Shown in pieces: positions 1 to 64,000 of a DNA stretch of 64,000 nt. Location of the stretch: assembly GCA_026002995.1 (NCBI GenBank), contig BPGK01000001.1, positions 1,798,001 to 1,862,000 on the forward strand. The letters are read 5' to 3'. Position 1 is the first letter of the stretch; every line of letters starts with the position of its first letter. The notes beneath the pieces are model-generated. The model ran no database searches. It saw only the letters and a list, made by a program, of their open reading frames with translations, and was not told the DNA's origin. The position numbers and the translations under genes were made by a program. The stretch is from Gaiellaceae bacterium. GTDB lineage: Bacteria; Actinomycetota; Thermoleophilia; Gaiellales; Gaiellaceae.

Positions 1-26
1 CAGGGATGCGAGGACGCGCTGAGCCA

Positions 27-203
27 ATGAGCACGAGCAAGACACCTGACACTGATCGCACCCCACCCACAGACGACGCCGTCCTCGGAGTCGTTCTAGT
101 CGCGATCCTGTTCGTCCTCGCCCTCGCGTCCGGCTGGATCGTCGTGTCGATCGTCACCGGGCTCGTGCTCCTAGCTGTCGTGCTCGCGCTGATCCCGGCG
201 TGA
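27..203 (+). CDS. Small hypothetical membrane protein
   Basis: Predicted 58-residue protein. A polar, Thr/Asp/Pro-rich N-terminal tail of about 22 residues is followed by one long hydrophobic stretch (about residues 23-57) that could make one long or two short membrane helices. I chose the ATG at 27; an in-frame start lies 21 bases upstream near the window edge. The stop overlaps the start of the next small gene (TGATG), so the two are probably translated together. I recognise no family, and the function is unknown. Confidence 0.45.
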   Translation: MSTSKTPDTDRTPPTDDAVLGVVLVAILFVLALASGWIVVSIVTGLVLLAVVLALIPA

Positions 204-376
204 TGGCGTCCCCAAGCGCGCCTGGGCAACTGACCGACGCGGACGAGGTCTCGCTCGCCCTTGCCCGTGTCGTCGAGCTCCTAGAGCAGATCGCCGCCGC
301 GCTCGCCCGAATCGAGGAGCGGCAGGAGCGAGCGAACGAGTTGCTCGACCGGATCGACCGGACGCAGTGGTCGTAG
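203..376 (+). CDS. Small hypothetical coiled-coil protein
   Basis: Predicted 57-residue protein too short for most gene callers. Its ATG at 203 shares a base with the TGA of the upstream membrane protein, a typical coupling arrangement. From about residue 16 to 52 the sequence is a Leu/Ala/Glu/Arg-rich amphipathic helix with heptad-like spacing (for example VELLEQIAAALARIEERQER), which suggests a coiled coil. Together with the preceding membrane peptide it could form a small membrane-tethered complex. This is inference from layout and composition, and no family is recognised. Confidence 0.4.
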   Translation: MASPSAPGQLTDADEVSLALARVVELLEQIAAALARIEERQERANELLDRIDRTQWS

Positions 377-388
377 GCCAGGAGGCGG

Positions 389-667
389 TCACGCCTTCTC
401 GCAGGCGATCCCGTCCTTGTCGCGATCGAGGCCACGGTTGTAAGACATCGCGAGCTTGTAGAGCCTCGTGCTGCGCTTGAAGTTCGTCACCGGAGTGCCG
501 CTCGTGTGATCCCTCGCCCCGAGCTTGCCGAGTCCGTGGGGATACTTCTTATTGAGGTTGGTGCAGTTCTTGTAGAGCGGCGGTGCGGCAACGACGGTTG
601 CCAACGCTGAGCTCACCGGAGCCATGAGAACCAGCGCGGCGACTGCGAGCGCAGCAAGGCGGTTCAC
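389..667 (-). CDS. Secreted Excalibur calcium-binding domain protein
   Basis: Predicted 92-residue protein starting at a GTG: a signal peptide of about 24 residues with a hydrophobic core (LAALAVAALVLMAPVSSALA) and then a single Excalibur domain. The domain shows its conserved first Cys (YKNCTNLN), a GLGKLGARD segment and the C-terminal calcium loop DRDKDGIACE, which matches D-x-D-x-D-G-x-x-C-E. Excalibur domains are extracellular and often sit C-terminal to thermonuclease domains. Here a separate secreted thermonuclease lies 0.5 kb away on the other strand. The longer upstream reading frame is Arg/Pro-rich and looks non-coding. Confidence 0.75.
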   Translation of the reverse strand: MNRLAALAVAALVLMAPVSSALATVVAAPPLYKNCTNLNKKYPHGLGKLGARDHTSGTPVTNFKRSTRLYKLAMSYNRGLDRDKDGIACEKA

Positions 668-723
668 GGGACGCAGCGTACAACGGTTGCGTTCAGCGAG
701 CACGTCGCCGAGGATGCGCCAGG

Positions 724-1175
724 ATGGTACGCCAAGGGCGGCTCTCCAAGATCGTGCTCGTCGTCGCGGTAATAGGCCTTGCCGTGTTTGCAATCGGGGA
801 GCTCGCAGGCGGATCCGACGACGAGGTCGATGTGGCGGTGGAGGAGACGACGACGACAAGTGCGACCTCCGACGACCCGCTGGCTTGCCTCGATGACCTC
901 GGGCTCTCGAACATCGAGAAGCGAAGCGACGACTTGTGGCGCGCCTTCTACAGCCCGCCCTGGGCCCCTTCTACGGGATCCGCGTGACGCTTCTCCCGTC
1001 CGAGGCTGAAGCTCGTCAGGCTGTGGCAGACGCGGTCGACGTATACGCCGCGCAAGCGGGCCAGTACGCAGTCTTCGGCCCGTTCAAGCCGAGCGCGGGC
1101 GGCCAGCTCTCTCCCGATGACGCGGCACTCGCCGAGCAGCAAGTAGAAGCAGTCGCAGTGTGTCTGGGCGGCTAG
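724..1175 (+). pseudogene. Frameshifted gene for a membrane-anchored protein of unknown function
   Basis: Two overlapping reading frames appear to be halves of one gene. The first (724-987) starts with ATG, has a membrane anchor at about residues 9-27, an acidic/Thr-rich linker (EETTTTSATSDD) and the segment DLWRAFYSP. The second frame then continues with GPFYGIRVTLLPSEAEARQAV and ends at 1175 in AVCLGG. Moving from the first to the second frame needs a shift of one base back near 950-970, in a C-rich run. A lost base in the genome, a sequencing error or a real -1 frameshift would all fit. The restored product would be about 150 residues. I recognise no family. The next gene, a nuclease, starts inside its last codons. 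Confidence 0.45.
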
Positions 1176-1693
1176 CAAGTCTCGCCGGAGTCGCACTCCT
1201 CCTCGGGTTGCTGGCGGCTAGTACCACAGGCGGCGGGCATGTGTCCGCCGCGCAGACCGTCTACCGCATCGACCACGTCACCGACGGCGACACGGTCGTG
1301 CTCCGCAACGGCCAGCGTGTTCGCCTCGTCCAGATCGACACGCCCGAGGTCTACTTCGGCACCGAGTGCTACGGGCCGCAGGCGTCCGCGACGACGAAGC
1401 GGCTCCTGCCCGTGGGGACGAAGGTGCATCTCGCGCCGGAACCTGCGACCGATCTCGTGGACGACTACGGGAGGCTCCTGCGCTACGTCATCCGCGCGGA
1501 CGGGGTGAACGTGAACCTCCGCCTTGTCGCCGTGGGGGCCGGAGCGCCGTATTTCTACGACGGTCGCCGCGGTCGCTATGCGAACCGACTGGAGACACTC
1601 GCGAAGCGGGCGCGGGCGAAGAAGCTCGGCCTCTGGAGGGCGTGCCCGCGGACGGTGTACGACCCGTATCGAGGGATAGAGACGCAGCGCTGA
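1160..1693 (+). CDS. Secreted thermonuclease (SNase-like)
   Basis: Predicted 177-residue Ca2+-dependent nuclease of the staphylococcal nuclease (TNase) family, which cleaves DNA and RNA outside the cell. A signal peptide spans about residues 1-30 (SLAGVALLLGLLAAS), then the OB-fold nuclease domain. Family landmarks are DGDTVVL at 42-48, RLVQIDTPE at 55-63 (metal-binding Asp and catalytic Glu) and DDYGRLLRYV at 101-110, which carries the second catalytic Arg. Translation starts at a GTG 16 bases inside the end of the upstream frameshifted gene, so the two may once have been coupled. An Excalibur domain, often fused to this nuclease, is encoded separately nearby. Confidence 0.85.
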   Translation: MSGRLASLAGVALLLGLLAASTTGGGHVSAAQTVYRIDHVTDGDTVVLRNGQRVRLVQIDTPEVYFGTECYGPQASATTKRLLPVGTKVHLAPEPATDLVDDYGRLLRYVIRADGVNVNLRLVAVGAGAPYFYDGRRGRYANRLETLAKRARAKKLGLWRACPRTVYDPYRGIETQR

Positions 1694-1738
1694 CGCCCTG
1701 GCCCGTTTAGAGTCCACTCCAACGAGAAGGGAGCAAGC

Positions 1739-2173
1739 GTGCGGGTCATCTTGAACATCCTCTGGCTCGTCCTCTCGGGGATCTGGGTGGCGATCGCCTA
1801 CGTCATCGCCGGGGTGATCTTGTGCATCACCATCATCGGGATCCCTTTCGGAAAGCAGGCGTTCAAGCTCGCGGGGTACGCGCTCTGGCCGTTCGGTCGG
1901 GCACTCGTCCCCAGCAGCACGCGCAACGTCGGGCTGAGCGTGATCGGGAACATCCTCTGGCTCATTCTCGCCGGGTGGTGGCTCGCACTCGGGCACCTCA
2001 TAACCGGCATTGCACTCTGCATCACGATCATCGGAATCCCGCTCGGGGTCGCGAGCTTCAAGATGGCCGGGGCTGCGCTCGTGCCGTTCGGCAAGGAGAT
2101 CGTTGACCTTCGCTCGCTTGCGCAACCACCGCCAGGTGCGGTTGTCGTGCCCGCGAGGAGTGCGAGCGCCTGA
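1739..2173 (+). CDS. yccF: YccF-family inner membrane protein
   Basis: Predicted 144-residue integral membrane protein with two similar halves. Each carries the YccF/DUF307 signature of a Trp-rich helix followed by LCITIIGIPFG (first copy, about residues 28-40) and ALCITIIGIPLG (second copy, about 91-103). The start is a GTG with a good ribosome binding site (gagaaggga) about 7 bases upstream. YccF proteins are widespread, but their biochemical role is not settled. The gene appears monocistronic, with a stem-loop just after the stop. Confidence 0.85.
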   Translation: MRVILNILWLVLSGIWVAIAYVIAGVILCITIIGIPFGKQAFKLAGYALWPFGRALVPSSTRNVGLSVIGNILWLILAGWWLALGHLITGIALCITIIGIPLGVASFKMAGAALVPFGKEIVDLRSLAQPPPGAVVVPARSASA

Positions 2174-2175
2174 CG

Positions 2176-2198
2176 GGATCCGCGATTCCTCGCGATCC
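2176..2198. terminator. Stem-loop after yccF, possible terminator
   Basis: GGAT-C-CGCGA pairs with TCGCGATCC around a TTCC loop: 9 base pairs with one bulged C, three bases after the yccF stop. There is no U-rich tract, so termination is only one possibility. Its sequence resembles the hairpin at 4454-4486. Confidence 0.3.
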
Positions 2199-2433
2199 GC
2201 AGGGGAACGCGCGGGATCGAGCGACACGTCCCGAACGGCCATCTACCCATCCGCTCGCGAGTCTGTCAGCGTTCAGGTCGGGGCCGGGTGCGTAGGAGAG
2301 ATCCGGCGCGTGACGGAGTCCGAGACGCCGCCCGGCCCCTCCGTATCCCCCCCTGGCTTGTTAGGGAAGGGGTCACGTCTTCCATGTTCCGGTCGCGGCC
2401 TCGCGGAAAAGGGTATCGCCCCCCACCCCCGGC

Positions 2434-2766
2434 GACGGGCAGACGAGCTACGGCTACGACCGCGCCAACCGCGCGGACTCCACTCCGGATGTCACCTTCA
2501 CCTACGACGCGGTCGGAAACCGTCTGACGATGACGGACGGGCAGGGAACCGAGACCCGCACCTACGACGACCTCGACCGCCTGCTCACGGTGACGCGCGG
2601 GCAGAACACCTTCTCCTACCTCTACGACCCGGCCGGGAACGTCACCCGCCGCAGCTACCCCGCGGCGCCGCCAGCGACTACGCCTACGACCCGCTCGACC
2701 GCCTGACCGCCGTCACAAGCTCGGGGCAGACGACGAGCTACGCCTACGACGCCGCCTCCAACCGTC
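2434..2766 (+). pseudogene. RHS/YD-repeat protein remnant
   Basis: A decayed fragment of a large RHS/YD-repeat protein, a cell-surface or polymorphic-toxin carrier family. The translation shows four to five YD repeats: SYGYDRANR, FTYDAVGNRLT, RTYDDLDRLLT, FSYLYDPAGN in one frame and then DYAYDPLDRLTAVTSSG plus SYAYDAASNR one base back. The frame change lies near 2660-2676. There is no start, no carrier N-terminus and no toxin C-terminus. The 3' end abuts a broken transposase on the opposite strand. This is clearly non-functional and probably relocated by a mobile element. Confidence 0.7.
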
Positions 2767-3406
2767 GAGGCGCTGCCCGACAGGAGCTCGCTACAGAGCG
2801 TCCTGCCCCGCTCCGCCCAGGAGCAGACGAGCGGCTGGTAGGCGAGCTCGCCCTTGTAGTTGACACGCGCGCCCGGCTTGCGGCGCCGGTACACCTCCAC
2901 CTGGGTGGAGTCGAGTCGAGCGTGACCGGCCGCGCCGGGTCGCGCTCGAGCTGACGGTCGAAGTTGGCGACGCGGGCGAATGCCTCCTCGGCGGCGCGCA
3001 GGTGCGTGCGCCGGAAGCGGCGGGCAAGCTGGGCGGCGGTCGAGGCGGCCGGAATCTCCTCGACCGCGCGCACCTCGGCGCCGGCCGCGTCGGCGCGCAG
3101 GAGCTCCAGGTCCTGCATCGCGTCGCCGCCGAGCAAGAGCGAGTCGGCGAGCGCGACGAGCAACGCGCCCGGCGAAGCCCCACGCTGCCGCTCCTTGATC
3201 GGCTTCAGCCCACCGATGCGGGGCGCCTCGGCGATCGCCCGGTCGAGCGCGGGGATGAGCCCGAGCCTCCGCACCAGCTCGCCGACGACGGCCGAGCCGC
3301 CGAACGGCGTCAGCGTCTCCTCGTCGGCGACGATCTCGAGCCTGGGCAGATGCCGCACCCCGCTCGTCGGCCGCCGCTGCGAGCGGCGCTTCTGCTTCAC
3401 CGCCAC
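2767..3406 (-). pseudogene. IS1380-family transposase fragment, frameshifted
   Basis: N-terminal half of a DDE transposase resembling IS1380. The segments LTPFGGSAVVGELVRRLGL, GALLVALADSLLLGGDAMQ, ASTAAQLARRFRRT and LDST (first catalytic Asp) are typical of that family. At the LDST motif the frame breaks, because CTCGA is duplicated in tandem (TCGAGTCGAG on the plus strand, 2911-2920). The other frame then continues QVEVYRRRKPGARVNYKGE and LVCSWAERG. The protein stops at ELLSGSA, where RHS-repeat DNA begins, so the C-terminal half with the remaining catalytic residues is gone. The start is uncertain; GTG at 3406 is the best guess. Confidence 0.7.
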
Positions 3407-3509
3407 GGTGAACCTCCCGCGTCGCGTGCCCCCAACCGCAAAGCACGCTGGCATCCGGATCGGACGGATCGAGGGCGCCCGCGGGAGCCGGCTTACTCAG
3501 GAATCACGG

Positions 3510-4409
3510 TCAGAGCGCCGCGAGCGCGACCAGCTCCTCGGCGCTCAGGCGCCAGCCCGCCGCCGCTGCGTTCGCCCGCACCTGCTCGGGCCTCGTCGCG
3601 CCCGCGATGACGGAGCCGATCTCCGGGGTCGAGACCAGGGCCGAGATCGCCAGCTCGAGCAGCGTGTGGCCGCGCTCGGCGGCGAACCGCTCCAGCCGCT
3701 CGACCCGGGCCAAGCGCTCCTCCTCGAGCTCCCGCCCGGCCAGGCGCGAGCCCTCGGGCGCCGGCTGGCCGCGACGGTACTTGCCGGTCAGGAGGCCGCT
3801 CGCGAGCGGGAAGTAGGGGATGTAGGCCACGCCCAGCTCGCGGCAGAGCGGGAGGACGTCGGCGTCGTCGCCGCGCTCGAGCAGGTTGTAGTGGTTCTGG
3901 AGCACGGTGAAGCGGGTGACGCCGAGCTCGCGGGCGACCTGGTCGGCCTCCGCAAGCTGCACGGCGGAGAAGTTCGAGCAGCCGATCGCGCGCACCGTCC
4001 CCTCGCGCACGAGCTCGTCGAGGGCCGTTAGCGTCTCCGCGATCGGCGTCTCCGGATCGGGCTTGTGCAGGTAGTAGAGGTCGACGTACTCGGTACGGAG
4101 CCGCTCGAGCGACCCCTCGATCGACGTGCGCACGACCGCCGCCGAGCCGCGCCCGTGCTCCGACCCCCAGCCGAACTTCGTCGCGAGCACGACCTCGTCG
4201 CGGCGGCCCTCCAGGATCTCCCCCAACAGGCGCTCGCTCTCCCCGCCGCCGTAGAGCTCGGCCGTGTCGAAGAACGTGATCCCGCACTCGAGCGCGGCCT
4301 CGACCACGGCCCGGGTCTCGGCGCGACCGATGCGAGCTCCGACGTTGTTGCACCCGAGGCCGATCCGCGAGACGACGAGGTCACTCGAGCCGAGCTGCAG
4401 GTACTCCAT
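3510..4409 (-). CDS. Aldo/keto reductase
   Basis: Predicted 299-residue NADPH-dependent TIM-barrel oxidoreductase, cytoplasmic. The full catalytic tetrad is visible: Asp48 and Tyr53 in FFDTAELYG, Lys78 in ATKFG and His115 in YYLHKPD. Further signatures are GCSNFS (about 142-147) and the C-terminal cofactor loop around IAGATRPEQV. Length is normal for the family. The substrate cannot be predicted. It stands alone, flanked by the broken transposase downstream and a divergent membrane-protein gene upstream, with a long hairpin in the shared promoter region. Confidence 0.9.
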   Translation of the reverse strand: MEYLQLGSSDLVVSRIGLGCNNVGARIGRAETRAVVEAALECGITFFDTAELYGGGESERLLGEILEGRRDEVVLATKFGWGSEHGRGSAAVVRTSIEGSLERLRTEYVDLYYLHKPDPETPIAETLTALDELVREGTVRAIGCSNFSAVQLAEADQVARELGVTRFTVLQNHYNLLERGDDADVLPLCRELGVAYIPYFPLASGLLTGKYRRGQPAPEGSRLAGRELEEERLARVERLERFAAERGHTLLELAISALVSTPEIGSVIAGATRPEQVRANAAAAGWRLSAEELVALAAL

Positions 4410-4453
4410 GGTCGAGACGCTACCCGCATGCCGAGCCCCGTGCGTGGATCCCG

Positions 4454-4486
4454 CGAGGGCGATCCGCGTCCTCGCGGATGCCCTCG
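4454..4486. repeat. Long intergenic hairpin between divergent genes
   Basis: CGAGGGC, a bulged G, and ATCCGCG pair with CGCGGAT and GCCCTCG around a TCCT loop, giving 14 base pairs with one bulge. It lies between the divergent starts at 4409 and 4533, so it is more likely a binding site or repeat than a terminator. Its inner stem resembles the hairpin after yccF at 2176-2198. Confidence 0.4.
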
Positions 4487-4532
4487 GCCGCGCTCGGGGC
4501 TAGCGTGGAGCCGGAGAACGGAAGGAGGCCAC

Positions 4533-4916
4533 ATGTCCGGAACGACCTCGCCGGAACGGAAGCCCCCCCGGCTGCGCTTGCCGCTCTCGTCCGAGCGCCT
4601 GATGTGGATCGAGGTCGTGGTGCTCGCGCCGCTCGCCGCGATCCTTGTGCTCCTCGCGTTCCCGTCCTGGTTCGAGATCGACTGGGGTTGCGTCAGCACG
4701 ACCACGGGCGTCATGCGAACGGCCGGCGACGCGTACATCGCGACCTTCGGCGTCCTTGGGACGCTCGGTTGGCTACTCGTCGTCATGGCCGCGCTCTTCG
4801 CGAACGTGACCGGCTCGAGCCGATTCGCGGCCTACCTGCCCGTCGCGTGGTTCACGGCCCTCGTGACGAGCGCGCTGATCGCCGCGGCGGCGATCGGCCC
4901 GCAGATCTGCAGCTGA
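4533..4916 (+). CDS. Hypothetical three-helix membrane protein
   Basis: Predicted 127-residue protein. A short basic/Pro-rich N-terminus is followed by hydrophobic segments near residues 26-46, 67-89 and 98-120, so probably three transmembrane helices. The start is set by a strong ribosome binding site (gaaggagg) five bases before the ATG. The Usp-CBS gene begins 27 bases after the stop on the same strand, so the two may be cotranscribed. No family is recognised. Confidence 0.6.
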   Translation: MSGTTSPERKPPRLRLPLSSERLMWIEVVVLAPLAAILVLLAFPSWFEIDWGCVSTTTGVMRTAGDAYIATFGVLGTLGWLLVVMAALFANVTGSSRFAAYLPVAWFTALVTSALIAAAAIGPQICS

Positions 4917-4943
4917 TCGGTGGCCGTCGGGGATAATGAGCCG

Positions 4944-6197
4944 ATGGGCGACGCGGTCTCTCGCCTCTTCGAGCGCGTCGTGTGCGCGGTCGCCGGCGAC
5001 GGCCGCGGCCTGGAAGGCGTCCGCCAGGTCGAGCGACTGCGCGCGGGCGAGGGCTCCGTCGTGCTCGCGTCGATCGCCGAGACGCAGGTCGCGGCGCGGA
5101 CGGGCCTGCACGCGCCCGAGTGGCGCAAGGAGCTCCGTGCGGAGGCGCAGCGCGCAATCGACCGGGCGCGCGAGCTGGCGCCCGACGCGGATGCCCGGAT
5201 CGTCGACGGCGACGCCGCCCGGGCGCTCCGCTGGATCCTCGAGGACGAGGGCGCCACCCTCGTGGCGGTCGAGGACGGACGCAGCCGCGCAGCCGGGATC
5301 CTCCTGGGGAGCGTCGCCACCTCCCTGCTCCACGATGCGCCCTGCTCGGTCCTCATCGCCCGCCGCCGCGCCGACCTGGAGCGCTTTCCGTCCGAGATCG
5401 CGGTCGGCGTCGACGGCTCCCCCGAGTCGCTTCGCGCCGCCGCGGTGGCAAAGGAGCTCGGCGAGCGCGTCGGCGCGCGCGTGCGGGCGCTCGTGGCGAC
5501 CGGGGGCAAAGAGATCCGGCCCGACGAGATCGACGTCGGCCTGCCGCTCGAGTGCGACGAGCGCCCGCCGGTGGACGCGCTCGTCGCCGCGTCGGAGACG
5601 GCGGACCTCGTCGTCGTGGGGAGCCGCGGCCTGCACGGGATCCGAGTGCTCGGGAGCGTGAGCGAGCGCGTCGCACACAGGACGGCGTGCTCGGTGCTGG
5701 TCGTCCGCCTCCCGGCTCCGGCCGCGACCGGCGAGCACCTCGTCGTCCGCGACGTGATGTCTCGGCCGGCGGTCACGGCGACGCCGAACACGCCCGTCCG
5801 GGACATCGCCCGGCTCATGCTCGAGCGCGGCATGGGCTCGGTCGTCATCGTCGACGAGGAGGGCCGGATCGCGGGGATCGTCACGGAGACCGACTTCGAG
5901 ATCACCGACGAGCCGGTCGCGGACACGGCGTTCCGCTGGCCCCGCGTCCTCGGCCGCCACGTCTGGTCCGAGAGCTCGCTCAAGGAGGTGTACGCGGAGG
6001 CAGCTGCGCAGCCCGCCGAGGCGATCATGAAGTCGCCCGTCGAGACCATCGACGCGGGCACCGAGCTCTGGGAGGCGGTACGGATGCTGACGGAGAAGGG
6101 ACACAAGCGGCTGCCCGTGCTCGACGGCGGCCTGCTCGTCGGCGTCGTCTCCCAGACCGACCTTGTGAAGCTGCTCCTCGCGCGGCCCGAGGGCTGA
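4944..6197 (+). CDS. Universal stress protein with two Usp and two CBS domains
   Basis: Predicted 417-residue cytoplasmic protein. Two tandem Usp domains occupy about residues 8-140 and 148-255 and are followed by a CBS pair: DVMSRPAVTATPNTPVRDI opens the first and IMKSPVETIDAGTELWEAV the second. The second Usp domain keeps an ATP-loop-like GSRGLHGIRVLGS, two residues shorter than the usual G-x2-G-x9-G-S; the first lacks it. CBS pairs bind adenine nucleotides, so the protein probably senses energy state and conveys it to partners. The adjacent cation ATPase (stops 6 bases apart, convergent) and Mrp operon suggest, but do not prove, a role in ion or stress control. A GTG 24 bases upstream is an alternative start. 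Confidence 0.85.
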   Translation: MGDAVSRLFERVVCAVAGDGRGLEGVRQVERLRAGEGSVVLASIAETQVAARTGLHAPEWRKELRAEAQRAIDRARELAPDADARIVDGDAARALRWILEDEGATLVAVEDGRSRAAGILLGSVATSLLHDAPCSVLIARRRADLERFPSEIAVGVDGSPESLRAAAVAKELGERVGARVRALVATGGKEIRPDEIDVGLPLECDERPPVDALVAASETADLVVVGSRGLHGIRVLGSVSERVAHRTACSVLVVRLPAPAATGEHLVVRDVMSRPAVTATPNTPVRDIARLMLERGMGSVVIVDEEGRIAGIVTETDFEITDEPVADTAFRWPRVLGRHVWSESSLKEVYAEAAAQPAEAIMKSPVETIDAGTELWEAVRMLTEKGHKRLPVLDGGLLVGVVSQTDLVKLLLARPEG

Positions 6198-6202
6198 TCC
6201 CG

Positions 6203-8893
<2,691 letters not shown>

Positions 8894-10087
8894 CTACCAG
8901 CGCAGCAGCGCAGCGACGCCGCCGTGCGCGAGGAGCGGCTCCGCGGACGGCGCGGAGACGACCGTCACCTGCGCGTCCGTCGCGAGCGCGCGCTGCACGA
9001 GGTGCTCGGCGAGCGCGCTGATCGGCACGAGCTCCCCGGGGTCGACGCCGGGAGGAACGACGCCGGCCGGCACGAGCCGGCCGTCGGCGGTGCGCGCCCC
9101 CTCGCCGGTGCCTCCTTCCGAGAGCAGCAGGTGCGCGACGCGCCCTTCCTCGAGCGCCGCGAGGACGTCGGCGAGACCGAGGGCTCCGGCGTTCCCCGAG
9201 AGCGCCGCGTCGAGGGCGCGCGCAACGAGCCGCTCCTCACGTCGGCGCACCTCGTCTTCCAACTCGGAGGCCAGCGCAGCGACGACATCCGTCGGGGCGA
9301 GGCCGTGCACGTTCTTGTCGACGACCGAGATCTCCAGACGTGAGCCTCCGAGCGCCTCGGCGAGACGGTCGGCCGCCCGGCGCTCCCCCGCCGCGAGCGC
9401 ACGCTCCCAGCCCCGCTTGCCCGCGAGCTCCGCGAGACGGCGCGCCGCGTCGTCGAGCGCGCGCAGGCGGTGCTCTTCGAGCCTCCGCTCGAACAGGTCG
9501 CGCTGCGAGGCCGCGTGTTGAGCCAGCGCCGGGTTCGCGGCGGCAGGCCCCTTCAGCTCGCGCCACTCGCTCGTGTCGGGCTCGAGCGAGACGGTCACGA
9601 GCTCCTCGACGAGACCGAGGCGACGCTCGAGGACTCGGACATCGGCCTGCGTCGCGACGACGATGCCGACCGGCCGACCGCGGTCGAGCGCTGCGACGAG
9701 GGGCGAGAGGTGCACGATCTCGTCGAGAGCGACGTGGTTTCTGAGCGGGACGTGGAGCGCGACCGTGCGCAGCTCTCCTCCCTCGACCGTGGCGAAGAGC
9801 GCCCGTCCACGGCCGGGTCGGCGCGGATCGAGGAGCGCCGAGAGCTCGGGCTCCAGCTCGTCGAGGCGTTCGAAGACCGCCTTCCAGCGGGCGTGGTCGC
9901 CGTTGACCTTCACCCGCTCGCGAACGTCGCGCAGGCCGTTCTCGGTAGCCACCACCCAAGCCGGCCGCGCGGCCGCCTGCTCCTTCGGATCTGCGTCCAC
10001 GTACACGCTTACGACCCCGATCGGATCCCGGAGGCCGCTGATCTCGAGCGGGTCGACTACCGGCAGCTCGTCCGAACGGATCGCCAT
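8894..10087 (-). CDS. baeRF-like protein (bacterial/archaeal eRF1-related family)
   Basis: Predicted 397-residue cytoplasmic protein starting at ATG 10087. The N-terminal strand GVVSVYVDADP, the mid-region LDRGRPVGIVVATQADVRVLE and the C-terminal AHGGVAALLRW resemble baeRF proteins, which are relatives of eukaryotic release factor eRF1 proposed to act on stalled ribosomes or peptidyl-tRNA. A long charged helix-rich segment (about residues 180-260) separates the two globular parts. The GGQ peptide-release motif of true eRF1 is not seen. It directly precedes the P-type ATPase (adjacent stop and start) and diverges from the Mrp operon across 61 bases. Family assignment is by pattern only. Confidence 0.6.
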   Translation of the reverse strand: MAIRSDELPVVDPLEISGLRDPIGVVSVYVDADPKEQAAARPAWVVATENGLRDVRERVKVNGDHARWKAVFERLDELEPELSALLDPRRPGRGRALFATVEGGELRTVALHVPLRNHVALDEIVHLSPLVAALDRGRPVGIVVATQADVRVLERRLGLVEELVTVSLEPDTSEWRELKGPAAANPALAQHAASQRDLFERRLEEHRLRALDDAARRLAELAGKRGWERALAAGERRAADRLAEALGGSRLEISVVDKNVHGLAPTDVVAALASELEDEVRRREERLVARALDAALSGNAGALGLADVLAALEEGRVAHLLLSEGGTGEGARTADGRLVPAGVVPPGVDPGELVPISALAEHLVQRALATDAQVTVVSAPSAEPLLAHGGVAALLRW

Positions 10088-10148
10088 ACCCCCAGTCAAC
10101 CACGTCGGAGCTGGGTCCGGCTCGCCCAGGCGTCTAGGCTTGCCGGGG

Positions 10149-12380
10149 ATGAGCCTCCCCGCCCGGGTTTCCGCGGCCCTCGCAGCGCTTGCGTTCGTCC
10201 TCACACTCGCCGGCTGGTGGAGCGGTAGTCCCGGCATCGACCTGCCGTGGGCGCCCAGCCTCGGCCTCCGCCTCTCCTTCGAGCTCGACGGGCTGGGCGT
10301 CCTCTACAGCCTCCTCGCCACCGGGATCGGCTTCGCGGTCGTTCTCTACTCCGGCGCGTACGTCCCGCTCCACCTCGAGCACCAGCAGCGCCCGCATCGA
10401 GACGAGGTGCGCTTCTTCGGCCTGCTGCTCCTCTTCATGGTGTCCATGGTCGGTCTCGCCACGGCCCGGGATCTGATCCTCCTCTTCGTCTTCTGGGACC
10501 TGACCGCGATCGCGTCCTACTTCCTCATCGGGTACGACCGGCAGGAGGCCGAGGCCCGGACGGCGGCGCTCATGGCGCTCGTCGTGACCGGGGTCACCGC
10601 GGTGCTGCTCCTGATCGGGACACTCGTCCTGTACGCGGAGTACGGAACCTTCTCCATCCCCGAGCTCGTCGCTTCCGTCGAGCCAGGCGGTACGGTCACC
10701 CTCGCCGCGACGCTGATGGCGCTCGCCGGCCTGGCGAAGTGCGCACAGGTGCCGTTCCACTTCTGGCTCCCGCGCGCGATGGCCGCCCCCTCGCCCGTCT
10801 CCGCGTACCTGCACGCGGCAGCGATGGTTGCGGCCGGGGTCTTCCTCCTCGGGCGCATCTACCCGTTCCTCGAGACGAGCGAGCTCCTCCTCGACGGGCT
10901 CGTCGTCGTCGGCTTCGCCTCGATGTTCGTCGGCGGGATCGTCGCCCTCACGCGGGATCGCCTGAAGCAGCTCCTCGCCTACTCCACGGTCTCGCAGTAC
11001 GGCTACGTCGTCGTCCTGTACGGCCTCGGCGACACGGTCGGCGTGGTGGGGGCGAGCTTCTACGTCATCGCGCACGCGCTCGCGAAGAGCGCGCTCTTCC
11101 TCACGGCGGGCGCGGTTGCGGAAGCGACGGGAGAGCGCCGCCTCTCCGAACTCGGCGGGCTCCGTCGCGCGATGCCTGCCCTCGCCCTCGGCAGCGGCCT
11201 CGCCGCCGCGGGGCTCGCAGCGCTCCCGCTCACGATCGGCTTCTTCAAGGACGAGCTCTTCTTCCAGGCGGGAGTCGAGCGGTCGCCGGGGATCGCCGTG
11301 CTCACGATTCTCGGGGCGGCGCTGACTTTCGCCTACATCGGGCGCTTCTGGATCGGGGTCTTCCTCGGCCCGACGCGCGCTCCCGCCCACCGCGTGAGCG
11401 CCCTACTCACGGGGCCGGTCGTCGCGCTCGGCGGGCTCGTCCTCGTCGGCGGGCTCTTGCCCGAACCGTTCGTGGCACTCGCGAACGCCGCGGCGGAGGC
11501 GAGCCTCGGCGCAGCAGCCTCGGTCGACGTCTTCTACCACCTCGATGCGCGCGCGGAGAACCTCATGGCGCTCTCCGCGTACGCGATCGGCGCAGCTGCG
11601 CTCGCGGCTCCGCGCGTCTGGCGCGCGGCCGCGGAGACGTGCGCCCGGCTCGGCGAGCGGCTCGGCCCGGAGCGCGTCTACGTCGCGACGATCCGTAGCC
11701 TCAACGAGACCTCTGACCGCATCCACGGAATCGAGGTGCGCGACCTCCGCACGCGGATCGCGGCGATCCTCGTCCCCGGCGGACTCCTCGTGCTGCTCGG
11801 TCTGCTCGCAACGCCGACGGCCGGGGCGTACACGGTGGGATCGCTCGACCGCGGCGACACGGCGCTCGTCCTCGTCTTGGCGACGGCCGCGCTCGCAGCC
11901 ATCGCCACGACGCTTCCGCGTCAGCACCTCACGCTCCTCCTCGTCGCCGCGAGCGTCGGCTTCAGTCTCGCCGTCGTCTACGCCTTCCTCGGCGGGCCGG
12001 ACGTCGCGCTCGTCGCAGTGCTCGTGGAGACGACCCTCACCCTGCTCTTCATCGGCGTCTTCGCCCTCATGCCGCGCGCCTCCCTCAGGCGGCTCGCCGC
12101 GCTGAGGACCCCCCCGACGCGGCGCTGGCGCGACCCGCTCGTCGGGGCTGCGGCAGCGCTCGCCGCGTTCCTCGTCGTCTGGGGCGCGCTCTCGCGCCCG
12201 AGCGTCGGCGAGAGCGTGGCCGAGGAGCACGTCCGCCTCACCCCCGACGCGCACGCGAAGGACGTCGTGACGGCGATCCTCACCGACTTCCGCGGGCTCG
12301 ACACGCTCGGCGAGATCACCGTGGTCGCGATCGCGTTCTTCGGCATCGCCACGCTCCTCCGCAGAGGGAGGCTCTCGTGA
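10149..12380 (+). CDS. mrpA: Mrp Na+/H+ antiporter subunit A
   Basis: Predicted 743-residue polytopic membrane protein, homologous to complex I subunit NuoL, and the largest subunit of the Mrp antiporter. The proton-channel core includes ILLFVFWDLTAIASYFLIGY (about 105-125), KCAQVPFHFWLPRAMAAPSPVSAYLHAA (Lys-HFWLP motif, about 197-224) and the half-channel region RDRLKQLLAYSTVSQYGYV. The C-terminal part carries MrpB-like/MbhD- and MbhE-like segments, including DFRGLDTLGEI near the end. It is shorter than many MrpA proteins but appears complete. The ATG at 10149 follows a weak ggggat element. It overlaps mrpB by four bases. Confidence 0.93.
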   Translation: MSLPARVSAALAALAFVLTLAGWWSGSPGIDLPWAPSLGLRLSFELDGLGVLYSLLATGIGFAVVLYSGAYVPLHLEHQQRPHRDEVRFFGLLLLFMVSMVGLATARDLILLFVFWDLTAIASYFLIGYDRQEAEARTAALMALVVTGVTAVLLLIGTLVLYAEYGTFSIPELVASVEPGGTVTLAATLMALAGLAKCAQVPFHFWLPRAMAAPSPVSAYLHAAAMVAAGVFLLGRIYPFLETSELLLDGLVVVGFASMFVGGIVALTRDRLKQLLAYSTVSQYGYVVVLYGLGDTVGVVGASFYVIAHALAKSALFLTAGAVAEATGERRLSELGGLRRAMPALALGSGLAAAGLAALPLTIGFFKDELFFQAGVERSPGIAVLTILGAALTFAYIGRFWIGVFLGPTRAPAHRVSALLTGPVVALGGLVLVGGLLPEPFVALANAAAEASLGAAASVDVFYHLDARAENLMALSAYAIGAAALAAPRVWRAAAETCARLGERLGPERVYVATIRSLNETSDRIHGIEVRDLRTRIAAILVPGGLLVLLGLLATPTAGAYTVGSLDRGDTALVLVLATAALAAIATTLPRQHLTLLLVAASVGFSLAVVYAFLGGPDVALVAVLVETTLTLLFIGVFALMPRASLRRLAALRTPPTRRWRDPLVGAAAALAAFLVVWGALSRPSVGESVAEEHVRLTPDAHAKDVVTAILTDFRGLDTLGEITVVAIAFFGIATLLRRGRLS

Positions 12381-12814
12381 CGTCGCTCCTGACGCAGGTG
12401 GTCGTGCGACTCCTGCTCGCGCCGACGATCGTGATCGCCGCCGCCGTTCTCGCAAAGGGGTACTCGAGCGTGGGCGACGGCTTCAGCGCCGGCGTCATCG
12501 CCGCGCTCGGCGTCATCGCCGTGTACCTCGTGCTCGGGGCGGAGCAGGCCGATCGCCTCCTGCCCGTGCGCCTCGCCCCCGTCGGCGCGATCGCGGGGCT
12601 CCTCATCACCCTCGTCGTGACCTTCTCGTCCGTCGTGCGCGGGGAGCCGCTGCTCACGCACGCCCCTCCCCCGGGGGCCGACGTGATCCATCTCGGCACG
12701 CTTGAGCTGATCACAGCCGTCGCCTTCGACGTCGGCGTCTTCCTGCTCGTCTTCGGCGCGGTCGTCGGGATCCTCCGCACGGTCGCCCTGGCCCGCTCGG
12801 AGGCCGGCTCGTGA
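12377..12814 (+). CDS. mrpB: Mrp antiporter subunit B
   Basis: Predicted 145-residue membrane protein of the MnhB/MrpB family. It has four hydrophobic segments and the conserved features GDGFSAGVIAAL (about 35-46) and ELITAVAFDVGVFLLVFG (about 112-129). It is a structural subunit of the antiporter membrane complex with no catalytic motif of its own. The GTG start lies inside the last codons of mrpA (GTGA overlap), and its own end overlaps mrpC the same way, so expression of the subunits is coupled. Confidence 0.92.
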   Translation: MTSLLTQVVVRLLLAPTIVIAAAVLAKGYSSVGDGFSAGVIAALGVIAVYLVLGAEQADRLLPVRLAPVGAIAGLLITLVVTFSSVVRGEPLLTHAPPPGADVIHLGTLELITAVAFDVGVFLLVFGAVVGILRTVALARSEAGS

Positions 12815-13182
12815 TCCTCCTCCTCTCCGCTGTCGTCGCGGTTCTCTTCGGAGCCGGAGCCTTCCTCGTGCTGAAGACAGACCTGCTCCGCGTCGTCGTC
12901 GGGATGGTGCTCATCTCCCACGCCGCGAACCTCACGCTCATGGCGAGCGGGCTCACGCGCGGGAAGGCGCCGATCTACCCGCTCCCGAACGGCGAGGTCA
13001 GCGACCCGCTCGTCCAGGCGATGACGCTGACCGCCCTCGTCATCGGGTTCGGCGTGACCGCGCTCCTGCTCGGGATCGCCTACCGCGTGTACGAGACCCA
13101 CTTCGCCGTCGACTTCGACCGCCTGGCGGAGGAGGAGGCCCGCCGGGAGGCGGAGCTCGAGCAGGAGGAGGTGTCGGTGTGA
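12811..13182 (+). CDS. mrpC: Mrp antiporter subunit C (NuoK-like)
   Basis: Predicted 123-residue membrane protein with three helices, homologous to NuoK. Family features are LLRVVVGMVLISHAANLTLM and DPLVQAMTLTALVIGFGVTA. A short charged, Glu-rich tail (about 105-122) lies on the cytoplasmic side. GTG start, with overlaps at both ends to mrpB and mrpD. Together with MrpA and MrpD it forms the complex I-like proton and sodium path. Confidence 0.93.
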   Translation: MILLLSAVVAVLFGAGAFLVLKTDLLRVVVGMVLISHAANLTLMASGLTRGKAPIYPLPNGEVSDPLVQAMTLTALVIGFGVTALLLGIAYRVYETHFAVDFDRLAEEEARREAELEQEEVSV

Positions 13183-14561
13183 CGCTCGTCCTGCCGCTCG
13201 CGATCCCGTGGTTTGCCGCCGTCGCACTCGCCGCCCTCGACGGGCGCCGGCCGGCCGTCGGCTGGGCCGCGGTCGCTTCGCTCGCAGCCGCGCTCGTCGC
13301 GACCGCCGCGCTCGCGATCCGCGTCTGGACGGAAGGGCCGGTCGAGACCGTCACCGGAGGCTGGCCGGTCGGCGTCGGGATCACACTGCGCGCCGACGCC
13401 CTGAGCGTCCTGTTCTCCCTCCTCACGCTCGCGGTTCTCGTCGTCTGCCTCGCCCATGAGGTCCTCTCCGGCATCGAGTCGCGCCTCTTCCCCGCGCTCG
13501 TGGCCTTCATGACCGTCGGGCTCACCGGCCTCTTCCTGACAGGCGACATCTTCAGCTTCTACGTCTTCTTCGAGATCGCGATGGTCTCGGCGTACGTGAT
13601 CACGGGGTACGGCGGCCGGCCGCGGCAGATCAGCGCCGCCTTCGTCTTCGCGGTCGTCAACCTGCTCGGGTCGTTCGTCTTCCTGATCGCGATCGCGGCG
13701 ACCTACCACGTGACCGGATCGCTCGAGATGGGGCAGGTCGCCGAGCGGATCGCGGACGTCGAGCCGAGCACGGTCATCCTCATCGCCGTCACCGTCTTCG
13801 TCGCCTTCGGAGTCAAGCTGGGTCTTTTCCCGTTCCACTTCTGGCTCCCGGTCGTGTACGCGAGCGTGCGCCCGGCGGTCGCCGCGATCCTGAGCGGCGC
13901 GCTCGCGAACATCGGAACGTACGGCGTCCTCCGCTTCGGCGCCGACGTGTTCCCACGCGAGCTCGAGTTCAGCGCGAGCGCCCTCGTCGTTCTCGGCGTG
14001 ATCACGATCCTGTACGGGGCGATGCAGGCGATGTCGCGGCGGACCGCGCCGGAGGTGATCGCGTACTCGTCGATCGGCCAGGTCGGGTACGTCCTGATCG
14101 CGCTCGCGATCGGCGGGCCGATCGGGTACGCGGCCGCGGTGCTGTACGCGATCCTGAACTCCCTCAACAAGGTGCTTCTGTTCCTCGCCTCGGGGCTCCG
14201 CGGCTGGCTCGTCGGGGCGGCGTTCTTCGTGGGCGTGATCAGCGTCGCGGGCATACCCCCGGCTGCGGGGTTCTTCGGGAAGCTCGAGGTCTTCCGGGCG
14301 GCGATCGAGGACGCGAGCGTCACGCTCGTCGCACTCCTCTTCCTGGGCGGCGCCCTCTCCGTCGTCTACCTGCTCCAGATCTACCAGCACGTCTACTGGC
14401 GCCCCGGCGGCGTCGCGGCGGGGGGCGAGGCGAGTCCTGTCGTCCTGCGCGCGCTCACGTTCGCGGTCGCGCTGGTCGTCCTCGCGCTCGGCCTCTGGCC
14501 CGAGCCGCTGCTCGCGGCGAGCCGTGCGGCGGCCGAGGTGCTCGTCGGAGGCCCCGAATGA
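13179..14561 (+). CDS. mrpD: Mrp antiporter subunit D (NuoN/NuoM-like)
   Basis: Predicted 460-residue membrane protein, homologous to complex I antiporter-like subunits. Key landmarks are FFEIAMVSAYVITGYGG (about 129-145, with the conserved Glu of the proton channel), KLGLFPFHFWLPVVYASVRP (Lys plus HFWLP) and AYSSIGQVGYVLIALAIGGP. About 12-14 transmembrane helices are expected. The start is a GTG within the mrpC stop region. Its ATGA-type overlap with mrpE keeps subunit stoichiometry tied. Length is typical. Confidence 0.93.
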   Translation: MTLVLPLAIPWFAAVALAALDGRRPAVGWAAVASLAAALVATAALAIRVWTEGPVETVTGGWPVGVGITLRADALSVLFSLLTLAVLVVCLAHEVLSGIESRLFPALVAFMTVGLTGLFLTGDIFSFYVFFEIAMVSAYVITGYGGRPRQISAAFVFAVVNLLGSFVFLIAIAATYHVTGSLEMGQVAERIADVEPSTVILIAVTVFVAFGVKLGLFPFHFWLPVVYASVRPAVAAILSGALANIGTYGVLRFGADVFPRELEFSASALVVLGVITILYGAMQAMSRRTAPEVIAYSSIGQVGYVLIALAIGGPIGYAAAVLYAILNSLNKVLLFLASGLRGWLVGAAFFVGVISVAGIPPAAGFFGKLEVFRAAIEDASVTLVALLFLGGALSVVYLLQIYQHVYWRPGGVAAGGEASPVVLRALTFAVALVVLALGLWPEPLLAASRAAAEVLVGGPE

Positions 14562-15052
14562 GCCGGACCGTGCTCGCGCTCGTCCTCCTGACGGTCGTCT
14601 ACGCGCTTGCGCTCGCGAGCTTCGACCCGTGGGACGTCGCGCTCGGGCTCGGCGCGTCTGCGACGACGCTCCTGATCTTCCGACGCCTCCTCCTCGGCGA
14701 CAGGACGGCCCCGATCGAGGGATTGGTACGTCGCGCGATCGGCCTCCCGCGCCTCGTCTGGCGCATCGTCGTCGACATCACGGTCGGCACCTGGCGCGTC
14801 GCCACGGTCGTGCTCCACCTGAGACCGCTCGAGCATCCGGGAATCGTCGTCATCCCGCTCGGCGAGCGGACCGAGCTGGGAGCCGTGATGAGCGCGTACC
14901 TGAGCACGCTCTCGCCCGGAGAGTGCGTGGTCGACATCGACTGGGAGCGTCGCTGCCTGCTCATGCACGTGCTCGACGCGGGCGACCCCGACGCCGTGCG
15001 CGCTCGATTCGCGCGCTTCTACGAGGACTGCCAGCGGAGGGTGGTTCCCTAG
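14558..15052 (+). CDS. mrpE: Mrp antiporter subunit E
   Basis: Predicted 164-residue MnhE/MrpE family protein. Hydrophobic N-terminal helices (about 1-45) are followed by an amphipathic region and a cytoplasmic C-terminal domain. Recognisable stretches are LPRLVWRIVVDI and the TLSPGE...DIDWERRCLLMHVLD segment typical of MrpE. ATG start overlapping the mrpD stop. The TAG stop at 15050 overlaps the GTG of mrpF. Confidence 0.9.
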   Translation: MSRTVLALVLLTVVYALALASFDPWDVALGLGASATTLLIFRRLLLGDRTAPIEGLVRRAIGLPRLVWRIVVDITVGTWRVATVVLHLRPLEHPGIVVIPLGERTELGAVMSAYLSTLSPGECVVDIDWERRCLLMHVLDAGDPDAVRARFARFYEDCQRRVVP

Positions 15053-15324
15053 TGCATACGGCCGTCTTCACCGCAGCCGCGGTCTGGATGACCGTGCTCC
15101 TCGGGGCGAGCATCGTCCTCGTGATCCGCGCCCGCTCGCTCGGAAGCCGGATCCTCTCGCTCGACATGGCCGTCTTGATCGTGATCGGATTGCTCGTACT
15201 CCTCTCCGACGTCGAGCGCGTGCCGTACTTCCTCGACGCGGCGCTCGTGCTCGCGCTCCTCTCCTTCGTCGCCACCGTCGCCGCCGCCCGGTACCACGAG
15301 TCCGAAGGGGAGCTGTTCAGGTGA
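15052..15324 (+). CDS. mrpF: Mrp antiporter subunit F
   Basis: Predicted 90-residue membrane protein with three helices. The motif SLGSRILSLDMAVLIVIG matches the conserved Arg-Asp region of MnhF/MrpF. It starts at a GTG that shares a base with the mrpE stop (TAGTG), and its end overlaps mrpG. Small MrpF proteins are easily missed by gene finders; here position in the operon and motif together make the call secure. Confidence 0.9.
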   Translation: MHTAVFTAAAVWMTVLLGASIVLVIRARSLGSRILSLDMAVLIVIGLLVLLSDVERVPYFLDAALVLALLSFVATVAAARYHESEGELFR

Positions 15325-16094
15325 TCGTGATTCCCTGGGTCGCGGATGCTCTCGTCGTGCTCGCGCTCGTCGTGATGACCGTCGGCGTCTATGGGATCCG
15401 GCGGATGCCGGACGTCTACACGCAGCTCCACGCCACGAGCAAGGCGGTCGTCCTCGGCGTGATCGCCATTCTCGTCGCGTCCGCGGTCAGCGGCGATCCC
15501 GAGATCATCCTTCGCCTCGTCCTGATCGGCATCTTCCTCCTCCTCACGACGCCGGTCTCCGCGCACGTCGTCGCGCGGGCTGCGTATCGTCGGCGAGAGC
15601 CCATGACGACGCCCGGCGCCATCGACGAGTCCGGACGCGGCCTGACTGCGGCAGCGCGCAACGGCGAGGAAGACGGGTCGAGGCGGCAAGGCTCCGAACT
15701 GCGCGAGATCGTCGTCGGCTACGACGGCTCTGAGTCGTCCCGGCGAGCGCTCGAGCGCGCCGCCCAGCTCGTGGCCGAGGACGGCCGTGTCACGCTCGTC
15801 ACCGCGGGCTCGATCCTCCCGTCCACCCCGGGGGGAAATGTGGACGAGATCGACGAGCGCCGGCGCGTGCTGCTCGAGGGCCGCAAGCGCCTCGCCGCGC
15901 TCGGCATTCGGGCCGACGTCGTCGAGGCCGTCGGCGACCCGACGGACGCGATCATCGAGACGGCTCGTGATCTCGACGCCGACCTCATCGTCGTCGGTAC
16001 CCGCGGCCGCAACGTCGCGGCGCGCGTCCTACTCGGCTCCGTCTCCACGGCGGTCGTGAACGCAGCGCCCTGCGACGTGCTCGTCGTCCGCTGA
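15321..16094 (+). CDS. mrpG: MrpG fused to a universal stress protein domain
   Basis: Predicted 257-residue two-part protein. Residues 1-90 are MrpG: three membrane helices and the conserved GVYGIRRMPDVYTQLHATSK. A hydrophilic linker (about 91-126) leads to a complete Usp domain (127-257), which starts REIVVGYDGSESSRRALERA and ends with the ATP-binding loop GTRGRNVAARVLLGS, an exact G-x2-G-x9-G-S match. The usual MrpG is about 110-130 residues, so the extra domain is a genuine fusion with no stop or frame change at the junction. It places a probable ATP-binding stress sensor on the cytoplasmic face of the antiporter. Last gene of the operon. Confidence 0.9.
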   Translation: MIVIPWVADALVVLALVVMTVGVYGIRRMPDVYTQLHATSKAVVLGVIAILVASAVSGDPEIILRLVLIGIFLLLTTPVSAHVVARAAYRRREPMTTPGAIDESGRGLTAAARNGEEDGSRRQGSELREIVVGYDGSESSRRALERAAQLVAEDGRVTLVTAGSILPSTPGGNVDEIDERRRVLLEGRKRLAALGIRADVVEAVGDPTDAIIETARDLDADLIVVGTRGRNVAARVLLGSVSTAVVNAAPCDVLVVR

Positions 16095-16100
16095 GCGCGC

Positions 16101-16817
16101 TCACACCGGAGCGGACACGACGATCGGATCGCTCGTCGGCGCGGTAGCGCCACCTGCGGCCTCGACTGTGACGGCGACGACGTCTCCTCGTGTGACCTTC
16201 TCGGTCAGGAGCGCGACGGCGAGCGGCTCGCCACCCTCGAAGAGCCCGCCGGACTTCGCTCTCGTGAGGTCGCCGTCGGGCACGATCCAGAGCTGGTACG
16301 TCGAGCCTGGCGCAACCCGCTCGAGCTGCCGCAAGACGACAACGGCACGCCCGTCCGGCGAGACGAGCAGGCGCCCTTGGCCGGCCTCGAGGGAGACGAC
16401 GCGGCTGCCAGGATCCGAGAGCAGCGCCGCCGCCGCCCGTGCTGTCGCGAGCGCGGAGCGCGCCTCGTCGAGATCCGAGCGCAGGCTCGCCGCCCAGAGC
16501 CCGACACCGAGGGCGACAGCCGCGGCGAGCGCGGTGACGGCGGCGAGCCCCTGCACAAGCCGGTCGGAGCGCCGCCGGAGCGGGACGATGACCTGCGCCT
16601 CCGCCCGTGCGGCGGCCAGGATCCGTGTCCGGAGCTCGGCCGGCGGGGACGGCCCGGACGCGGCGATCGCGAGCTCCTCGGTCGTCCGCCACATCGTCGC
16701 AAGCTCGTCGCGGCAGCGGTGACACGATTCCAGGTGGCGCTCGTAGCGCGCGCGCTCCTCTGCCTCGAGCGCGTCGAGCGCGTACGCAGCCGTCAGGTCG
16801 TGAAGGTCGTGTCCCAT
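16101..16817 (-). CDS. Anti-sigma factor with zinc-finger and RskA domains
   Basis: Predicted 238-residue membrane-anchored anti-sigma factor. An N-terminal cytoplasmic anti-sigma domain (about 1-60) contains the zinc-type motif H-x3-C-x2-C in HLESCHRC. One membrane helix spans about residues 90-110 (LAAVTALAAAVALGVGLWAA), and the external C-terminal domain is RskA-like (GSTYQLWIVPDGDL, GLF-EGGEPLAVAL). It would hold the cognate ECF sigma factor inactive until released by membrane-linked proteolysis. Its start lies 25 bases inside the sigma factor gene, which fits a coupled sigma/anti-sigma pair. Confidence 0.9.
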   Translation of the reverse strand: MGHDLHDLTAAYALDALEAEERARYERHLESCHRCRDELATMWRTTEELAIAASGPSPPAELRTRILAAARAEAQVIVPLRRRSDRLVQGLAAVTALAAAVALGVGLWAASLRSDLDEARSALATARAAAALLSDPGSRVVSLEAGQGRLLVSPDGRAVVVLRQLERVAPGSTYQLWIVPDGDLTRAKSGGLFEGGEPLAVALLTEKVTRGDVVAVTVEAAGGATAPTSDPIVVSAPV

Positions 16818-17377
16818 GCTCCGGTCTGTTCGTCGAGAAGCTCCCGCAGCCGCGCGAGCCCGGAGAACATCCTGCTCTTGATCGTGCCGAGGGGCACGCC
16901 CAACCGCTCGGCCAGCTCGGCCTGCGAGAACCCGCCGTAGTAGGCGAGCTCGATCGCCTCGCGCTGTGCGTCGGGCAGACGGGCGAGCGCACCTTGCACA
17001 CGCTCGCGCTCGAGACGGAGCCAGGCGACGTCCTCCGCGGACGCAGCCTCTCCCGCGGCGCGGCCCTCCGCGAGCGGGTCCGCCCGCCGACGATCCTCAC
17101 GGCGGACGAGATCGACGGCGCGACGGTGCACGAGCGTGAGGATCCAGGTGCTCGCCTTCGCGCGGTCCGCCCGGTAGCCGGTAGCGCCGCGCCACACCCC
17201 GAGGAAGGCCTCCTGCACGGCGTCCTCGGCGAGACGCTCGTCGCGCAGAACGCGGAGCGCGAGCCCGTAGGCGATCCGCCCGAGTCGGTCGTAGAGCTCG
17301 CCGAGAGCCTTGTCGTCGCCTCTCCCCACGAGGGCGACGAGCGCCTCGTCGGACAGGTGCGTGTGCTCTCGTCGCAT
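16793..17377 (-). CDS. ECF-type RNA polymerase sigma factor (SigK-like)
   Basis: Predicted 194-residue sigma-70 family factor with only regions 2 and 4. Region 2 includes LYDRLGRIAYGLALRVL and AEDAVQEAFLGVWR (about 30-65). Region 4 includes ALARLPDAQREAIELAYYGG and the helix-turn-helix SQAELAERLGVPLGTIKSRM (about 150-170). ATG at 17377 was chosen because the 21 residues of the longer frame look non-coding. The gene order secreted protein, sigma, anti-sigma on one strand suggests an autoregulated operon. The inducing signal is unknown. Confidence 0.9.
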   Translation of the reverse strand: MRREHTHLSDEALVALVGRGDDKALGELYDRLGRIAYGLALRVLRDERLAEDAVQEAFLGVWRGATGYRADRAKASTWILTLVHRRAVDLVRREDRRRADPLAEGRAAGEAASAEDVAWLRLERERVQGALARLPDAQREAIELAYYGGFSQAELAERLGVPLGTIKSRMFSGLARLRELLDEQTGAWDTTFTT

Positions 17378-17452
17378 GCGCGTGGCCGTCGCCGTGGACA
17401 ACGCTAGCAACGGAGTCACCGGCTCTCGGACGAGCTCCACGAGCGCTGGCCC

Positions 17453-18154
17453 CTAGCCCGGGAGGCCCTTCTGCTTCGCGATCGCCGTGGCAAGGGCGTC
17501 GGCCGTCCCGAACATGTGCGCGTACGCGCCCCGGTAGAGCTGCACGGCCCGGCCATACCGCTTTGCGTGGTACGCGTCGAGCTGACCCTTGAGCTGCAGC
17601 ACGTGCGCGAGCAGGTCGTTCTGCACGGTCTTCGCAGGCAGACCGGTCGCCTTGGCGAGGAAGGCGCCGTGACGCATGGTGTACGTCTGCAGGTTCCGCA
17701 CCGCCCGGTCCTGTCCGGCCTTGTCCCCCTTTGCGAGCGCCACGGTGTAGTCGACGAAGAAGCGGATGTGATCGCGCCACTGGAAGCGCCCGTCGAGGAA
17801 CGTCTTCGCGGCCTGCTTCCCGTAGACGGCCTCGATCGACTTCGCGATCGCGACCGAGTTGCGATCGAGAGCCGCGGCCGCCGCCGGGAAGGCCGGCGAG
17901 CCGGTGACGCCCAGGTTGGTCGCGTTCATCGCGAGTGCCGCGTGCTCACCGAGCTGCCTGCCGAGGAGCGCCCGCAGATCCGAGCGCGTGAGGCCCTGCA
18001 GGGTCGCGATCGCCTCGGCGTGACCCGCGTGAGCGGCATGCGAGTGCGGCATCGCCGCAGGGCTCCCGGGCCCGGTCGTGGCGGCCACGGCGCCGATCGC
18101 GAGCGCTCCGGCCGCGACGAACGCCGCGACGAACGTATACGTCTTGCGTGCCAT
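17453..18154 (-). CDS. Secreted protein of unknown function with His-rich N-terminus
   Basis: Predicted 233-residue exported protein. The signal peptide is about residues 1-24 (TFVAAFVAAGALAIGAVAA). A His/Ala-rich stretch follows (MPHSHAAHAGHAEA), which could bind metal. The rest seems to be two related alpha-helical halves: LGEHAALAMNATNLGV, FQWRDHIRFFVDYTVALAKG and LLAHVLQLKGQLDAYHAKRY. The start has a strong ribosome binding site (aggaggttcgact). It lies 75 bases upstream of the ECF sigma gene on the same strand and may belong to its regulon. I know the pattern only as conserved hypothetical. Confidence 0.65.
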   Translation of the reverse strand: MARKTYTFVAAFVAAGALAIGAVAATTGPGSPAAMPHSHAAHAGHAEAIATLQGLTRSDLRALLGRQLGEHAALAMNATNLGVTGSPAFPAAAAALDRNSVAIAKSIEAVYGKQAAKTFLDGRFQWRDHIRFFVDYTVALAKGDKAGQDRAVRNLQTYTMRHGAFLAKATGLPAKTVQNDLLAHVLQLKGQLDAYHAKRYGRAVQLYRGAYAHMFGTADALATAIAKQKGLPG

Positions 18155-18237
18155 GAGTCGAACCTCCTGTCGAGTGACGGTCATCGCGGCGTCTTCGTCC
18201 GGGAGACGCGATCGGTTCGACAGGGCCTGTCCGCGGT

Positions 18238-18250
18238 GGTGCCTGGCACC
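18238..18250. repeat. Short perfect palindrome GGTGCC-T-GGCACC
   Basis: Six-base arms around a single T, located between the secreted-protein gene and the terminator of tRNA-fMet. Sequences of this type often occur as parts of REP-like intergenic repeats, but only one copy was noticed here, so it could equally be an operator for the sigma/anti-sigma operon. Confidence 0.3.
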
Positions 18251-18281
18251 TCACCTCGCTGACACCCCGAGGAAGGAACAA

Positions 18282-18300
18282 GGCCCCGCCGAGCGGGGCC
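18282..18300 (-). terminator. Rho-independent-type terminator after tRNA-fMet
   Basis: GGCCCCGC and GCGGGGCC form a perfect 8-bp GC stem around a 3-base loop. On the minus strand it lies 7 bases after the tRNA 3' end and is followed by TTGTTCCTTC, a moderately U-rich tail. It fits transcription termination of the tRNA gene. Confidence 0.7.
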
Positions 18301-18307
18301 CTTCGAG

Positions 18308-18381
18308 TAGCGGGGGCAGGATTTGAACCTGCGACCTCCGGGTTATGAGCCCGGCGAGCTACCTGACTGCTCCACCCCGCG
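18308..18381 (-). tRNA. tRNA-fMet (CAT), initiator
   Basis: A 74-base cloverleaf with anticodon CAU. The anticodon stem ends in three G-C pairs (GGG-CTCATAA-CCC), the hallmark of initiator tRNA. The acceptor stem CGCGGGG pairs with CCCCGC and leaves C1 opposite U72 unpaired, as in actinobacterial initiators. The T arm GCAGG-TTCAAAT-CCTGC is perfect. The 3' CCA is not encoded. A strong hairpin terminator follows. Confidence 0.95.
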
Positions 18382-18439
18382 TCGCGAATCGCAGTATAGC
18401 CCAGGTGCCCGGGATCGACACGGCCACGATGATGCACGC

Positions 18440-19474
18440 ATGAGGCTCGGAGTCGCCTGGGCGCTCGTCGACGGACAGCTCGTCGAGGGCGACGTCGAGG
18501 TCGCCGACGGCGTCGTCGCGAAAGTCGGGCTGCCGCGCGCGCGCGGACGCGGCATCGCCGCGCCCGGCTTCGTCGACCTCCAGGTCAACGGTCTCGACGG
18601 CATCGACCTCGTCGACGCCGACCTCGACGGCTACCGGCGGGTCGGAGAGCTCCTCCTCGCAGGCGGCGTCACTGCCTACCTCCCCACGTTCGTCACCGGG
18701 CCGGAGGCGCGGGTCGTCGCCGCCCTCCGCCGGCTCCCGAGGAGCCTGGTCGCGCCACACATCCTCGGCGTCCACCTCGAAGGCCCGTTCCTCTCGCCCC
18801 GGCGCCTCGGCGCGCACCCCGCGCGTTACCGACGCGACCCGAACCTCGATCTCCTCCGCCGTCTGCTCGCGGCCGGCTCCGTCCGCCTCGTCACCCTCGC
18901 GCCCGAGCTTCCCGGCGCGCGCGCCCTCATCCGGGAGCTCCGTGAGCGCGGCGTCGCGGTCTCGCTCGGCCACTCGGACGCGACCACCGAGGAGGCCCAC
19001 GCCGCCTTCGACCTCGGCGCCCGCTCGGTCACGCACCTCTTCAACGCGATGCGCCCGTTCCACCACCGCGACCCCGGGCTCGTCGGTGTCGCGCTGACGC
19101 GCGACGACGTCGTCGTCCAGCTCATCCTCGACGGTCGCCACCTCGCGCCCGAGACCGCAGCGATCGCCTGGCGCGCGGCGCGGGGTCGCATCGCGCTCGT
19201 GAGCGACGCGACCGCCGCCCCAGGCGCCCTCACGCCGGACGGCGCGCTCGCCGGCGGGGCAGCACCTCTCCTCCACTGCGTTCGCGCCCTCCACGCTCTC
19301 GGTGCGCCGCTCGCGGAGGCCCTGGCCGCGGCAAGCGCAGTCCCGGCGCGAGTCCTCGGCCAGGGCGGCCTCGGCCGCCTCTCCCCGGGGCTGCCCGCCG
19401 ACGTCGTCGTCCTCTCCGGTGAGCTCGAGGTCGAGCGCGTCCTCGTCGACGGCAGCGAGCGCTACAGCCGGTAG
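18440..19474 (+). CDS. nagA: N-acetylglucosamine-6-phosphate deacetylase
   Basis: Predicted 344-residue cytoplasmic metal-dependent amidohydrolase that converts GlcNAc-6-phosphate to glucosamine-6-phosphate in amino-sugar and cell-wall recycling. Motifs are GFVDLQVNG (about 42-50; the Q-x-N variant of the usual H-x-H site, as in other NagA), HLEGPFLS (metal-ligand Glu, about 113-120), SLGHSDAT (about 174-181), THLFNAM (about 196-202) and the catalytic Asp in LVSDAT. Slightly shorter than the usual 380. No nagB or transport genes are adjacent. Its 3' end overlaps the convergent GntR gene by 13 bases. Confidence 0.88.
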   Translation: MRLGVAWALVDGQLVEGDVEVADGVVAKVGLPRARGRGIAAPGFVDLQVNGLDGIDLVDADLDGYRRVGELLLAGGVTAYLPTFVTGPEARVVAALRRLPRSLVAPHILGVHLEGPFLSPRRLGAHPARYRRDPNLDLLRRLLAAGSVRLVTLAPELPGARALIRELRERGVAVSLGHSDATTEEAHAAFDLGARSVTHLFNAMRPFHHRDPGLVGVALTRDDVVVQLILDGRHLAPETAAIAWRAARGRIALVSDATAAPGALTPDGALAGGAAPLLHCVRALHALGAPLAEALAAASAVPARVLGQGGLGRLSPGLPADVVVLSGELEVERVLVDGSERYSR

Positions 19475-20199
19475 CCCACCCCACCCGCCGGTGCGCGCTC
19501 GGGCGCCTGCGCGGCGACCTTGTCCAGGATCGCCTCGAGCAGGCGCCCGGACGAGAGGACGTGCTCGCGGGCGAGGACGCGCGCGCCCTCCGGGCTGCGC
19601 GCCGCGATCGCCTCGCGGATAGCTCGGTGCTGGTGATCGTTCTTCTCGAAGAGCTCGTCGAGATCGGCGCCCGTCGCCCAGAAGGGCTTGACGAGGAACG
19701 TCCTGCGCGCAGCCTTCGCCATTCGCTCGACGAGCGGAGACTGCGCAGCCGCGTAGATCACGTCGTGGAACGAGTGGTTGGCGTGCAGCCACTCACGCGC
19801 GAGCTCGAGGTCCTGGCGGCCAGCATGACTCGCCTCCACGAGCCGGCGCGTGAGGTCACTGAACCGAACCTCGGCGTTCTCGAGCGCGGCGAGGTCTTCG
19901 TCGGTCATCCTCGTGGCGGCGATCTCGGTGGCGAGACTCTCGAGCTCGGCCCGGACGAGGAAGGCCTCGCGCAGCTCCTCCCGGGAGAGGCTGCGCACGC
20001 GCACGCCGCGGTTGGGCTCGAAGGTGACGAGGCCGAGCGCCGCGAGGCGACGCAGCGCCTCGCGCACCGGAGTCCGGCTGACCGCGAACTGCTCGGAGAG
20101 GTGCTCCTGGCGCAGGACGCTCCCGGGCGGGATCTCGCCGGAGACGATCGCCTCCTCGAGCGCGAGCGCGATGTCGTCGGCCTTCGTCCCGTCGGACAC
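19462..20199 (-). CDS. GntR-family transcriptional regulator (FCD/FadR subfamily)
   Basis: Predicted 245-residue DNA-binding repressor or activator. An N-terminal winged helix-turn-helix (about 8-75) includes EHLSEQFAVSRTPVREALRR and LGLVTFEPNRGVRV. The C-terminal all-helical FCD effector domain (about 85-225) holds the metal/ligand His and Asp region (HANHSFHDVIYAAA, NDHQHRAIREAI). It is the last gene of the leftward aceA-aceB operon, ten bases after aceB, so it most likely controls the glyoxylate shunt. The effector (an organic acid or acyl compound) is inferred from the family only. Confidence 0.88.
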   Translation of the reverse strand: MSDGTKADDIALALEEAIVSGEIPPGSVLRQEHLSEQFAVSRTPVREALRRLAALGLVTFEPNRGVRVRSLSREELREAFLVRAELESLATEIAATRMTDEDLAALENAEVRFSDLTRRLVEASHAGRQDLELAREWLHANHSFHDVIYAAAQSPLVERMAKAARRTFLVKPFWATGADLDELFEKNDHQHRAIREAIAARSPEGARVLAREHVLSSGRLLEAILDKVAAQAPERAPAGGVGYRL

Positions 20200-20208
20200 G
20201 CGCCCTCC

Positions 20209-21765
20209 CTACTCGAGCTCGAGGAGCCGGTCGTAGGCGGGCAGCGTCAGGAACTCGACGAACTCGTCGGCGAGCGCGACCTGCTCGAAGAGCGCTCGGG
20301 CCTCGCGGTGCACCTCGTCGTCGGGAAGCCCGCGGGCCACCTCGGCGATGATCCGGCAAACGTCGTCGCGACCGACTCGTTTGTGGCGCACCCACTGCCA
20401 GACCTGCGAGCGCGAGATCTCCGCCGTGGCCGCGTCCTCCATGAGGTTGTCGATCGCAGCGGCACCGACGCCCTGGAGCCAGGCGGCGATGTAGCGGATG
20501 CCGACGGAGACGTTCGTACGGAGCCCCCCCTCGGTGATCTCACCCGGCGTCGCCGCCACGTTCAGGAGGTCCGCCGCCTCGACCGAGACGTCCTCGCGAA
20601 GGCGCTCGAGCTGGTTCGGTCGCTCCCCGAGCACGGCGTCGAACTCCGCGAGCGCGACAGGGACGAGATCGGGGTGCGCGACCCATGTGCCGTCGAACCC
20701 GTCACCCGCCTCGCGGCGCTTGTCCTCGCGCACGCGGGCAAGCGCGACCTCGTTCACCGCGGGGTCGCGCCGACTCGGGATGAACGCCGCCATCCCGCCA
20801 ATCGCGTGCGCGCCGCGGCGGTGGCAGGTGCGCACGAGGAGCTCCGTGTACGCGCGCATGAAGGGAACCGTCATAGTCACCTGGGCGCGATCCGGCAACA
20901 CGAACTCCTCGCGGGCGCGGAACTTCTTGATGACCGAGAAGATGTAGTCCCAGCGTCCCGCGTTCAGCCCGCTCGAGTGCTCGCGGAGCTCGTACAGGAT
21001 CTCCTCCATCTCGAAGGCGGCGAGGATGGTCTCGACGAGAACGGTGGCCTTGATCGTCCCGCGTGGGAGCCCGAGGCGCTCCTGCGCGAGGCAGAAGGCG
21101 TCGTTCCAGAGCCGCGCCTCGAGGTGGCTCTCGAGCTTCGGGAGGTAGAAGTACGGGCCGCTGCCGCTCTCGAGCAGCCGCTCGGCGTTCCGTGCGAGGT
21201 AGACGCCGAAGTCGAACAGGCTCGCTGAGACGGGCCTACCGTCGATCTCGACGTGGCGCTCTTCGAGGTGCCAGCCCCGTGGCCGCACGAGCAGGACGGC
21301 GACCTCCTCGTTCAGCGTGTAGCGCTTCTCGGCGGTCTCCAGGCTGATCGTCCGCTCGATCGCGTCCGTGAGGTTCTGTTGCCCGCCCACGACGTTCCTC
21401 CAGGTCGGCGAGTTCGCGTCCTCGAAGTCGGCCATGAAGACGCGCGCCCCCGAGTTGAGGGCGTTGATGACCATCTTCCGGTCGCCCGCCGGTCCGGTGA
21501 TCTCGACGCGGCGATCCAGGAGGTCGGCCGGGACGGGCGCGACGCGCCAATCGCCCTCGCGCACGGCCCGGGTCTCCTCGAGGAACGCGGGTAGCTCGCC
21601 CGCGAGCAGGCGCTCCTGGCGCTCGTGCCGGGCGCGCAGGAGCTCGCGGCGACGCTCACCGAGCTCGCGCTCGAGCTCGGCGACGAGGGCGAGCGCATCG
21701 GGCGCGAGCACCCCGTCGGGGTCTGGCGCGAGGACGCGAACGCCTGCCGCGGCGGCCGAGGTCAT
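20209..21765 (-). CDS. aceB: Malate synthase A
   Basis: Predicted 518-residue cytoplasmic enzyme joining glyoxylate and acetyl-CoA to malate, the second step of the glyoxylate shunt. Conserved features are [20 protein letters not shown] (about 105-124), [50 protein letters not shown] and [13 protein letters not shown], the usual MSA signatures. The length is typical of form A (about 530). The ATG overlaps the isocitrate lyase stop by four bases (ATGA), so the two shunt enzymes are made together. Confidence 0.95.
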
Positions 21766-23030
21766 GGCCTCGACGCTGCGTCGAACTGCGCCTGCTCCGT
21801 CGAGCCCTTGAGCGCGAGCGTCGAGCTCTCGCCGCCCGAGATCGTCTCGAGCACGGCGTCGAAGTAGCCGGCGCCGACCTCGCGCTGGTGACGCGTCGCG
21901 GTGTAGCCGGCCTCCTCGAGCTCGAACTCGCGCTGCTGGAGCCGGACGTATGCGCTCATGCCTTCCGCCGCGTAACCCCGAGCGAGGTCGAACATCGCGG
22001 CGCAGTTGGCGTGGAACCCCGCGAGCGTGACGAACTGGAAGCGGTACCCCATCGCCGCGAGCTCGCGCTGGAAGGACGCGATCGTCCGCTCGTCGAGGTG
22101 CCGGCGCCAGTTGAACGATGGCGAGCAGTTGTAGGCGAGGAGCTTGCCCGGGTAGCGGGCGTGCACGGCTTCGGCGAAGGCGGCGGCCTCGTCGAGATCC
22201 GGGGTCGAGGTCTCGCACCAGAGGACGTCGGCGTACGGCGCGTAGGCGAGCGCCCGCGCGATCGGCGCCTCGATCCCCGGACGCACGCGGAAGAACCCTT
22301 CGGAGGTGCGCTCGCCGGTGAGGAACTCGCGGTCCCGCTCGTCGACGTCGCTCGTGAGCAGCGTGGCGGAGAGCGCGTCCGTCCGGGCGACGAGCACCGT
22401 CGGCACGTCGAGCACATCGGCGGCGAGCCGAGCAGCGACGAGCGTCTGGATGAACTGGCTCGTCGGCACGAGCACCTTGCCGCCGAGATGGCCGCACTTC
22501 TTCGCCGACGAGAGCTGGTCTTCGAAGTGCACCCCGGCGGCTCCCGCCTCGATCATCGCCTTCATGAGCTCGAACGCGTTGAGCGGCCCGCCGAACCCGG
22601 CCTCCGCGTCCGCGACGATCGGCGCGAGCCAGTACGTGCCGTTCGTGCCTTCGGCCGCCTCGATCTCGTCGGCGCGCAGGAGCGCCTTGTTGATGCGCGC
22701 GACGAGCGCGGGGGCGCTGTTCGCAGGGTAGAGGCTCTGGTCGGGGTAGGTCTGACCCGCGAGGTTGGCGTCGGCAGCGACCTGCCAGCCCGAGAGGTAG
22801 ATCGCCTTCAGCCCCGCCTTGACCATCTGAACGGCCTGGGCGCCCGTGAGCGCCCCGAGCGCTGCCACGTACTCCTCCTCGTGGAGCAGCCTCCACAGCC
22901 GCTCGGCGCCGAGGCGCGCGATCGTGTGCTCGATACGAAAGCGTCCACGGAGACGCTCGACGTCCGCGGTCCCGTAGGGACGCTCGATCCCCGCCCAGCG
23001 CTCCTGCCCGTCCAGCCCCTCGTCTGCCAT
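21762..23030 (-). CDS. aceA: Isocitrate lyase
   Basis: Predicted 422-residue enzyme splitting isocitrate to succinate and glyoxylate, committing carbon to the glyoxylate shunt during growth on acetate or fatty acids. The active-site signature [14 protein letters not shown] (about 171-184) is intact, with [19 protein letters not shown] and the C-terminal [13 protein letters not shown] also conserved. The start is ATG 23030 with a good ribosome binding site (ggaggag). First gene of aceA-aceB-gntR; see the promoter and operator entries upstream. Confidence 0.96.
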
Positions 23031-23045
23031 CCGTGCTCCTCCAGT

Positions 23046-23059
23046 TATTGTGTCCAATA
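23046..23059 (-). promoter_or_regulatory. Candidate operator in the aceA leader
   Basis: Inverted repeat TATTG-GACA-CAATA on the minus strand, with perfect 5-bp arms, placed between the predicted transcription start and the ribosome binding site of aceA. The size and AT-flanked symmetry suit an FCD-type GntR dimer, and such a regulator is encoded at the end of the operon. This is inference. Confidence 0.45.
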
Positions 23060-23073
23060 CAGAACGCTTTCGG

Positions 23074-23102
23074 ATCCTAAAGTCCATGCCTTCCCGCGTC
23101 AA
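23074..23102 (-). promoter_or_regulatory. Predicted sigma-70 promoter of aceA-aceB-gntR
   Basis: On the minus strand TTGACG (-35) is followed after exactly 17 bases by TAGGAT (-10), about 44 bases before the aceA start codon. An 11-base direct repeat, CTTTCGGATCC on the plus strand, occurs at 23067-23077 (overlapping the -10) and at 23120-23130 (just upstream of the -35), and may be an additional regulator site. Confidence 0.55.
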
Positions 23103-23177
23103 ACGCGCTACATCCGTCTCTTTCGGATCCAAGAGAGGCCTTCGAGGATCCGATCCCGGCGCTGGTACGATCGTCAC

Positions 23178-23489
23178 GTGGTCTTGGCAGCGTTCCTCGC
23201 AGGGGTCGTCGTCGTCCTCGCCGCCGCGGCGCTCGCCGTGCTCCGCGGGATCGGGCTCTGGCGACAGGCGAAGCGTACGGGGCGAGCGCTCTCGGCGGAG
23301 CTCTCCACGTTCTCGGAGCGATCGGCGCGGACGGAGCGCCTGCTCGCGGAGGCGGAGGCCTCGAGCCGCGAGCTCGAGCAGGCGCTCGCGCGGTTGCGCG
23401 CGTCCCGCGCGCAGCTCGCCGTCCTCGTGCGCGCGCTCGAGCGCGCGAGCGCTCGCACCCGCTGGCTGCGCGCCTTCCTCCCCGCCTGA
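23178..23489 (+). CDS. Hypothetical membrane-anchored coiled-coil protein
   Basis: Predicted 103-residue protein starting at a GTG. One N-terminal membrane helix spans about residues 2-24 ([19 protein letters not shown]), followed by a long Arg/Glu/Ala/Leu helix (about 30-95), probably a coiled coil. The topology is like that of small divisome or envelope scaffolding proteins, but there is no recognisable family signature. Its TGA is immediately followed by the GTG of the exopolyphosphatase gene, so the two are cotranscribed. Confidence 0.6.
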
Positions 23490-24443
23490 GTGGCTCCGAC
23501 GCGCGTCGCAGCGATCGACCTCGGGACGAACTCGACCCGCCTCCTCGTCGCCGACGTCGAGGGCGGTCGCCTCGAAGAGGTCGTTCGGCGCCTCACGATC
23601 ACGCGCCTCGGCGAAGGCGTGGACGAGCGCCGCAGGCTCCTCCCCGCCCCGATCGCGCGCGTCCGGAACTGCCTCTCGGACTACCGCCGCGAGGCCGAGG
23701 AGCTCGGGGCGACGCGCGTTCTCGCGGTCGCGACCTCTGCCGTGCGCGACGCCGAGAACGGCGAGGCGTTCCTCGGCGAGATCGAGTGGAGCTACGGGTT
23801 CGCGACCCGGCTGCTCGACGGCGACGAAGAGGCGGCGCTGATGCTCCGTGGCGTCTCCTCCGGCCGCGACGGGATCGACGAAGGCACGCTCGTCGTCGAC
23901 ATCGGAGGCGGCTCGACGGAGCTCGTCCTCGCCTCGAGCGAGGGCGTGGCGAGCGCCACGAGCCTCGACGTCGGCTGCGTGCGCCTGACGGAGCGGTTCT
24001 TGCGCTCCGACCCGCCCGCGCCCGACGAGCTCGCCGCGGCCGCCGAGCACGTTCGCTCGCTGCTGCCGCCGCTCACGCCCCGGGATGCGATCGGGGTCGC
24101 GGGAACCGTGACCACCCTCGCGACCCTCGACCAGGGCCTCGCCGAGTACGACCCGACGCGCACGCACGGCTACCGGATCCCGTGCGAGGCCGTCGAGCGC
24201 GAGCTGCGCAGGCTCGCCGCCCAAACGCTCGAGGAGCGGCTGCGCGTTCCGGGAATCGAGCCGGGCCGGGCGCCCGTGATCGTCGGGGGCCTCGTCGTTC
24301 TGCGCGAGGTGATGGACGCGTACGGCTTGGCGGCGATCGAGGTCTCCGAGCGCGACATCCTGCACGGCGCGGCGCTCGCCGCGGCCGAGCTTCCGGAGCC
24401 CGAAGAAGGCGCCGCCCCGCCCGGCGCCTACACCTGCTGCTGA
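23490..24443 (+). CDS. ppx: Ppx/GppA family exopolyphosphatase
   Basis: Predicted 317-residue enzyme of the actin/ASKHA fold that removes phosphate from polyphosphate or hydrolyses pppGpp. The phosphate-1 loop [17 protein letters not shown] (about 4-20), catalytic Glu region and phosphate-2 loop [14 protein letters not shown] (about 136-149) and [16 protein letters not shown] (about 203-218) are all present. It is a short form lacking the C-terminal HD-like domain, as in many actinobacteria. GTG start directly at the stop of the upstream small gene. Confidence 0.9.
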
Positions 24444-24446
24444 GAA

Positions 24447-24842
24447 TTACTCGCCGGCAGGCCAGTGCTCCACCCGGAGGCCGTCCATCGGGAAGTCCTT
24501 CGGGTTTCCTGTGGCGAGCCGCGCGCCGGCCGCGAGCGCCGCCGCCGCCACGAGGCAGTCTGCTTGCGAGAGCGTCAGGCCACGGGCGGCGTGCTCGCGT
24601 CGCCACTGTCCGGCGCGCCAACCCTCGTCCGTCCGAAGCGGCACGATGCGGAGCCCGGAGAAGAGCGCTCGCGCCGCGTGCTCCTCGTCCGGTCGGAGCC
24701 CGCGTGCGATCTCTTCGACGTTAACGGCGCACGCGTGCGGGACGTCGCCCGCGGATCGCAACGCCCGCAATCGCGCGACGGCGCCGGGGCGGCCGCGAAG
24801 GAGGTCGATGAGGACGGTCGTGTCGAGAAGGACGGCCGCCAT
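24447..24842 (-). CDS. vapC: VapC-type PIN-domain toxin ribonuclease
   Basis: Predicted 131-residue PIN-domain endoribonuclease. The acidic active-site residues are visible in LLDTTVLIDLLRG (first Asp, about residue 7), NVEEIARGL (Glu, about 44), LSQADCLVAAAAL (Asp, about 94) and ATGNPKDFP (about 110-118). It would cleave RNA (often tRNA or rRNA) unless neutralised by the antitoxin encoded just upstream. Its ATG shares a base with the antitoxin stop (TGATG). Confidence 0.88.
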   Translation of the reverse strand: MAAVLLDTTVLIDLLRGRPGAVARLRALRSAGDVPHACAVNVEEIARGLRPDEEHAARALFSGLRIVPLRTDEGWRAGQWRREHAARGLTLSQADCLVAAAALAAGARLATGNPKDFPMDGLRVEHWPAGE

Positions 24843-25081
24843 CAGCCGACACGGCCACCGTCGCGCTGCCGACTCTCGTGAACCCAGGCGGCCGGGTTCG
24901 CGTCCCAGTCGTGCCCCTCGTCGTTGATCGCGCCGAGCGCCGCCTCGATCGCCTCCCAGCGGCGCTCGTCGTCGAGAGCCTGACGAACCGCGCCGGCGAT
25001 GAACCCGCTCCGCCGCCGCGGCCCGACGCGCCGATCGAGCTCGCGCACGAGGTCGTCCGAGAGCGTAATGTGCAGACGCAT
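24842..25081 (-). CDS. vapB: VapB-type ribbon-helix-helix antitoxin
   Basis: Predicted 79-residue protein. The N-terminal ribbon-helix-helix (MRLHITLSDDLVRELDRRV...RSGFIAGAVRQAL, about 1-40) binds DNA as a dimer, and the C-terminal part (about 45-79, with AAWVHESRQ) should wrap the toxin. ATG 25081 was preferred over one six bases upstream. The promoter region contains GCTAGC flanked by CA/GT repeats (25082-25101), a possible autoregulatory operator. Confidence 0.85.
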   Translation of the reverse strand: MRLHITLSDDLVRELDRRVGPRRRSGFIAGAVRQALDDERRWEAIEAALGAINDEGHDWDANPAAWVHESRQRDGGRVG

Positions 25082-25141
25082 ACACACACGCTAGCACACA
25101 CTCCCGCTGCCCGCGGATGTCGCAGAGCCCTGCCGAGACGC

Positions 25142-25573
25142 CTACGCGGCGGGAGGAAGCTCCGGCTCCTCGTCCTCGCCCGCTTCCGGCTCGGCCTCCT
25201 CGGCCAGCCTGCGCTGGAGGACGCTGCGCGAGAGGACGCCGATGAGCCGGTGGTCGTCGTCGACGACGGGCACCCGCTCGGCGTCGTGCGCCTCGAGGAA
25301 GCGGAACGCCTCCTCGAGCGGGACGTCCGGGCCGATGACGTGGTGGGGCTCCTCGGCGATATCGCCGAGACGGGTCAAGCGAGGGTCGCTGCCGGTGGCG
25401 ACGACCTCGCGGACGAGCGTCTTGCGCGTCACGACGCCCACGAGCCGGTCGTCCTCGGTGACGAAGATCGCGCGCACCTCGGGACGCTGGAGCAGCTCGC
25501 CCGCGGCCTGAGCCGACGCGTCGGCAGGAAGCCGGCCCGGGTCGCGCACCATCGCCTCGCGCACGACGCTCAC
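25142..25573 (-). CDS. CBS-domain pair protein coupled to glutamate dehydrogenase
   Basis: Predicted 143-residue stand-alone CBS pair. The first repeat runs from about residue 5 (VREAMVRDPGRLPADASAQ) through IFVTEDDRLVGVVTRKTLV; the second holds GPDVPLEEAFRFLEAHDAE and VPVVDDDHRLIGVLSRS. An acidic tail follows (EEAEPEAGEDEEPE). CBS pairs usually bind AMP, ADP, ATP or SAM. The GTG start overlaps the stop of the dehydrogenase gene (GTGA), so the two are coupled, which suggests adenylate-responsive control of glutamate metabolism. That link is inference. Confidence 0.8.
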   Translation of the reverse strand: MSVVREAMVRDPGRLPADASAQAAGELLQRPEVRAIFVTEDDRLVGVVTRKTLVREVVATGSDPRLTRLGDIAEEPHHVIGPDVPLEEAFRFLEAHDAERVPVVDDDHRLIGVLSRSVLQRRLAEEAEPEAGEDEEPELPPAA

Positions 25574-26856
25574 GGGAAGAGTCCCCGCGCCTCGAGCGCC
25601 TCGGCGACGTCGCGGATCCCCGCGACGAGCGCCGACGTGCGCAGCGTGATCCCGCGCTCCTGCGAGACGTCCCACACCCGATCGAACGCGTCCGCGAGCT
25701 TCTCCGCCAGCTTCGCGCGGATCTCGTCCCGCGTCCAGAAGATCCGACCGAGGTCCTGCACCCACTCGAAATAGGAGACGGTGACACCGCCCGCGTTCGT
25801 CAAGACGTCGGGGAGCACCGGAATGCCGCGCGCCGCGAGGATCTCGTCCGCTTCGAGCGTCGTCGGCCCGTTCGCCCCCTCCGCGATCATGCGCGCGCGG
25901 ACGCGCGAGGCGTTCTCGCCTGTGACCTGATCCTCCCGCGCCGCCAAGACGAGGATGTCGCACTCGAGCTCGAGGAGCTCCTCGTTCGAGATCCGCCGAC
26001 CGGCCTCGCAGCCCGCGAGCGAGCCGTGCTTCCGGACGTACGCCTCGAGCTCCTCGATCGCAAGGCCATCCTCTGCGTGCAACCCGCCCGAGACGTCGGA
26101 GACGGCGATCACCTGCGCGCCGCGCTCGGTGAGCTCGCGCGCGGCGACGCTCCCCACGTTGCCGAACCCCTGGACGACGCAGCGCTGATCCTCGAGCCGC
26201 CAGCCCAGCCGCTCGCAGGCGCGAGCGACGACCATGACGACGCCGGCGCCCGTCGCCTCCATCCGGAGCACGGAGCCGCCGATCGAGATCGGCTTCCCCG
26301 TCACGATCTCCGGCACCGCGAACCCCGACTGCATCGAGTACGTGTCCATCATCCAGGCCATCGTCTGCTCGTCCGTCGCCATGTCCGGCGCGGGAATGTC
26401 CTCCTGCGGCCCGATGATCGGCAGGAGCTCGGACGTGAAGCGCCGGGTGAGACGCTCGAGCTCTCCCTGGGACATGGCGCGCGGGTTGCAGCGCACGCCG
26501 CCCTTCGCGCCCCCGTACGGGAGCCGCAGCAGAGCGCACTTCCACGTCATCCACATGGCGAGCGCGGCGCACTCGCCGAGCGTCACGTCCTCGTCGTAGC
26601 GCACGCCGCCCTTCGTCGGGCCGAGGATGCTCGAGTGCTGGACGCGATACCCGGGGAAGACGACGGTGCGGCCGTCGTCCATCCGCACCGGGACGCTCAC
26701 GATGATCGAGCGCTCGGGGTAGCGGAGCCGCTCGGCTGAGTCCTCGTGGATCCCCGCGTGCTCGACCGCCTGATCGAACTGCGCGACCGCCATCCGGTAG
26801 AGCGGGGAGTCCCACTCGAGGCGGGTCTCGGCAAGCGCTTCGGGCAAGCTCGCCAC
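25570..26856 (-). CDS. gdhA: Glu/Leu/Phe/Val dehydrogenase, probable glutamate dehydrogenase
   Basis: Predicted 428-residue cytoplasmic enzyme interconverting glutamate and 2-oxoglutarate plus ammonium with NAD(P). The active-site segment PYGGAKGGVRCNP (catalytic Lys, about 109-121), PAPDMATDEQTMAWMMDTYS (about 155-174) and the Rossmann motif VVQGFGNVGS (about 221-230) are all intact. The start is a GTG (VASLPEAL). The domain order and length match the hexameric small GDH class. Substrate choice among Glu and branched or aromatic amino acids is not certain. Leads the operon with the CBS protein. Confidence 0.93.
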   Translation of the reverse strand: MASLPEALAETRLEWDSPLYRMAVAQFDQAVEHAGIHEDSAERLRYPERSIIVSVPVRMDDGRTVVFPGYRVQHSSILGPTKGGVRYDEDVTLGECAALAMWMTWKCALLRLPYGGAKGGVRCNPRAMSQGELERLTRRFTSELLPIIGPQEDIPAPDMATDEQTMAWMMDTYSMQSGFAVPEIVTGKPISIGGSVLRMEATGAGVVMVVARACERLGWRLEDQRCVVQGFGNVGSVAARELTERGAQVIAVSDVSGGLHAEDGLAIEELEAYVRKHGSLAGCEAGRRISNEELLELECDILVLAAREDQVTGENASRVRARMIAEGANGPTTLEADEILAARGIPVLPDVLTNAGGVTVSYFEWVQDLGRIFWTRDEIRAKLAEKLADAFDRVWDVSQERGITLRTSALVAGIRDVAEALEARGLFP

Positions 26857-26923
26857 GGCGCGCCGAGTGTACCCGCGCCCACGGCTAGGACGAGGTCTCG
26901 GCGCGACGCCGTAGACTGGGCGC

Positions 26924-27010
26924 GCCGGGGTGGCGGAACAGGTGAGACGCGCCCGCCTTAAAAGCGGGTGTCCCCTCGGGGGCGTGCGGGTTCGAGTCCC
27001 GCCCCCGGCA
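26924..27010 (+). tRNA. tRNA-Leu (TAA)
   Basis: An 87-base class II tRNA. Acceptor GCCGGGG pairs with CCCCGGC, the anticodon loop is CTTAAAA (anticodon UAA) on a CCCGC/GCGGG stem, a long variable arm (TGTCCCCTCGGGGGCG) is typical of Leu, and the T arm has GGTTCGAGTCC. CCA is not encoded. No integrase or attachment duplication was noticed beside it. Confidence 0.95.
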
Positions 27011-27022
27011 TCGCGGGAGCCG

Positions 27023-27697
27023 CTACAGCCCCGGCTGGAGCTGACTCGGGTCGAAGCGTTCCGGGCCCCGGAACCGGAAGGCGTCCAGGAAGGCGTCGGC
27101 CGCCTCCTGGTCGAACGCCTTGCACTTCGCGAGGTAGCCGTTGCCGCCCTCGTCGTGCACGACCCACGCGCCGAAGGCGAACTCGTCGCCGAGCTTCTCG
27201 TACGGCGCCATGATCGTCCCCGTCTTGTTCTCGGCGTAGAAGGCGCGGAGCTCGTCGACCGTCGACTCGGGCACGTCGGGGCCGTACAGGATGAAAACGC
27301 CCCCGTGCTCGAGGTTGTGGACGACCCTCGCGATCTGGAGCGGTTCTTCGTAGATCCCGAAGATGGCCGCGATGGCGTAGTGCGGGCCGCTCGTCGGCGG
27401 ATCGGTGTTCCACTCGTCCGAGACGCCGTCGGGGTCGGTGATGGAGTGCCTGCCCTCGAGCGCGTCGGCGACCTGGAGCGTGCAGCCCGCGGCCTCGAGG
27501 GCGGTTCGGGCCTTCTCCTCCTGCGCCGCATGGTCGTTCCCGCCGCCTGCGAGCGAGGTGAGGGCAAGGACTGCGAAGACGCCTGCGAGGAGCCCGAGCC
27601 CGGCGACGATCGCGACGATCGCCGTCCGCTTGCGGTCCGCGCTCTGCGTCGTGTGCGTGCGCTGCTTCGGCGCCTTGACACGTGGCTTGTCTGCCAT
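27023..27697 (-). CDS. DUF3105 membrane-anchored protein
   Basis: Predicted 224-residue protein. A basic N-terminus and one membrane helix (about 25-48, AIVAIVAGLGLLAGVFAVLAL) are followed by an external domain with the DUF3105 signatures PPTSGPHYA (about 110-118) and VVHNLEHGGVFILYGP (about 134-149). Conserved His residues in both motifs suggest a metal site, but the activity of the family is unknown. It is convergent with the tRNA-Leu gene and divergent from rmuC. Confidence 0.85.
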   Translation of the reverse strand: MADKPRVKAPKQRTHTTQSADRKRTAIVAIVAGLGLLAGVFAVLALTSLAGGGNDHAAQEEKARTALEAAGCTLQVADALEGRHSITDPDGVSDEWNTDPPTSGPHYAIAAIFGIYEEPLQIARVVHNLEHGGVFILYGPDVPESTVDELRAFYAENKTGTIMAPYEKLGDEFAFGAWVVHDEGGNGYLAKCKAFDQEAADAFLDAFRFRGPERFDPSQLQPGL

Positions 27698-27783
27698 CGA
27701 CGCACGAGCGTAGCAGCGCCCGCGGTGCGCGACTTTGGCCGTACGAACCGCCGTCCGCCCGCCTGATTACGGTGGGAGTGGAC

Positions 27784-29031
27784 ATGGTCATCGTCGCGCT
27801 CGTCATCGGTCTCGTCGTTGGCGCCCTCGGCGTCTACGTGCTCGTCCGCCCCGCGCTCGCCGAGCGGCGAGCGCGCACCGACGAGGTGATCGCGCTCCGC
27901 AGCGAGCTCGCGGCCGCTCGGGCCGAGCTCGAGGCGGAGCGACGAGCCGTCGACGAGCGGCTCGAGACTGCCGTCAAGACGCTCTCGATCGAGGCCCTCG
28001 ATGCGAACAGCGCTCGCTTCCTCGAGCTCGCCGAGGCGCGGCTGTCGGGGCACGTGCGTCCGCTCAAGGAGTCCCTCGAGCGCATGGACGAGCACCTGCG
28101 CGGGGTCGAGCGCGTGCGCCAGGAGGCGTACGGCCGGCTCCAGGAGGGCGTCCAGCAGCTCCGCGCCGACCAGGAGCGCCTCCGCGCCGAGACCGGCAAC
28201 CTCGTGACGGCGCTCCGCGCCCCGCACGTGCGCGGGCGCTGGGGCGAGATCCAGCTCCGCCGCGTGATCGAGCTCGCAGGGATGGTCGAGCACTGCGACT
28301 TCGAGGAGCAGCGCTCGACGCGCGACGAGGACGGCAACGTCCTCCGACCCGACGTGATCGTCCACCTGCCGGGCCAAAAGCAGGTCGTGATCGACTCGAA
28401 GGTGCCGCTCAGCGCGTACCTGGACGCGTTCCGCGACGACGCGAGCGACGACGAGCGGCGAGCGAGGCTGGCCGACCATGCGCGGCACGTTCGCGAGCAC
28501 ATCCAGCGGCTCGGGCAGAAGGCGTACTGGCGCCAGCTCCCGGCGGCCCCCGAGTTCGTCGTCATGTTCCTGCCGGACGAGACGTTCCTGCGCGCCGCTC
28601 TCGAGCAGGACGGCTCGCTCGTCGAGCTCGCAGTCGCGAACAACGTCATCCCCGCCTCGCCGACGAACCTCATCGGCCTCCTCCGCGCGATCCACTACGG
28701 CTGGCAGCAGGAGACGATCGCGGAGAGCGCGCGCGAGGTCAACGCGCTCGGGCGCGAGCTGTACAAGCGGCTCGCGACCATGGGCACCCACTTCGCCCGC
28801 CTCGGGAAGTCCCTCGACGGTGCGGTCAAGGCGTACAACGAGTCGGTTGGCTCGCTGGAGCGCCAGGTGCTCCCGCAGGCTCGCCGGTTCGAGCGCCACG
28901 GGATCACCGGAATCGAGCTCCCCGAGCTTCCGCCCGTCGAGCGGCAGACGCGCCAGCTCGCGGCGGCCGAGCTCGTCGAGGACGAGCCGGCCGCGCTCGA
29001 GGCGCTCCCCGCGGGCGCCGACGCGGCGTGA
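27784..29031 (+). CDS. rmuC: DNA recombination protein RmuC
   Basis: Predicted 415-residue protein that limits DNA rearrangements. A single N-terminal membrane helix (about 2-22) precedes a long coiled coil (about 30-130) and the RmuC nuclease-like core with [18 protein letters not shown] (about 156-173), the PD-(D/E)xK-like [19 protein letters not shown] (about 196-214), MFLPDE and [19 protein letters not shown]. The ATG at 27784 follows a ggtgggag-like element. It lies upstream of trxB with about 80 bases between. Confidence 0.92.
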
Positions 29032-29114
29032 CGCTGCCGGCAGCCCGCCGCCGGGCCGTTCGCTCGCACGCTGGCAGCCGCGCCCGTCGGGGTACTCTCC
29101 GGGTGGAGCAGCCT

Positions 29115-30080
29115 GTGAGTGACGTCCGGAACGTGATCATCATCGGCGGCGGCCCAGCCGGCTACACGGCGGCGCTCTACACCGCCCGTGCGAACCTCGA
29201 GCCTCTCGTCATCGAGGGGTTCAACTGGGGAGGCCAGCTCATGATCACGAGCGAGGTCGAGAACTACCCGGGCTACCCGGACGGGGCGATGGGCCCGTCG
29301 ATGATGAGCGACTTCCGCCGCCAGGCGGAGCGCTTCGGCACCGAGTTCGTGACCGACGACGTGACGCGGGTCGACTTCTCGGAGCGCCCGTTTCGCATCT
29401 ACGTCGGCGACGCCGAGTACCGTGCCGAGGCGGTCATCGTCGCCACCGGCGCGACCGCGCGGCAGCTCGGCCTCGAGTCGGAGGCGCGCCTGCAAGGGCG
29501 GGGAGTCTCGTACTGCGCAACCTGCGACGGCGCGTTCTTCCGCGACCGCGTCGTCGTCGTCGTCGGAGGCGGCGACTCGGCTATGGAGGAGGCGTCGTTC
29601 CTCACGCGCTTCGCGCGCAAGGTCTACCTCGTGCACCGCCGCGAGGAGTTCCGTGCCTCCCCGATCATGGTCGACCGGGCGCGCGAGAACGAGAAGATCG
29701 AGTTCGTGCTCAATGCGGTCGTCGAGGAGGTGCTCGGAGACGAGTCGAGCGGGATGACCGGCGTCCGCCTGCGCAACACCGTCACCGGGGAGACGCGCGA
29801 GCTCGCGGCCGACGGGCTCTTCGTCGCCATCGGCCACGACCCGGCGACATCCCTCTTCGTCGACTGGCTCGACCACGACGAGGAGGGCTACCTCGTGACC
29901 GAGCCTCGATCCACCCGCACGAACGTCCCGGGTGTGTTCGCCGCCGGCGACGTCCAGGACCGGGTGTACCGGCAGGCGGTCACCGCCGCCGGCTCCGGCT
30001 GCATGGCCGCGCTCGACGCGCAGCGCTGGCTCGAGGAGCAGGAGCACGCGGCCGCGCCGGCCGAGGCACGCGCTTCGTAG
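29115..30080 (+). CDS. trxB: Thioredoxin reductase
   Basis: Predicted 321-residue flavoenzyme passing electrons from NADPH to thioredoxin. FAD-binding [19 protein letters not shown] (about 8-26), redox-active disulfide CATC in [11 protein letters not shown] (about 131-141), NADPH-binding [12 protein letters not shown] (about 149-160) and the second FAD motif [19 protein letters not shown] are all present. GTG 29115 was chosen because ggag lies six bases upstream; another GTG lies at 29103. Confidence 0.95.
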
Positions 30081-30083
30081 CGC

Positions 30084-30758
30084 TCAGCGGAGCCGGCTCG
30101 ACGGGCAGAGGTCCTCGAGGACGCAGTCCTCGCAGCGCGGTCGACGCGCGTGGCACACGCGCCGCCCGTGCCAGATGAGGAGGTGCGAGAAGCGCGCCCA
30201 GTCGGCTCTCGGCACGACGCGCTGGAGATCGCGCTCGATCTTGACGGGGTCGTCGTGACGCGTCAGGCCGAGTCGCTGCGAGAGGCGGCGCACGTGCGTG
30301 TCGACCACGATCCCTTGCGCGTGCCCGAGCTCGGCGGCGACGACGTTCGCCGTCTTGCGGGCGACCCCTGGGAGCCGCACGAGGTCCTCGAGCCGATGCG
30401 GGACCTCACCGCCGAACTCCTCGAGCAGCATCTGCATCGCGCCGCGGATCGCCTTTGCCTTCTGGCGGTAGAAGCCGGTCGCGTAGATGTCGCGCTCGAG
30501 CTCCTCTCGCGGGACGGCGAGGTAGTCCTCCGGCCGGCGGTACTTGCGGAAGAGGGAGGCGGTGACGCGGTTCACGGTCGCGTCCGTCGTCTGGGCGGAG
30601 AGCATCACCGAGACGAGGAGCTCGAGATCGTTCCGGAAGCGCAGCGCGATCCCGGCGTCCGGGTACTCGGCGGCGAGGCGCTCGATGATCGGGCCGATGC
30701 GCTCGCGCCGGCGCCCGAGCCCACGCCGGCGCGCCTCGGAGACGTAGCTACGCGCCAC
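30084..30758 (-). CDS. nth: Endonuclease III (DNA glycosylase/AP lyase)
   Basis: Predicted 224-residue base-excision repair enzyme removing oxidised pyrimidines. The helix-hairpin-helix with catalytic Lys is LPGVARKTANVVAAE (about 118-132), the catalytic Asp is in VVDTHVRRLSQRLGL, and the 4Fe-4S cluster motif C-x6-C-x2-C-x5-C is CHARRPRCEDCVLEDLC near the C-terminus. GTG 30758 is preferred; the longer frame runs into the neighbouring helicase gene and is non-homologous. Convergent with trxB, stops four bases apart. Confidence 0.93.
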   Translation of the reverse strand: MARSYVSEARRRGLGRRRERIGPIIERLAAEYPDAGIALRFRNDLELLVSVMLSAQTTDATVNRVTASLFRKYRRPEDYLAVPREELERDIYATGFYRQKAKAIRGAMQMLLEEFGGEVPHRLEDLVRLPGVARKTANVVAAELGHAQGIVVDTHVRRLSQRLGLTRHDDPVKIERDLQRVVPRADWARFSHLLIWHGRRVCHARRPRCEDCVLEDLCPSSRLR

Positions 30759-30823
30759 TGCCCGGCGCGAGTCGCTCCCGGCGCTCGCAGGAGGTCGCTG
30801 AGGGCTGCCGCATCGGCGCGAGG

Positions 30824-33800
30824 CTACCGGCCGAGCGGCAGGAGTGGCCCCGCACAGACGACGGCGAGCGCGGGGCAGTCCGCGCACGCGAGCTCGCTCG
30901 GCGTCGGCCGGAAGTCCCCGGCCCGGATGCGTGCGATTGCCCGCGAGAGCTCGTCTTCGAGCCGGGGCGCGTCTGCGCCCACGAACGTCCTCGAGACGAC
31001 GTCCTCCGGCCGCTCGAGGAACTGGTACACGACCTCGACCTCGCCGGCGCCGGCGCGGAGGCAGGCGAGCGCGTAGACGAGGCGCTGGAGGCGGTACTCG
31101 CTCTCGACGACCTCGACCGGATCGGCCCCGTCGAGGACGTTCGACTTGTAGTCGACGACGAGGGCCCGATCGCCAGAGCGCCAGAGCACGTCCAGACGGC
31201 CGTGGAAGAGCACGCCGTCGTGCTCGAACACGAACGGGCGCTCGGGGGAGGCTCCGTCGAGCGCGGCGAGCCGTCGGGCGAGCGACGAGTCACAGTACGC
31301 CTCGACCAGCCTCGCGATCCGCTCGAGCTCGTCCTCGGCGACCGCCGGATAGAAGCCGCGGACGAGCGCCTCGAGCTCGGGCCGGGGCGGCGCGGCGGGC
31401 GCGCCGAGCGGGACGAGCTCGAGCAAGCGATGGACGGCGTCGCCGATCTCGTGTCCGGCCAAGCGCGGCCTGGACGCAGCCTCCTCGCCCCCTGGCCGGA
31501 ACCGCAACCCGAGCACCCGCTCGGCGAAGTAGCGGTAGGAGCAGCGCTCGAAGAGCGCGAGCGCACTGTAGGACAGGCGCCGCACGTCGTGCACGGGCGG
31601 CGCCGGCGGCGCCTCGAGCGGCGGGAGCGAGACGCCCGGAGCGACTCGACCTTCCGGGAGATCGGCGAACAGCGCGAGCTGCGTCGTCGAGTCGGCAACC
31701 TCCCGGGAGGCGGGTGGCACGGGCTCGGGCTGCCGGTGTCGGACGACGCGCACGAGGAAACGGGCCTCGCCCCGCTCGAGCTCGACCGGATCGTCGCCGG
31801 CTCGGCCGACCTCGTCCTCCGCCGCCAGCCGCTCGAGCACCCACCCGATCGGCGTCTCGCGATCCGCGGCGCGCGTCGGATCGATCGCCCCGGAGACGAT
31901 GAGCCGATCGATCGCGCGGGTCATCGCGACGTAGTACAGGCGGAGGCGCTCCGCGCGGTCCCGCGCCTGCGCCGCCTCGCGCACGTCCTCGTACCCGAAC
32001 ACGGGCCTCCGATCTCCGCGCGTCGGATGCACGACGCGGAAGCCGAAGCGCCCATCGGAGAGCGCGACGATCTCGTCGCCGCTCTTCGGCCCCCCGGTGT
32101 CGCGGCCCGCGTCCGCGACGACGACGACCTTGAACTCGAGCCCCTTCGCGGCGTGGATGGTCAGGAGCCGTACGGCCTCCGCCCCTTCTTCCTCGGCGAC
32201 CGCCTCCAGCTCCTTCGCGCCGAGGGCGTCCTGCTCGCGGACGAAGCGGACGAACCCGGGCAGATCGCTTCCACGGATCGCCTCGTACTCGCGCGCGAGT
32301 CGCGCGAGCTTCCGGAGGTTCGCGTACCGGCGCGAGCCGTCCCACCGAGCCAGCACGGCGAGGTCGTAGTCGTGCTCGACGAGGACTTGCTCGCAGAGCC
32401 GCTCGAGCCCCGCCCGGCTCGCGAGGCGCACGAGGCGCTCGTAGCGTTGGCGGAACGCGCGCAGGAGCTGCCCGTCCCTCTCGGAGATCCCCTGCGGGAG
32501 CTCTGTGCGCTCGAGCGGGGTGTAGAGCGGCCGACGCGGGGCCGCGCGGCGCAGGAGCACGAGCGCGTCGTTCGAGACGCCGACGAACGGGGAAGCGAGC
32601 ACCGTGACGAGCGCGACGTCGTCGTAGCGGTTGTGGAGGAGCCGGAGGTAGGCGAGCAGATCGGCGACCTGCTGCTGCCCGAAGTAGCCCCGACCGGTCA
32701 CTCGATAGGTCGGAAGCCCCTCCCGGCGGAGAGCCTCTTCGTAGCGCTCCGCGTCCGTCCCCGCTGCGAAGAGAACCGCGATCTCACCCGGGAGCGCCTC
32801 GCCGGACGCGACGAGCTCGGCGACGCGGCTCGCCAGCGCGCGCGCCTCGCCTTCGCGCCAGTCCTCCCCCGCCTCGCGGAAGCTCGCCTTGTCGGTCACG
32901 AGCAGCTCGACGGGGTGGCCGAAGATCGGGTCCGCGAACTCGGCAGAGGCGGTGAGCGGCTGGTACTCGTCGCCGAACGCCTCGCCGAACAGGTGGTTCA
33001 CGGCGGCGAGCACCTGCGGGCGCGAGCGGTAGTTGCGAGTCAGCGTGAGCAGGTTCGGCGCCTGCTCGCGTCGCTCGCGGAAGACCTCGACATCGGCGTG
33101 TCGGAAGCCGTAGATGGACTGGAACTCGTCGCCGACCGTGAACACCTCCGTCACGCCCGGCTCGGCGACGAGGTCGACGATCTCGCACTGGAGACGATTC
33201 GTGTCCTGGAACTCGTCGACCATCACGAGCCGGAAGCGCGCCCGCACCGCCTCGCGCGCCTCGACGTTTCCCCGCAGGAGGTCTCGCGCAGCGAGCTGGA
33301 GATCCTCGAAGTCGACGACCGACTCCGCGCGCTTCGCATCCGCGTAGGCGCGCGCGTACTCCTCGAGGAGCTCCTGAAGGAGCTCACGGTCGTGCGCGGC
33401 GAGCTCTTCGAGCGCGGCCTGCTCGAGCGCCTTGCGCGCTCGCTCGTACGACCCAGCCCGCGCGCCCCGACAGGCGAGCCCGCTCAGGTCCACGAACCGC
33501 TCCGGCGCGCTCCCGCCCGCGACGAGACGTAGCGCCTCACCGGCAGCCTCCCGCTGGTTCGCCGTCGCGTCCGGATCGCCGGCGAGCGCCGCCGCCTCCT
33601 CCCGGTAGCGGGAGACCGCCTCGGCGAGATCCGGCCGCTCGCCGAGCTCGAGCACGAGCTCGCGGCCGGCGGAGCGCAGCGTCTCGTACACGCTCGTCAG
33701 CATCCTCCGCAGTCCGTCGGCGCGATACGTGGCGAGGAGCCGGAGGCGCTCGGGCCGGCCGTCCGCGCAGAACGCCTCGAGCGCGCGCTCGAAGGCCTCG

Positions 33801-34195
33801 CCGCGGAGCACCGCCGCTCCCGCCTCCTCGATCTCGCGGAACCGCGGGTCGAGCCCCACGGCGAACGGGTGGAGGCGCAGGATGCGGCTGCAAAAGCCGT
33901 GGATGGTGGAGATCCACGCGCCGTCCAGCTCGCGGGCGAGGTCTGTGCGCCCCCGCTCCACGAGCGCTGCGCGGATGCGGCTCCGGAGCTCGCCCGCGGC
34001 CTTCCGCGTGTACGTGATGACGAGGATCGAATCGACGTCGAGCCCCCGCTCGCAGACGGCACGGACGTACCGCTCGACGAGCACCGAGGTCTTCCCCGTC
34101 CCGGCGCCAGCGGAGACGAACACGTCGCCGGTCGCCTCGACGGCCGCGAGCTGCTCGTCGTTCAGCAGGGCCGAACGCTCCTCGACCGCGCTCAT
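30824..34195 (-). CDS. UvrD/Rep-type helicase-nuclease (AddA/AdnB-like)
   Basis: Predicted 1123-residue ATP-dependent helicase with a C-terminal nuclease, acting on DNA double-strand ends for recombination. Helicase motifs are VSAGAGTGKTSVLVERYV (Walker A, about 26-43), ITYTRKAAGELRSRI, STIHGFCSR, MVDEFQDTNRLQ (Walker B), TLTRNYRSRPQ and LLTIHAAKGLEFKVV. The C-terminus carries a PD-(D/E)xK nuclease (GHEIGDAVHRLLEL, LVVDYKSN) framed by Cys residues in FERCSYRYF and CADCPALAVVC, consistent with an Fe-S staple. The ATG overlaps the stop of the partner gene (ATGA). Confidence 0.9.
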   Translation of the reverse strand: MSAVEERSALLNDEQLAAVEATGDVFVSAGAGTGKTSVLVERYVRAVCERGLDVDSILVITYTRKAAGELRSRIRAALVERGRTDLARELDGAWISTIHGFCSRILRLHPFAVGLDPRFREIEEAGAAVLRGEAFERALEAFCADGRPERLRLLATYRADGLRRMLTSVYETLRSAGRELVLELGERPDLAEAVSRYREEAAALAGDPDATANQREAAGEALRLVAGGSAPERFVDLSGLACRGARAGSYERARKALEQAALEELAAHDRELLQELLEEYARAYADAKRAESVVDFEDLQLAARDLLRGNVEAREAVRARFRLVMVDEFQDTNRLQCEIVDLVAEPGVTEVFTVGDEFQSIYGFRHADVEVFRERREQAPNLLTLTRNYRSRPQVLAAVNHLFGEAFGDEYQPLTASAEFADPIFGHPVELLVTDKASFREAGEDWREGEARALASRVAELVASGEALPGEIAVLFAAGTDAERYEEALRREGLPTYRVTGRGYFGQQQVADLLAYLRLLHNRYDDVALVTVLASPFVGVSNDALVLLRRAAPRRPLYTPLERTELPQGISERDGQLLRAFRQRYERLVRLASRAGLERLCEQVLVEHDYDLAVLARWDGSRRYANLRKLARLAREYEAIRGSDLPGFVRFVREQDALGAKELEAVAEEEGAEAVRLLTIHAAKGLEFKVVVVADAGRDTGGPKSGDEIVALSDGRFGFRVVHPTRGDRRPVFGYEDVREAAQARDRAERLRLYYVAMTRAIDRLIVSGAIDPTRAADRETPIGWVLERLAAEDEVGRAGDDPVELERGEARFLVRVVRHRQPEPVPPASREVADSTTQLALFADLPEGRVAPGVSLPPLEAPPAPPVHDVRRLSYSALALFERCSYRYFAERVLGLRFRPGGEEAASRPRLAGHEIGDAVHRLLELVPLGAPAAPPRPELEALVRGFYPAVAEDELERIARLVEAYCDSSLARRLAALDGASPERPFVFEHDGVLFHGRLDVLWRSGDRALVVDYKSNVLDGADPVEVVESEYRLQRLVYALACLRAGAGEVEVVYQFLERPEDVVSRTFVGADAPRLEDELSRAIARIRAGDFRPTPSELACADCPALAVVCAGPLLPLGR

Positions 34196-37113
34196 GACCG
34201 TTCCACCCGGCACATCGGCCACAGGTCGCACCAGGCCGGGCACTCGCCACCCTTCGGATCGTGTTGCACGTCTCCGCTGCGAATCCGGAGCGCGTACTCC
34301 GTCGCGCGCTCGCGGGCCGCGTCGACCTGAGCCCAGAACGCGTCCTCGTCGAGGTAGTCCTCCCGCGCGAAGCCCGGGAGGTCCTCGCGCGCGGACTCCC
34401 GCAGCATCCCGCGCGTCGTGCGGCGGCCCGCGAGCGCGCGGTACACGCCGCCCAGCGGCTCGAGACCGATGAGGTCGCGCAGCGCGAGCACGTAGAGCGG
34501 GATCTGGAGCCGGAGCTCGCGCTCGATCTCGCGCGCCGAGTGCGCTCCCTTCCCCGACTTGTAGTCCTGGACGATGCCCCGCGCGCTGAACGGGTCGACG
34601 TCGATGCGGTCGATCTTCCCGGAGAGGTAGAGACCCTCGCCGAGCGGCAAACCGCGCTGCAGCTCGGGCGCGGCGCGCTCGGATCCGAATGCGACCTCGA
34701 ACCTCCTGGGGACGAAGGCCAGCTTCGCCTCGGCCTCGTCGCGGACGAAGCCCTCGAGGTCGACGAGCACCGTCTGACGCAGTTCCGCCGCCTGCACGGG
34801 CGTCAGGTCGAACCGCACCCCCGTCTCGAAGGCGTCGTCAACGCACCGGCGCATCAGCGCGAGCGCGGCATCGACGTTCTCCGGAGTCACTCGGTCAGCG
34901 TGGAGCTCGCGCGGGAGCGCCGCGTAGAAGCGCTGGAGCGCCGTGTGCATCACCGACCCACGCAGCAGCGCATCCGGCTCCGCGTCGATCTTCTTCGGAT
35001 CGATGACGCGCTCGACGAGCCAAGCCGCCGAGCAGTCCGCGAAGCGCTCGAGCTCCGTCGCCGGGAAGGTCGTCCGGATCCCCAAGCCGCCTGCCAGGGC
35101 AGCGGCGGAGAGTCGGGTCTCCCGCGCGAACGCGTCCCGTGCCCGCTCGAACCGTCGAGTCCAGCCGTTCGCAGCCGCGATGGCGCCGGCCTCGGCGAGG
35201 TCGAGGGAGGCGATCCGGGCGAGCGACCGCAGTCGCTCGCGTTCGGAGGGTGCCTCCTCGAGCCGCCAGGTGAGGTCGGCGAGCGAGCGCCGTCGCGTGT
35301 GCCGCGCGACCGAGGCGGGGTCGAAGAGCGCGACGACCTCCTCCCAGAACGGGCTCGGCGCGCGCGGGACTCCGTCCTCCGAGGTCGCCTGCCGGACGAG
35401 GACGAGCTGCGCCGCTGCGCGCGTACAGGCCGTGTAGAAGAGGTAGCGGTCGCGAGCGACGGGGTCGGAGCGCTCGAGCCTGCCTCCGAGGGCGTGTCGC
35501 AGAACGTCGTCGAGGAGCGGTGACGAGCGCTCGCGCCGGGGGAGTCCGCCTTCGTCGAGGCCGAGCAGGAAGACGATGTCGAAGGTGCGCGTTCGCGCGC
35601 GGGCGTAGTCGAGGACGACGACCCGCCCGGGCTCGCCCGCCGCGCTCGGGCGCACGCGCGTACGCTCGAGCGCGGCGACGAGCTCCTCGCGGGAGACGGC
35701 CTCTCCCGCCGCTGCGACTGCGTCCAGCGCGGCGAGCGCCTCGACCACGGCCTGCGCGGCCCGCGCGTCGTCGCGGGCATCGTGCTCGACGGGCGGCGAC
35801 TCGAGCCCCCAGGCGTTGCGTACCATCGTTCGGACGAGGCCGCGGACGGCGTCGGTCGGAGCGTCGAGGGCGCGGAGCTCGACGAGCGCAGGGATCGGCG
35901 CGCCGCGGAGACGCTCCGTCTCCGCCTCGACCCGCGCAGGCTCGGCGATCGCGCGACCCCGCAGTCGCCCTTCGACGTAGTCGACCGATCGTCGCTCGAG
36001 CCCCGAGAACGGCGAGCGAAGGAAGGCGAACAGCTCCGACCGCCCGCCGCCGAGCCACGCGAAGCGGAGGAGTGCGAGGAGGGCGGCCCCGAGCGGCGTC
36101 TCTGCCAGCCGTCGGGGGTGCTCGACCTCGTACGGGATCCCCAGCGGATCGAGCGCAGTCTCGAGGACGGCGCGCCACCGCTCGGGCGCGTCGCAGACGA
36201 TCCCGATGCGCTCGGCCGGAACGCCGCGAAGCAGGGCGTCCCGAACCTCCTTGCCGACGAGCTCCGCTACTCCGCGCAGGCCCGCGCCTTCGAGGAGGAG
36301 CACGGAGCCGTCGAGCTCCGACGAAGCGGGCGGTGTCTCCGCAAAGAGGAAGCGCTCGATCCGGTCGAGCGCGGGCGGAACGGCGCGAGCCGCCGGACGC
36401 TGGAGCTCGACGATGTTCCCACGCGCGAGCTCCGCGAGGTCGGAGACCGTCCGCTCCAATGCCGCGAAGGCCGGGCGTCCCTGCTCGTAGGGGATCGAGA
36501 GCACGACGTCCGTGCGTGCGGAGAGCGCCTCGACGAGCGCCCACTCGACGCCCGTGAGGTCCTCGAAGCCGTACGCGAACACCGGCTCCTCGCCCCAGGC
36601 GTCGATATCCGACGCGAGGCGCTCGACCGCTCGCCGCCGCAGGCTCGCCCGATCGACAAGCCCGAGGCGCTCGAGCTCCGCCTCGAGGGCAGCTCGCAGC
36701 ACGCCGAGGTCGCCGTCTACCCGACCCGGGTCGAGGAGCGCGGCGCCGAGCTCGGAGAGCGTGACATGGAGCGCGTCGACGAAGCCGGGCGCAGCCGCCA
36801 TGAGCGCCAGGCGACCGTCGAGCGAGACGTTCTCGAGCGCACGGCGGAGCGCGAGGAGAGACTGGAGATCCGACGCGACGGGACGGAGCTCGCCGCTCGC
36901 GCGTGCGAGGTGCTCGAAGAGGTCGTCGAAGGTGCCGACACGCCCGGCGAGCAGCGCGCCGCGCCGGCGGAGCAGGTCCCGCTCGACCCGCTCGATGTCA
37001 CGCCGAGTCGGGACGACGAGCCAGGGGTCGCGCTCGAGCGCCTCGACGAAGCGGTCGAGGAGGAACGCCACCTTGCCGGTGTGCGCCGGCCCGAGGACGA
37101 GCGAGAGAGCCAT
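34192..37113 (-). CDS. AddB/AdnA-like nuclease-helicase partner subunit
   Basis: Predicted 973-residue partner of the helicase-nuclease. The N-terminal nucleotide-binding region reads LVLGPAHTGKVAFLLDRFV: a Walker A-like G-x4-G-K in which the final Ser/Thr is Val, so ATP hydrolysis may be weak or absent. The C-terminal PD-(D/E)xK nuclease is intact (GSVMHTALQRFY, GIVQDYKSGKGAHSA) with the Cys set ERFADCSAAW and ECPAWCDLWPMC that would hold an Fe-S cluster. Length is a little short of AddB (about 1150). Coupled to the helicase gene by four-base overlap. The AddB versus AdnA assignment is not settled. Confidence 0.82.
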   Translation of the reverse strand: MALSLVLGPAHTGKVAFLLDRFVEALERDPWLVVPTRRDIERVERDLLRRRGALLAGRVGTFDDLFEHLARASGELRPVASDLQSLLALRRALENVSLDGRLALMAAAPGFVDALHVTLSELGAALLDPGRVDGDLGVLRAALEAELERLGLVDRASLRRRAVERLASDIDAWGEEPVFAYGFEDLTGVEWALVEALSARTDVVLSIPYEQGRPAFAALERTVSDLAELARGNIVELQRPAARAVPPALDRIERFLFAETPPASSELDGSVLLLEGAGLRGVAELVGKEVRDALLRGVPAERIGIVCDAPERWRAVLETALDPLGIPYEVEHPRRLAETPLGAALLALLRFAWLGGGRSELFAFLRSPFSGLERRSVDYVEGRLRGRAIAEPARVEAETERLRGAPIPALVELRALDAPTDAVRGLVRTMVRNAWGLESPPVEHDARDDARAAQAVVEALAALDAVAAAGEAVSREELVAALERTRVRPSAAGEPGRVVVLDYARARTRTFDIVFLLGLDEGGLPRRERSSPLLDDVLRHALGGRLERSDPVARDRYLFYTACTRAAAQLVLVRQATSEDGVPRAPSPFWEEVVALFDPASVARHTRRRSLADLTWRLEEAPSERERLRSLARIASLDLAEAGAIAAANGWTRRFERARDAFARETRLSAAALAGGLGIRTTFPATELERFADCSAAWLVERVIDPKKIDAEPDALLRGSVMHTALQRFYAALPRELHADRVTPENVDAALALMRRCVDDAFETGVRFDLTPVQAAELRQTVLVDLEGFVRDEAEAKLAFVPRRFEVAFGSERAAPELQRGLPLGEGLYLSGKIDRIDVDPFSARGIVQDYKSGKGAHSAREIERELRLQIPLYVLALRDLIGLEPLGGVYRALAGRRTTRGMLRESAREDLPGFAREDYLDEDAFWAQVDAARERATEYALRIRSGDVQHDPKGGECPAWCDLWPMCRVERS

Positions 37114-37158
37114 CGGCCCATCGTAGTCCCGGCCTCGGGCGGGAGATCGTACGGCGGG

Positions 37159-37356
37159 CTACGTCGCGGCCGCCTTCGGCCTGCGCCCGCGACGCGCGAC
37201 GGTCGCGCCGGGCATGCTCGCGGCGCAGTCGTCGCACAAATCGGCCTGCTTGGAGGCACGGCGCGCGTCGACGAATGTCACCCGCATTGTCGCGCCTTTC
37301 CCTTCCGCGACCTCGGTGCCGCAGTTGTCGCAGACGAGGATTGTCTTTTTCGCCAT
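37159..37356 (-). CDS. Small zinc-ribbon protein with AT-hook-like tail
   Basis: Predicted 65-residue protein with two CxxC knuckles, VCDNCGTEV (about 8-16) and LCDDCAASM (about 40-48), which should bind one zinc. The basic C-terminus RRGRRPKAAA resembles an AT-hook and could bind DNA. A good ribosome binding site (gaggag) precedes the ATG. It is divergent from the isocitrate-dehydrogenase-like gene across about 117 bases. The function is unknown; a small regulator or nucleoid-associated factor is a reasonable guess. Confidence 0.7.
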   Translation of the reverse strand: MAKKTILVCDNCGTEVAEGKGATMRVTFVDARRASKQADLCDDCAASMPGATVARRGRRPKAAAT

Positions 37357-37377
37357 GTTTCACTCCTCTCGATCGAA

Positions 37378-37388
37378 TCGGATTCCGA
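37378..37388. promoter_or_regulatory. Small palindrome in a divergent promoter region
   Basis: TCGGA-T-TCCGA, perfect 5-bp arms, lies between the divergent zinc-ribbon gene and the isocitrate-dehydrogenase-like gene in a stretch more AT-rich than its surroundings. It could bind a regulator. Evidence is symmetry and position only. Confidence 0.3.
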
Positions 37389-37473
37389 GACGAATGCCGG
37401 CGGAAGTGTACGAGAAAAGTCGGATGCAAACCGGAACAAGAAATCGATTCTTCTTCGCAGTAGGATCCCGCCC

Positions 37474-38541
37474 GTGGACACGATCGTCGTGCTCGAGGGC
37501 GACCAGACCGGGCAGGAGCTGCTCGAGGAGGCGCTCAGGCTGCTCGATCCCGACGTCATCGGGATCGAGCTCTCGCTGCCTCGCTTCGACCTCTCGCTCG
37601 CGTCGCGCCGAGCGACGAGCAACCGGATCGTCTACGAGGCCGCACGGGCGATCCGTGAGCACGGCTACGGGCTCAAAGCCGCGACGATCACTCCCGAGGG
37701 AGCGGACGACGTCGGCTCGCCGAACCGCATCCTCCGCGAGGAGATCGGGGGCAAGGTGATCGTCCGCACCGGCCGCCGCATCCCGGGCGTCGTGCCGCTA
37801 GGCGGCGTGCACGCGCCGATCTCGGTCGTTCGCATGGCCGTCGGCGACGCCTACGGCGCGAAGGAGTGGCGGGAGGGCGAAGGCGACGAGGAGGTCGCCT
37901 ACCGAACCGAGCGCATCGAGCGACGGGTCTGCCACGCGGTCGCGGAGTTCGCGTTTCGGCAGGCGGAGCGCATGGAGGCGAAGGTGTTCGGCGGTCCGAA
38001 GTACACCGTGAGCCCGCTCTACGAGGGGATGCTGAAGGAGGAGATGGACGCCGCGGCTGAACGCCACCCGGACGTCCCCTACGAGCCGCAGCTCATCGAC
38101 GCCACCTTCGCGCTCCTCATCTCGTCGAGCGGCGCCCCGCTGGTCATCCCCGCGCTCAACCGGGACGGCGACATCCTCTCGGACCTCGTGCTCCCGCTCT
38201 TCGGCTCGATCGCGGGCTCGGAGTCGCTGCTCGTGGCGTTCGGCGACGACTTCCAGCCGAGCGCGCTCCTGGCCGAGGCCGCGCACGGGACGGCGCCGGC
38301 GCTCGAGGGGAAGGACGTGGCGAACCCGATGGCGATGATCCTCGCCGCGGCCGCGCTCCTCTCGCACGCTCCGGAGCCCGCCTGCCAGGCGGCTGGCCGC
38401 GCGATCCGCGAAGCGTGCTTGGAGGCCGTCGCCGAGGGCCACCGCACCGCCGACCTCGGCGGCCACCTCGGCACGCACGCGTTCACGGACGAGGTCATCC
38501 GCCGCACGCGGACGAAGCTCGAGGTGTGGGCGACGCTCTGA
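37474..38541 (+). CDS. Isocitrate/isopropylmalate dehydrogenase family enzyme, probably isocitrate dehydrogenase
   Basis: Predicted 355-residue decarboxylating beta-hydroxyacid dehydrogenase. The substrate loop SPNRILREEIGG carries S-x-N-x-x-L-R, the pattern of isocitrate enzymes rather than isopropylmalate enzymes. Catalytic Lys/Tyr are expected in KVFGGPKYTVSPLYEGML, metal-binding Asp residues in LIDATFALL and NRDGDILSDLVLPLFGS, and the nucleotide loop is AEAAHGTAPALEGKDVANP. Assignment to isocitrate is supported by the neighbouring transhydrogenase and the presence of a glyoxylate operon elsewhere in the window. The upstream part diverges from well-known IDHs, so substrate and cofactor need testing. 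GTG start. Confidence 0.75.
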   Translation: MDTIVVLEGDQTGQELLEEALRLLDPDVIGIELSLPRFDLSLASRRATSNRIVYEAARAIREHGYGLKAATITPEGADDVGSPNRILREEIGGKVIVRTGRRIPGVVPLGGVHAPISVVRMAVGDAYGAKEWREGEGDEEVAYRTERIERRVCHAVAEFAFRQAERMEAKVFGGPKYTVSPLYEGMLKEEMDAAAERHPDVPYEPQLIDATFALLISSSGAPLVIPALNRDGDILSDLVLPLFGSIAGSESLLVAFGDDFQPSALLAEAAHGTAPALEGKDVANPMAMILAAAALLSHAPEPACQAAGRAIREACLEAVAEGHRTADLGGHLGTHAFTDEVIRRTRTKLEVWATL

Positions 38542-38593
38542 TTGCGGTTCGCGGAGCGACGGACCCGCGGCGCGCATAGAGTTCGGCACCGGC

Positions 38594-39688
38594 ATGCGAG
38601 TCGTGGTCCCCAAGGAGACAGCCCCGGGCGAGCGTCGAGTGGCGCTCGTGCCGGAGACCATCTCCAAGCTCGCTGCCGGCGGCTACGAGCTCCGCGTCGA
38701 GCGCGACGCCGGAGCGGCGGCCGGGTTCCTCGACGAGAGCTACGCCGAGGCCGGAGCCGAGCTCGTCGAGCGGAGCGCGCTCTACGAGGGAGCGCAGGTC
38801 GTGGCGCGCGTGGCTCCGCCGAGCGCCGACGAGGTGGCGGCGCTCGCGTCCGGCACGCTCCTCATCGGATTCCTCCACCCCCTGACCGACCCGGAGGGGA
38901 TCGCCCGGCTCCGCGAGCGCGGTGTCCTCGCCTTCGCCATGGAGTCGATCCCGCGCATCACGCGCGCGCAGTCGATGGACGCGCTCTCCTCGCAGGCGAC
39001 TGTCGCCGGCTACAAGGCCGTGCTCCTCGCGGCGAACAGCGTGCAGAAGCTCTTCCCCATGCTCATGACCGCCGCCGGCACGATCGCCCCGGTGCGGGCG
39101 CTCGTCATCGGGGCCGGCGTCGCCGGCCTGCAGGCGATCGCGACCGCGCGCCGGTTGGGAGCGGTGGTGTCAGCATTCGACGTGCGTCCCGCCGTGCGGG
39201 AGCAGGTCGAGAGCCTCGGAGCGTCCTTCCTCGACCTCGGCGTGACGGGCGAGGAGACGGCGGGCGGGTATGCGACCGAGCTCACGCCCGACCAGCAGGC
39301 GCAGCAGCAGGCCGCGCTCGAGGAGCGGATCCCCGACTTCGACGTCGTGATCACGACCGCCGCGATTCCGGGCCGACCGGCGCCGCGCCTCATCCCGGTG
39401 AGCGCCGTCGAGCGCATGCGGCCCGGGTCGGTGATCGTCGACGTCGCCGCCGAGACCGGCGGCAACTGCGAGGTCACCGTCCCCGGCGAGGTCGTCGAGC
39501 ACGGGGGCGTCGTCGTCATCGGGACGACGAACCTGCCCTCGCTCATGGCCTTCCACGCGAGCCAGCTCTACTCGCGCAACGTCGCAGCGCTCCTCCAGCA
39601 CCTCGCGCCGGGTGGCGAGCTCGCGCTCGACTGGGAGGACGAGATCACCCGCGAGACGTGCGTCACGCGGCCGGAAGGAGGCTCATGA
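38594..39688 (+). CDS. pntAA: Proton-translocating NAD(P) transhydrogenase subunit alpha 1
   Basis: Predicted 364-residue cytoplasmic NAD(H)-binding subunit (domain I). It begins with the family signature MRVVVPKETAPGERRVALVPE and has the Rossmann segment VIGAGVAGLQAIATARRLGA (about 171-190), GATVSAFD-like VVSAFDVRP and the RQD-type loop ITTAAIPGRPAP. Together with the two downstream membrane subunits it couples hydride transfer between NADH and NADP to proton movement, supplying NADPH. Split three-gene organisation as in Rhodospirillum and Thermus. Overlaps pntAB by four bases. Confidence 0.94.
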   Translation: MRVVVPKETAPGERRVALVPETISKLAAGGYELRVERDAGAAAGFLDESYAEAGAELVERSALYEGAQVVARVAPPSADEVAALASGTLLIGFLHPLTDPEGIARLRERGVLAFAMESIPRITRAQSMDALSSQATVAGYKAVLLAANSVQKLFPMLMTAAGTIAPVRALVIGAGVAGLQAIATARRLGAVVSAFDVRPAVREQVESLGASFLDLGVTGEETAGGYATELTPDQQAQQQAALEERIPDFDVVITTAAIPGRPAPRLIPVSAVERMRPGSVIVDVAAETGGNCEVTVPGEVVEHGGVVVIGTTNLPSLMAFHASQLYSRNVAALLQHLAPGGELALDWEDEITRETCVTRPEGGS

Positions 39689-39999
39689 GCGACCTGCCGC
39701 TCGTCGTCGAGCTCACCATCCTCTTCCTGGCGGCGTTCCTCGGCTTCGAGGTGATCTCGAAGGTGCCGACCATGCTGCACACGCCGCTCATGTCGGGGGC
39801 GAACTTCATCCATGGCATCGTCATCGTGGGCGCGATCCTCGTCCTCGGCACCGCCGACGACACGTTCACGAAGGTCGTCGGCTTCGCGGCGATGGTGCTC
39901 GCCACCGCGAACGTCGTCGGCGGCTGGTTCGTCACCGACCGCATGCTCGGGATGTTCAAGCGCCGGCCCGAGCCGCGAGACGAGGAGAAGAGAACGTGA
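39685..39999 (+). CDS. pntAB: Transhydrogenase subunit alpha 2 (membrane part)
   Basis: Predicted 104-residue membrane protein with three to four helices forming the first part of the proton channel (domain II). Family signatures are LAAFLGFEVISKVPTMLHTPLMSG (about 15-37) and NFIHGIVIVGAILVLG. The ATG overlaps the pntAA stop (ATGA) behind a good ribosome binding site (ggaagga), and its end overlaps the GTG of pntB. Confidence 0.93.
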   Translation: MSDLPLVVELTILFLAAFLGFEVISKVPTMLHTPLMSGANFIHGIVIVGAILVLGTADDTFTKVVGFAAMVLATANVVGGWFVTDRMLGMFKRRPEPRDEEKRT

Positions 40000-41381
40000 T
40001 CTCCGATCCGAGCGTCATCGGCCTCCTCTACCTCGTCACGATCGCCTGCTTCGTCGTCGCGCTGCGTTTCCTCTCCTCGCCGCGGCACGCCCGCCGAGGC
40101 AACTGGGTGGGAGGCGCGGGAATGCTCGTCGCGATCGCGACCACGCTTGCGATCGACGGCATCGGGAACTGGGCGCTCATCGTCGTCGCCGGGGTGATCG
40201 GAACGGTCGTCGGCGTCGTCGGGGCACGCACGGTGAAGATGACTGCGATGCCGCAGATGGTCGCCATCTTCAACGGCGTCGGAGGTGGCGCTGCTGCGCT
40301 CGTGGCTCTCGCCGAGTGGCACCACGTCGTGGAGCCGGGAGCGGAGGAGACCGTCTCGATCGTCCTCTCGGCACTCATCGGCTCGGTCTCGTTCGCAGGC
40401 TCGGTGGTCGCGTTCTCGAAGCTCCAGGAGCTGATCCACGGCAGGCCGATCGTGTTCCCCGGGCAGAACGTCCTCAACCTCCTCGTCCTCGGTGGGGCGA
40501 GCGCCTTCGGGATCGCGGCGATCGCGGGCGCCGAGGACGAGTGGGTGCTCTACCTCGTCATCGGGCTCGCCCTCGCCTTCGGCGTCCTCTTCGTCCTCCC
40601 CATCGGGGGCGCGGACATGCCCGTCGTCATCTCGCTCCTGAACGCACTCACCGGGCTCGCCGCCTCGGCGACCGGCTTCGTCCTCGGCTCGACCGTCCTC
40701 ATCGTCTCGGGGATGCTCGTCGGCGCGGCGGGCACGCTGCTCACGCTGCTCATGGCGAAGGCGATGAACCGCTCCGTCGCAAACGTCCTCTTCGGCGCCT
40801 TCGGCCAGGTGCAGGCCGGCGCAGGGGGCGCGCGCGCGGACGACGGCCGCACCGTCCGAGCGACGACGCCGGAGGACGTCGCCGTCCAGCTCGCCTACGC
40901 GCGCAAGGTGATCATCGCGCCCGGGTACGGGATGGCGGTCGCCCAGGCGCAACACGACGTGCGGCAGCTCGCGGACCTGCTCGAGGAGCGCGGGGTCGAG
41001 GTCAAGTACGCGATCCACCCGGTCGCGGGCCGGATGCCCGGCCACATGAACGTCCTCCTCGCCGAGGCGAACGTGCCCTACACGCAGCTCTTCGAGATGG
41101 ACGAGATCAACCCCGAGTTCCCGCAGACGGACGTCGTCCTCGTCATCGGCGCGAACGACGTCACGAACCCGGCCGCGCGCAACGACCCCTCGAGCCCGAT
41201 CTACGGGATGCCGATCCTCGACGTGGACAAGGCTGCGAGCGTCGTTGTGCTCAAGCGGTCGATGAACCCTGGCTTCGCGGGCATCGACAACGAGCTCTAC
41301 CTCGATCCGAAGACGACGATGCTCTTCGGGGACGCGAAGGACTCGGTGCTCAAGCTCATCGCCGCGATCAAGGCTCTCTGA
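39996..41381 (+). CDS. pntB: Transhydrogenase subunit beta
   Basis: Predicted 461-residue membrane protein. About nine helices in the first 260 residues make the proton path (domain II), with TVKMTAMPQMVAIFNGVGGGAA conserved. The C-terminal domain III binds NADP(H): VIIAPGYGMAVAQAQHDV, AIHPVAGRMPGHMNVLLAEA, DVVLVIGANDVTNPAA and SMNPGFAGIDNELY are all intact. GTG start overlapping pntAB. Convergent with the ABC-2 permease gene one base later. Confidence 0.95.
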   Translation: MISDPSVIGLLYLVTIACFVVALRFLSSPRHARRGNWVGGAGMLVAIATTLAIDGIGNWALIVVAGVIGTVVGVVGARTVKMTAMPQMVAIFNGVGGGAAALVALAEWHHVVEPGAEETVSIVLSALIGSVSFAGSVVAFSKLQELIHGRPIVFPGQNVLNLLVLGGASAFGIAAIAGAEDEWVLYLVIGLALAFGVLFVLPIGGADMPVVISLLNALTGLAASATGFVLGSTVLIVSGMLVGAAGTLLTLLMAKAMNRSVANVLFGAFGQVQAGAGGARADDGRTVRATTPEDVAVQLAYARKVIIAPGYGMAVAQAQHDVRQLADLLEERGVEVKYAIHPVAGRMPGHMNVLLAEANVPYTQLFEMDEINPEFPQTDVVLVIGANDVTNPAARNDPSSPIYGMPILDVDKAASVVVLKRSMNPGFAGIDNELYLDPKTTMLFGDAKDSVLKLIAAIKAL

Positions 41382-41382
41382 G

Positions 41383-42114
41383 CTACGGCGTCCGCCGCCG
41401 CAGCGTAACGGCGCCCAGCCCGAGGGCGAGCGCGGTCGCGCCGCCGAGCACCGCGACGTCGAGCCAGAGCCGGCCACCGAGGTCGCCGTTCGAGACGCGA
41501 GCGAGCGCGTCGTACGCGTACGTGAGCGGCATGAGCGCGGAGAGCGCCTGCAACCAGCCCGCCATCTCCTCGCGCGGCACGAGCAGCCCGCAGAGCAGGA
41601 TCTGGGGGAGGACGAAGGCCGGCATGAACTGCACGGCCTGGAACTCCGTGCGGGCGAACGCGCTGGCGAAGAGCCCGAGCGCCATCCCGAGCACGGCATT
41701 CGCGATCGCGAGCGCGACCACCAGAGCGCGATCCTCGCTCTCGAGCCCGAGCAGCCCGAAGCTGAGGAGCGAGACGAGCGACGCCTGCGCCGCGGCGACG
41801 ACGGCGAACGCGAGCGCGTACCCGACGAGCAGGTCGCCGCGTCCGATGGGCGTTGCCAGCAGGCGCTCGAGGGTGCCGCTCGTGCGCTCGCGGAGCATGG
41901 TGATCGAGGTGACGATGAACATCGCCACGAAGGGGAAGAGGCCGAGCAGCGGAACCCCGAGGGCTTGGAAGACCTCAGCGCGGCTCGCGAACAACTCGTG
42001 TACGAGAACCTGAAGGACGCAGGGCACCGCGAGGAGCAGAGCGATCGTGCGCGGGTCGTGGCGGAGCTGGCGGAGCACGCGTGCCGCGGTGGCGCGGCTC
42101 CGGGCGAGGCTCAT
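41383..42114 (-). CDS. ABC-2 type transporter permease
   Basis: Predicted 243-residue membrane protein with six helices, the permease half of an exporter. The segments MLRERTSGTLERLLATPIGRGDLLVGY (about 91-117) and LPQILLCGLLVPREEMAGWLQALS (about 175-198) are characteristic of ABC-2 permeases of the drug/lipid/antibiotic export class. It is coupled by a four-base overlap to the ATPase gene upstream. The substrate is unknown. Confidence 0.9.
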   Translation of the reverse strand: MSLARSRATAARVLRQLRHDPRTIALLLAVPCVLQVLVHELFASRAEVFQALGVPLLGLFPFVAMFIVTSITMLRERTSGTLERLLATPIGRGDLLVGYALAFAVVAAAQASLVSLLSFGLLGLESEDRALVVALAIANAVLGMALGLFASAFARTEFQAVQFMPAFVLPQILLCGLLVPREEMAGWLQALSALMPLTYAYDALARVSNGDLGGRLWLDVAVLGGATALALGLGAVTLRRRTP

Positions 42115-42830
42115 CCCGCCCGCCCCGCGCCGTCGACGAGCGCGAGGAAGGCGGCGTCGAGCTCCTGCTCGCCGGTCCTCGCGCGGAGATCGGACGGCGT
42201 CCCTGTCGTGAGCACGACCCCATCCCGGAGCAGGACGAGGTCGTCGCAGCGGTCGGCCTCGTCCATGACGTGACTCGAGACGAGGAGCGTGACCCCGTCG
42301 GCCGCGAGCTCCCGGAACCGGTCCCACAGATCGCGGCGCAGCACCGGGTCGAGGCCGACGGTCGGCTCGTCGAGGACGAGGAGCGCTGGGCTTCCCAGGA
42401 GCGCCGTCGCGAGCGAGAGCCTCGCGAGCTCGCCGCCCGAGAGCCTCGCCGCGAGCTGGCCTTCGAGCCCTGCGAGCCCGACGGTCGCGACCGCGCGCGC
42501 AACCTCTGCCGCGCCGACTCCGAGAACGGCCGCGAAGTAGCCCAGGTTCTCGCGCACCGTGAGGTCGGGGTACACGGACGGCGCCTGCGTTTGGTACCCG
42601 ACGCGGAACCGGAGCGCGGGCGCGCCGGCGGGGAGCCCGAGGACCGTCACCCTCCCTTCGCGGACGATCTGCACCCCGACGATCGCGCGCATGAGCGTCG
42701 TCTTGCCGCTTCCGCTCGGGCCGAGGAGGCCGGTCACGCACCCGCGGGCGACGTCGAGGTCGAGGCCGTGCAGGACCTCCCTCCCGCCGCGGACGACACG
42801 GAGGCCCGAAACGACGATCGCCGGCTCCAT
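42111..42830 (-). CDS. ABC transporter ATP-binding protein (exporter type)
   Basis: Predicted 239-residue ATPase. Walker A GPSGSGKTTL (about 37-46), Q-loop YQTQAPSVYPDLTVREN (about 79-95), signature LSGGELARLSLATAL (about 132-146; the Q of LSGGQ is E), Walker B LLVLDEPTVGLDP and H-loop LLVSSHVMDEADRC. It drives the ABC-2 permease encoded downstream (ATGA overlap). The domain pattern matches DrrA-like exporters. Divergent from the cyclodeaminase-family gene. Confidence 0.93.
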   Translation of the reverse strand: MEPAIVVSGLRVVRGGREVLHGLDLDVARGCVTGLLGPSGSGKTTLMRAIVGVQIVREGRVTVLGLPAGAPALRFRVGYQTQAPSVYPDLTVRENLGYFAAVLGVGAAEVARAVATVGLAGLEGQLAARLSGGELARLSLATALLGSPALLVLDEPTVGLDPVLRRDLWDRFRELAADGVTLLVSSHVMDEADRCDDLVLLRDGVVLTTGTPSDLRARTGEQELDAAFLALVDGAGRAG

Positions 42831-42865
42831 GCGTGCCCAGTGAACCAGAGCGGTACGCTCGCTGC

Positions 42866-43801
42866 GTGGTCGCCGTGTACACCGCCGACGATGTCCGTCG
42901 TGCCGTCTCGCCCCGGGAGGCGTACGAGGCGGTGCGGGAGGCGTTCATCGCGTACGCCCGGGCCGAGTGGGCGATGCCGCCGAAGGTGTACGTGACGAAC
43001 TACCCCGCAGGCGACTTCCGGGCCATGCCCGCGCTCGGAGGGGGCTACGCGCTCCTCAAGTGGGTCACCTCCTTCCCCGGAAATCCCGCCCGCGGGCTCC
43101 CGACGGTCACGGGGCTCGTCCTCCTCTCCGACGCGGAAGACGGACGGCTCCTCGCCATCTACGACGCCGCGTCGGTCACTGCGCTGCGGACCGCCGCCGC
43201 CGCCGTCCTCGCCGCGGAGACGCTCGAGCGCGAGGACGCGCGCTCGTACGCGGTCGTCGGCTGCGGCGTGAACGGTGCGGAGACGGTGCGCGCCCTCATC
43301 GCGCGTGGCGTGCGCCCGCTCGTCTGGGACGTCGACGAACGTCGCCGGCACGCCGTCGCGGCCGAGCACGGCGTCCGGGCGGCCGCGGGCGCAGCCGAGG
43401 CCCTCGCGTGCGACGTCGTGGTGACCGTCACCCCCGGACACGAGCCGCTCTTCGAGCCTGGCTCGCTCCGGCCGGGGCAACACGTCTCGCTCATGGGAGC
43501 GGACGGGCCGGGCAAGGCGGAGGTCGCCGTCACAGAGGTCGCTCGCGCGCGCCTCTTCTGCGATGACTGGGAGCAGGCGAGCCACGGGGGCGAGCTCACG
43601 GGCGCCGTCGCCGCCGGGCTCGTCTCGCGCGGCGACGTCACCGAGCTCGGCGCCGTGCTCACCGGGGAGGCGCCGGGCCGAACGAGCGGGGACGAGATCA
43701 CGCTCTTCGACTCCACCGGCCTCGCCATCCAGGATCTCGCGATCGCGAAGGCCGCCTGGGCGAAGCGCTCCGAGCTCGACCTGCGCGAGATCGAGCTCTA
43801 G
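42866..43801 (+). CDS. Ornithine cyclodeaminase/mu-crystallin family protein
   Basis: Predicted 311-residue NAD(P)-dependent enzyme. Family features are LKWVTSFPGNPARGLPTVTGLVLL (about 70-93, with the substrate-binding Lys), YDAASVTALRTAAAAVLAA, and the Rossmann motif YAVVGCGVNGAETVRAL (about 131-147); DSTGLAIQDLAIAKAA is the typical C-terminus. Members act as ornithine cyclodeaminase, alanine dehydrogenase or imine reductase, and the true substrate is not predictable. GTG 42866 was chosen; a GTG at 42833 would leave only two bases before the divergent ABC gene. Confidence 0.85.
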   Translation: MVAVYTADDVRRAVSPREAYEAVREAFIAYARAEWAMPPKVYVTNYPAGDFRAMPALGGGYALLKWVTSFPGNPARGLPTVTGLVLLSDAEDGRLLAIYDAASVTALRTAAAAVLAAETLEREDARSYAVVGCGVNGAETVRALIARGVRPLVWDVDERRRHAVAAEHGVRAAAGAAEALACDVVVTVTPGHEPLFEPGSLRPGQHVSLMGADGPGKAEVAVTEVARARLFCDDWEQASHGGELTGAVAAGLVSRGDVTELGAVLTGEAPGRTSGDEITLFDSTGLAIQDLAIAKAAWAKRSELDLREIEL

Positions 43802-44931
43802 CTCGCGAGCAGCCGGGCGGGCTCGAAGAGGTCGAGCAGCGGATCGTGCTCGCCGAGGAGCGCGCGCGCGACGAGCCGCCCGCAGGCGAACCCGAGCACG
43901 TTCCCGTGCCCCGAGTAGCCGCCCGCGACCCAGACGCCGTCCTCCCCCGGGACCCGTCCGACGACGGGGAGGAAGTCGAACACCATCCCGAAGATCCCCG
44001 CCCAGCGGTAGTCGATATGCAGACGACGACCGGCGAGCGAGGCGACGAACTCCTCGAGCGCCTGCTGCACCGGCGCCGTGAGCGCTTCCTCCGCCGTGAA
44101 CTCCGAGTCGAGCGAGACGTCGCGAAACCCGCCGGCGACGATCCTGCCGTCCGGACGCTGGTGCCAGTAGTCGAAGCCGTGCCGGCCGTAGTGGGGAACC
44201 TCGAAGCGGAGCTCGTCGATCGGCTCGGTCGCGAGCACCTGTCCACGGGTGGGGACGATGAGCCCTTCGAGGGGCCCGAGGAGCCCACTCGGGTAGCCGT
44301 CGGTCGCGACGACGACCGCGTCGGCGTCCGCCTGCTCGCGCGACTCGAGACGGGTGTGCTCGCGGATCTCGACGCCCGCCTCCGCTGCTCGCCGCGCGAT
44401 GCGGCGCACGAGCCGCGCCGGCTGGAGGACGCCGTCCGTGGGGTGGAAGAGCGCGCCCGGGTACCGTCCCGCGAGCGGCGGCGCGAGCTCATCGTCCCAC
44501 TCGACCGCGAAGCCGTCCGCCGCCAGGGCGTCGTGCTCGCGGCGAAGCTCGGCGAGCTCCTCCTCGTCCACGGCGAGGCGGAGGCTGCCCGTCTGCCGGA
44601 ACGCGTCGCCCGCGAGAGCCGCGAGCGCCTCGAGCTCGCTCTCCGTCCAGCGCCAGAGGGCACGGGCGCGCTCGGCGCCGATCGACTCCCGCAGCACCGG
44701 GTACGGAGCCGCGCCGCCGCGGAGCGCGAAGCCGCCGTTGCGTCCGCTGGCCCCGCCTGCGAGCTCGCGCGCCTCGAACAGACGGACGCGGAGCCCCGCC
44801 TCCGCGAGCGCGAGCGCGCACGCGCAGCCCGTGATCCCACCCCCGACGACAGCGACGTCCGCGGGCCCGGAGAGCTCGTTTCGCGGGAGGGGCTCGCGTG
44901 GCTCCGCGAGCCAGAACGGGATCGTGGACAT
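43798..44931 (-). CDS. FAD-dependent amine/amino-acid oxidoreductase (DAO/PuuB-like)
   Basis: Predicted 377-residue flavoprotein. The FAD-binding motif VAVVGGGITGCACALALAEAG (about 26-46), ELAGGASGRNGGFALRGG (about 56-73) and the C-terminal GGYSGHGNVLGFACGRLVA are typical of DadA/gamma-glutamylputrescine oxidase relatives, which deaminate amines or amino acids using FAD. Its 3' end overlaps the convergent cyclodeaminase-family gene by four bases, and it lies just downstream of dprA on the same strand. A role in amino acid or polyamine use with its neighbour is plausible but inferred. Confidence 0.87.
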   Translation of the reverse strand: MSTIPFWLAEPREPLPRNELSGPADVAVVGGGITGCACALALAEAGLRVRLFEARELAGGASGRNGGFALRGGAAPYPVLRESIGAERARALWRWTESELEALAALAGDAFRQTGSLRLAVDEEELAELRREHDALAADGFAVEWDDELAPPLAGRYPGALFHPTDGVLQPARLVRRIARRAAEAGVEIREHTRLESREQADADAVVVATDGYPSGLLGPLEGLIVPTRGQVLATEPIDELRFEVPHYGRHGFDYWHQRPDGRIVAGGFRDVSLDSEFTAEEALTAPVQQALEEFVASLAGRRLHIDYRWAGIFGMVFDFLPVVGRVPGEDGVWVAGGYSGHGNVLGFACGRLVARALLGEHDPLLDLFEPARLLAS

Positions 44932-44943
44932 CGCGGCGCGATC

Positions 44944-45807
44944 CTAGACGCTCGCCGGAAGCGCCCGGGCGACGCCGTCGTCGAGCGTGACCAACCCGGC
45001 CAGCTCGAGCTCGACGAGCGCGACCGAGACCGCAGCCGGATCGAGCCCCGAGGCGCGCGCGAGCTCGTCGCCGGTGAGCGCGCCGTCGCGCAGCCGCGCA
45101 AGGAGCGCGGCCGCCGTCTCGCCGACCTCGGGCTCGCTCGGGGCGCGCGGCGCGATGCCGAGGGCGTCGAGAACGTCCTCGGCGCGGGTGACCGGGGTCG
45201 CACCCAGGCGCAGGAGGGCGTTCGTCCCCGCGGAGAGGGCCGAGGTGATCTCTCCTGGAACGGCGAGCACCTCCCTCCCCTCCTCGAGCGCGAAGTCGGC
45301 CGTGATCAGCGCGCCGCTCCGCTCCCGCGCCTCGACGACAACGGTTGCTTGCGCAAGACCGGCGATGATCCGGTTACGGGCCGGGAAGCGCCACGGAGCC
45401 GGCTCGACACCGGGCTCGTACTCGGAGACGACGAGCCCGCGCTCGCAGATCCGTCGCGCCAGCTCCGCATGCGCCGCCGGGTAGTCGCGGTCGACGCCGC
45501 ACCCGAGCACCGCGACCGTCGTCCCGCCGGCCTCGAGAGCCCCGCGATGCGCCTCGCCGTCGATCCCGCGCGCAAGCCCGCTCACGACCACGAGACCCGC
45601 GCGCGCGAGCTCCCGACCGAGCATCCGCCCCACTGCGCGGCCGTACGACGAGCAGGAGCGCGCGCCCACGACGGCGACGGACGGTTCGCTCAGAAGCGTT
45701 GGGGAGCCGCTCCCGCGCAGGAAGAGAGCGGACGGCGGATCGTGGATCGCCGCGAGCAGCGCCGGGAAGGTCGGGTCGGCGCGCCGGATCCGCCGAATCT
45801 CGGTCAC
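44944..45807 (-). CDS. dprA: DNA processing protein DprA
   Basis: Predicted 287-residue cytoplasmic protein that loads RecA on incoming single-stranded DNA. The Rossmann-like core has VAVVGARSCSSYGRAVGRML (about 44-63), SGLARGIDGEAHRGALEAGG (about 75-94), AVLGCGVDRDYPAAH and FPARNRIIAGLAQATVVVEA. A C-terminal winged-helix domain (about 215-285, LLARLRDGALTGDELARASG) is present as in DprA of many bacteria. GTG start overlapping the comM stop (GTGA). Confidence 0.93.
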   Translation of the reverse strand: MTEIRRIRRADPTFPALLAAIHDPPSALFLRGSGSPTLLSEPSVAVVGARSCSSYGRAVGRMLGRELARAGLVVVSGLARGIDGEAHRGALEAGGTTVAVLGCGVDRDYPAAHAELARRICERGLVVSEYEPGVEPAPWRFPARNRIIAGLAQATVVVEARERSGALITADFALEEGREVLAVPGEITSALSAGTNALLRLGATPVTRAEDVLDALGIAPRAPSEPEVGETAAALLARLRDGALTGDELARASGLDPAAVSVALVELELAGLVTLDDGVARALPASV

Positions 45808-47267
45808 GACGGGAGCTCCGCGGGCAACCGGTAGGAGAGGGCCTCCGCCACATGGGCCTCCTCGACGAGCGGCGACCCGGCGAGGGCGGCGATCGTCCGG
45901 GCAACGCGCGCGACGCGCAGGCGGCCGCGGCCGGACAGGGGGAGCCGATCCACCGCATCCGAGAGCAACGCGGACGCGGCCTCGGTCCGCCGAGGCGGCT
46001 CGGAGCGGAGCCGCTCGCGAGCAGCCTCGATCCGCGACCTGACGACGCTCGACGGCTCGCCCGGAGGCGCCGCCAGCTCCGCCGCTCGCGGACGCGGCAT
46101 GCTCACGGCGAGGTCGAAGCGGTCGAGCAGCGCACGCGAGAGCCGCTCGCGGTAGGCGGCGAGCCGCTGGGGCGTGCAGGAGCACTCGACGGCGGGGTCG
46201 CCGCGGGCGCCGCACGGGCACAGGTTCATCGTCCCGACGAGCTGGAAGCGCGCTGGAAAACGAACGTTCCCGCCCACCCGGGCGACCCACACGACGCCGT
46301 CCTCGAGCGGCTGCCGGAGGGACTCGAGCACGTCGCGTCGGAACTCGGGCAGCTCGTCGAGCAGGAGGACGCCGCGGTGCGCGAGGGAGACCTCGCCCGG
46401 TCGCGGGCTCGACCCGCCGCCGACCACAGCCGGCGCGGACGCGCCGTGGTGCGGCGCCCGGAACGGCGGGACGGTCACGAGCGGGCGCTCCGGGGGCAGG
46501 AGCCCCGCCACGGAGTGGATGCGCGTCACCTCGAGCGCCTCGTCACGGGTAAGCGGCGGCAGGATCCCCGGCAGGCGACGGGCGAGCATCGTCTTCCCGG
46601 TTCCCGGAGGCCCCGAGAGGAGCAGGTTGTGCCCGCCCGCGGCCGTGATCTCGAGGGCGCGCCGGCCCCGCTCCTGGCCACGGACGTCCGCGAGGTCGGG
46701 AACGTACGCTCCGTCGAGCGCGTCCTCCGCGAACGGCTCGTAGTGCGGCGCGTCGATCTCCCCGCGCAGGTACGCGACCGCTTCGCACAGGTGCGAGACG
46801 GGGACGGGCTTGACGCCCGCGAGCGCGACCTCCGGAGCCGACGGGGCGGCGCAGACGACTCGCTCGATGCCGGCGCGGCGGGCTCCCTCTGCCACCGCGA
46901 GCGCCCCCGCGACGGGACGGATCCGCCCGTCGAGGGCGAGCTCGCCGACAGCGGCGTGGCCCGCGAGCCGCTCCGCCGGCACCTGGCGCGTCGCGGCGAG
47001 GACGGCGAGCGAGATGGGCAGGTCGAAGCCGGAGCCCTCCTTCCGAAGCGCCGCCGGCGCGAGGTTGACGGTGAGGCGACGGTTCAGCGGCCACTGGAGC
47101 GATGCGGAGAGGACGCCGCTGCGCACCCGGTGCTTCGCCTCCTGGCACGCGCGGTCAGCGAGACCGACGATCGCGAAGCCCGGCACCCCCGGCTGGAGGT
47201 GCGCCTCGACCTCGACCTTCCGCGGCTCCAGGCCGACGAGTGCGTGGGTGACCGCCCGTGCGACCAC
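45804..47267 (-). CDS. comM: YifB/ComM family Mg-chelatase-like AAA+ ATPase
   Basis: Predicted 487-residue hexameric helicase-like ATPase promoting branch migration during natural transformation. The N-terminal domain has VEAHLQPGVPGFAIVGLADRA and NRRLTVNLAPAALRKEGSGFDLP; the AAA+ core has Walker A LLLSGPPGTGKTMLARRLPG (about 213-232), Walker B GVLLLDELPEF and sensor GTMNLCPCGARGD. A Cys set in CPCG...CSC is typical. GTG at 47267 was chosen (MVARAVTHALVGLE-type start); the upstream GTG at 47285 would place the start directly beside a strong hairpin. Confidence 0.92.
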   Translation of the reverse strand: MVARAVTHALVGLEPRKVEVEAHLQPGVPGFAIVGLADRACQEAKHRVRSGVLSASLQWPLNRRLTVNLAPAALRKEGSGFDLPISLAVLAATRQVPAERLAGHAAVGELALDGRIRPVAGALAVAEGARRAGIERVVCAAPSAPEVALAGVKPVPVSHLCEAVAYLRGEIDAPHYEPFAEDALDGAYVPDLADVRGQERGRRALEITAAGGHNLLLSGPPGTGKTMLARRLPGILPPLTRDEALEVTRIHSVAGLLPPERPLVTVPPFRAPHHGASAPAVVGGGSSPRPGEVSLAHRGVLLLDELPEFRRDVLESLRQPLEDGVVWVARVGGNVRFPARFQLVGTMNLCPCGARGDPAVECSCTPQRLAAYRERLSRALLDRFDLAVSMPRPRAAELAAPPGEPSSVVRSRIEAARERLRSEPPRRTEAASALLSDAVDRLPLSGRGRLRVARVARTIAALAGSPLVEEAHVAEALSYRLPAELPS

Positions 47268-47286
47268 CCGACGCACCCTAGGCACG

Positions 47287-47311
47287 AGGCGCTCGCAGGA
47301 GGCGAGCGCCT
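47287..47311 (-). terminator. Strong stem-loop between the collagen-like gene and comM
   Basis: AGGCGCTCGC pairs perfectly with GCGAGCGCCT around a five-base loop, a 10-bp stem. On the minus strand it lies 22 bases after the stop of the collagen-like gene and before comM. No U-run follows, so it may act through Rho or as a processing site. Confidence 0.5.
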
Positions 47312-47333
47312 CTGTGCCAAGAGCGCTACGAGC

Positions 47334-47975
47334 TCAGGGCGTGTAGCAGAGGACGTGTACCGTGAAGGTGCTGTCCTGACCCGAGTCGTTCCCCCCGACG
47401 GCGAGGAAGCCGATCACCTGGTTTTGGGGGTTGAGCTGCGGCTCGAGCTCGCCGGTCCAGAGCTCCAGCCCAGACGCATCGTCGCTCCACGACGTTCCCG
47501 CCGAGATGGCGCGCTCGTTCCCCTCGCACAGACGGGTGACGCGGCGGGTGTTATAGGCGCCGTTCTCCCCAGTCCCACCGGGAACGAGTACCGACGCCGT
47601 GCGCACCGTGATCTGCCCGATGACGCCCGGAGGCCCGGCGGGGCCCGCGGGACCTGCGGGGCCTTGAGGCCCGGCGGGGCCCTGGGGCCCAGTCGGGCCG
47701 GCGGGCAACTGGCCCGGTGCGAAGTCGAGCCGGGTGAGCGAGCGGTTGCGCACGTGCGCCGAGGTGATCGCGTTGGCCCGCACCTTCGCTCCGGTCACGG
47801 CCCCGTTTCGGATCTTCGGCGTCGTGACGGCGCCGTTTTGGAGCTGTACGGTGCCGACGCTCCCGCGCGCGAGCTGGGAGATCGTCGCGACGCCCGTCCC
47901 GCCGAGCGCGACGAAGAGCGCGACGCTCGCGACGACGAGAGCGGGCGAAGGTCGTCGGATCAGGAGTCTTCTCAT
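47334..47975 (-). CDS. Secreted collagen-like triple-helix repeat protein
   Basis: Predicted 213-residue exported protein. Residues 1-32 form a signal peptide (SPALVVASVALFVALGGTG). Residues about 35-85 carry short repeats of the type GSVGTVQLQNGAVTTPKIRN and GAVTGAKVRANAITSAHVRN. A collagen-type Gly-X-Y tract follows (about 91-117: GPTGPQGPAGPQGPAGP onward), and the last 95 residues form a globular domain with two Cys. Proteins of this build are common in Thermoleophilia genomes and of unknown function, probably surface adhesins or fibres. It is preceded by a good ribosome binding site (aggggaag). Confidence 0.8.
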   Translation of the reverse strand: MRRLLIRRPSPALVVASVALFVALGGTGVATISQLARGSVGTVQLQNGAVTTPKIRNGAVTGAKVRANAITSAHVRNRSLTRLDFAPGQLPAGPTGPQGPAGPQGPAGPAGPAGPPGVIGQITVRTASVLVPGGTGENGAYNTRRVTRLCEGNERAISAGTSWSDDASGLELWTGELEPQLNPQNQVIGFLAVGGNDSGQDSTFTVHVLCYTP

Positions 47976-48072
47976 GGTCTTCCCCTTTCCTCGTTTCGAG
48001 CCAGGCTAGAGAGATTCGGCGCGGATCCCGACGCTGCACACGATCTCCTGACGCAACCCTTACGGAGCCCGT

Positions 48073-49188
48073 TCATTCGTCCACCACCGAGATGAAGACC
48101 GACTCGAAGTACTCCCCCGCCCGTCGGCCGGTTCGTCGGTTGACGTGGCGCTCGAGCCGCTCGACCAGGCGCAGGCCGCTCGCCGCCAGGATCCCGGGGT
48201 AGAGCCCGCGCCGGTCGTTCACCACGATCACGACCGGGGCACCCGGGACGAGCTCCGCCGCGCAGCGGCGAAGGACGGTGACGATCCCCGCGACGTACTC
48301 CTCGATCGCGGCCCGGCTCGTCCCGCGAGCGGCTGCGCCGACCTCCTGCTCGCGTCGGTCTTGGAGCCCGAGGAGCTCGTAGGCGTAGCGGTGCTGCTCG
48401 TGGTAGTCGATCAGGCCCGGGTACGGCGGCGAGGTGACGACGCCGTCGAAGGGGCCTTCGAGCTCGAGCTCGCGCGCGTCGCCGTGGACGACTTCGGCCC
48501 ACCGGCTCTCGTCGCGAACGCGATCGAAGGCCTCGATCCGCGCGCCGGTGTCCTCGAGGTAGCGGACGAGGAACTTCTCCGCCTCCTCGACCGGCCTGCA
48601 GACGCGGCGGTGCTTGTGGCACCAGTAGGGCCCCCGCTGAGGCACGCTCGGGAAGTCGAGATCGAAGTGTGTCGTCAGTCGAGCCGAGCGCGCCGCCCGG
48701 GCGAGGACGACGCGCAGGACGTCCGCGTGCTCGTACTCGTGGAGGAGCGACCGGAAGTGGAGGAGCTCGGCCGCCGCTCGCGGCGCGAACCACTCGGCCA
48801 TGTACCCCCGGGGTCGCTCGCGAGAGCGGCCGAGGCGCGAGCGAGCGTCCCGCAGCTCCTCTCGGAGCCGCGCGAGGTCGTACCGCGCCGTCTTCACGCG
48901 CATGAGTAGGCAGTTGAAGGCCGCCACGTCCACTCCTACCGCGTCGTACCCGGACTCGAGCGCCTGTACGAGCGTCGTACCGGAGCCTGCGAAGGGGTCG
49001 AGGACGCGCCCTCCGGGAGCCACGTAGCGCTCGAGGAGCGCCTCCACGAGCTGCGGGACGTACTTCCCGAGGTAGGGATGGAGCCGGTGGACGTGCTTCG
49101 TTCGCTCGCGCTCGGGGAGCTCCGCCTCGGACCAGGAGAGCTGGAGCCCGCCGATCTCCTCGTACAGGGCCGCCTGGGTCGTCGCCAC
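48073..49188 (-). CDS. Orphan DNA methyltransferase (N4-cytosine/N6-adenine type)
   Basis: Predicted 371-residue amino-methyltransferase. The AdoMet site is VLDPFAGSGTTLVQALESG (motif I, about 62-80) preceded by HPYLGKYVPQLVEAL, and the catalytic motif is VTSPPYPGLIDYHEQHRYAY (TSPPY at 252-256). The AdoMet motif comes before the catalytic one, with about 180 residues between that probably hold target recognition; this includes YWCHKHRRVC (about 188-197), a possible zinc site. No restriction endonuclease gene is adjacent. It sits between yraN and comM, which are usually neighbours in related cluster orders, so it looks inserted. Confidence 0.82.
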   Translation of the reverse strand: MATTQAALYEEIGGLQLSWSEAELPERERTKHVHRLHPYLGKYVPQLVEALLERYVAPGGRVLDPFAGSGTTLVQALESGYDAVGVDVAAFNCLLMRVKTARYDLARLREELRDARSRLGRSRERPRGYMAEWFAPRAAAELLHFRSLLHEYEHADVLRVVLARAARSARLTTHFDLDFPSVPQRGPYWCHKHRRVCRPVEEAEKFLVRYLEDTGARIEAFDRVRDESRWAEVVHGDARELELEGPFDGVVTSPPYPGLIDYHEQHRYAYELLGLQDRREQEVGAAARGTSRAAIEEYVAGIVTVLRRCAAELVPGAPVVIVVNDRRGLYPGILAASGLRLVERLERHVNRRTGRRAGEYFESVFISVVDE

Positions 49189-49227
49189 GGAGCCGGGTTC
49201 GGTCCCGGTGGCTCGGTTCCTCCCGCG

Positions 49228-49548
49228 TCAGACGAGCGGGACGCGCTCGACGCGGGCGCCCCTCACCGCGACGGCCTCGACCACGAGCTCGAGGCTGGCC
49301 GCCTCGGGGTGCGCGCTGATCCACCCCTGCGCGGCGACGAGCACGCGCCGACGCTTCTCGGCGTCGATCATCTCGAGCGGGTAGCCGAACCCGTCTCCCG
49401 CCTTCTCCTTCACCTCGGCGATGACGAGCCGTCGGCCACGGCGGAGCACGAGGTCGAGCTCGTACCGGCCGACGCGGGCGTTCGCCTCGAGCAGGCGGTA
49501 GCCGCGAAGCCGGTAGTGCCGGAGCGCGCGACGCTCTCCCCGGTTCAC
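49228..49548 (-). CDS. yraN: YraN/UPF0102 family putative endonuclease
   Basis: Predicted 106-residue protein of the restriction-endonuclease-like fold. The active-site pattern is YELDLVLRRGRRLVIAEVKEK (E-x-D then E-x-K, about 28-48), and the C-terminal half has PLEMIDAEKRRRVLVAAQGWI. The family is widespread and usually found near rnhB and comM, as here. Its biochemical role is unproven. The GTG start overlaps the RNase HII stop (GTGA). Confidence 0.87.
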   Translation of the reverse strand: MNRGERRALRHYRLRGYRLLEANARVGRYELDLVLRRGRRLVIAEVKEKAGDGFGYPLEMIDAEKRRRVLVAAQGWISAHPEAASLELVVEAVAVRGARVERVPLV

Positions 49549-50177
49549 GCCGCGTAGCAGGCAGCGTGGAAGGAGCGGCGGTGCAGACGCGACGGCCCGT
49601 GCGTCCGGACGGCGGCCGAGTGCTCGGGAGTGATGTAGCCGACATGGGAGCGGAAGCCGTAGCGCGGGTAGACCGCGTCGAGCCGGCGCATGAGCCGATC
49701 CCGGACGACCTTCGCGACGATCGACGCCGACGCGACTGCGGCGCTCTTCGCGTCGCCGTCGACGATCGCGACGTGGGGCGGCGCCGCCGAGCCGAGGCGG
49801 AAGCCGTCGACGAGGCACACCTCGGCAGGCGGATGGAGATCGTCGAGCACGGCCCGCAGTGCAGCGAGGTTCGAGCGCTGGAGGCCATGACGATCGATGG
49901 TGGAAGCCGAGACGACCCGCACGCTGATCGCGGACGCGCAGCTCGCGACCGCCCGGAAGAGCTCCTCGCGCTCCTCCGGCTCGACCTGCTTGGAGTCGTT
50001 CAGCGTCGAGAGCGGCCGGACGCGCGCGCCGCGGAGACACTCGTAGTCGAGGAGCACGCCCGCGACCACGAGCGGGCCCGCGAGCGACCCCCGTCCCGCC
50101 TCGTCCGCGCCCGCGACGAGCCGAGCGCCGAGGCGCCTGTCGTGCGCGAGGAGCCGCTGACCGCTCGACCGGGGCAC
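49545..50177 (-). CDS. rnhB: Ribonuclease HII
   Basis: Predicted 210-residue enzyme cleaving RNA in RNA-DNA hybrids and single ribonucleotides in DNA. The catalytic acidic residues are in GADEAGRGSLAGPLVVAG (Asp-Glu, about 23-40), VCLVDGFRLG (Asp, about 119) and AAVASASIVAKVVRDRLM (near the fourth Asp, about 147-164); HVGYITPEHSAAVRTHGPS is the typical C-terminus. ATG start, with rplS 17 bases upstream. Confidence 0.95.
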   Translation of the reverse strand: MPRSSGQRLLAHDRRLGARLVAGADEAGRGSLAGPLVVAGVLLDYECLRGARVRPLSTLNDSKQVEPEEREELFRAVASCASAISVRVVSASTIDRHGLQRSNLAALRAVLDDLHPPAEVCLVDGFRLGSAAPPHVAIVDGDAKSAAVASASIVAKVVRDRLMRRLDAVYPRYGFRSHVGYITPEHSAAVRTHGPSRLHRRSFHAACYAA

Positions 50178-50194
50178 CCGATCGAGGATAGACG

Positions 50195-50545
50195 CTAGCC
50201 CTGCCGGAGCTCGCGGACGCGCGCCTTCTTCCCCACTCTCGACCGCAAGTAGTAGAGCTTGGCGCGCCTCACGTCGCCGATGGAGACGACCTCGAGCTTC
50301 TCGATCTTCGGGGAGTGGAGCGGGAAGGTGCGCTCGACGCCGACGCCGAAGGACTGCTTGCGCACCGTGAACGTCTCGCGGAAGCCGGACCCCTGGCGCT
50401 TGATGCAGATCCCCTCGAAGACCTGGATCCGCTGGCGATTGCCCTCGATGACCTTGAAGTGGACGCGCACCGTGTCCCCGGCCTTGAAGTCCGGGAGATC
50501 CGTGCGCAGGTGACGCTGCTCGAGGCTCTCGATAGTCGTGTTCAT
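50195..50545 (-). CDS. rplS: 50S ribosomal protein L19
   Basis: Predicted 116-residue large-subunit protein at the 30S-50S interface. Signatures are [26 protein letters not shown] (about 20-45), [21 protein letters not shown] and [28 protein letters not shown]. Length is normal. Part of the rpsP-khpA-rimM-trmD-lepB-rplS cluster. Confidence 0.97.
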
Positions 50546-50604
50546 GAGGACGAGACGGCCGGAGGCCGACGCGGAATGGTACAGAATGCCGAGCGCCTCC
50601 CGCG

Positions 50605-51408
50605 CTACCTGAAGGAGATGCGGTTGGGCGGCCAGTAGGTCATGAAGACCTTCCCAATGAGGTTCTCGCGGGGGACGGGGCCCCACTCGCGCGAGTCGCA
50701 GGACTGCGCCCGGTTGTCGCCCATGACGAAGTAGTGGCCGGGTGGAACGCGGAAGGTCTCGTTCGGCCGCAGGTCGCGCCGGTCGGGCCGGATGTAGGGT
50801 TCGTCGAGGCGCTTTCCGTCGATGTAGACGAACGAGTGCTCGCCGACCTGCCGGAGCTGCACCGTCTCGCCAGGCAATCCGATGATGCGCTTCACGAACG
50901 TCCCGCCCGCGCCACACTTGGCCTGCGCCTCCGGAGGGGTCTCGAAGACGACGATGTCGCCCCGCTGCGGCTCCCGGAAGTGGTAGATGAAGCGGTTCGC
51001 GAGGACGCGATCGGAGAAGCGCGCCTCGCAGAGCTGAGCAGGCCGCGCGCAGTGCAGGGTCGGCTCCATCGAGGAGGAGGGGATCCGGTACGGGTTGACC
51101 ACCCAGGCCTTGATCGCGAGCACGATGGCGACCGCGCCGACGATCGTGACGACCCAGTCGACGAGGATCCGCAGACGGCGCGGCAGCCGCCCCGTGACGC
51201 GGTCGAGCGGGTGGTGGAACTCGTGGGTCGGCTCCTCCGCCGGAGGGGGGAGCGGCCAGGAGAACGGCGGCTCGGGCGGCGGAGGCTCCGAGGCGCGCCC
51301 GTCGAGGCGGTAGGCGTCCTCCCCGGGCCAGCGCGGGGGCGCCGCTGCGTGGGTAGGCCCCTCCGGGACATCGACGCGGGCCTCGTCGCGCCCCTCGAGC
51401 CCGCTCAT
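50605..51408 (-). CDS. lepB: Signal peptidase I
   Basis: Predicted 267-residue membrane peptidase that removes signal peptides of secreted proteins. A long proline-rich cytoplasmic N-terminus (about 1-80) precedes one membrane helix ([20 protein letters not shown], about 84-103). The catalytic Ser is in [10 protein letters not shown] (about 110), the general-base Lys in [13 protein letters not shown] (about 170), and [16 protein letters not shown] marks box E. The ATG overlaps the trmD stop. The extra extracellular Cys pair (CARPAQLC) may form a disulfide. Confidence 0.94.
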
Positions 51409-52055
51409 GCGACGCTCCTCACACGCTCGGCTCGCCAGCGCTCGATGCGAGCGTGGTCTCCCGAGAGGAGGACGTCGGGAACCCGCCAGCCGCGGAACTC
51501 CGCCGGCCGCGTGTAGTGCGGATACTCGAGCCCTCCCTCCAAGGCGTCGGAGAAGCTCTCCACCTCGCCGGAGCCCGCGCTGAGCGCCCCGGGGAGACGG
51601 CGCGCGACGGCGTCGATCACGGCAAGAGCCGGGATCTCGCCTCCCGAGAGGACGTACCGCCCGATCGAGAGCGTCTCCGTGCACAGGTGGTCGATGATGC
51701 GTTGGTCGAACCCCTCGAAGCGGGCCGACAGGAGCGTCAGCGCCGGCTCACGCGCCAGCTCCTCGACAAGCGTCTGGTCGAGCAGCCTGCCGCCGGGAGT
51801 CAACGCGATCACCCGGTGCTCCGGCGTCCCTCCGTACACCGCGTCGAGAGCGGCCGCGACGACGTCCACCCGAAGCACCATGCCGGGGCCGCCTCCGTAG
51901 GGCTCGTCGTCGACCTGACCCGCGCTGAGCGGCGTCGTCTCCCGGTAGTTGAAGACCCGCAGCTCGAGCTCGCGGCCGAGCACGGCGGCGAGCGGACGCC
52001 GCTCGCGAATCCACCGAAACGCGTCGGGCACGAGGGTGAAGACGTCGATCTGCAC
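51405..52055 (-). CDS. trmD: tRNA (guanine-N1)-methyltransferase
   Basis: Predicted 216-residue SPOUT methyltransferase that makes m1G37 in tRNA and prevents frameshifting. Signatures are [14 protein letters not shown] at the N-terminus, [18 protein letters not shown] (about 48-65), [16 protein letters not shown] (about 109-124) and [20 protein letters not shown] (the trefoil-knot AdoMet loop, about 132-151), then [26 protein letters not shown]. Shorter than E. coli TrmD but with all core motifs. Confidence 0.96.
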
Positions 52056-52073
52056 GAGATCGAACCGTAGCCG

Positions 52074-52547
52074 TCAGTCCGTGAACCCGGGGTTGAGATG
52101 GATCCGGCCGCCCTCGAGATCGACCTCGCGGACGCACTCCTCGACGAGCGGGAGGAGCGCGCCCGTATCGAGCTCGAGCGCATCGTTGGCCGGCCCCGGG
52201 AGGACGTCGACGACCGTACCGACCTCGCTGCCGTCGGCGTCGACGACGACGAGGCCGACGAGGTCGACGACGTAGTACGCCCCTTCCTCCGGCGGGGGGA
52301 GATCCGCTCGCCGCACGGCGAGCTGCGCTCCGCGCTCGGGTGGCGGCTCGACGACGATCGCGCGCCGCCCCTTTCCTACTCGCCGCGAGGCGACGATCCG
52401 CGACTCGCGGCCGTCGACGAGGATCGTCGCGCCGACCTCGAAGCGACGGGGATCGTCGCTCGCGTCCTCGACGACGAAGGCGCCGTCGAGCCCGTGCGGC
52501 CTGCCGACGCGGCCGATCGGGACGAGGCGCTCGGGATCAGTCGGCAA
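52074..52547 (-). CDS. rimM: 16S rRNA processing protein RimM
   Basis: Predicted 157-residue ribosome maturation factor for the 30S head. The N-terminal domain starts LVPIGRVGRPHGLDGAFVVE (about 8-27), and the PRC-barrel C-terminal domain has GAYYVVDLVGLVVVDADGSEVGTVVDVLPGPANDALEL and the typical end LNPGF. The start is uncertain: TTG 52547 gives the usual short leader, while GTG 52574 would overlap khpA by 38 bases. Cotranscribed with rpsP and trmD. Confidence 0.9.
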   Translation of the reverse strand: MPTDPERLVPIGRVGRPHGLDGAFVVEDASDDPRRFEVGATILVDGRESRIVASRRVGKGRRAIVVEPPPERGAQLAVRRADLPPPEEGAYYVVDLVGLVVVDADGSEVGTVVDVLPGPANDALELDTGALLPLVEECVREVDLEGGRIHLNPGFTD

Positions 52548-52767
52548 TCTCGAGCACGTAGCGCTCGTGGGCACGTGCGCCCGCTGCGCGAACGATGCTC
52601 CGCAGCGCTCTGGCCATCCGGCCCTGGCGGCCGATCACCTTCCCCACGTCGTCCGGAGCGACGCGCAAGCGGAAGACGATCCCGTCTGCGCGCTCCTCTC
52701 TCTCCACGCGCACCGCGTCCGGCTCGTCGACGAGCCTACGCGCGATCCACTCGAGGAGCTCGGCCAC
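52537..52767 (-). CDS. khpA: KH-domain RNA-binding protein KhpA
   Basis: Predicted 76-residue single KH-domain protein. The KH loop is IGRQGRMARALRSIV (G-R-Q-G, about 47-61), preceded by the typical VAELLEWIARRLVDEPDAVRV. It forms RNA-binding complexes that influence cell elongation and division in other bacteria. Located, as usual, between rpsP and rimM. GTG start 14 bases after the rpsP stop. Confidence 0.93.
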   Translation of the reverse strand: MAELLEWIARRLVDEPDAVRVEREERADGIVFRLRVAPDDVGKVIGRQGRMARALRSIVRAAGARAHERYVLEIAD

Positions 52768-52781
52768 CGCGAGCGCGCCTC

Positions 52782-53027
52782 CTACACCGAGATGCCGGCG
52801 GCCTTCATCAGCCGCTGGACGGGCTCCGTCGGTTGCGCGCCCTTCGCCAGCCAGTCGCGAACCTTCGCCTCGTCGAGGTCGATGGTGGAGGGATCCGTCT
52901 GCGGGTTGTAGCGCCCGACGATCTCGATGAACCTGCCGTCCCGCGGCGAGCGCGAGTCGGCGACGACGACGCGGTAGATCGGGTTCTTCTTCGACCCGAC
53001 GCGCGTCAACCTGATCTTCACTGCCAT
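52782..53027 (-). CDS. rpsP: 30S ribosomal protein S16
   Basis: Predicted 81-residue protein beginning [19 protein letters not shown] and containing [20 protein letters not shown], both hallmarks of S16; the C-terminal [17 protein letters not shown] is also typical. The ATG has an AAAGG-type ribosome binding site. The reading frame extends upstream into a repeat region, which is not coding. Confidence 0.97.
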
Positions 53028-53060
53028 TCGAGGTGCCTTTCGTTCGGGGGTCTTCGTTCG

Positions 53061-53210
53061 GGGGGTCAGGTCCTGCATGTTGCACGACGCACCGGGGCCC
53101 GCGCGCAACAGGGGGTCCGCGACAGGGGGTCAGGTCTCTCCTGTTGCACGCTGGCGTGCAACAGGAGAGACCTGACCCCCTCCCGCGGCACTGACCCCTT
53201 CCCGCTGCAC
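53061..53210. repeat. Cluster of REP-like GGGGTCAGGTC repeats between ffh and rpsP
   Basis: At least four related elements. Copy 1 (53061-53086) and copy 2 (53125-53150) share GGGGGTCAGGTC at one end and GTTGCACG at the other but differ in the six middle bases. Copy 3 (53155-53180) is the exact inverse of copy 2. A shortened inverse copy (53190-53210) abuts the ffh stop codon. A ten-base direct repeat ACAGGGGGTC also occurs at 53108 and 53122. The pattern recalls REP/RAYT-associated repeats; no transposase is nearby. Confidence 0.7.
53124..53181. repeat. Perfect 28-bp inverted repeat with 2-base loop
   Basis: Arms 53124-53151 and 53154-53181 are exact reverse complements, separated only by TG. 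The RNA would form a very stable hairpin after ffh and before rpsP, so it may stop or attenuate transcription or protect the RNA end. There is no U-tract on the minus strand after it. Confidence 0.85.
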
Positions 53211-54502
53211 TAGCCCAGCCTGCCCTTCCCGAGCTGCTTCATCATCTTCGCCATCTGCTTGCGGGCGGCCATGAGCTTGTTCACCTCGTCGAGCGAGGTG
53301 CCGCTCCCCGCTGCAATCCGCCGCCGACGTTGCATCGTGATGATGTGCGGCATCCGCCGCTCCTGCGGCGTCATCGAGAGGATGATCGCCTCGACGCGCG
53401 CGAGCTGCCGCTCGTCCACGTCCATCCCCTGCAGCTGCCTGCCGAGCCCGGGGATCATCTTCACGATCCCCTGCAACGGCCCCATGCGCCGAAGCATCTT
53501 GGAGCTCGCGAGGAAGTCGTCGAACGTGAACTCGCCGGCGCGCAGGCGCCGCTCGAGCTCGGCCTGCTCGTCGGCCTCGACGGCAGCTTCCGCCTTCTCG
53601 ATCAACGTGAGCACGTCGCCCATCCCGAGGATGCGCGAGGCCATCCGGTCGGGATGGAAGACCTCGAGCTGATCGAGCTTCTCGCCGGTCGATGCGAGCT
53701 TCACCGGCTTGCCGGTGACCGCTTTCACCGAGAGCGCCGCGCCACCACGCGCGTCGCCATCGAGCTTGGTGAGAACGACGCCGTCGAAAGCGACTCGCTC
53801 CTGGAACGCGAGCGCGACGTTGACGGCCTCTTGGCCCGTCATCGCGTCGAGGACGAGGAGGACGTTCAGCGGCTTCGTCGCTGCAGCCACCCGCTCGAGC
53901 TCGTCCATGAGCGCCTCGTCCACGTGCAGCCTGCCGGCGGTGTCGAGGATCGCGACGTCGTACCCCTCGCGGCGCGCCGCGTCGACCCCTGCCCGAGCGG
54001 CCGCCACCGGATCGACGCGGTCGAGCGCATAGACGGGAACCTGGATCTGCCGACCGAGCTGCTCGAGCTGCTCGACGGCGGCCGGACGCTGCAGGTCGCA
54101 CGCGACGAGGGCCGGCCGCTTCCCCTCTCGCCGCAGGTGGAGCGCGAGCTTTGCCGCTGCGGTCGTCTTGCCCGACCCCTGGAGGCCAGCGAGCAGGATC
54201 ACCGTCGGAGGCTTCCCGAAGACGAGCCGAGAGTCGCCGGCGCCGAGCAGGCGCGTCAGCTCCTCGTGGACGATCTTCACGACCTGCTGGGCGGGCGAGA
54301 GGCTCCGAGAGACGTCCTCGCCGAGCGCGCGCTCCTTGACGGTGGCGGTGAACTCCCTCGCGACCTCGACGTTCACGTCCGCCTCGAGGAGCGCGAGGCG
54401 GATCTCGCGCATCGCCTTCGAGACCGTCTCCTCGTCGAGCCGTCCTTTGCCGCGGAGGCCGCCGAGGGCAGCCTGGAGCCTGTCGGACAGGGTGTCGAAC
54501 AC
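53210..54502 (-). CDS. ffh: Signal recognition particle protein Ffh
   Basis: Predicted 430-residue GTPase binding 4.5S RNA and signal peptides. N domain (about 1-90), G domain with P-loop LLAGLQGSGKTTAAAKLALH (about 102-121), DTAGRLHVDEALMDEL and TKLDGDARGGAALSV, and a Met-rich M domain (about 300-430) with the RNA-binding segment AGSGTSLDEVNKLMAARKQM. Length is slightly below the usual 450. The stop codon abuts a repeat cluster. Confidence 0.97.
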   Translation of the reverse strand: MFDTLSDRLQAALGGLRGKGRLDEETVSKAMREIRLALLEADVNVEVAREFTATVKERALGEDVSRSLSPAQQVVKIVHEELTRLLGAGDSRLVFGKPPTVILLAGLQGSGKTTAAAKLALHLRREGKRPALVACDLQRPAAVEQLEQLGRQIQVPVYALDRVDPVAAARAGVDAARREGYDVAILDTAGRLHVDEALMDELERVAAATKPLNVLLVLDAMTGQEAVNVALAFQERVAFDGVVLTKLDGDARGGAALSVKAVTGKPVKLASTGEKLDQLEVFHPDRMASRILGMGDVLTLIEKAEAAVEADEQAELERRLRAGEFTFDDFLASSKMLRRMGPLQGIVKMIPGLGRQLQGMDVDERQLARVEAIILSMTPQERRMPHIITMQRRRRIAAGSGTSLDEVNKLMAARKQMAKMMKQLGKGRLG

Positions 54503-54660
54503 GGCCCGACAGTGTACGTCCAGCCGTTCATCCCGCCCCGCACGTGGACGGAGGCGGGGATGGCTCCTAGCCTCGAGCCGCGAGGTCAGGTCACCATCGT
54601 GGCCGAGAACCCGATCCGAGAGTACCGGGTCGTGATCAAGAAGACCCGACGGAGACGACG

Positions 54661-54685
54661 CGGCGCGACCCGGCGGGCCGCGCCG
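54661..54685 (-). terminator. GC-rich stem-loop, possible terminator
   Basis: CGGCGCG pairs with CGCGCCG, with an inner CCC/GGG, about 15 bases after the stop of the leftward gene at 54701-55045. The following minus-strand sequence has only scattered U residues. The surrounding 54503-54700 holds no other feature I can support. Confidence 0.4.
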
Positions 54686-54700
54686 CGTCGAGCTCTCGGC

Positions 54701-55045
54701 TCAGCGCGCCCACTCGGCGACCATGGCGGGGAGCGCCATCGCGCCGATTCGGTCGATCATGTCCGGATCCGCGGCGTAGAGGTTGCGGAGCGCCACGATC
54801 CGGATGTCGGGCTCACTCGCGACTCCGAGCTCCTTTGCGACCGGCAGCAGCCGCCGCTCCAGGAACCCGCGAGCCGCCTGCTCCGTCTGCCACACCTCGC
54901 ACACCTCGAGGCCGTCCTCGGTCGCCGCCGCGACGTGCAGGATCTCGCCTGCGGCAGGGTTGGCGTCGAGTTCGAGCCTCGACATGATCGAGTCGTACTG
55001 GTCGGATGTCACGCCCGACCAGCGCATGAACATCGCGACAGCCAT
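54701..55045 (-). CDS. Small hypothetical protein, ferredoxin-like/ABM-type fold likely
   Basis: Predicted 114-residue soluble protein. MAVAMFMRWSGVTSDQYDSI at the start, HVAAATEDGLEVCEVWQTEQAA in the middle and FLERRLLPVAKELGV resemble dimeric alpha-beta-barrel proteins of the antibiotic-biosynthesis-monooxygenase type. ATG 55045 was chosen because GGAGG lies seven bases upstream; the ATG at 55051 is too close to it. It interrupts the ftsY-ffh order and may be monocistronic. The function is unknown. Confidence 0.65.
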   Translation of the reverse strand: MAVAMFMRWSGVTSDQYDSIMSRLELDANPAAGEILHVAAATEDGLEVCEVWQTEQAARGFLERRLLPVAKELGVASEPDIRIVALRNLYAADPDMIDRIGAMALPAMVAEWAR

Positions 55046-55205
55046 CCCCATGCCTCCTTCCCTGCGTCGCCCAGGTCTCACACGAAGGGTACGCGGGCGG
55101 CCGGACTGACGCAACGGAGGCACCCCCTACGGGGGCGGATTTCCCTCGGACGAGGGACGCTTCTCGCTCGGATGCGGGATGGCGCCGCGCTGGCCCTGCG
55201 GGCGC

Positions 55206-56153
55206 TCAGCCGGCGACGAGCGCGCGCGCGAAGTCGCCCGCGTCGAACGGACGGAGGTCGTCGATGCCCTCTCCGAGGCCGACGAGCGTGACCGGGAGCC
55301 CGAGCTCGTAGGCGATCGCGATCGCGACGCCGCCGCGGGCGCTCCCGTCGAGCTTCGTCAGGACGACGCCGCTGACCTCGACGGCGTCCGCGAACAGACG
55401 GGCCTGCTGCAACCCGTTCTGCCCGGTCGTCGCGTCGATGACGAGGAGCGTCTCGTGCGGAGCCCCTTCGCAGCGCCCCGCGATCACGCGCCGGATCTTC
55501 GCGAGCTCGGCCATGAGATTCGCCTGCGTGTGCAGGCGGCCGGCGGTGTCGACGATCACGACATCCTTGCCGCGCGCTCGCCCGGCCTCGACCGCGTCGA
55601 AGGCGACTGCAGCTGGATCGGCCCCCCGCGGCGAGCCGACGAAGTCCGCTCCAGCGCGCCTCGCCCACTCCTCGAGCTGCTCCTCCGCGGCAGCGCGGAA
55701 CGTGTCCGCGGCACCCACGAGCACCGACCGCCCGTGCTGGTTGAGCTTCAGCGCGAGCTTGCCGATGGTCGTCGTCTTCCCGGTCCCGTTGACTCCCACA
55801 ACGAGGATCACCGACGGCTTCCCGTCGAGCCGGAGGCGGGGAGGCTCGCCGAAGAGACCCCGCACTTCCTCGACGAGCGCGTCCTCGAGCGAGCTCGCGC
55901 CTCCCCGCGCCTCGATGCGCCGCACGAGCTCGGCGGTCGCCGGCACGCCGACGTCGGCGCGGATCAACGCCTCCTCCAAGCGCTCCCATGCCTCGGCATC
56001 GCCCGGGTCGAACGCCGCGGCCTGCAGCTCGGCCGCGAGCGCCCGGCGGCTCTTGGCGAGCGAGTCGCGCAGGCGCGCGAAGACGCCCACGCGCTCGGGC
56101 TCGTCGGCCGCGGTCGGCTCGTCGCCGAGGAGCTCCGCCCAGCTCACGCTCAC
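55206..56153 (-). CDS. ftsY: Signal recognition particle receptor FtsY
   Basis: Predicted 315-residue GTPase docking SRP-ribosome complexes at the membrane. NG domain only, with a short acidic N-terminus (about 1-25). The P-loop is VVGVNGTGKTTTIGKLALKL (about 120-139), then GAADTFRAAAEEQLEEWAR, DTAGRLHTQANLMAEL and TKLDGSARGGVAIAI. Nine bases after smc, so cotranscribed with it. Confidence 0.96.
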   Translation of the reverse strand: MSVSWAELLGDEPTAADEPERVGVFARLRDSLAKSRRALAAELQAAAFDPGDAEAWERLEEALIRADVGVPATAELVRRIEARGGASSLEDALVEEVRGLFGEPPRLRLDGKPSVILVVGVNGTGKTTTIGKLALKLNQHGRSVLVGAADTFRAAAEEQLEEWARRAGADFVGSPRGADPAAVAFDAVEAGRARGKDVVIVDTAGRLHTQANLMAELAKIRRVIAGRCEGAPHETLLVIDATTGQNGLQQARLFADAVEVSGVVLTKLDGSARGGVAIAIAYELGLPVTLVGLGEGIDDLRPFDAGDFARALVAG

Positions 56154-56162
56154 GTCCGGAGC

Positions 56163-58835
56163 CTACGCGGCCGCGTGCTCGTGCTCGTGTCGAGGGAGAC
56201 GCCGCGAGACGACCTGCGAGACGCCGTCCGGCCCCATCGTCACCCCGTAGAGGATGTCGGCGGCCTCCATCGTTCGCTTCTGGTGGGTGACGACGACGAA
56301 CTGCGCCCGGTCGGAGTAGCGCCGCAGGAGCTCGACGAACCGCGCGATGTTCGTGTCGTCGAGCGCGGCCTCCACCTCGTCGAGGAGGTAGAAGGCGCAT
56401 GGGCGCGCGAGGAAGAGGGCGAAGAGGAACGAGAGGGCGCCGAGCGCCTTCTCGCCGCCCGAGAGGAGGGAGAGGCGGGTGATCCGCTTGCCCGCGGGAC
56501 GCAGCTCGACCTCGACGCCGGGCTCGTCCTCTTCGTGCTCGGGCTCGACGAGGCGCAGCCTGCCTTCGCCACCCGGGAAGAGCGTCGCCGCGACCTCCTC
56601 GAAGTGGCGCGCGACGGTCTCGAAGGTCTCCGCGAAGCGGCGCTCGACCGTCTCCGCAAGCTCGGCGCGGAGCTTCTCGAGCTCGGCGAGGCTCCGTTCG
56701 AGGTCCTCGCGCTGCGCGCAGAGGTCGGCGAGCCGCTCCTTCTCCGCCTCGTACTCTTCCTTCGCGAGCGGGTTCACCTGGCCGAGCGCGAGCCGCCGCG
56801 CCTCCAGGCGCTCGACCCTCGCCGCGAGCTCGGCGCGGTCGTCGCCCTCCGCGGGCTCGACGCCGCCGGAGGCGGCGAGCCGCCGCTGCGCGTCCTCGAC
56901 CTCGGCCTCGATGCGCGCGAGCTCGACCTCGGCCGCGGTCAGCTGCTCGCCCGCCGCCTCCACCTCGTGTCGGAGCTCCACTTCGGCGGCACCGAGCCGC
57001 CGCAGCTCGTCGCCGAGCGCGGCGGCGCGCCGCGACCCCGCGTCGACGCGCGCGCGGAGCGGAGCCTCGAGCCGAGCGACGAGCGCTCGGGCGTGCTCGA
57101 GCTGCTCGACGAGTGCCGCAGCCTGCTCGGCGAGACGACCGAGGAGCGCCTCGTCGATCCGCGGCGCCGCCTCCGGCGGCGCGGACGCGAGCGCGGCCCG
57201 GTAGGCCTCCTGGGCGACGCGAGCCGCGCCCTCGGCCTCGATCGCGGCCCTCCGGGCCGCATCGGCGCGCTCGTCGAGCTCGTTCGCCTCCACCTCCAAC
57301 CTCGCGCGTCGCGCCTCGAGCTCGAGGAGGACCGCCTCCGCCGCGGCGCCCGAGAACCAGAGCTCGCCCCGCTCGGGGTCGTACCCGTACCCCTCCTCCG
57401 TGACGGAGGGCGCCCGCGCCTCGAGGAGGCGGGAGAGCGGCACGACCGGCATCGACTCGACGAGCTCGCGCGGGCTCCGCCCCACGAGCACGACGAGGCT
57501 CCCGAGCCCCTGCGCGCGGGCGCGCTCGAGCAGGGCGAGACCGGCTTCGGGATCGGGCGCGAGGACAGCGGAGGCTCTCCACCCGAGGGCCGCGGCGACA
57601 GCCCGCTCTGCCCCCGGCTGAACGGGGATCGCGTCGAGCGCCAAGCGCTCGCCCTCCTCCGCGAGCGCCCGCGCAGCCGGGCCGATCCCCTCGCGCTCCG
57701 CGAGCGACCGCTCGAGGACCGCGAGCCGCTCGCGGGCGCCACGGGAGCGCTCGGCCAGGTCGTCTTGCTCGCGCCGCGCGGCACGGGCGGCCGCGGCGGC
57801 GTCCTCGGCTGCGCGGCGAAGCTCGTCGAGGCTCGGGCCGGAAGCGCCACTCGACCCGACCTCGCGGAGAACCGACCGGAGTTCCGACGCGAGCCGGTCG
57901 CGGAGCTGCGTCGCCGACTCGGAACGGACAGCCAAGCGCTCGCTCCCCGACTGGAGACGGTAGAGCGCGGACACCGCCGCCTCCCGTCTGCCCGCGGCGT
58001 CCGAGAGCTCGTCCTCGGCACGCGCCCGCTCGGCGAGGAGCGACTCGAGGCGCGCCGTCGCCCGCCTGCGCGCGAGCGCCGCGGCGTCGCGACGCGCCTC
58101 TGCCTCGGCGCGGCGCTCCCCCGCGTCCGCGAGCTCGAGCTCGGCGATCCGCGCGCGGAGCGCGGCGATCTCGACGCCGAGCTTCTCCGCGCGCTCGGCG
58201 GCGGTCGCCTGGAGAGCGAGCGGACGGATGCGGCGGCGCACCTCGTCCTCGACGTCGCGGGCGCGCTCGACCTGGATCGCGACCCGCGCGAGCTTCAGCT
58301 CCGCACGGTGTCGGCGGCGCTTGAACTTCCCGAGCCCGGCCGCCTCCTCGATCATCGCCCGCCGCTCCTGCGGCTTGGAGGCGAGCACCTGCTCGACCCG
58401 CCCCTGCCCCACGATCGAGTGCAGCGCCGAGCCGAGCCCGACGTCGGCGAGGATCTCGACGAGATCGGTACGCCGCACAGGAGCTCGGTTCACGAGGTAC
58501 TGCCCCTCTCCGCCGCGGACGAGTCGCCGCATGATGGAGACCTCGCTGAAGTCGAGGTCCGGCCAGGCGCCGTCCGTGTTGTCGAAGACGAGCTCGACCT
58601 CGCAGTGCGCGGCGGGCTTGCGGTCGCCGCCGCCCGCGAAGAGGACGTCGTCCGGCTTCTCCGCGCGCAGCTCGGACGGCGTGAGCGAGCCCGCCGCCCA
58701 CACGACCGCATCGGCGATGTTCGACTTCCCCGAGCCGTTCGGGCCGACGACGACCGCGACACCGGGCTCGAGGGCGAGCTCGAGCGGGTCGGGGAAGGAC
58801 TTGAAGCCGCGGATGCGGATCGTCTTCAGGTGCAC
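56163..58835 (-). CDS. smc: Chromosome partition protein SMC, short form
   Basis: Predicted 890-residue ATPase that compacts and segregates chromosomes. The N-terminal head has Walker A VVVGPNGSGKSNIADAVVWA (about 30-49) and the SMC-type GQGRVEQVLASKPQERR. It is followed by a coiled coil (about 165-390), a hinge (about 395-520), a second coil, and the C-terminal head with signature LSLLSGGEKALGAL and Walker B FYLLDEVEAALDDTN. Usual bacterial SMC is about 1170-1200 residues; here both coiled-coil arms are about 100 residues shorter while heads look complete. GTG start (VHLKTIRIRGFKSF). Cotranscribed with rnc and ftsY. Confidence 0.93.
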   Translation of the reverse strand: MHLKTIRIRGFKSFPDPLELALEPGVAVVVGPNGSGKSNIADAVVWAAGSLTPSELRAEKPDDVLFAGGGDRKPAAHCEVELVFDNTDGAWPDLDFSEVSIMRRLVRGGEGQYLVNRAPVRRTDLVEILADVGLGSALHSIVGQGRVEQVLASKPQERRAMIEEAAGLGKFKRRRHRAELKLARVAIQVERARDVEDEVRRRIRPLALQATAAERAEKLGVEIAALRARIAELELADAGERRAEAEARRDAAALARRRATARLESLLAERARAEDELSDAAGRREAAVSALYRLQSGSERLAVRSESATQLRDRLASELRSVLREVGSSGASGPSLDELRRAAEDAAAAARAARREQDDLAERSRGARERLAVLERSLAEREGIGPAARALAEEGERLALDAIPVQPGAERAVAAALGWRASAVLAPDPEAGLALLERARAQGLGSLVVLVGRSPRELVESMPVVPLSRLLEARAPSVTEEGYGYDPERGELWFSGAAAEAVLLELEARRARLEVEANELDERADAARRAAIEAEGAARVAQEAYRAALASAPPEAAPRIDEALLGRLAEQAAALVEQLEHARALVARLEAPLRARVDAGSRRAAALGDELRRLGAAEVELRHEVEAAGEQLTAAEVELARIEAEVEDAQRRLAASGGVEPAEGDDRAELAARVERLEARRLALGQVNPLAKEEYEAEKERLADLCAQREDLERSLAELEKLRAELAETVERRFAETFETVARHFEEVAATLFPGGEGRLRLVEPEHEEDEPGVEVELRPAGKRITRLSLLSGGEKALGALSFLFALFLARPCAFYLLDEVEAALDDTNIARFVELLRRYSDRAQFVVVTHQKRTMEAADILYGVTMGPDGVSQVVSRRLPRHEHEHAAA

Positions 58836-58950
58836 CGGACCGGGATTCTCGCGATTCAGCCGGACGACCTGCGCGGGCGACCCGCGCCTGGCGGCGACAC
58901 GCGTCGAGCAGGCTCGCCGTGACGGAGGCCCTCCGCGCCGTGCACTGAGC

Positions 58951-59706
58951 TCAGAGGCGCTCGGGCTCGATGCCGAGCGCCTCGAGGGCCTGCGCAGCGG
59001 CCTCCTGCTCGGCCGCCTTCTTCGTCGACCCGCGCCCGATCCCGAGCTGGGCGCCGGCCACGTGCGCAGCGCAGACGAAGCGCCGGTCGTGCGGCGGCCC
59101 CTCGACCTCCAGCACGGTGTAGTGCACCTGCTTCCCGGAACGGGCGAGCGCCTCCTGGAGCTCCGTCTTGTAGTCGACGTGACTCGAGCGCGCATACTCG
59201 ATGTTCGTCGAGAAGGCGTCGACGATCGCTCCCTCGATGCGCTCGAAGCCGTGCTCGAGGTAGACGGCGGCGATCGCCGCCTCGAGCACCGCGGCGAGGA
59301 CGTTCGTGCTCCGCGAGATGCGCTTCGCCTCGTCCGAGGCGGCGTCCCCCGCGTACGCGAGGAGCCTGGCGCCGAGCCCGAGCTCCTTCGCAACCGCCGC
59401 GCAGCTCTGGCGCGAGACGACGTGGGCGCGGATCTTCGCGAGCCTGCCCTCGGAGGCGTCCGGGAAACGGTCGTAGACGGCGCGCGCGATGGCGAGCTCG
59501 AGCACGCTGTCTCCGAGGAACTCGAGCCGCTCGTACGACGACGAGCGCTCGTCGGCCCAGGAGGCGTGCGTGAAGACCTGATCGGAGAGATGCCGCGGCA
59601 GCTCCGCGATCAGGCGCCCGAGCTCGTGCGTGCCCGGCTCCCCGGCTCGCTCAGCTCTGGTGCGCGATGACGTAGTCGATCGCCTTGCCCACGGTCGTGA
59701 GCTCAC
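58951..59706 (-). CDS. rnc: Ribonuclease III
   Basis: Predicted double-strand-specific RNase for rRNA and mRNA processing. The nuclease signature ERLEFLGDSVLELAIARAVY (about 57-76) carries the catalytic Glu/Asp, a second cluster is LAAVLEAAIAAVYLEHGF, and a C-terminal dsRNA-binding domain is present (DYKTELQEALARSG ... GSTKKAAEQEAAAQALEAL). The start is unclear: GTG 59706 overlaps acpP by 56 bases, and no ATG, GTG or TTG occurs in frame before the conserved region; the true start might be a rarer codon downstream. Confidence 0.9.
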   Translation of the reverse strand: MSSRPWARRSTTSSRTRAERAGEPGTHELGRLIAELPRHLSDQVFTHASWADERSSSYERLEFLGDSVLELAIARAVYDRFPDASEGRLAKIRAHVVSRQSCAAVAKELGLGARLLAYAGDAASDEAKRISRSTNVLAAVLEAAIAAVYLEHGFERIEGAIVDAFSTNIEYARSSHVDYKTELQEALARSGKQVHYTVLEVEGPPHDRRFVCAAHVAGAQLGIGRGSTKKAAEQEAAAQALEALGIEPERL

Positions 59707-59899
59707 GGGCGTCTTCGTCCGGGATCTTGATGCCGAACTGGTCCTCGAGGTCCATCACGACCTCCACGAGGTCGAGCGAGTCGGCGCCGAGGTCCTCCTC
59801 GAACGAGGCGTCCTCGGTGATCTCGCTCTCGTCGATGCCGAGCTTCTCGCTCAGCTCGCTCTTCATCTGCTCGAGGATCTGCTCACGCGTATAGGCCAC
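59651..59899 (-). CDS. acpP: Acyl carrier protein
   Basis: Predicted 82-residue acidic carrier for fatty acid synthesis. The phosphopantetheine attachment site is GADSLDLVEVVMDLEDQFG (Ser about 39), with KIPDEDARELTTVGKAIDYV following. The N-terminus is YTREQILEQMKSELSEKLGI. Located between plsX and rnc as in many bacteria. Confidence 0.97.
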   Translation of the reverse strand: MAYTREQILEQMKSELSEKLGIDESEITEDASFEEDLGADSLDLVEVVMDLEDQFGIKIPDEDARELTTVGKAIDYVIAHQS

Positions 59900-59908
59900 C
59901 TGGGAACC

Positions 59909-60910
59909 TCACTTGTCATCGGTCGTGGTCGTGGGGCGCGCCGATGCTAACACGCCTTCGGCGAGGCGTTCTCCGAGGCGCTCGACGAGCCGCTGCTCGA
60001 CCCCGCGGGCGGCGAGACGGATCGCGTTCGCGATCGCGACGCGCGAGCTCGAGCCGTGCGCGATGACGACGAGCCCGCGAAGGCCGAGCAGGTAGGCGCC
60101 CCCGTAGGAGTCCGGATCGAGCCGCGCGCGGAGGCGCGCCGCCGCGGGTCGGATCAGGAGCCCGCCGAGCCGACCCCGGGGCGACGACTCGAGCTCCTCG
60201 CGCAAGAGCCCGAGCAGCGTGCGGATCGTCCCCTCGAGCGTCTTCAGGGCCACGTTTCCGGTGAAGCCGTCGGCCACGACGACATCGACGGCTCCCTCGA
60301 GTAGCCACCGCCCCTCGGTGTTGCCCTGAAACCGGAGCCCGCTGGCTCGGAGGAGCTCGTGTGCCGCGAGCGCGAGCTGGCTCCCCTTCTCCGCCTCCTC
60401 TCCGATCGAGAGGAGGCCGACCTCGGGCTCGGAGACGCCCAGGAGCTCCTGCGCGAAGAGCGCACCCATGTGCGCGAACTGGAGCAGGTGCTCGGGCCGC
60501 GCGTCCGCGTTCGCGCCCGCGTCGATGAGCACTGTCGGCCCCCGCCGAGACGGAATGACGACGGCGATCCCCGGCCGGTGCACGCCCGGCAGCCGCTTCA
60601 GGTGCAGGAGCGCGGCGGCGAGCATCGCCCCGGTGCTGCCGGCCGAGACGACGGCGTCCGCCTGCCCCTCTGCGACCGCGCGAACGGCTCGCACGAGCGA
60701 GGAGTCGGGCTTCGTCCGGACGGCCTCCACCGCGTGCTCGTCCATCGCGATGGCACTCTCGGTCTCGACGAGCTCGAGCCCCGCCGTGGCGAGCCCCGGC
60801 GGTCCGTACAGAACGGGCGTGACGCCCCCACCGGCAGCGAGCGCGGCGCCCGCGACGACCTCATCGGGCGCGTGGTCGCCCCCGAGAGCGTCGACCGCGA
60901 CGCGAACCAC
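59909..60910 (-). CDS. plsX: Phosphate acyltransferase PlsX
   Basis: Predicted 333-residue enzyme forming acyl-phosphate from acyl-ACP to start phospholipid synthesis. It begins VVRVAVDALGGDHAPDEVVA. Core motifs are VSAGSTGAMLAAALLHLKRLPGVHRPG, LIDAGANADARPEHL, GLLSIGEEAEKGSQL, FQGNTEGRWLLEGAVDVVVADGFTGNVALKTLEG and DPDSYGGAYLLGLRG, which matches the family throughout. GTG 60910 was chosen because the longer frame enters rpmF. Between rpmF and acpP. Confidence 0.95.
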   Translation of the reverse strand: MVRVAVDALGGDHAPDEVVAGAALAAGGGVTPVLYGPPGLATAGLELVETESAIAMDEHAVEAVRTKPDSSLVRAVRAVAEGQADAVVSAGSTGAMLAAALLHLKRLPGVHRPGIAVVIPSRRGPTVLIDAGANADARPEHLLQFAHMGALFAQELLGVSEPEVGLLSIGEEAEKGSQLALAAHELLRASGLRFQGNTEGRWLLEGAVDVVVADGFTGNVALKTLEGTIRTLLGLLREELESSPRGRLGGLLIRPAAARLRARLDPDSYGGAYLLGLRGLVVIAHGSSSRVAIANAIRLAARGVEQRLVERLGERLAEGVLASARPTTTTDDK

Positions 60911-60921
60911 GGTCGCTGCCG

Positions 60922-61110
60922 CTACGGCGCCTGAATCCGGAGCGGCTCGATCTCGCGGCCCTTGTACGTCTTGCAGTTCGGGCACACGCGGTGCGGCCGC
61001 TTCGGCCGCCGGCACGTCGGGCAGAGCTGGAGCCGCGGGGTCGAGATCCCGTGGTTCGCACGGCGCTTGTCGCGCCTCGCCTTCGACGTCTTTCGCTTCG
61101 GAACGGCCAT
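60922..61110 (-). CDS. rpmF: 50S ribosomal protein L32
   Basis: Predicted 62-residue protein, MAVPKRKTSKARRDKRRANH at the start and a four-Cys zinc ribbon (LCPTCRRPK ... VCPNCKTYKGRE). It is the Cys-containing zinc form rather than the zinc-free paralogue, which is generally used under zinc-replete conditions. DUF177 gene upstream, plsX downstream, as is usual. Confidence 0.96.
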   Translation of the reverse strand: MAVPKRKTSKARRDKRRANHGISTPRLQLCPTCRRPKRPHRVCPNCKTYKGREIEPLRIQAP

Positions 61111-61150
61111 GAGCGGCTGCGGAGTATAGCGGCGCCGGTCGCGGCGCCGA

Positions 61151-61660
61151 TCAGATCCCGTCGCGGAGCTGCTCGAGCGCCGCCCACCGCGGGTCGGTCC
61201 CGACCTCGATGTGCTCGTGCGGCTCCACGTTCAGGTCCCGCCCGCACACCGGGCAGAGGCCGAGGCACTCCGGTCGGCAGAGGATCTGCTCGGGGATCTC
61301 GAGCGCGATGGCGTCCCGCGCCCAGATGCCGACGAGGAGCTGCTCCTCGACGACGTAGTCCGAGCGGAGCTCGTCCTGCGCCGGCGCGCCGGCGTCGTGC
61401 AGCTCGCGGACCGCCACCCCCACGTCCACCTCGGCGAGCGCGAGGCAGCGCATGCACGGGCCGCGCAGGTGCGCCGCCAAGCGCAGCTCGAAGACAGTCG
61501 CTCCCGAGGCACGGGTGACCTCGAGCTCGAGCGGCACGACCGAGGGGTTGACGTCGTAGCGCTGCCCACCGAGCACGAACGGCGCGACCTCGACCTCGAG
61601 CCGCTCCTGGCGGACCTCGCCGGCCCGGAGCGAGAGCGTGCGCAGGTCGAAGGTGTCCAC
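61151..61660 (-). CDS. yceD: DUF177/YceD family protein
   Basis: Predicted 169-residue protein of the YceD family, almost always encoded just before rpmF and thought to take part in 23S rRNA or ribosome biogenesis. GPCMRCLALAEVDV (about 67-80) and CRPECLGLCPVCGRDLN (about 128-144) give Cys pairs that could bind zinc. GTG 61660 was chosen (VDTFDLRTLSL); the seven-residue extension is not typical. Confidence 0.88.
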   Translation of the reverse strand: MDTFDLRTLSLRAGEVRQERLEVEVAPFVLGGQRYDVNPSVVPLELEVTRASGATVFELRLAAHLRGPCMRCLALAEVDVGVAVRELHDAGAPAQDELRSDYVVEEQLLVGIWARDAIALEIPEQILCRPECLGLCPVCGRDLNVEPHEHIEVGTDPRWAALEQLRDGI

Positions 61661-61681
61661 GGGCGAAGGGTAGCGAATCAA

Positions 61682-61711
61682 TCAGCTCAGATGCTGAAAC
61701 TGGTAGGTTTC
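61682..61711 (+). promoter_or_regulatory. Two adjoining inverted repeats before a LysR gene
   Basis: TCAGC-6-GCTGA (61682-61697) is followed, overlapping by two bases, by GAAAC-6-GTTTC (61696-61711), which ends four bases before the LysR start codon. Both have perfect 5-bp arms. They suit binding by a dimeric regulator such as the LysR protein itself, acting by autorepression. Confidence 0.5.
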
Positions 61712-61715
61712 CATC

Positions 61716-62654
61716 ATGGAACATGATCGTTGGGTCGGACTCGACCTCCGGCATCTCCTCGCGCTGAAGGCGATCGCCGACGAGGGCTCGTTCGGCCGCG
61801 CCGCGGACCGGCTGGGGTATACGCAGTCCGCCATCTCCCAGCAGATCGCCTCGCTCGAGCGCATCGTCGGGCTGCGGCTGCTCGAGCGCCCGGGCGGCCC
61901 GCGGCCGGTCACCCTGACCGAGGCGGGCCGCATCCTCCTCCGCCACGCCGAGGCGATCGAGGCGCGCTTGCTCGCCGCCAAGGCCGACATGGCCGCGCTC
62001 GAGGCCGGCGACGCCGGGCGCGTGCGCGTGGGGACGTTCCAGAGCGTCGGCGCGAAGATCATCCCCGAGCTCCTGCGTCAGTTCGCCGCGAGCCACCCTG
62101 GAGTCGAGGTCGTCCTCACCGAGTCCCAGGACGAGGACGAGCTCCTGGCCATGGTCGAGCGCGGCGACCTCGATCTCACCTTCTGGACGCTCCCGCTCGT
62201 CGGAGGCCCGTATGAAGCCGTCGAGCTCCTGCGCGATCCATACGTGCTCGTCGTCCCGGCCGACTCGCCGCTCGCCCGACTCGAGCGGCCGCCGACACTG
62301 CGGGAGATCACGCTCCACCCGCTCGTCGGCTTCAACCAGTGCCGCGCGATGGCGCACGTCGACCGCCAGCTCGCGGCGGCGGGCCGCACGCCGAACTACG
62401 TGTTTCGCTCGGACAACAACGGCACGGTGCAGGGGCTCGTGGGAGCGGGCGTCGGCATCAGCCTCTCCCCTCGGCTGACGGTCGATGAGGACGACCCCAG
62501 CGTCGCGATCATCGACCTCCAGGGACGCCTCGAGCCACGCGTGATCGGCCTCGTCTGGCACGCGGACCGGCACTTCAGCCCGGCGGCGCGTGCGTTCGTC
62601 GAGTCGGCCGTGGCCGTGTGCAGCGAGCTCGCGGAGGCGCCGGCCGCCGCGTAA
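61716..62654 (+). CDS. LysR-family transcriptional regulator
   Basis: Predicted 312-residue DNA-binding regulator. N-terminal winged helix: LRHLLALKAIADEGSFGRAADRLGYTQSAIS and QQIASLERIVGLRLLERPGG (about 10-60). The C-terminal periplasmic-binding-like effector domain starts RVRVGTFQSVGAKIIPELLRQF (about 93-114) and ends near residue 300. It is the only plus-strand gene in this otherwise leftward block, inserted between the DUF177 and coiled-coil genes. Target and inducer are unknown. Confidence 0.9.
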   Translation: MEHDRWVGLDLRHLLALKAIADEGSFGRAADRLGYTQSAISQQIASLERIVGLRLLERPGGPRPVTLTEAGRILLRHAEAIEARLLAAKADMAALEAGDAGRVRVGTFQSVGAKIIPELLRQFAASHPGVEVVLTESQDEDELLAMVERGDLDLTFWTLPLVGGPYEAVELLRDPYVLVVPADSPLARLERPPTLREITLHPLVGFNQCRAMAHVDRQLAAAGRTPNYVFRSDNNGTVQGLVGAGVGISLSPRLTVDEDDPSVAIIDLQGRLEPRVIGLVWHADRHFSPAARAFVESAVAVCSELAEAPAAA

Positions 62655-62662
62655 GACCGGCT

Positions 62663-63187
62663 CTACGAGGCGAAGCGGTCGAACTCCTCCGGCTCGCCGG
62701 GTTGGAGCGGCTCCGGGCCGATGCCCGCGACAACGGTCTCCTGCGAGCGCTCATGGAGCCGCTCGCGCCCCCGCTTCACGGCGGTCAGGAACTTGTCGAG
62801 GTTCACCTCGAGCGTCGAGAGGATCGAGTCGGCCCAATCCTCCATCTCGAGCCGGGTCTCGCGGGCCTTCCGCTTCGCCTCCTCGATGATGTCCTCGGCC
62901 TGGCTCTCGGCGAGCTTGACGATCTCGGTCTGCGAGGCCTCGCGGAGCGCCTGCTCGCGCGCCTCCTGGATGATCCGATCGCACTCCCGCTTGGCCTCCG
63001 CGAGCATCTCCTGACGCTCCTTGACGATCCAGCGGGCCTGCTTGATCTCCTCCGGGATGGTCGCGCGCATCTGGTCGAGGATCTCGTAGACCTCCTCGCG
63101 GTCGACGCGAACCTGGTCGGTGAGAGGGACGGCCTTCGCGTTGTGCACGAGGTCGTCGAGCTTGTCGATGAGCACGAGTACGTCCAT
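62663..63187 (-). CDS. Coiled-coil protein (DivIVA/ATP-synthase-b-like), unknown function
   Basis: Predicted 174-residue soluble, highly charged helical protein. MDVLVLIDKLDDLVHNAKAV at the start is followed by a long coiled coil (about 30-150) with ARWIVKERQEMLAEAKRECDR, AESQAEDIIEEAKRKARE and LEVNLDKFLTAVKRGRERLH. Such proteins recur next to coaD and rpmF in actinobacteria and are annotated as DivIVA-like or cell-division-initiation proteins, but no activity is proven. No membrane segment. Confidence 0.8.
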   Translation of the reverse strand: MDVLVLIDKLDDLVHNAKAVPLTDQVRVDREEVYEILDQMRATIPEEIKQARWIVKERQEMLAEAKRECDRIIQEAREQALREASQTEIVKLAESQAEDIIEEAKRKARETRLEMEDWADSILSTLEVNLDKFLTAVKRGRERLHERSQETVVAGIGPEPLQPGEPEEFDRFAS

Positions 63188-63239
63188 GGACCGGGAAGTC
63201 TACTGCCGGGACGGGATGAGACGGCCTCGGCGTCCCTTC

Positions 63240-63755
63240 TCACTCCTGCGGCGAGACCGGGGCGCCCGGACGCCCGTCGGGGTAGAGCTCGGCGAAGCGC
63301 TTCGCAACCGCGGCGGGCACGAGCTCGTCCACCCTCCCGCCGAACGACGCGATCTCCTTGACGCCGCTCGAGGAGACGAAGCTGTAGAGCGGGCTCGCCA
63401 TCACGTACACGGTCTCGATCTCGGGCGCGAGCTGGCGGTTCAAGTGGTTCATCTGGAACTCCCACTCGAAGTCCGAGATGACGCGGAGCCCCTTCACCAT
63501 CGTCTTCGCCTCGTGCTTGCGGGCGAACTCGACCACGAGCTCAGAGAAGACGTCGACGATGACGTTCTCGATGCCCGCCAGGGCAGCCTCGAGGAACGCG
63601 ACCCGCTCCTCGACCGAGAAGAGCGTCTGCTTGTGCGTCGGCTCGCGCACGACCCCGACGACGATGCGGTCGAAGATCGCGGCCGCGCGTCGGATCACGT
63701 CGACGTGCCCGTTCGTGACGGGGTCGTAGCTTCCGGGGCAGATGGCGGTGATCAC
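63240..63755 (-). CDS. coaD: Phosphopantetheine adenylyltransferase
   Basis: Predicted 171-residue enzyme for the penultimate step of coenzyme A synthesis. Nucleotidyltransferase motif GSYDPVTNGHVDVIRRA (about 8-24; GSFDPxTxGH family), KGLRVISDFEWEFQMNHLNRQL (about 88-109) and the C-terminal SSSGVKEIASFGGRVDELVP, the full CoaD pattern. GTG start overlapping the rsmD stop (GTGA), so translation is coupled. Confidence 0.96.
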   Translation of the reverse strand: MITAICPGSYDPVTNGHVDVIRRAAAIFDRIVVGVVREPTHKQTLFSVEERVAFLEAALAGIENVIVDVFSELVVEFARKHEAKTMVKGLRVISDFEWEFQMNHLNRQLAPEIETVYVMASPLYSFVSSSGVKEIASFGGRVDELVPAAVAKRFAELYPDGRPGAPVSPQE

Positions 63756-64000
63756 GTCTCGAGCACCGTGACTCGTGCGGAACCGTAGCGCCGCGTCGTC
63801 ACGAGGTCGAGTGGAAGCGCCGGCTCGACGTCCGCGGCGGTCTCGACGACGACGCGGGCGCCGTCGGCGAGCACGCGCGGCACGAGCTCCGCGAGGACGG
63901 GCTCGCGGCGGCGCCACTCCTCGTAGGGCGCGTCGGCGAGCACGAGGTCGTAGGTCCGTCCCGACGCTGCCTCTCCGCGGAGGGCGCGCGCCACGTCGGC
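63752..64000 (-). CDS. rsmD: 16S rRNA methyltransferase RsmD, C-terminal part
   Basis: The last 82 residues of a gene that runs off the window. The catalytic region reads YDLVLADAPYEEW: the usual D-P-P-Y of RsmD (m2G966 of 16S rRNA) is D-A-P-Y here. RVVVETAADVEP and TTRRYGSARVTVLE are typical C-terminal segments. The partner coaD follows with a four-base overlap, the common actinobacterial order. Identity rests on this context and the C-terminal motifs. Confidence 0.8.
   Translation of the reverse strand, partial: ADVARALRGEAASGRTYDLVLADAPYEEWRRREPVLAELVPRVLADGARVVVETAADVEPALPLDLVTTRRYGSARVTVLET

Follow-up and report, generated by a model that had tools for sequence, protein, structure and literature searches.

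The mrp operon and its fused last gene

The window, by which we mean the whole 64,000-nucleotide stretch of DNA analysed here, carries on its forward strand a complete mrp operon, as had been claimed in the preliminary description, with seven separate subunit genes A to G that are each matched by their own Pfam family. The first of these, mrpA (10146..12380; PF00361, PF13244 and PF20501), was aligned with 7d3u_A, 7qru_A and 6z16_A; its open reading frame as listed (935 aa, from 9573) is over-extended at the 5' end, since homology begins near 10146, where the true start is placed. It is followed by mrpB (12377..12814; PF04039), mrpC (12811..13182; PF00420), for which the best NCBIfam models are those of MrpC, with scores below their cut-offs, mrpD (13179..14561; PF00361; E 2e-52 against 6z16_D), mrpE (14558..15052; PF01899) and mrpF (15052..15324; PF04066). 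Judged by gene content, the operon would encode a group 1 Mrp antiporter, a group defined by seven separate subunits A to G (grouping according to PMC9568556), and Na+/H+ antiport is its predicted activity. The same gene order and subunit families are found in the group 1 Mrp (CPA3) systems of Bacillus pseudofirmus (7qru) and Anoxybacillus flavithermus (6z16), whose key acidic residues in MrpA and MrpD and whose MrpG proline are also kept here, with the equivalents of MrpA E687 and MrpD E137 read from the alignments. The difference lies in MrpG, the chains of which comprise 119 and 133 residues without a universal stress protein (Usp) domain in 7qru and 6z16, whereas the MrpG of the window bears such a domain at its C-terminus.

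This fusion gene (mrpG-usp, 15321..16094, 257 aa) is the last of the operon, and its GTG start codon overlaps the TGA stop of mrpF. In it PF03334 and then PF00582 are matched within a single open frame of 257 codons, and neither a stop nor a change of frame occurs near 15600-15700 in the window sequence, so that MrpG does run unbroken into Usp. The MrpG part (residues 1-90; 15321..15590) contains three membrane helices (3-28, 32-57 and 60-90), is covered by PF03334 at residues 11-89 (E 1.8e-22; 79.8 bits against a cut-off of 23.4) and also passes the NCBIfam equivalog model of MrpG, TIGR01300 (74.2 bits against 63.1). Its Pro78 (codon 15552..15554) aligns with P86 of 6z16_G, the proline that is essential in the MrpG of A. 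flavithermus (PMC7419157). Residues 91-127 (15591..15701) combine a conserved MrpG tail (REPM-TPGAIDESGR) with a flexible linker, about 37 residues in all, and lead into the Usp domain (residues 128-257; 15702..16091; PF00582, E 1.1e-30; 107.4 bits against a cut-off of 24). The nucleotide loop described earlier as intact, GTRGRNVAARVLLGS at residues 226-240 (15996..16040), fits G-2x-G-9x-G-S exactly, and the strand-1 Asp of ATP-binding Usp proteins of the MJ0577 type is present in VVGYDGS (residues 131-137). The possibility that the Usp half is translated on its own, starting at the ATG at 15603, was considered and rejected, because that Met is part of the tail conserved in unfused MrpG. The fusion contains the sole MrpG of this closed genome, in which seven further Usp domain matches were found, of which one scores under the cut-off of the family.

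An AlphaFold model built on an alignment of 70 rows (pLDDT 82.7) shows three helices, a low-confidence linker at 91-127 and a Usp fold, which at a pTM of 0.58 is left without a confident placement relative to the membrane part. The MrpG part best matches 7qru_G (Z 9.9), and the Usp fold reaches Z 15-20 against many solved Usp structures. The balance of K+R against D+E is 0/0 at the N-terminus, 3/1 in loop 1-2, 0/2 in loop 2-3 and 8/7 in the C-terminal tail and linker, where RRRE directly follows helix 3. Positive charges on loop 1-2 and just after helix 3 therefore point to an N-out, C-in topology, which is consistent with the three-helix model and would place the Usp domain in the cytoplasm.

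Another genome of the same genus (G004) encodes the same MrpG-Usp fusion, 67-68% identical, and every indel between the two genes is a whole codon. Ka and Ks between them are 0.165 and 0.72 for the MrpG half and about 0.28 and about 0.70 for the Usp half, which is thus, on these substitution rates, under purifying selection. Because a second genome has the fusion too, with whole-codon indels and a Usp half under constraint, the fusion is not a sequencing accident. An assembly or frameshift artefact that joined two genes has nothing found in its favour; the gene is a single frame both in the closed contig of 2.62 Mb and in the relative, which was assembled independently, and we regard such an artefact as a negligible prospect.

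Distribution and origin of the fusion

The survey of MrpG homologues comprised relatives, the order, even samples of the class and the phylum, and further fetched regions, and yielded 122 distinct MrpG genes whose 3' side was read over at most 1.4 kb, and over less where a locus was shorter. Three of them are fused (the window, G004 and G052), three have a separate tandem usp gene directly 3' of mrpG (G037, G181 and G153), in 113 the stretch read downstream contains no Usp, and three loci end too soon to judge; early searches, in which the whole fusion was the query, favour Usp neighbours for that very reason, and later ones used the MrpG family alone. The earlier statement that standard MrpG lacks a Usp domain agrees with these counts, and the fusion is rare in the phylum surveyed. 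No Usp first appeared at a later same-strand position in any of the 122 loci: wherever one was found it adjoined mrpG. A scan of genome contigs with the fusion as query found both halves only in the same-genus MAG, and tblastn of the fusion against a plasmid collection gave 171 partly matching records, none of which covered 80% of the query. A short stretch in the tail of the G033 MrpG (VTVAGDGRRRL) was considered as a Usp remnant and is too short to be claimed as one.

The three fusions do not share one clade of MrpG. G052 encodes MrpG-Usp-Usp with both loops intact, and its MrpG groups within a different clade, supported at 100/100, whose other members are unfused; the tail shared by the window, G004, G037 and others is absent from it. 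Since a single clade of the three fusions is rejected by the AU test (lnL difference 69.9, p-AU 1.2e-18), the MrpG phylogeny indicates that the fusion arose at least twice. The fusions apparently arose from coupled neighbour genes. In G037 the stop of an unfused mrpG overlaps the start of usp as GTGA, a translationally coupled layout from which stop loss by a small shift would yield a fusion, and loss of the stop codon between coupled mrpG and usp is probably how it came about. The Usp tree places the domains of the window and G004 in one group (99/92), to which the first Usp of G037 is nearest by path; this suggests that the fused Usp stems from a neighbour gene like that of G037, in a tree whose deeper forks lack resolution.

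Such an origin allows for a nearly neutral event, in which the stop between two coupled genes was lost and both halves kept their old independent tasks, so that the linkage has no effect. The long disordered linker, the overlapping precursor layout in G037 and the single narrow lineage known for each origin all speak for it; yet purifying selection acts on both halves, the fusion has been kept in two genomes that are about 68% identical, and it was repeated in another clade. We therefore consider it decidedly unlikely.

Somewhat less improbable, and still doubtful in our judgement, is that the domain is an ordinary stress protein (a nucleotide store, a chaperone-like factor or an assembly aid) that was fused only for co-expression and membrane localisation and takes no part in the regulation of transport. 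Many non-transport roles of Usp proteins have been described (PMC3673472), and the separate usp genes beside mrpG in three genomes imply that tethering is not required. Against this stand two independent fusions at the same subunit end with no Usp at other nearby downstream positions, which suggests that the site of fusion matters.

A candidate nucleotide-responsive regulator

To our knowledge, little has been established about how Mrp antiporters are controlled at the protein level. Here a natural fusion ties a candidate regulator to one particular subunit, beside the proposed entry of Na+; from the unfused neighbours one would expect free tandem Usp proteins to act on Mrp in other actinobacteria. 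The preliminary description had proposed that an ATP-binding sensor is tethered to the cytoplasmic face of the antiporter. The tethering, and a domain of the nucleotide-binding type, are upheld by the family matches, the motif, the AlphaFold model and the positive-inside charges, whereas sensing of ATP and gating of ion exchange are steps that we infer.

As to the ligand, Z differences under 1 were taken as ties, and it cannot be read from the fold because the best match, the cAMP-bound MSMEG_3811 (5ahw, Z 19.7), and the ATP-binding TeaD (3hgm, Z 19.0) lie within 1 Z of each other; a Thermus Usp (2z09, Z 18.5), MJ0577 (Z 18.2) and the c-di-AMP-binding Usp of KdpD are also among the matches. 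By fold and motif, cAMP or c-di-AMP would thus be as possible a ligand as ATP. The cAMP-binding type represented by MSMEG_3811 and Rv1636 (5ahw and 1tq8) is nearest in fold, with 38% identity, but consists of free-standing soluble proteins. TeaD shares the Usp fold and the nucleotide loop and is likewise linked to a transporter, the TRAP system TeaABC that serves in osmotic stress; it differs in being a separate soluble protein whose transporter is unrelated to Mrp. The Usp of KdpD (7ji4) is similar in belonging to a protein of cation homeostasis, whereas KdpD is a sensor kinase that acts on transcription, and identity in the structural alignment is 15%. As cited in PMC8280820, TeaABC transports more when TeaD is deleted, and oligomerisation of TeaD is promoted by ATP; PMC4686210 and PMC8214093 report that the KdpD Usp binds c-di-AMP.

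Because TeaD restrains its transporter and the KdpD domain binds a second messenger, regulation is the role we infer as likeliest, and with moderate confidence we read the gene as an MrpG with a cytoplasmic tethered Usp that most likely acts as a nucleotide-responsive regulator of antiport. In published structures, the essential proline bends helix 3 of MrpG at its contact with the ferredoxin-fold domain of MrpE on the cytoplasmic side, a site proposed as a gate for Na+ entry, and MrpG S72 lies at the close contact of two protomers (PMC7419157). The Usp domain would bind ATP, AMP, cAMP or c-di-AMP as its adenine nucleotide and, held by its linker near helix 3 and the MrpE domain, would alter Na+ access or the state of the complex, so that antiport would track the energy or second-messenger state of the cell, much as TeaD acts on TeaABC. 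It might do so by blocking or opening the MrpE/MrpG entry in a nucleotide-dependent way or, alternatively, by nucleotide-dependent pairing with its counterpart on the second protomer. Mrp complexes are dimers in which MrpG lies close to the contact of the two protomers, so that such pairing of single Usp domains across the complex is conceivable; in the tandem forms the pair would be built into one chain. MrpG tolerates a His6-FLAG tag at its C-terminus (PMC9568556). The Usp domain is dispensable for core antiport, because most Mrp complexes work without it and several genomes of the same genus have no MrpG at all. The purifying selection on the Usp half would suit any role of a Usp and does not single out the regulation of transport.

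A wider reading, which we put forward tentatively, is that a branch of Mrp has a built-in nucleotide or second-messenger gate, in which a C-terminal Usp of MrpG over the Na+ entry would switch antiport. Such a gate would have arisen at least twice, out of tandem Usp regulators encoded in the operon, and the Mrp dimer would supply the Usp pair. Fusions of Usp to Na+/H+ antiporter, Cl- channel or permease domains are known in general (reviewed in PMC8509486) and embody the same idea of a Usp on an ion transporter, with the antiporter domains named only in general terms. In the open-access papers searched, no report was found of a Usp fused to any subunit of the multi-subunit Mrp complex, and relative to those papers it is the Mrp subunit as fusion partner that is new here.

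Neighbouring genes

Cation transport and Usp genes cluster in this stretch. A P-type ATPase of the Ca2+ type (6203-8893, reverse strand) lies near the mrp operon, and 5 bases from the end of its gene ends that of a Usp-Usp-CBS-CBS protein (425 aa; 4920-6197, forward strand). The domain order is swapped in G004, where a CBS-CBS-Usp-Usp protein (430 aa; L034 10760-12052, reverse strand) is convergent with the mrpG-usp gene at a distance of 15 bases. In G037, a further long frame with Usp domains (L032 12988-14736, reverse strand) is located a few kilobases from the mrp operon. A baeRF-type protein (archaeo-eukaryotic release factor-like; 8894-10237, reverse strand) is divergent from mrpA, and genes for an RskA-type anti-sigma factor and an ECF sigma factor (16101-17440, reverse strand) converge on the fusion gene, 6 bases apart from it.

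Follow-up and report, generated by a model that had tools for sequence, protein, structure and literature searches.

The repeat cluster between ffh and rpsP

What kind of repeat keeps its ends constant while its six central bases change, and why do several copies of it lie in one gap between two genes? The question arises from a window of 64,000 nucleotides (G000:C1:1798001-1862000), the whole stretch of DNA analysed, within a 2.62-Mb single-contig genome. The gap is bordered by two minus-strand genes that we take, following the first reading of the sequence, to be ffh and rpsP: ffh (53210..54502) is an open frame also predicted by our gene finder, and rpsP (52782..53027) is given here with its predicted start, its longest open frame reaching 53108. 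Three exact GGGGTCAGGTC-N6-GTTGCACG copies lie between them, an unpaired outer arm on the plus strand (53061..53086; pattern 53062-53086; core CTGCAT) followed by a plus/minus pair. The left arm of this pair (53124..53151, plus strand; pattern 53126-53150) consists of the head GGGGTCAGGTC, the core TCTCCT and the tail GTTGC, and the right arm (53154..53181, minus strand; pattern 53155-53179) has the same core. By eye, the two arms form an exact inverted repeat (53124-53151/53154-53181) of 28 nt per arm around a 2-nt loop (53152-53153); the program search for repeats returned 35-nt arms at 94% with the identical 2-nt loop. As single-stranded DNA, 53126-53179 has a computed fold of -33 kcal/mol (z -11.8).

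The 25-mer pattern with at most three mismatches matches three times in the window compared with a mean of 0.03 in 100 shuffles, which is more than chance; the repeats and the 28-bp palindrome with a 2-base loop described in the sequence-only reading are real. The constant ends and differing core that it reported hold for the two plus copies (53061-53086 and 53125-53150), which have GGGGGTCAGGTC and GTTGCACG in common around a 6-nt core that is unlike at four of six positions (CTGCAT and TCTCCT). Two partial repeats on the plus strand, CGCAACAGGGGGTC and CGCGACAGGGGGTC (53104..53131), of which the second overlaps the left hairpin arm, are probably arm remnants. A degenerate piece of head (minus strand, about 53190..53209) directly adjoins the ffh stop codon (53210-53212) and may likewise be a remnant; the outermost copy was said to end exactly at this stop, and it is this degenerate piece that does so, the last exact head ending at 53179, 30 bp from ffh.

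A genome-wide family of inverted arms

The search of the whole genome that had been proposed on the basis of these copies was positive. The 2.62 Mb contain 155 exact occurrences of the 11-nt head GGGGTCAGGTC, compared with 0 for the reversed control, and 139 matches to the 25-mer pattern (at most three mismatches), compared with 1 for the reversed pattern. All 155 heads were recovered in the stretches fetched round the listed sites; the tails of these arms read GTTGC in 110, GTTCC in 27 and neither in 18. The head, being the search string, is necessarily constant, and in the GTTGC class core positions 3-5 hold only 0.34-0.38 bits. What appeared as constant ends with a variable core is a head shared throughout, a tail that goes with the class (GTTGC or GTTCC) and, between them, a spacer under loose constraint.

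Neighbouring arms within 250 bp are ordered +- in 53 cases, -- in 25, ++ in 11 and -+ in 2: the pairs are mostly head-outwards, with extra tandem arms and some single arms as well. The arms fall into 63 clusters, located in tandem gaps (30), convergent gaps (23), divergent gaps (3) or within a predicted ORF (7), these counts being approximate as they come from a gene finder of our own, based on codon usage and trained on 29 window ORFs. For comparison, the 73 predicted genes of the window form 53 tandem, 10 convergent and 9 divergent neighbour pairs, and non-coding sequence makes up about 5% of the window. The family consists largely of inverted doublets dispersed in extragenic space (53 +- pairs; 56 of 63 clusters outside ORFs). 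One subfamily of 13 copies, each exactly 70 bp long and all with the same two unlike arms, is found as a unit at many places, although two of these copies have a long left flank in common and are not independent.

Other features accompany the family. At genome positions 561,857-561,987 there are six minus arms; five form a 24-bp tandem array that holds only part of the arm, a local amplification of half-elements. Many 70-bp copies, for example at 2,486,470 and 820,088, adjoin other dispersed palindromic repeats such as GGGCGAGGCTTGCCTCGCCC, a second family that makes these sites mosaic repeats. By eye, no common target motif appears in the flanks outside the heads, nor at the junctions with the genes discussed below as lepA, plsY and mtnA. 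Insertion hotspots were considered and set aside: three of 15 congener stretches with the repeat map to stretches of our genome that also hold an element, a count that leaves out a fourth match (L245, to a transposase region) and whose rough binomial p of 0.006 uses a guess of 2,400 gaps. Exact-string literature searches with GGGGTCAGGTC and related strings returned nothing on bacterial repeats among titles and abstract starts.

Resident Y1 transposases

The genome contains three Y1 transposase genes, which answers the check for such an enzyme suggested by the sequence-only reading. P0001, P0002 and P0003 all match Pfam Y1_Tnp above its cut-off, and the NHYH and Y-x-x-x-NP motifs are seen in the translations. 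Two of the genes are flanked by the repeats: P0002 (about 495.6 kb) by three arms of the GTTCC class and P0001 (about 1287.5 kb) by four of the GTTGC class, with GGGGTCAG present on both sides of each. P0001 and P0002 are 52% identical over 268 residues and both carry a C-terminal HTH (HTH_38 above cut-off in P0001; HTH_23 in P0002 at 23.4 bits, just below the cut-off of 24.6). A sequence search of the PDB gave no relative of P0002. P0003 (about 990 kb) has no such arms within 1.5 kb and no C-terminal HTH match in Pfam, and four hairpin patterns tried in its surroundings as TIRs of its own gave no match. The open frame of P0001 has no ATG, GTG or TTG before codon 60, the expected start codon being ATC, and the gene may be silent; as this is the transposase flanked by the majority GTTGC class, activity may have ended or rely on P0002. 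In the congener G008, two arms of unlike tail class enclose a stretch of contig C72 (L245) with 71% identity to the P0002 region. The stretch may be a decayed transposase, in a genome with no reported Y1 match.

We consider it very probable that the ffh-rpsP cluster belongs to a population of REPIN-like miniature elements found across the genome, which have paired TIRs and are spread in trans by resident Y1 transposases of the TIRYT group. Two head-outwards TIR arms would form a hairpin, on which these HUH/Y1 enzymes would act in single-stranded DNA, moving the element in trans. The transposase would read the fixed head GGGGTCAGGTC and whichever tail marks the class (GTTGC or GTTCC), the 6-nt core serving as a spacer between them; the seven arms beside the two genes are what suggests the specificity for the tail.

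We may ask whether these are instead classical REP/REPIN elements with a GTAG tag and a RAYT to move them, in line with the sequence-only reading. The layout is alike (inverted doublets, mostly extragenic, with a Y1 transposase in the genome), and the NCBIfam model REP_Tyr_transpos (cut-off 80) scores P0002 at 80.5, P0001 at 79.0 and P0003 at 64.9. However, neither GTAG nor GTGG is found at the foot of the palindrome in the arm consensus, the constant parts of the arm being GGGGTCAGGTC and GTTGC or GTTCC. The head fits instead the motif GGGGWSAS that some TIRs have in common, according to passages of Di Nocera et al. (2013; PMC3733652), and both flanked transposases have the C-terminal HTH of subclass 2.1 as described in part of Quentin et al. 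(2018; PMC6006769). Classical REPs are thus an improbable explanation. The likeness to REP/RAYT-type elements itself is well supported (155 heads, three Y1 genes, two of them repeat-flanked); it is the subgroup that was wrong, since there is no GTAG and the fit is to TIR/TIRYT.

The head beside transposases of other genomes

An alignment of four transposases of this kind was used as the query for a scan that yielded at least 80 named loci in many phyla, near relatives possibly being missing. Among the matches listed, 74 of 80 loci could be used, having 150 bp or more of sequence on each side. Looking up to 400 bp upstream and 500 bp downstream, we find an exact head beside 50 of these 74 transposases, on both sides in 27, and none near the other 24; GGGGWSAS is near the transposase in 62 of the 74 and on both sides in 32. 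The edges are approximate for loci whose match begins at 2501, where a standard end was assumed. In 20 hand-chosen genomes behind the listed loci, five have at least 20 heads (for example, 78 versus 3 in the control for a gammaproteobacterium and 57 versus 0 for an actinomycetote), two have none and several do not exceed the control.

Within the phylum of our genome, 18 of 296 genomes contain 20 or more exact heads and no fewer than five times as many as the reversed control, and five have at least 50, in a tally counted by hand from a table that includes our genome and records heads rather than verified TIR pairs. The maximum is 268 heads compared with 2 in the control, and most genomes have few. 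In a set of 61 genomes (our own and relatives), 37 have a Y1 gene and only five, our own included, the longer repeat pattern. This thin spread of the repeats among Y1-bearing relatives, the 24 transposase loci lacking a nearby head and the low counts in most of the 20 genomes weigh against our reading. Beside three relatives' Y1 genes (L103, L108 and L109) the head is unchanged but followed by another tail (GGGGTCAGGTCTTGCA...), and the flanks of some others show nothing recognisable. Shorter Y1 genes from the same order (L110, L111, L112, L119, L121 and others) have small perfect hairpins at their flanks, GGGGTCAGACCCC or GGGGACAGTCCCC, a second TIR type.

The ffh-rpsP gap in congeners

The comparison of the locus among close strains, also suggested by the first reading, shows that the element is absent from the gap in six of 10 congeners (G001, G004, G005, G006, G007 and G010). 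G008 has its own asymmetric element there, with the core TTGCAT, and the gap of G003 was not recovered. In G009 the gap holds a different inverted repeat, and in G002 about 1 kb of other DNA. A tree of ffh from nine genomes (G003 and G009 left out), with weak deep support, does not group G008 with our genome. The likeness of the outer CTGCAT arm to the G008 copy makes it possible that a newer element here overlies an older, shared one. Recent activity, another suggestion of the sequence-only reading, is supported indirectly by the perfect palindromes and the gap empty in six of 10 congeners; the lack of a normal start codon in P0001 speaks against it.

That reading also held that the hairpin may set the relative expression of ffh and rpsP, and a functional RNA or DNA element (terminator, processing or stability) kept for its role would suit both the position between two genes of the same direction and the very stable RNA fold of the locus (-113.1 kcal/mol, z -7.5). 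Yet there is no intrinsic terminator (a G+C-rich hairpin followed by a T run) in 52900-53400, the locus matches no Rfam family and the same repeats lie in 63 clusters next to unrelated genes. As the hairpin is missing from the gap in six of 10 congeners, a conserved role in ffh/rpsP expression is unlikely; we give this explanation very little weight, and judging from these comparisons the element at ffh-rpsP is most likely to be a tolerated passenger. A local duplication or chance palindrome without a mobile family is scarcely conceivable with 155 exact heads against a control of 0 and a head common to transposase flanks in other phyla, even if such events exist, as in the six-arm array at 561,857-561,987.

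Variation of the core

In the 53 +- pairs, the cores are identical in 15 of 20 pairs measuring at most 60 bp compared with three of 33 longer ones, and 19 of the 20 short pairs have at most one core mismatch. Within the GTTGC class, 11 of 15 short pairs match, compared with a permutation mean of 1.5 and a maximum of 7 in 20,000 permutations, and one of 28 long pairs matches, below the chance mean of 3.2. The 70-bp subfamily dominates the long group; without it the contrast is 11 of 15 short versus one of 10 long (p = 0.004), in a set sorted by hand that includes one pair with a GTTAC arm.

A core shared within short elements and differing between loci suggests hairpin-templated (quasipalindrome) correction, by which the arms of short-loop elements would stay identical and cores would drift between loci, not within them. 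Short-loop template switching is treated in parts of PMC8794818. Matched arms could also come from selection for pairing, compensatory changes in REPIN hairpin spacers being mentioned in parts of Bertels and Rainey (2011; PMC3116915). Unlike arms co-occur in the 70-bp subfamily, so identical cores are not needed for spread, and the evidence tentatively favours short-loop template switching over selection for arm pairing.

Start codons apparently supplied by elements

Some elements abut genes that their protein sequences mark as presumably lepA, plsY and mtnA. The native lepA start lies directly before RIRNF in seven congeners (six by script, G008 by eye), in a comparison for which G001 and G005 had no usable locus. 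In our genome (element at 1,007,414-1,007,527) and in G004 (L254, an element with an identical right junction), the element end, ATGGAAGACCTGACCCC or ATGCAAGACCTGACCCC, is followed by GCAAGA, giving MEDLTPQDRIRNF and MQDLTPQERIRNF. The element ATG is the sole in-frame ATG, GTG or TTG from the upstream stop to codon 41 in our genome; G004 has two further starts 18 and 21 nt upstream. For plsY, a short native start is seen by eye in seven congeners, whose gap contains no exact head; three further congeners had no usable locus. In our genome an arm (2,104,540-2,104,588) appears to give the plsY-like gene its start codon (MEDLTPSSLAAVLGGY), with no other ATG, GTG or TTG in frame before codon 48. 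In both cases the comparison covered ATG, GTG and TTG rather than rare start codons. In lepA and plsY, an element ATG thus seems to have taken the place of the native start codon (MEDLTP-).

Further candidates were set aside. The mtnA-like gene is not a third clean capture, as DLTP is also present in G002 and G006 without a hairpin (by eye) and may be native or an old relic; elements of unlike tail class lie in the same gap before this gene in our genome (1,368,258-1,368,416) and in G007 (L251). Aspartokinase and acyl-CoA-synthetase genes have other in-frame start codons. At ffh-rpsP itself, the outer CTGCAT arm read on the minus strand has an ATG (53078-53076) in frame with rpsP, which retains its own start.

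CAT stands at the end of the core in 12 of 155 arms. Read outwards, such arms would give ATG-NNN-GAC-CTG-ACC-CC, and insertion at the 5' edge of a gene would replace the native start and add the leader M-x-D-L-T-P. We tentatively raise the idea, which we regard as possible but rather doubtful, that the hairpins are portable translation-start cassettes and that, together with arm homogenization, the TIR population is a continuing source of new starts for housekeeping genes. If true, the cases would be lepA and plsY here, lepA in a congener and perhaps mtnA. The first two seem to show, by direct comparison between congeners, how a mobile hairpin can take over the start codon of a conserved gene.

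Relation to known systems

The names TIRtron and TIRYT were given to Y1 transposases whose flanks are long inverted repeats and not GTAG REPs; passages of the same work describe TIR families as moderately abundant and, in some genomes, present as dimers and clusters (Di Nocera et al., 2013; PMC3733652). According to parts of Quentin et al. (2018; PMC6006769), 20 of 26 TIRYTs belong to TnpA-Y1 subclass 2.1, with C-terminal HTH-like domains, and those parts report no REP-like sequences for this subclass. Since GGGGTCAG fits GGGGWSAS and P0001 and P0002 have an HTH, we file the repeats, from these sequence features, as a TIRtron-type population working like REPINs and not as GTAG REPs, a sister group of REP/RAYT, and P0001 and P0002 probably belong to TnpA-Y1 subclass 2.1. 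The kind of element is known but little studied. What our genome adds is a large dispersed repeat population tied to HTH-bearing Y1 transposases, a kind left without REP-like partners in the passages cited (Quentin et al., 2018; PMC6006769), and, in GGGGTCAGGTC, an 11-nt signature for finding such populations.

The likeness to TIRtrons/TIRYTs thus lies in a Y1 transposase with a C-terminal HTH and inverted-repeat flanks, in the published head motif and in TIR dimers and clusters, as far as these are covered in parts of PMC3733652 and PMC6006769; here, by contrast, the exact heads number 155 and mostly stand in inverted pairs, the tails fall into two classes and some genes appear to have received their start codons from elements. 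With the REPIN/RAYT system, as presented in passages of PMC3116915, the elements share inverted doublets, conserved ends, a non-autonomous nature and a link to resident Y1 transposases, whereas here there is no GTAG tag, the transposase has an HTH and the variable part lies inside each arm, between constant head and tail. Finally, the Rickettsia RPE and REP-supplied stop codons, mentioned in passages of PMC3733652, are also short palindromic repeats within genes or at gene ends that have become part of a gene, N-termini included; here the ATG of the element is the only in-frame ATG, GTG or TTG before codons 41 (lepA) and 48 (plsY).
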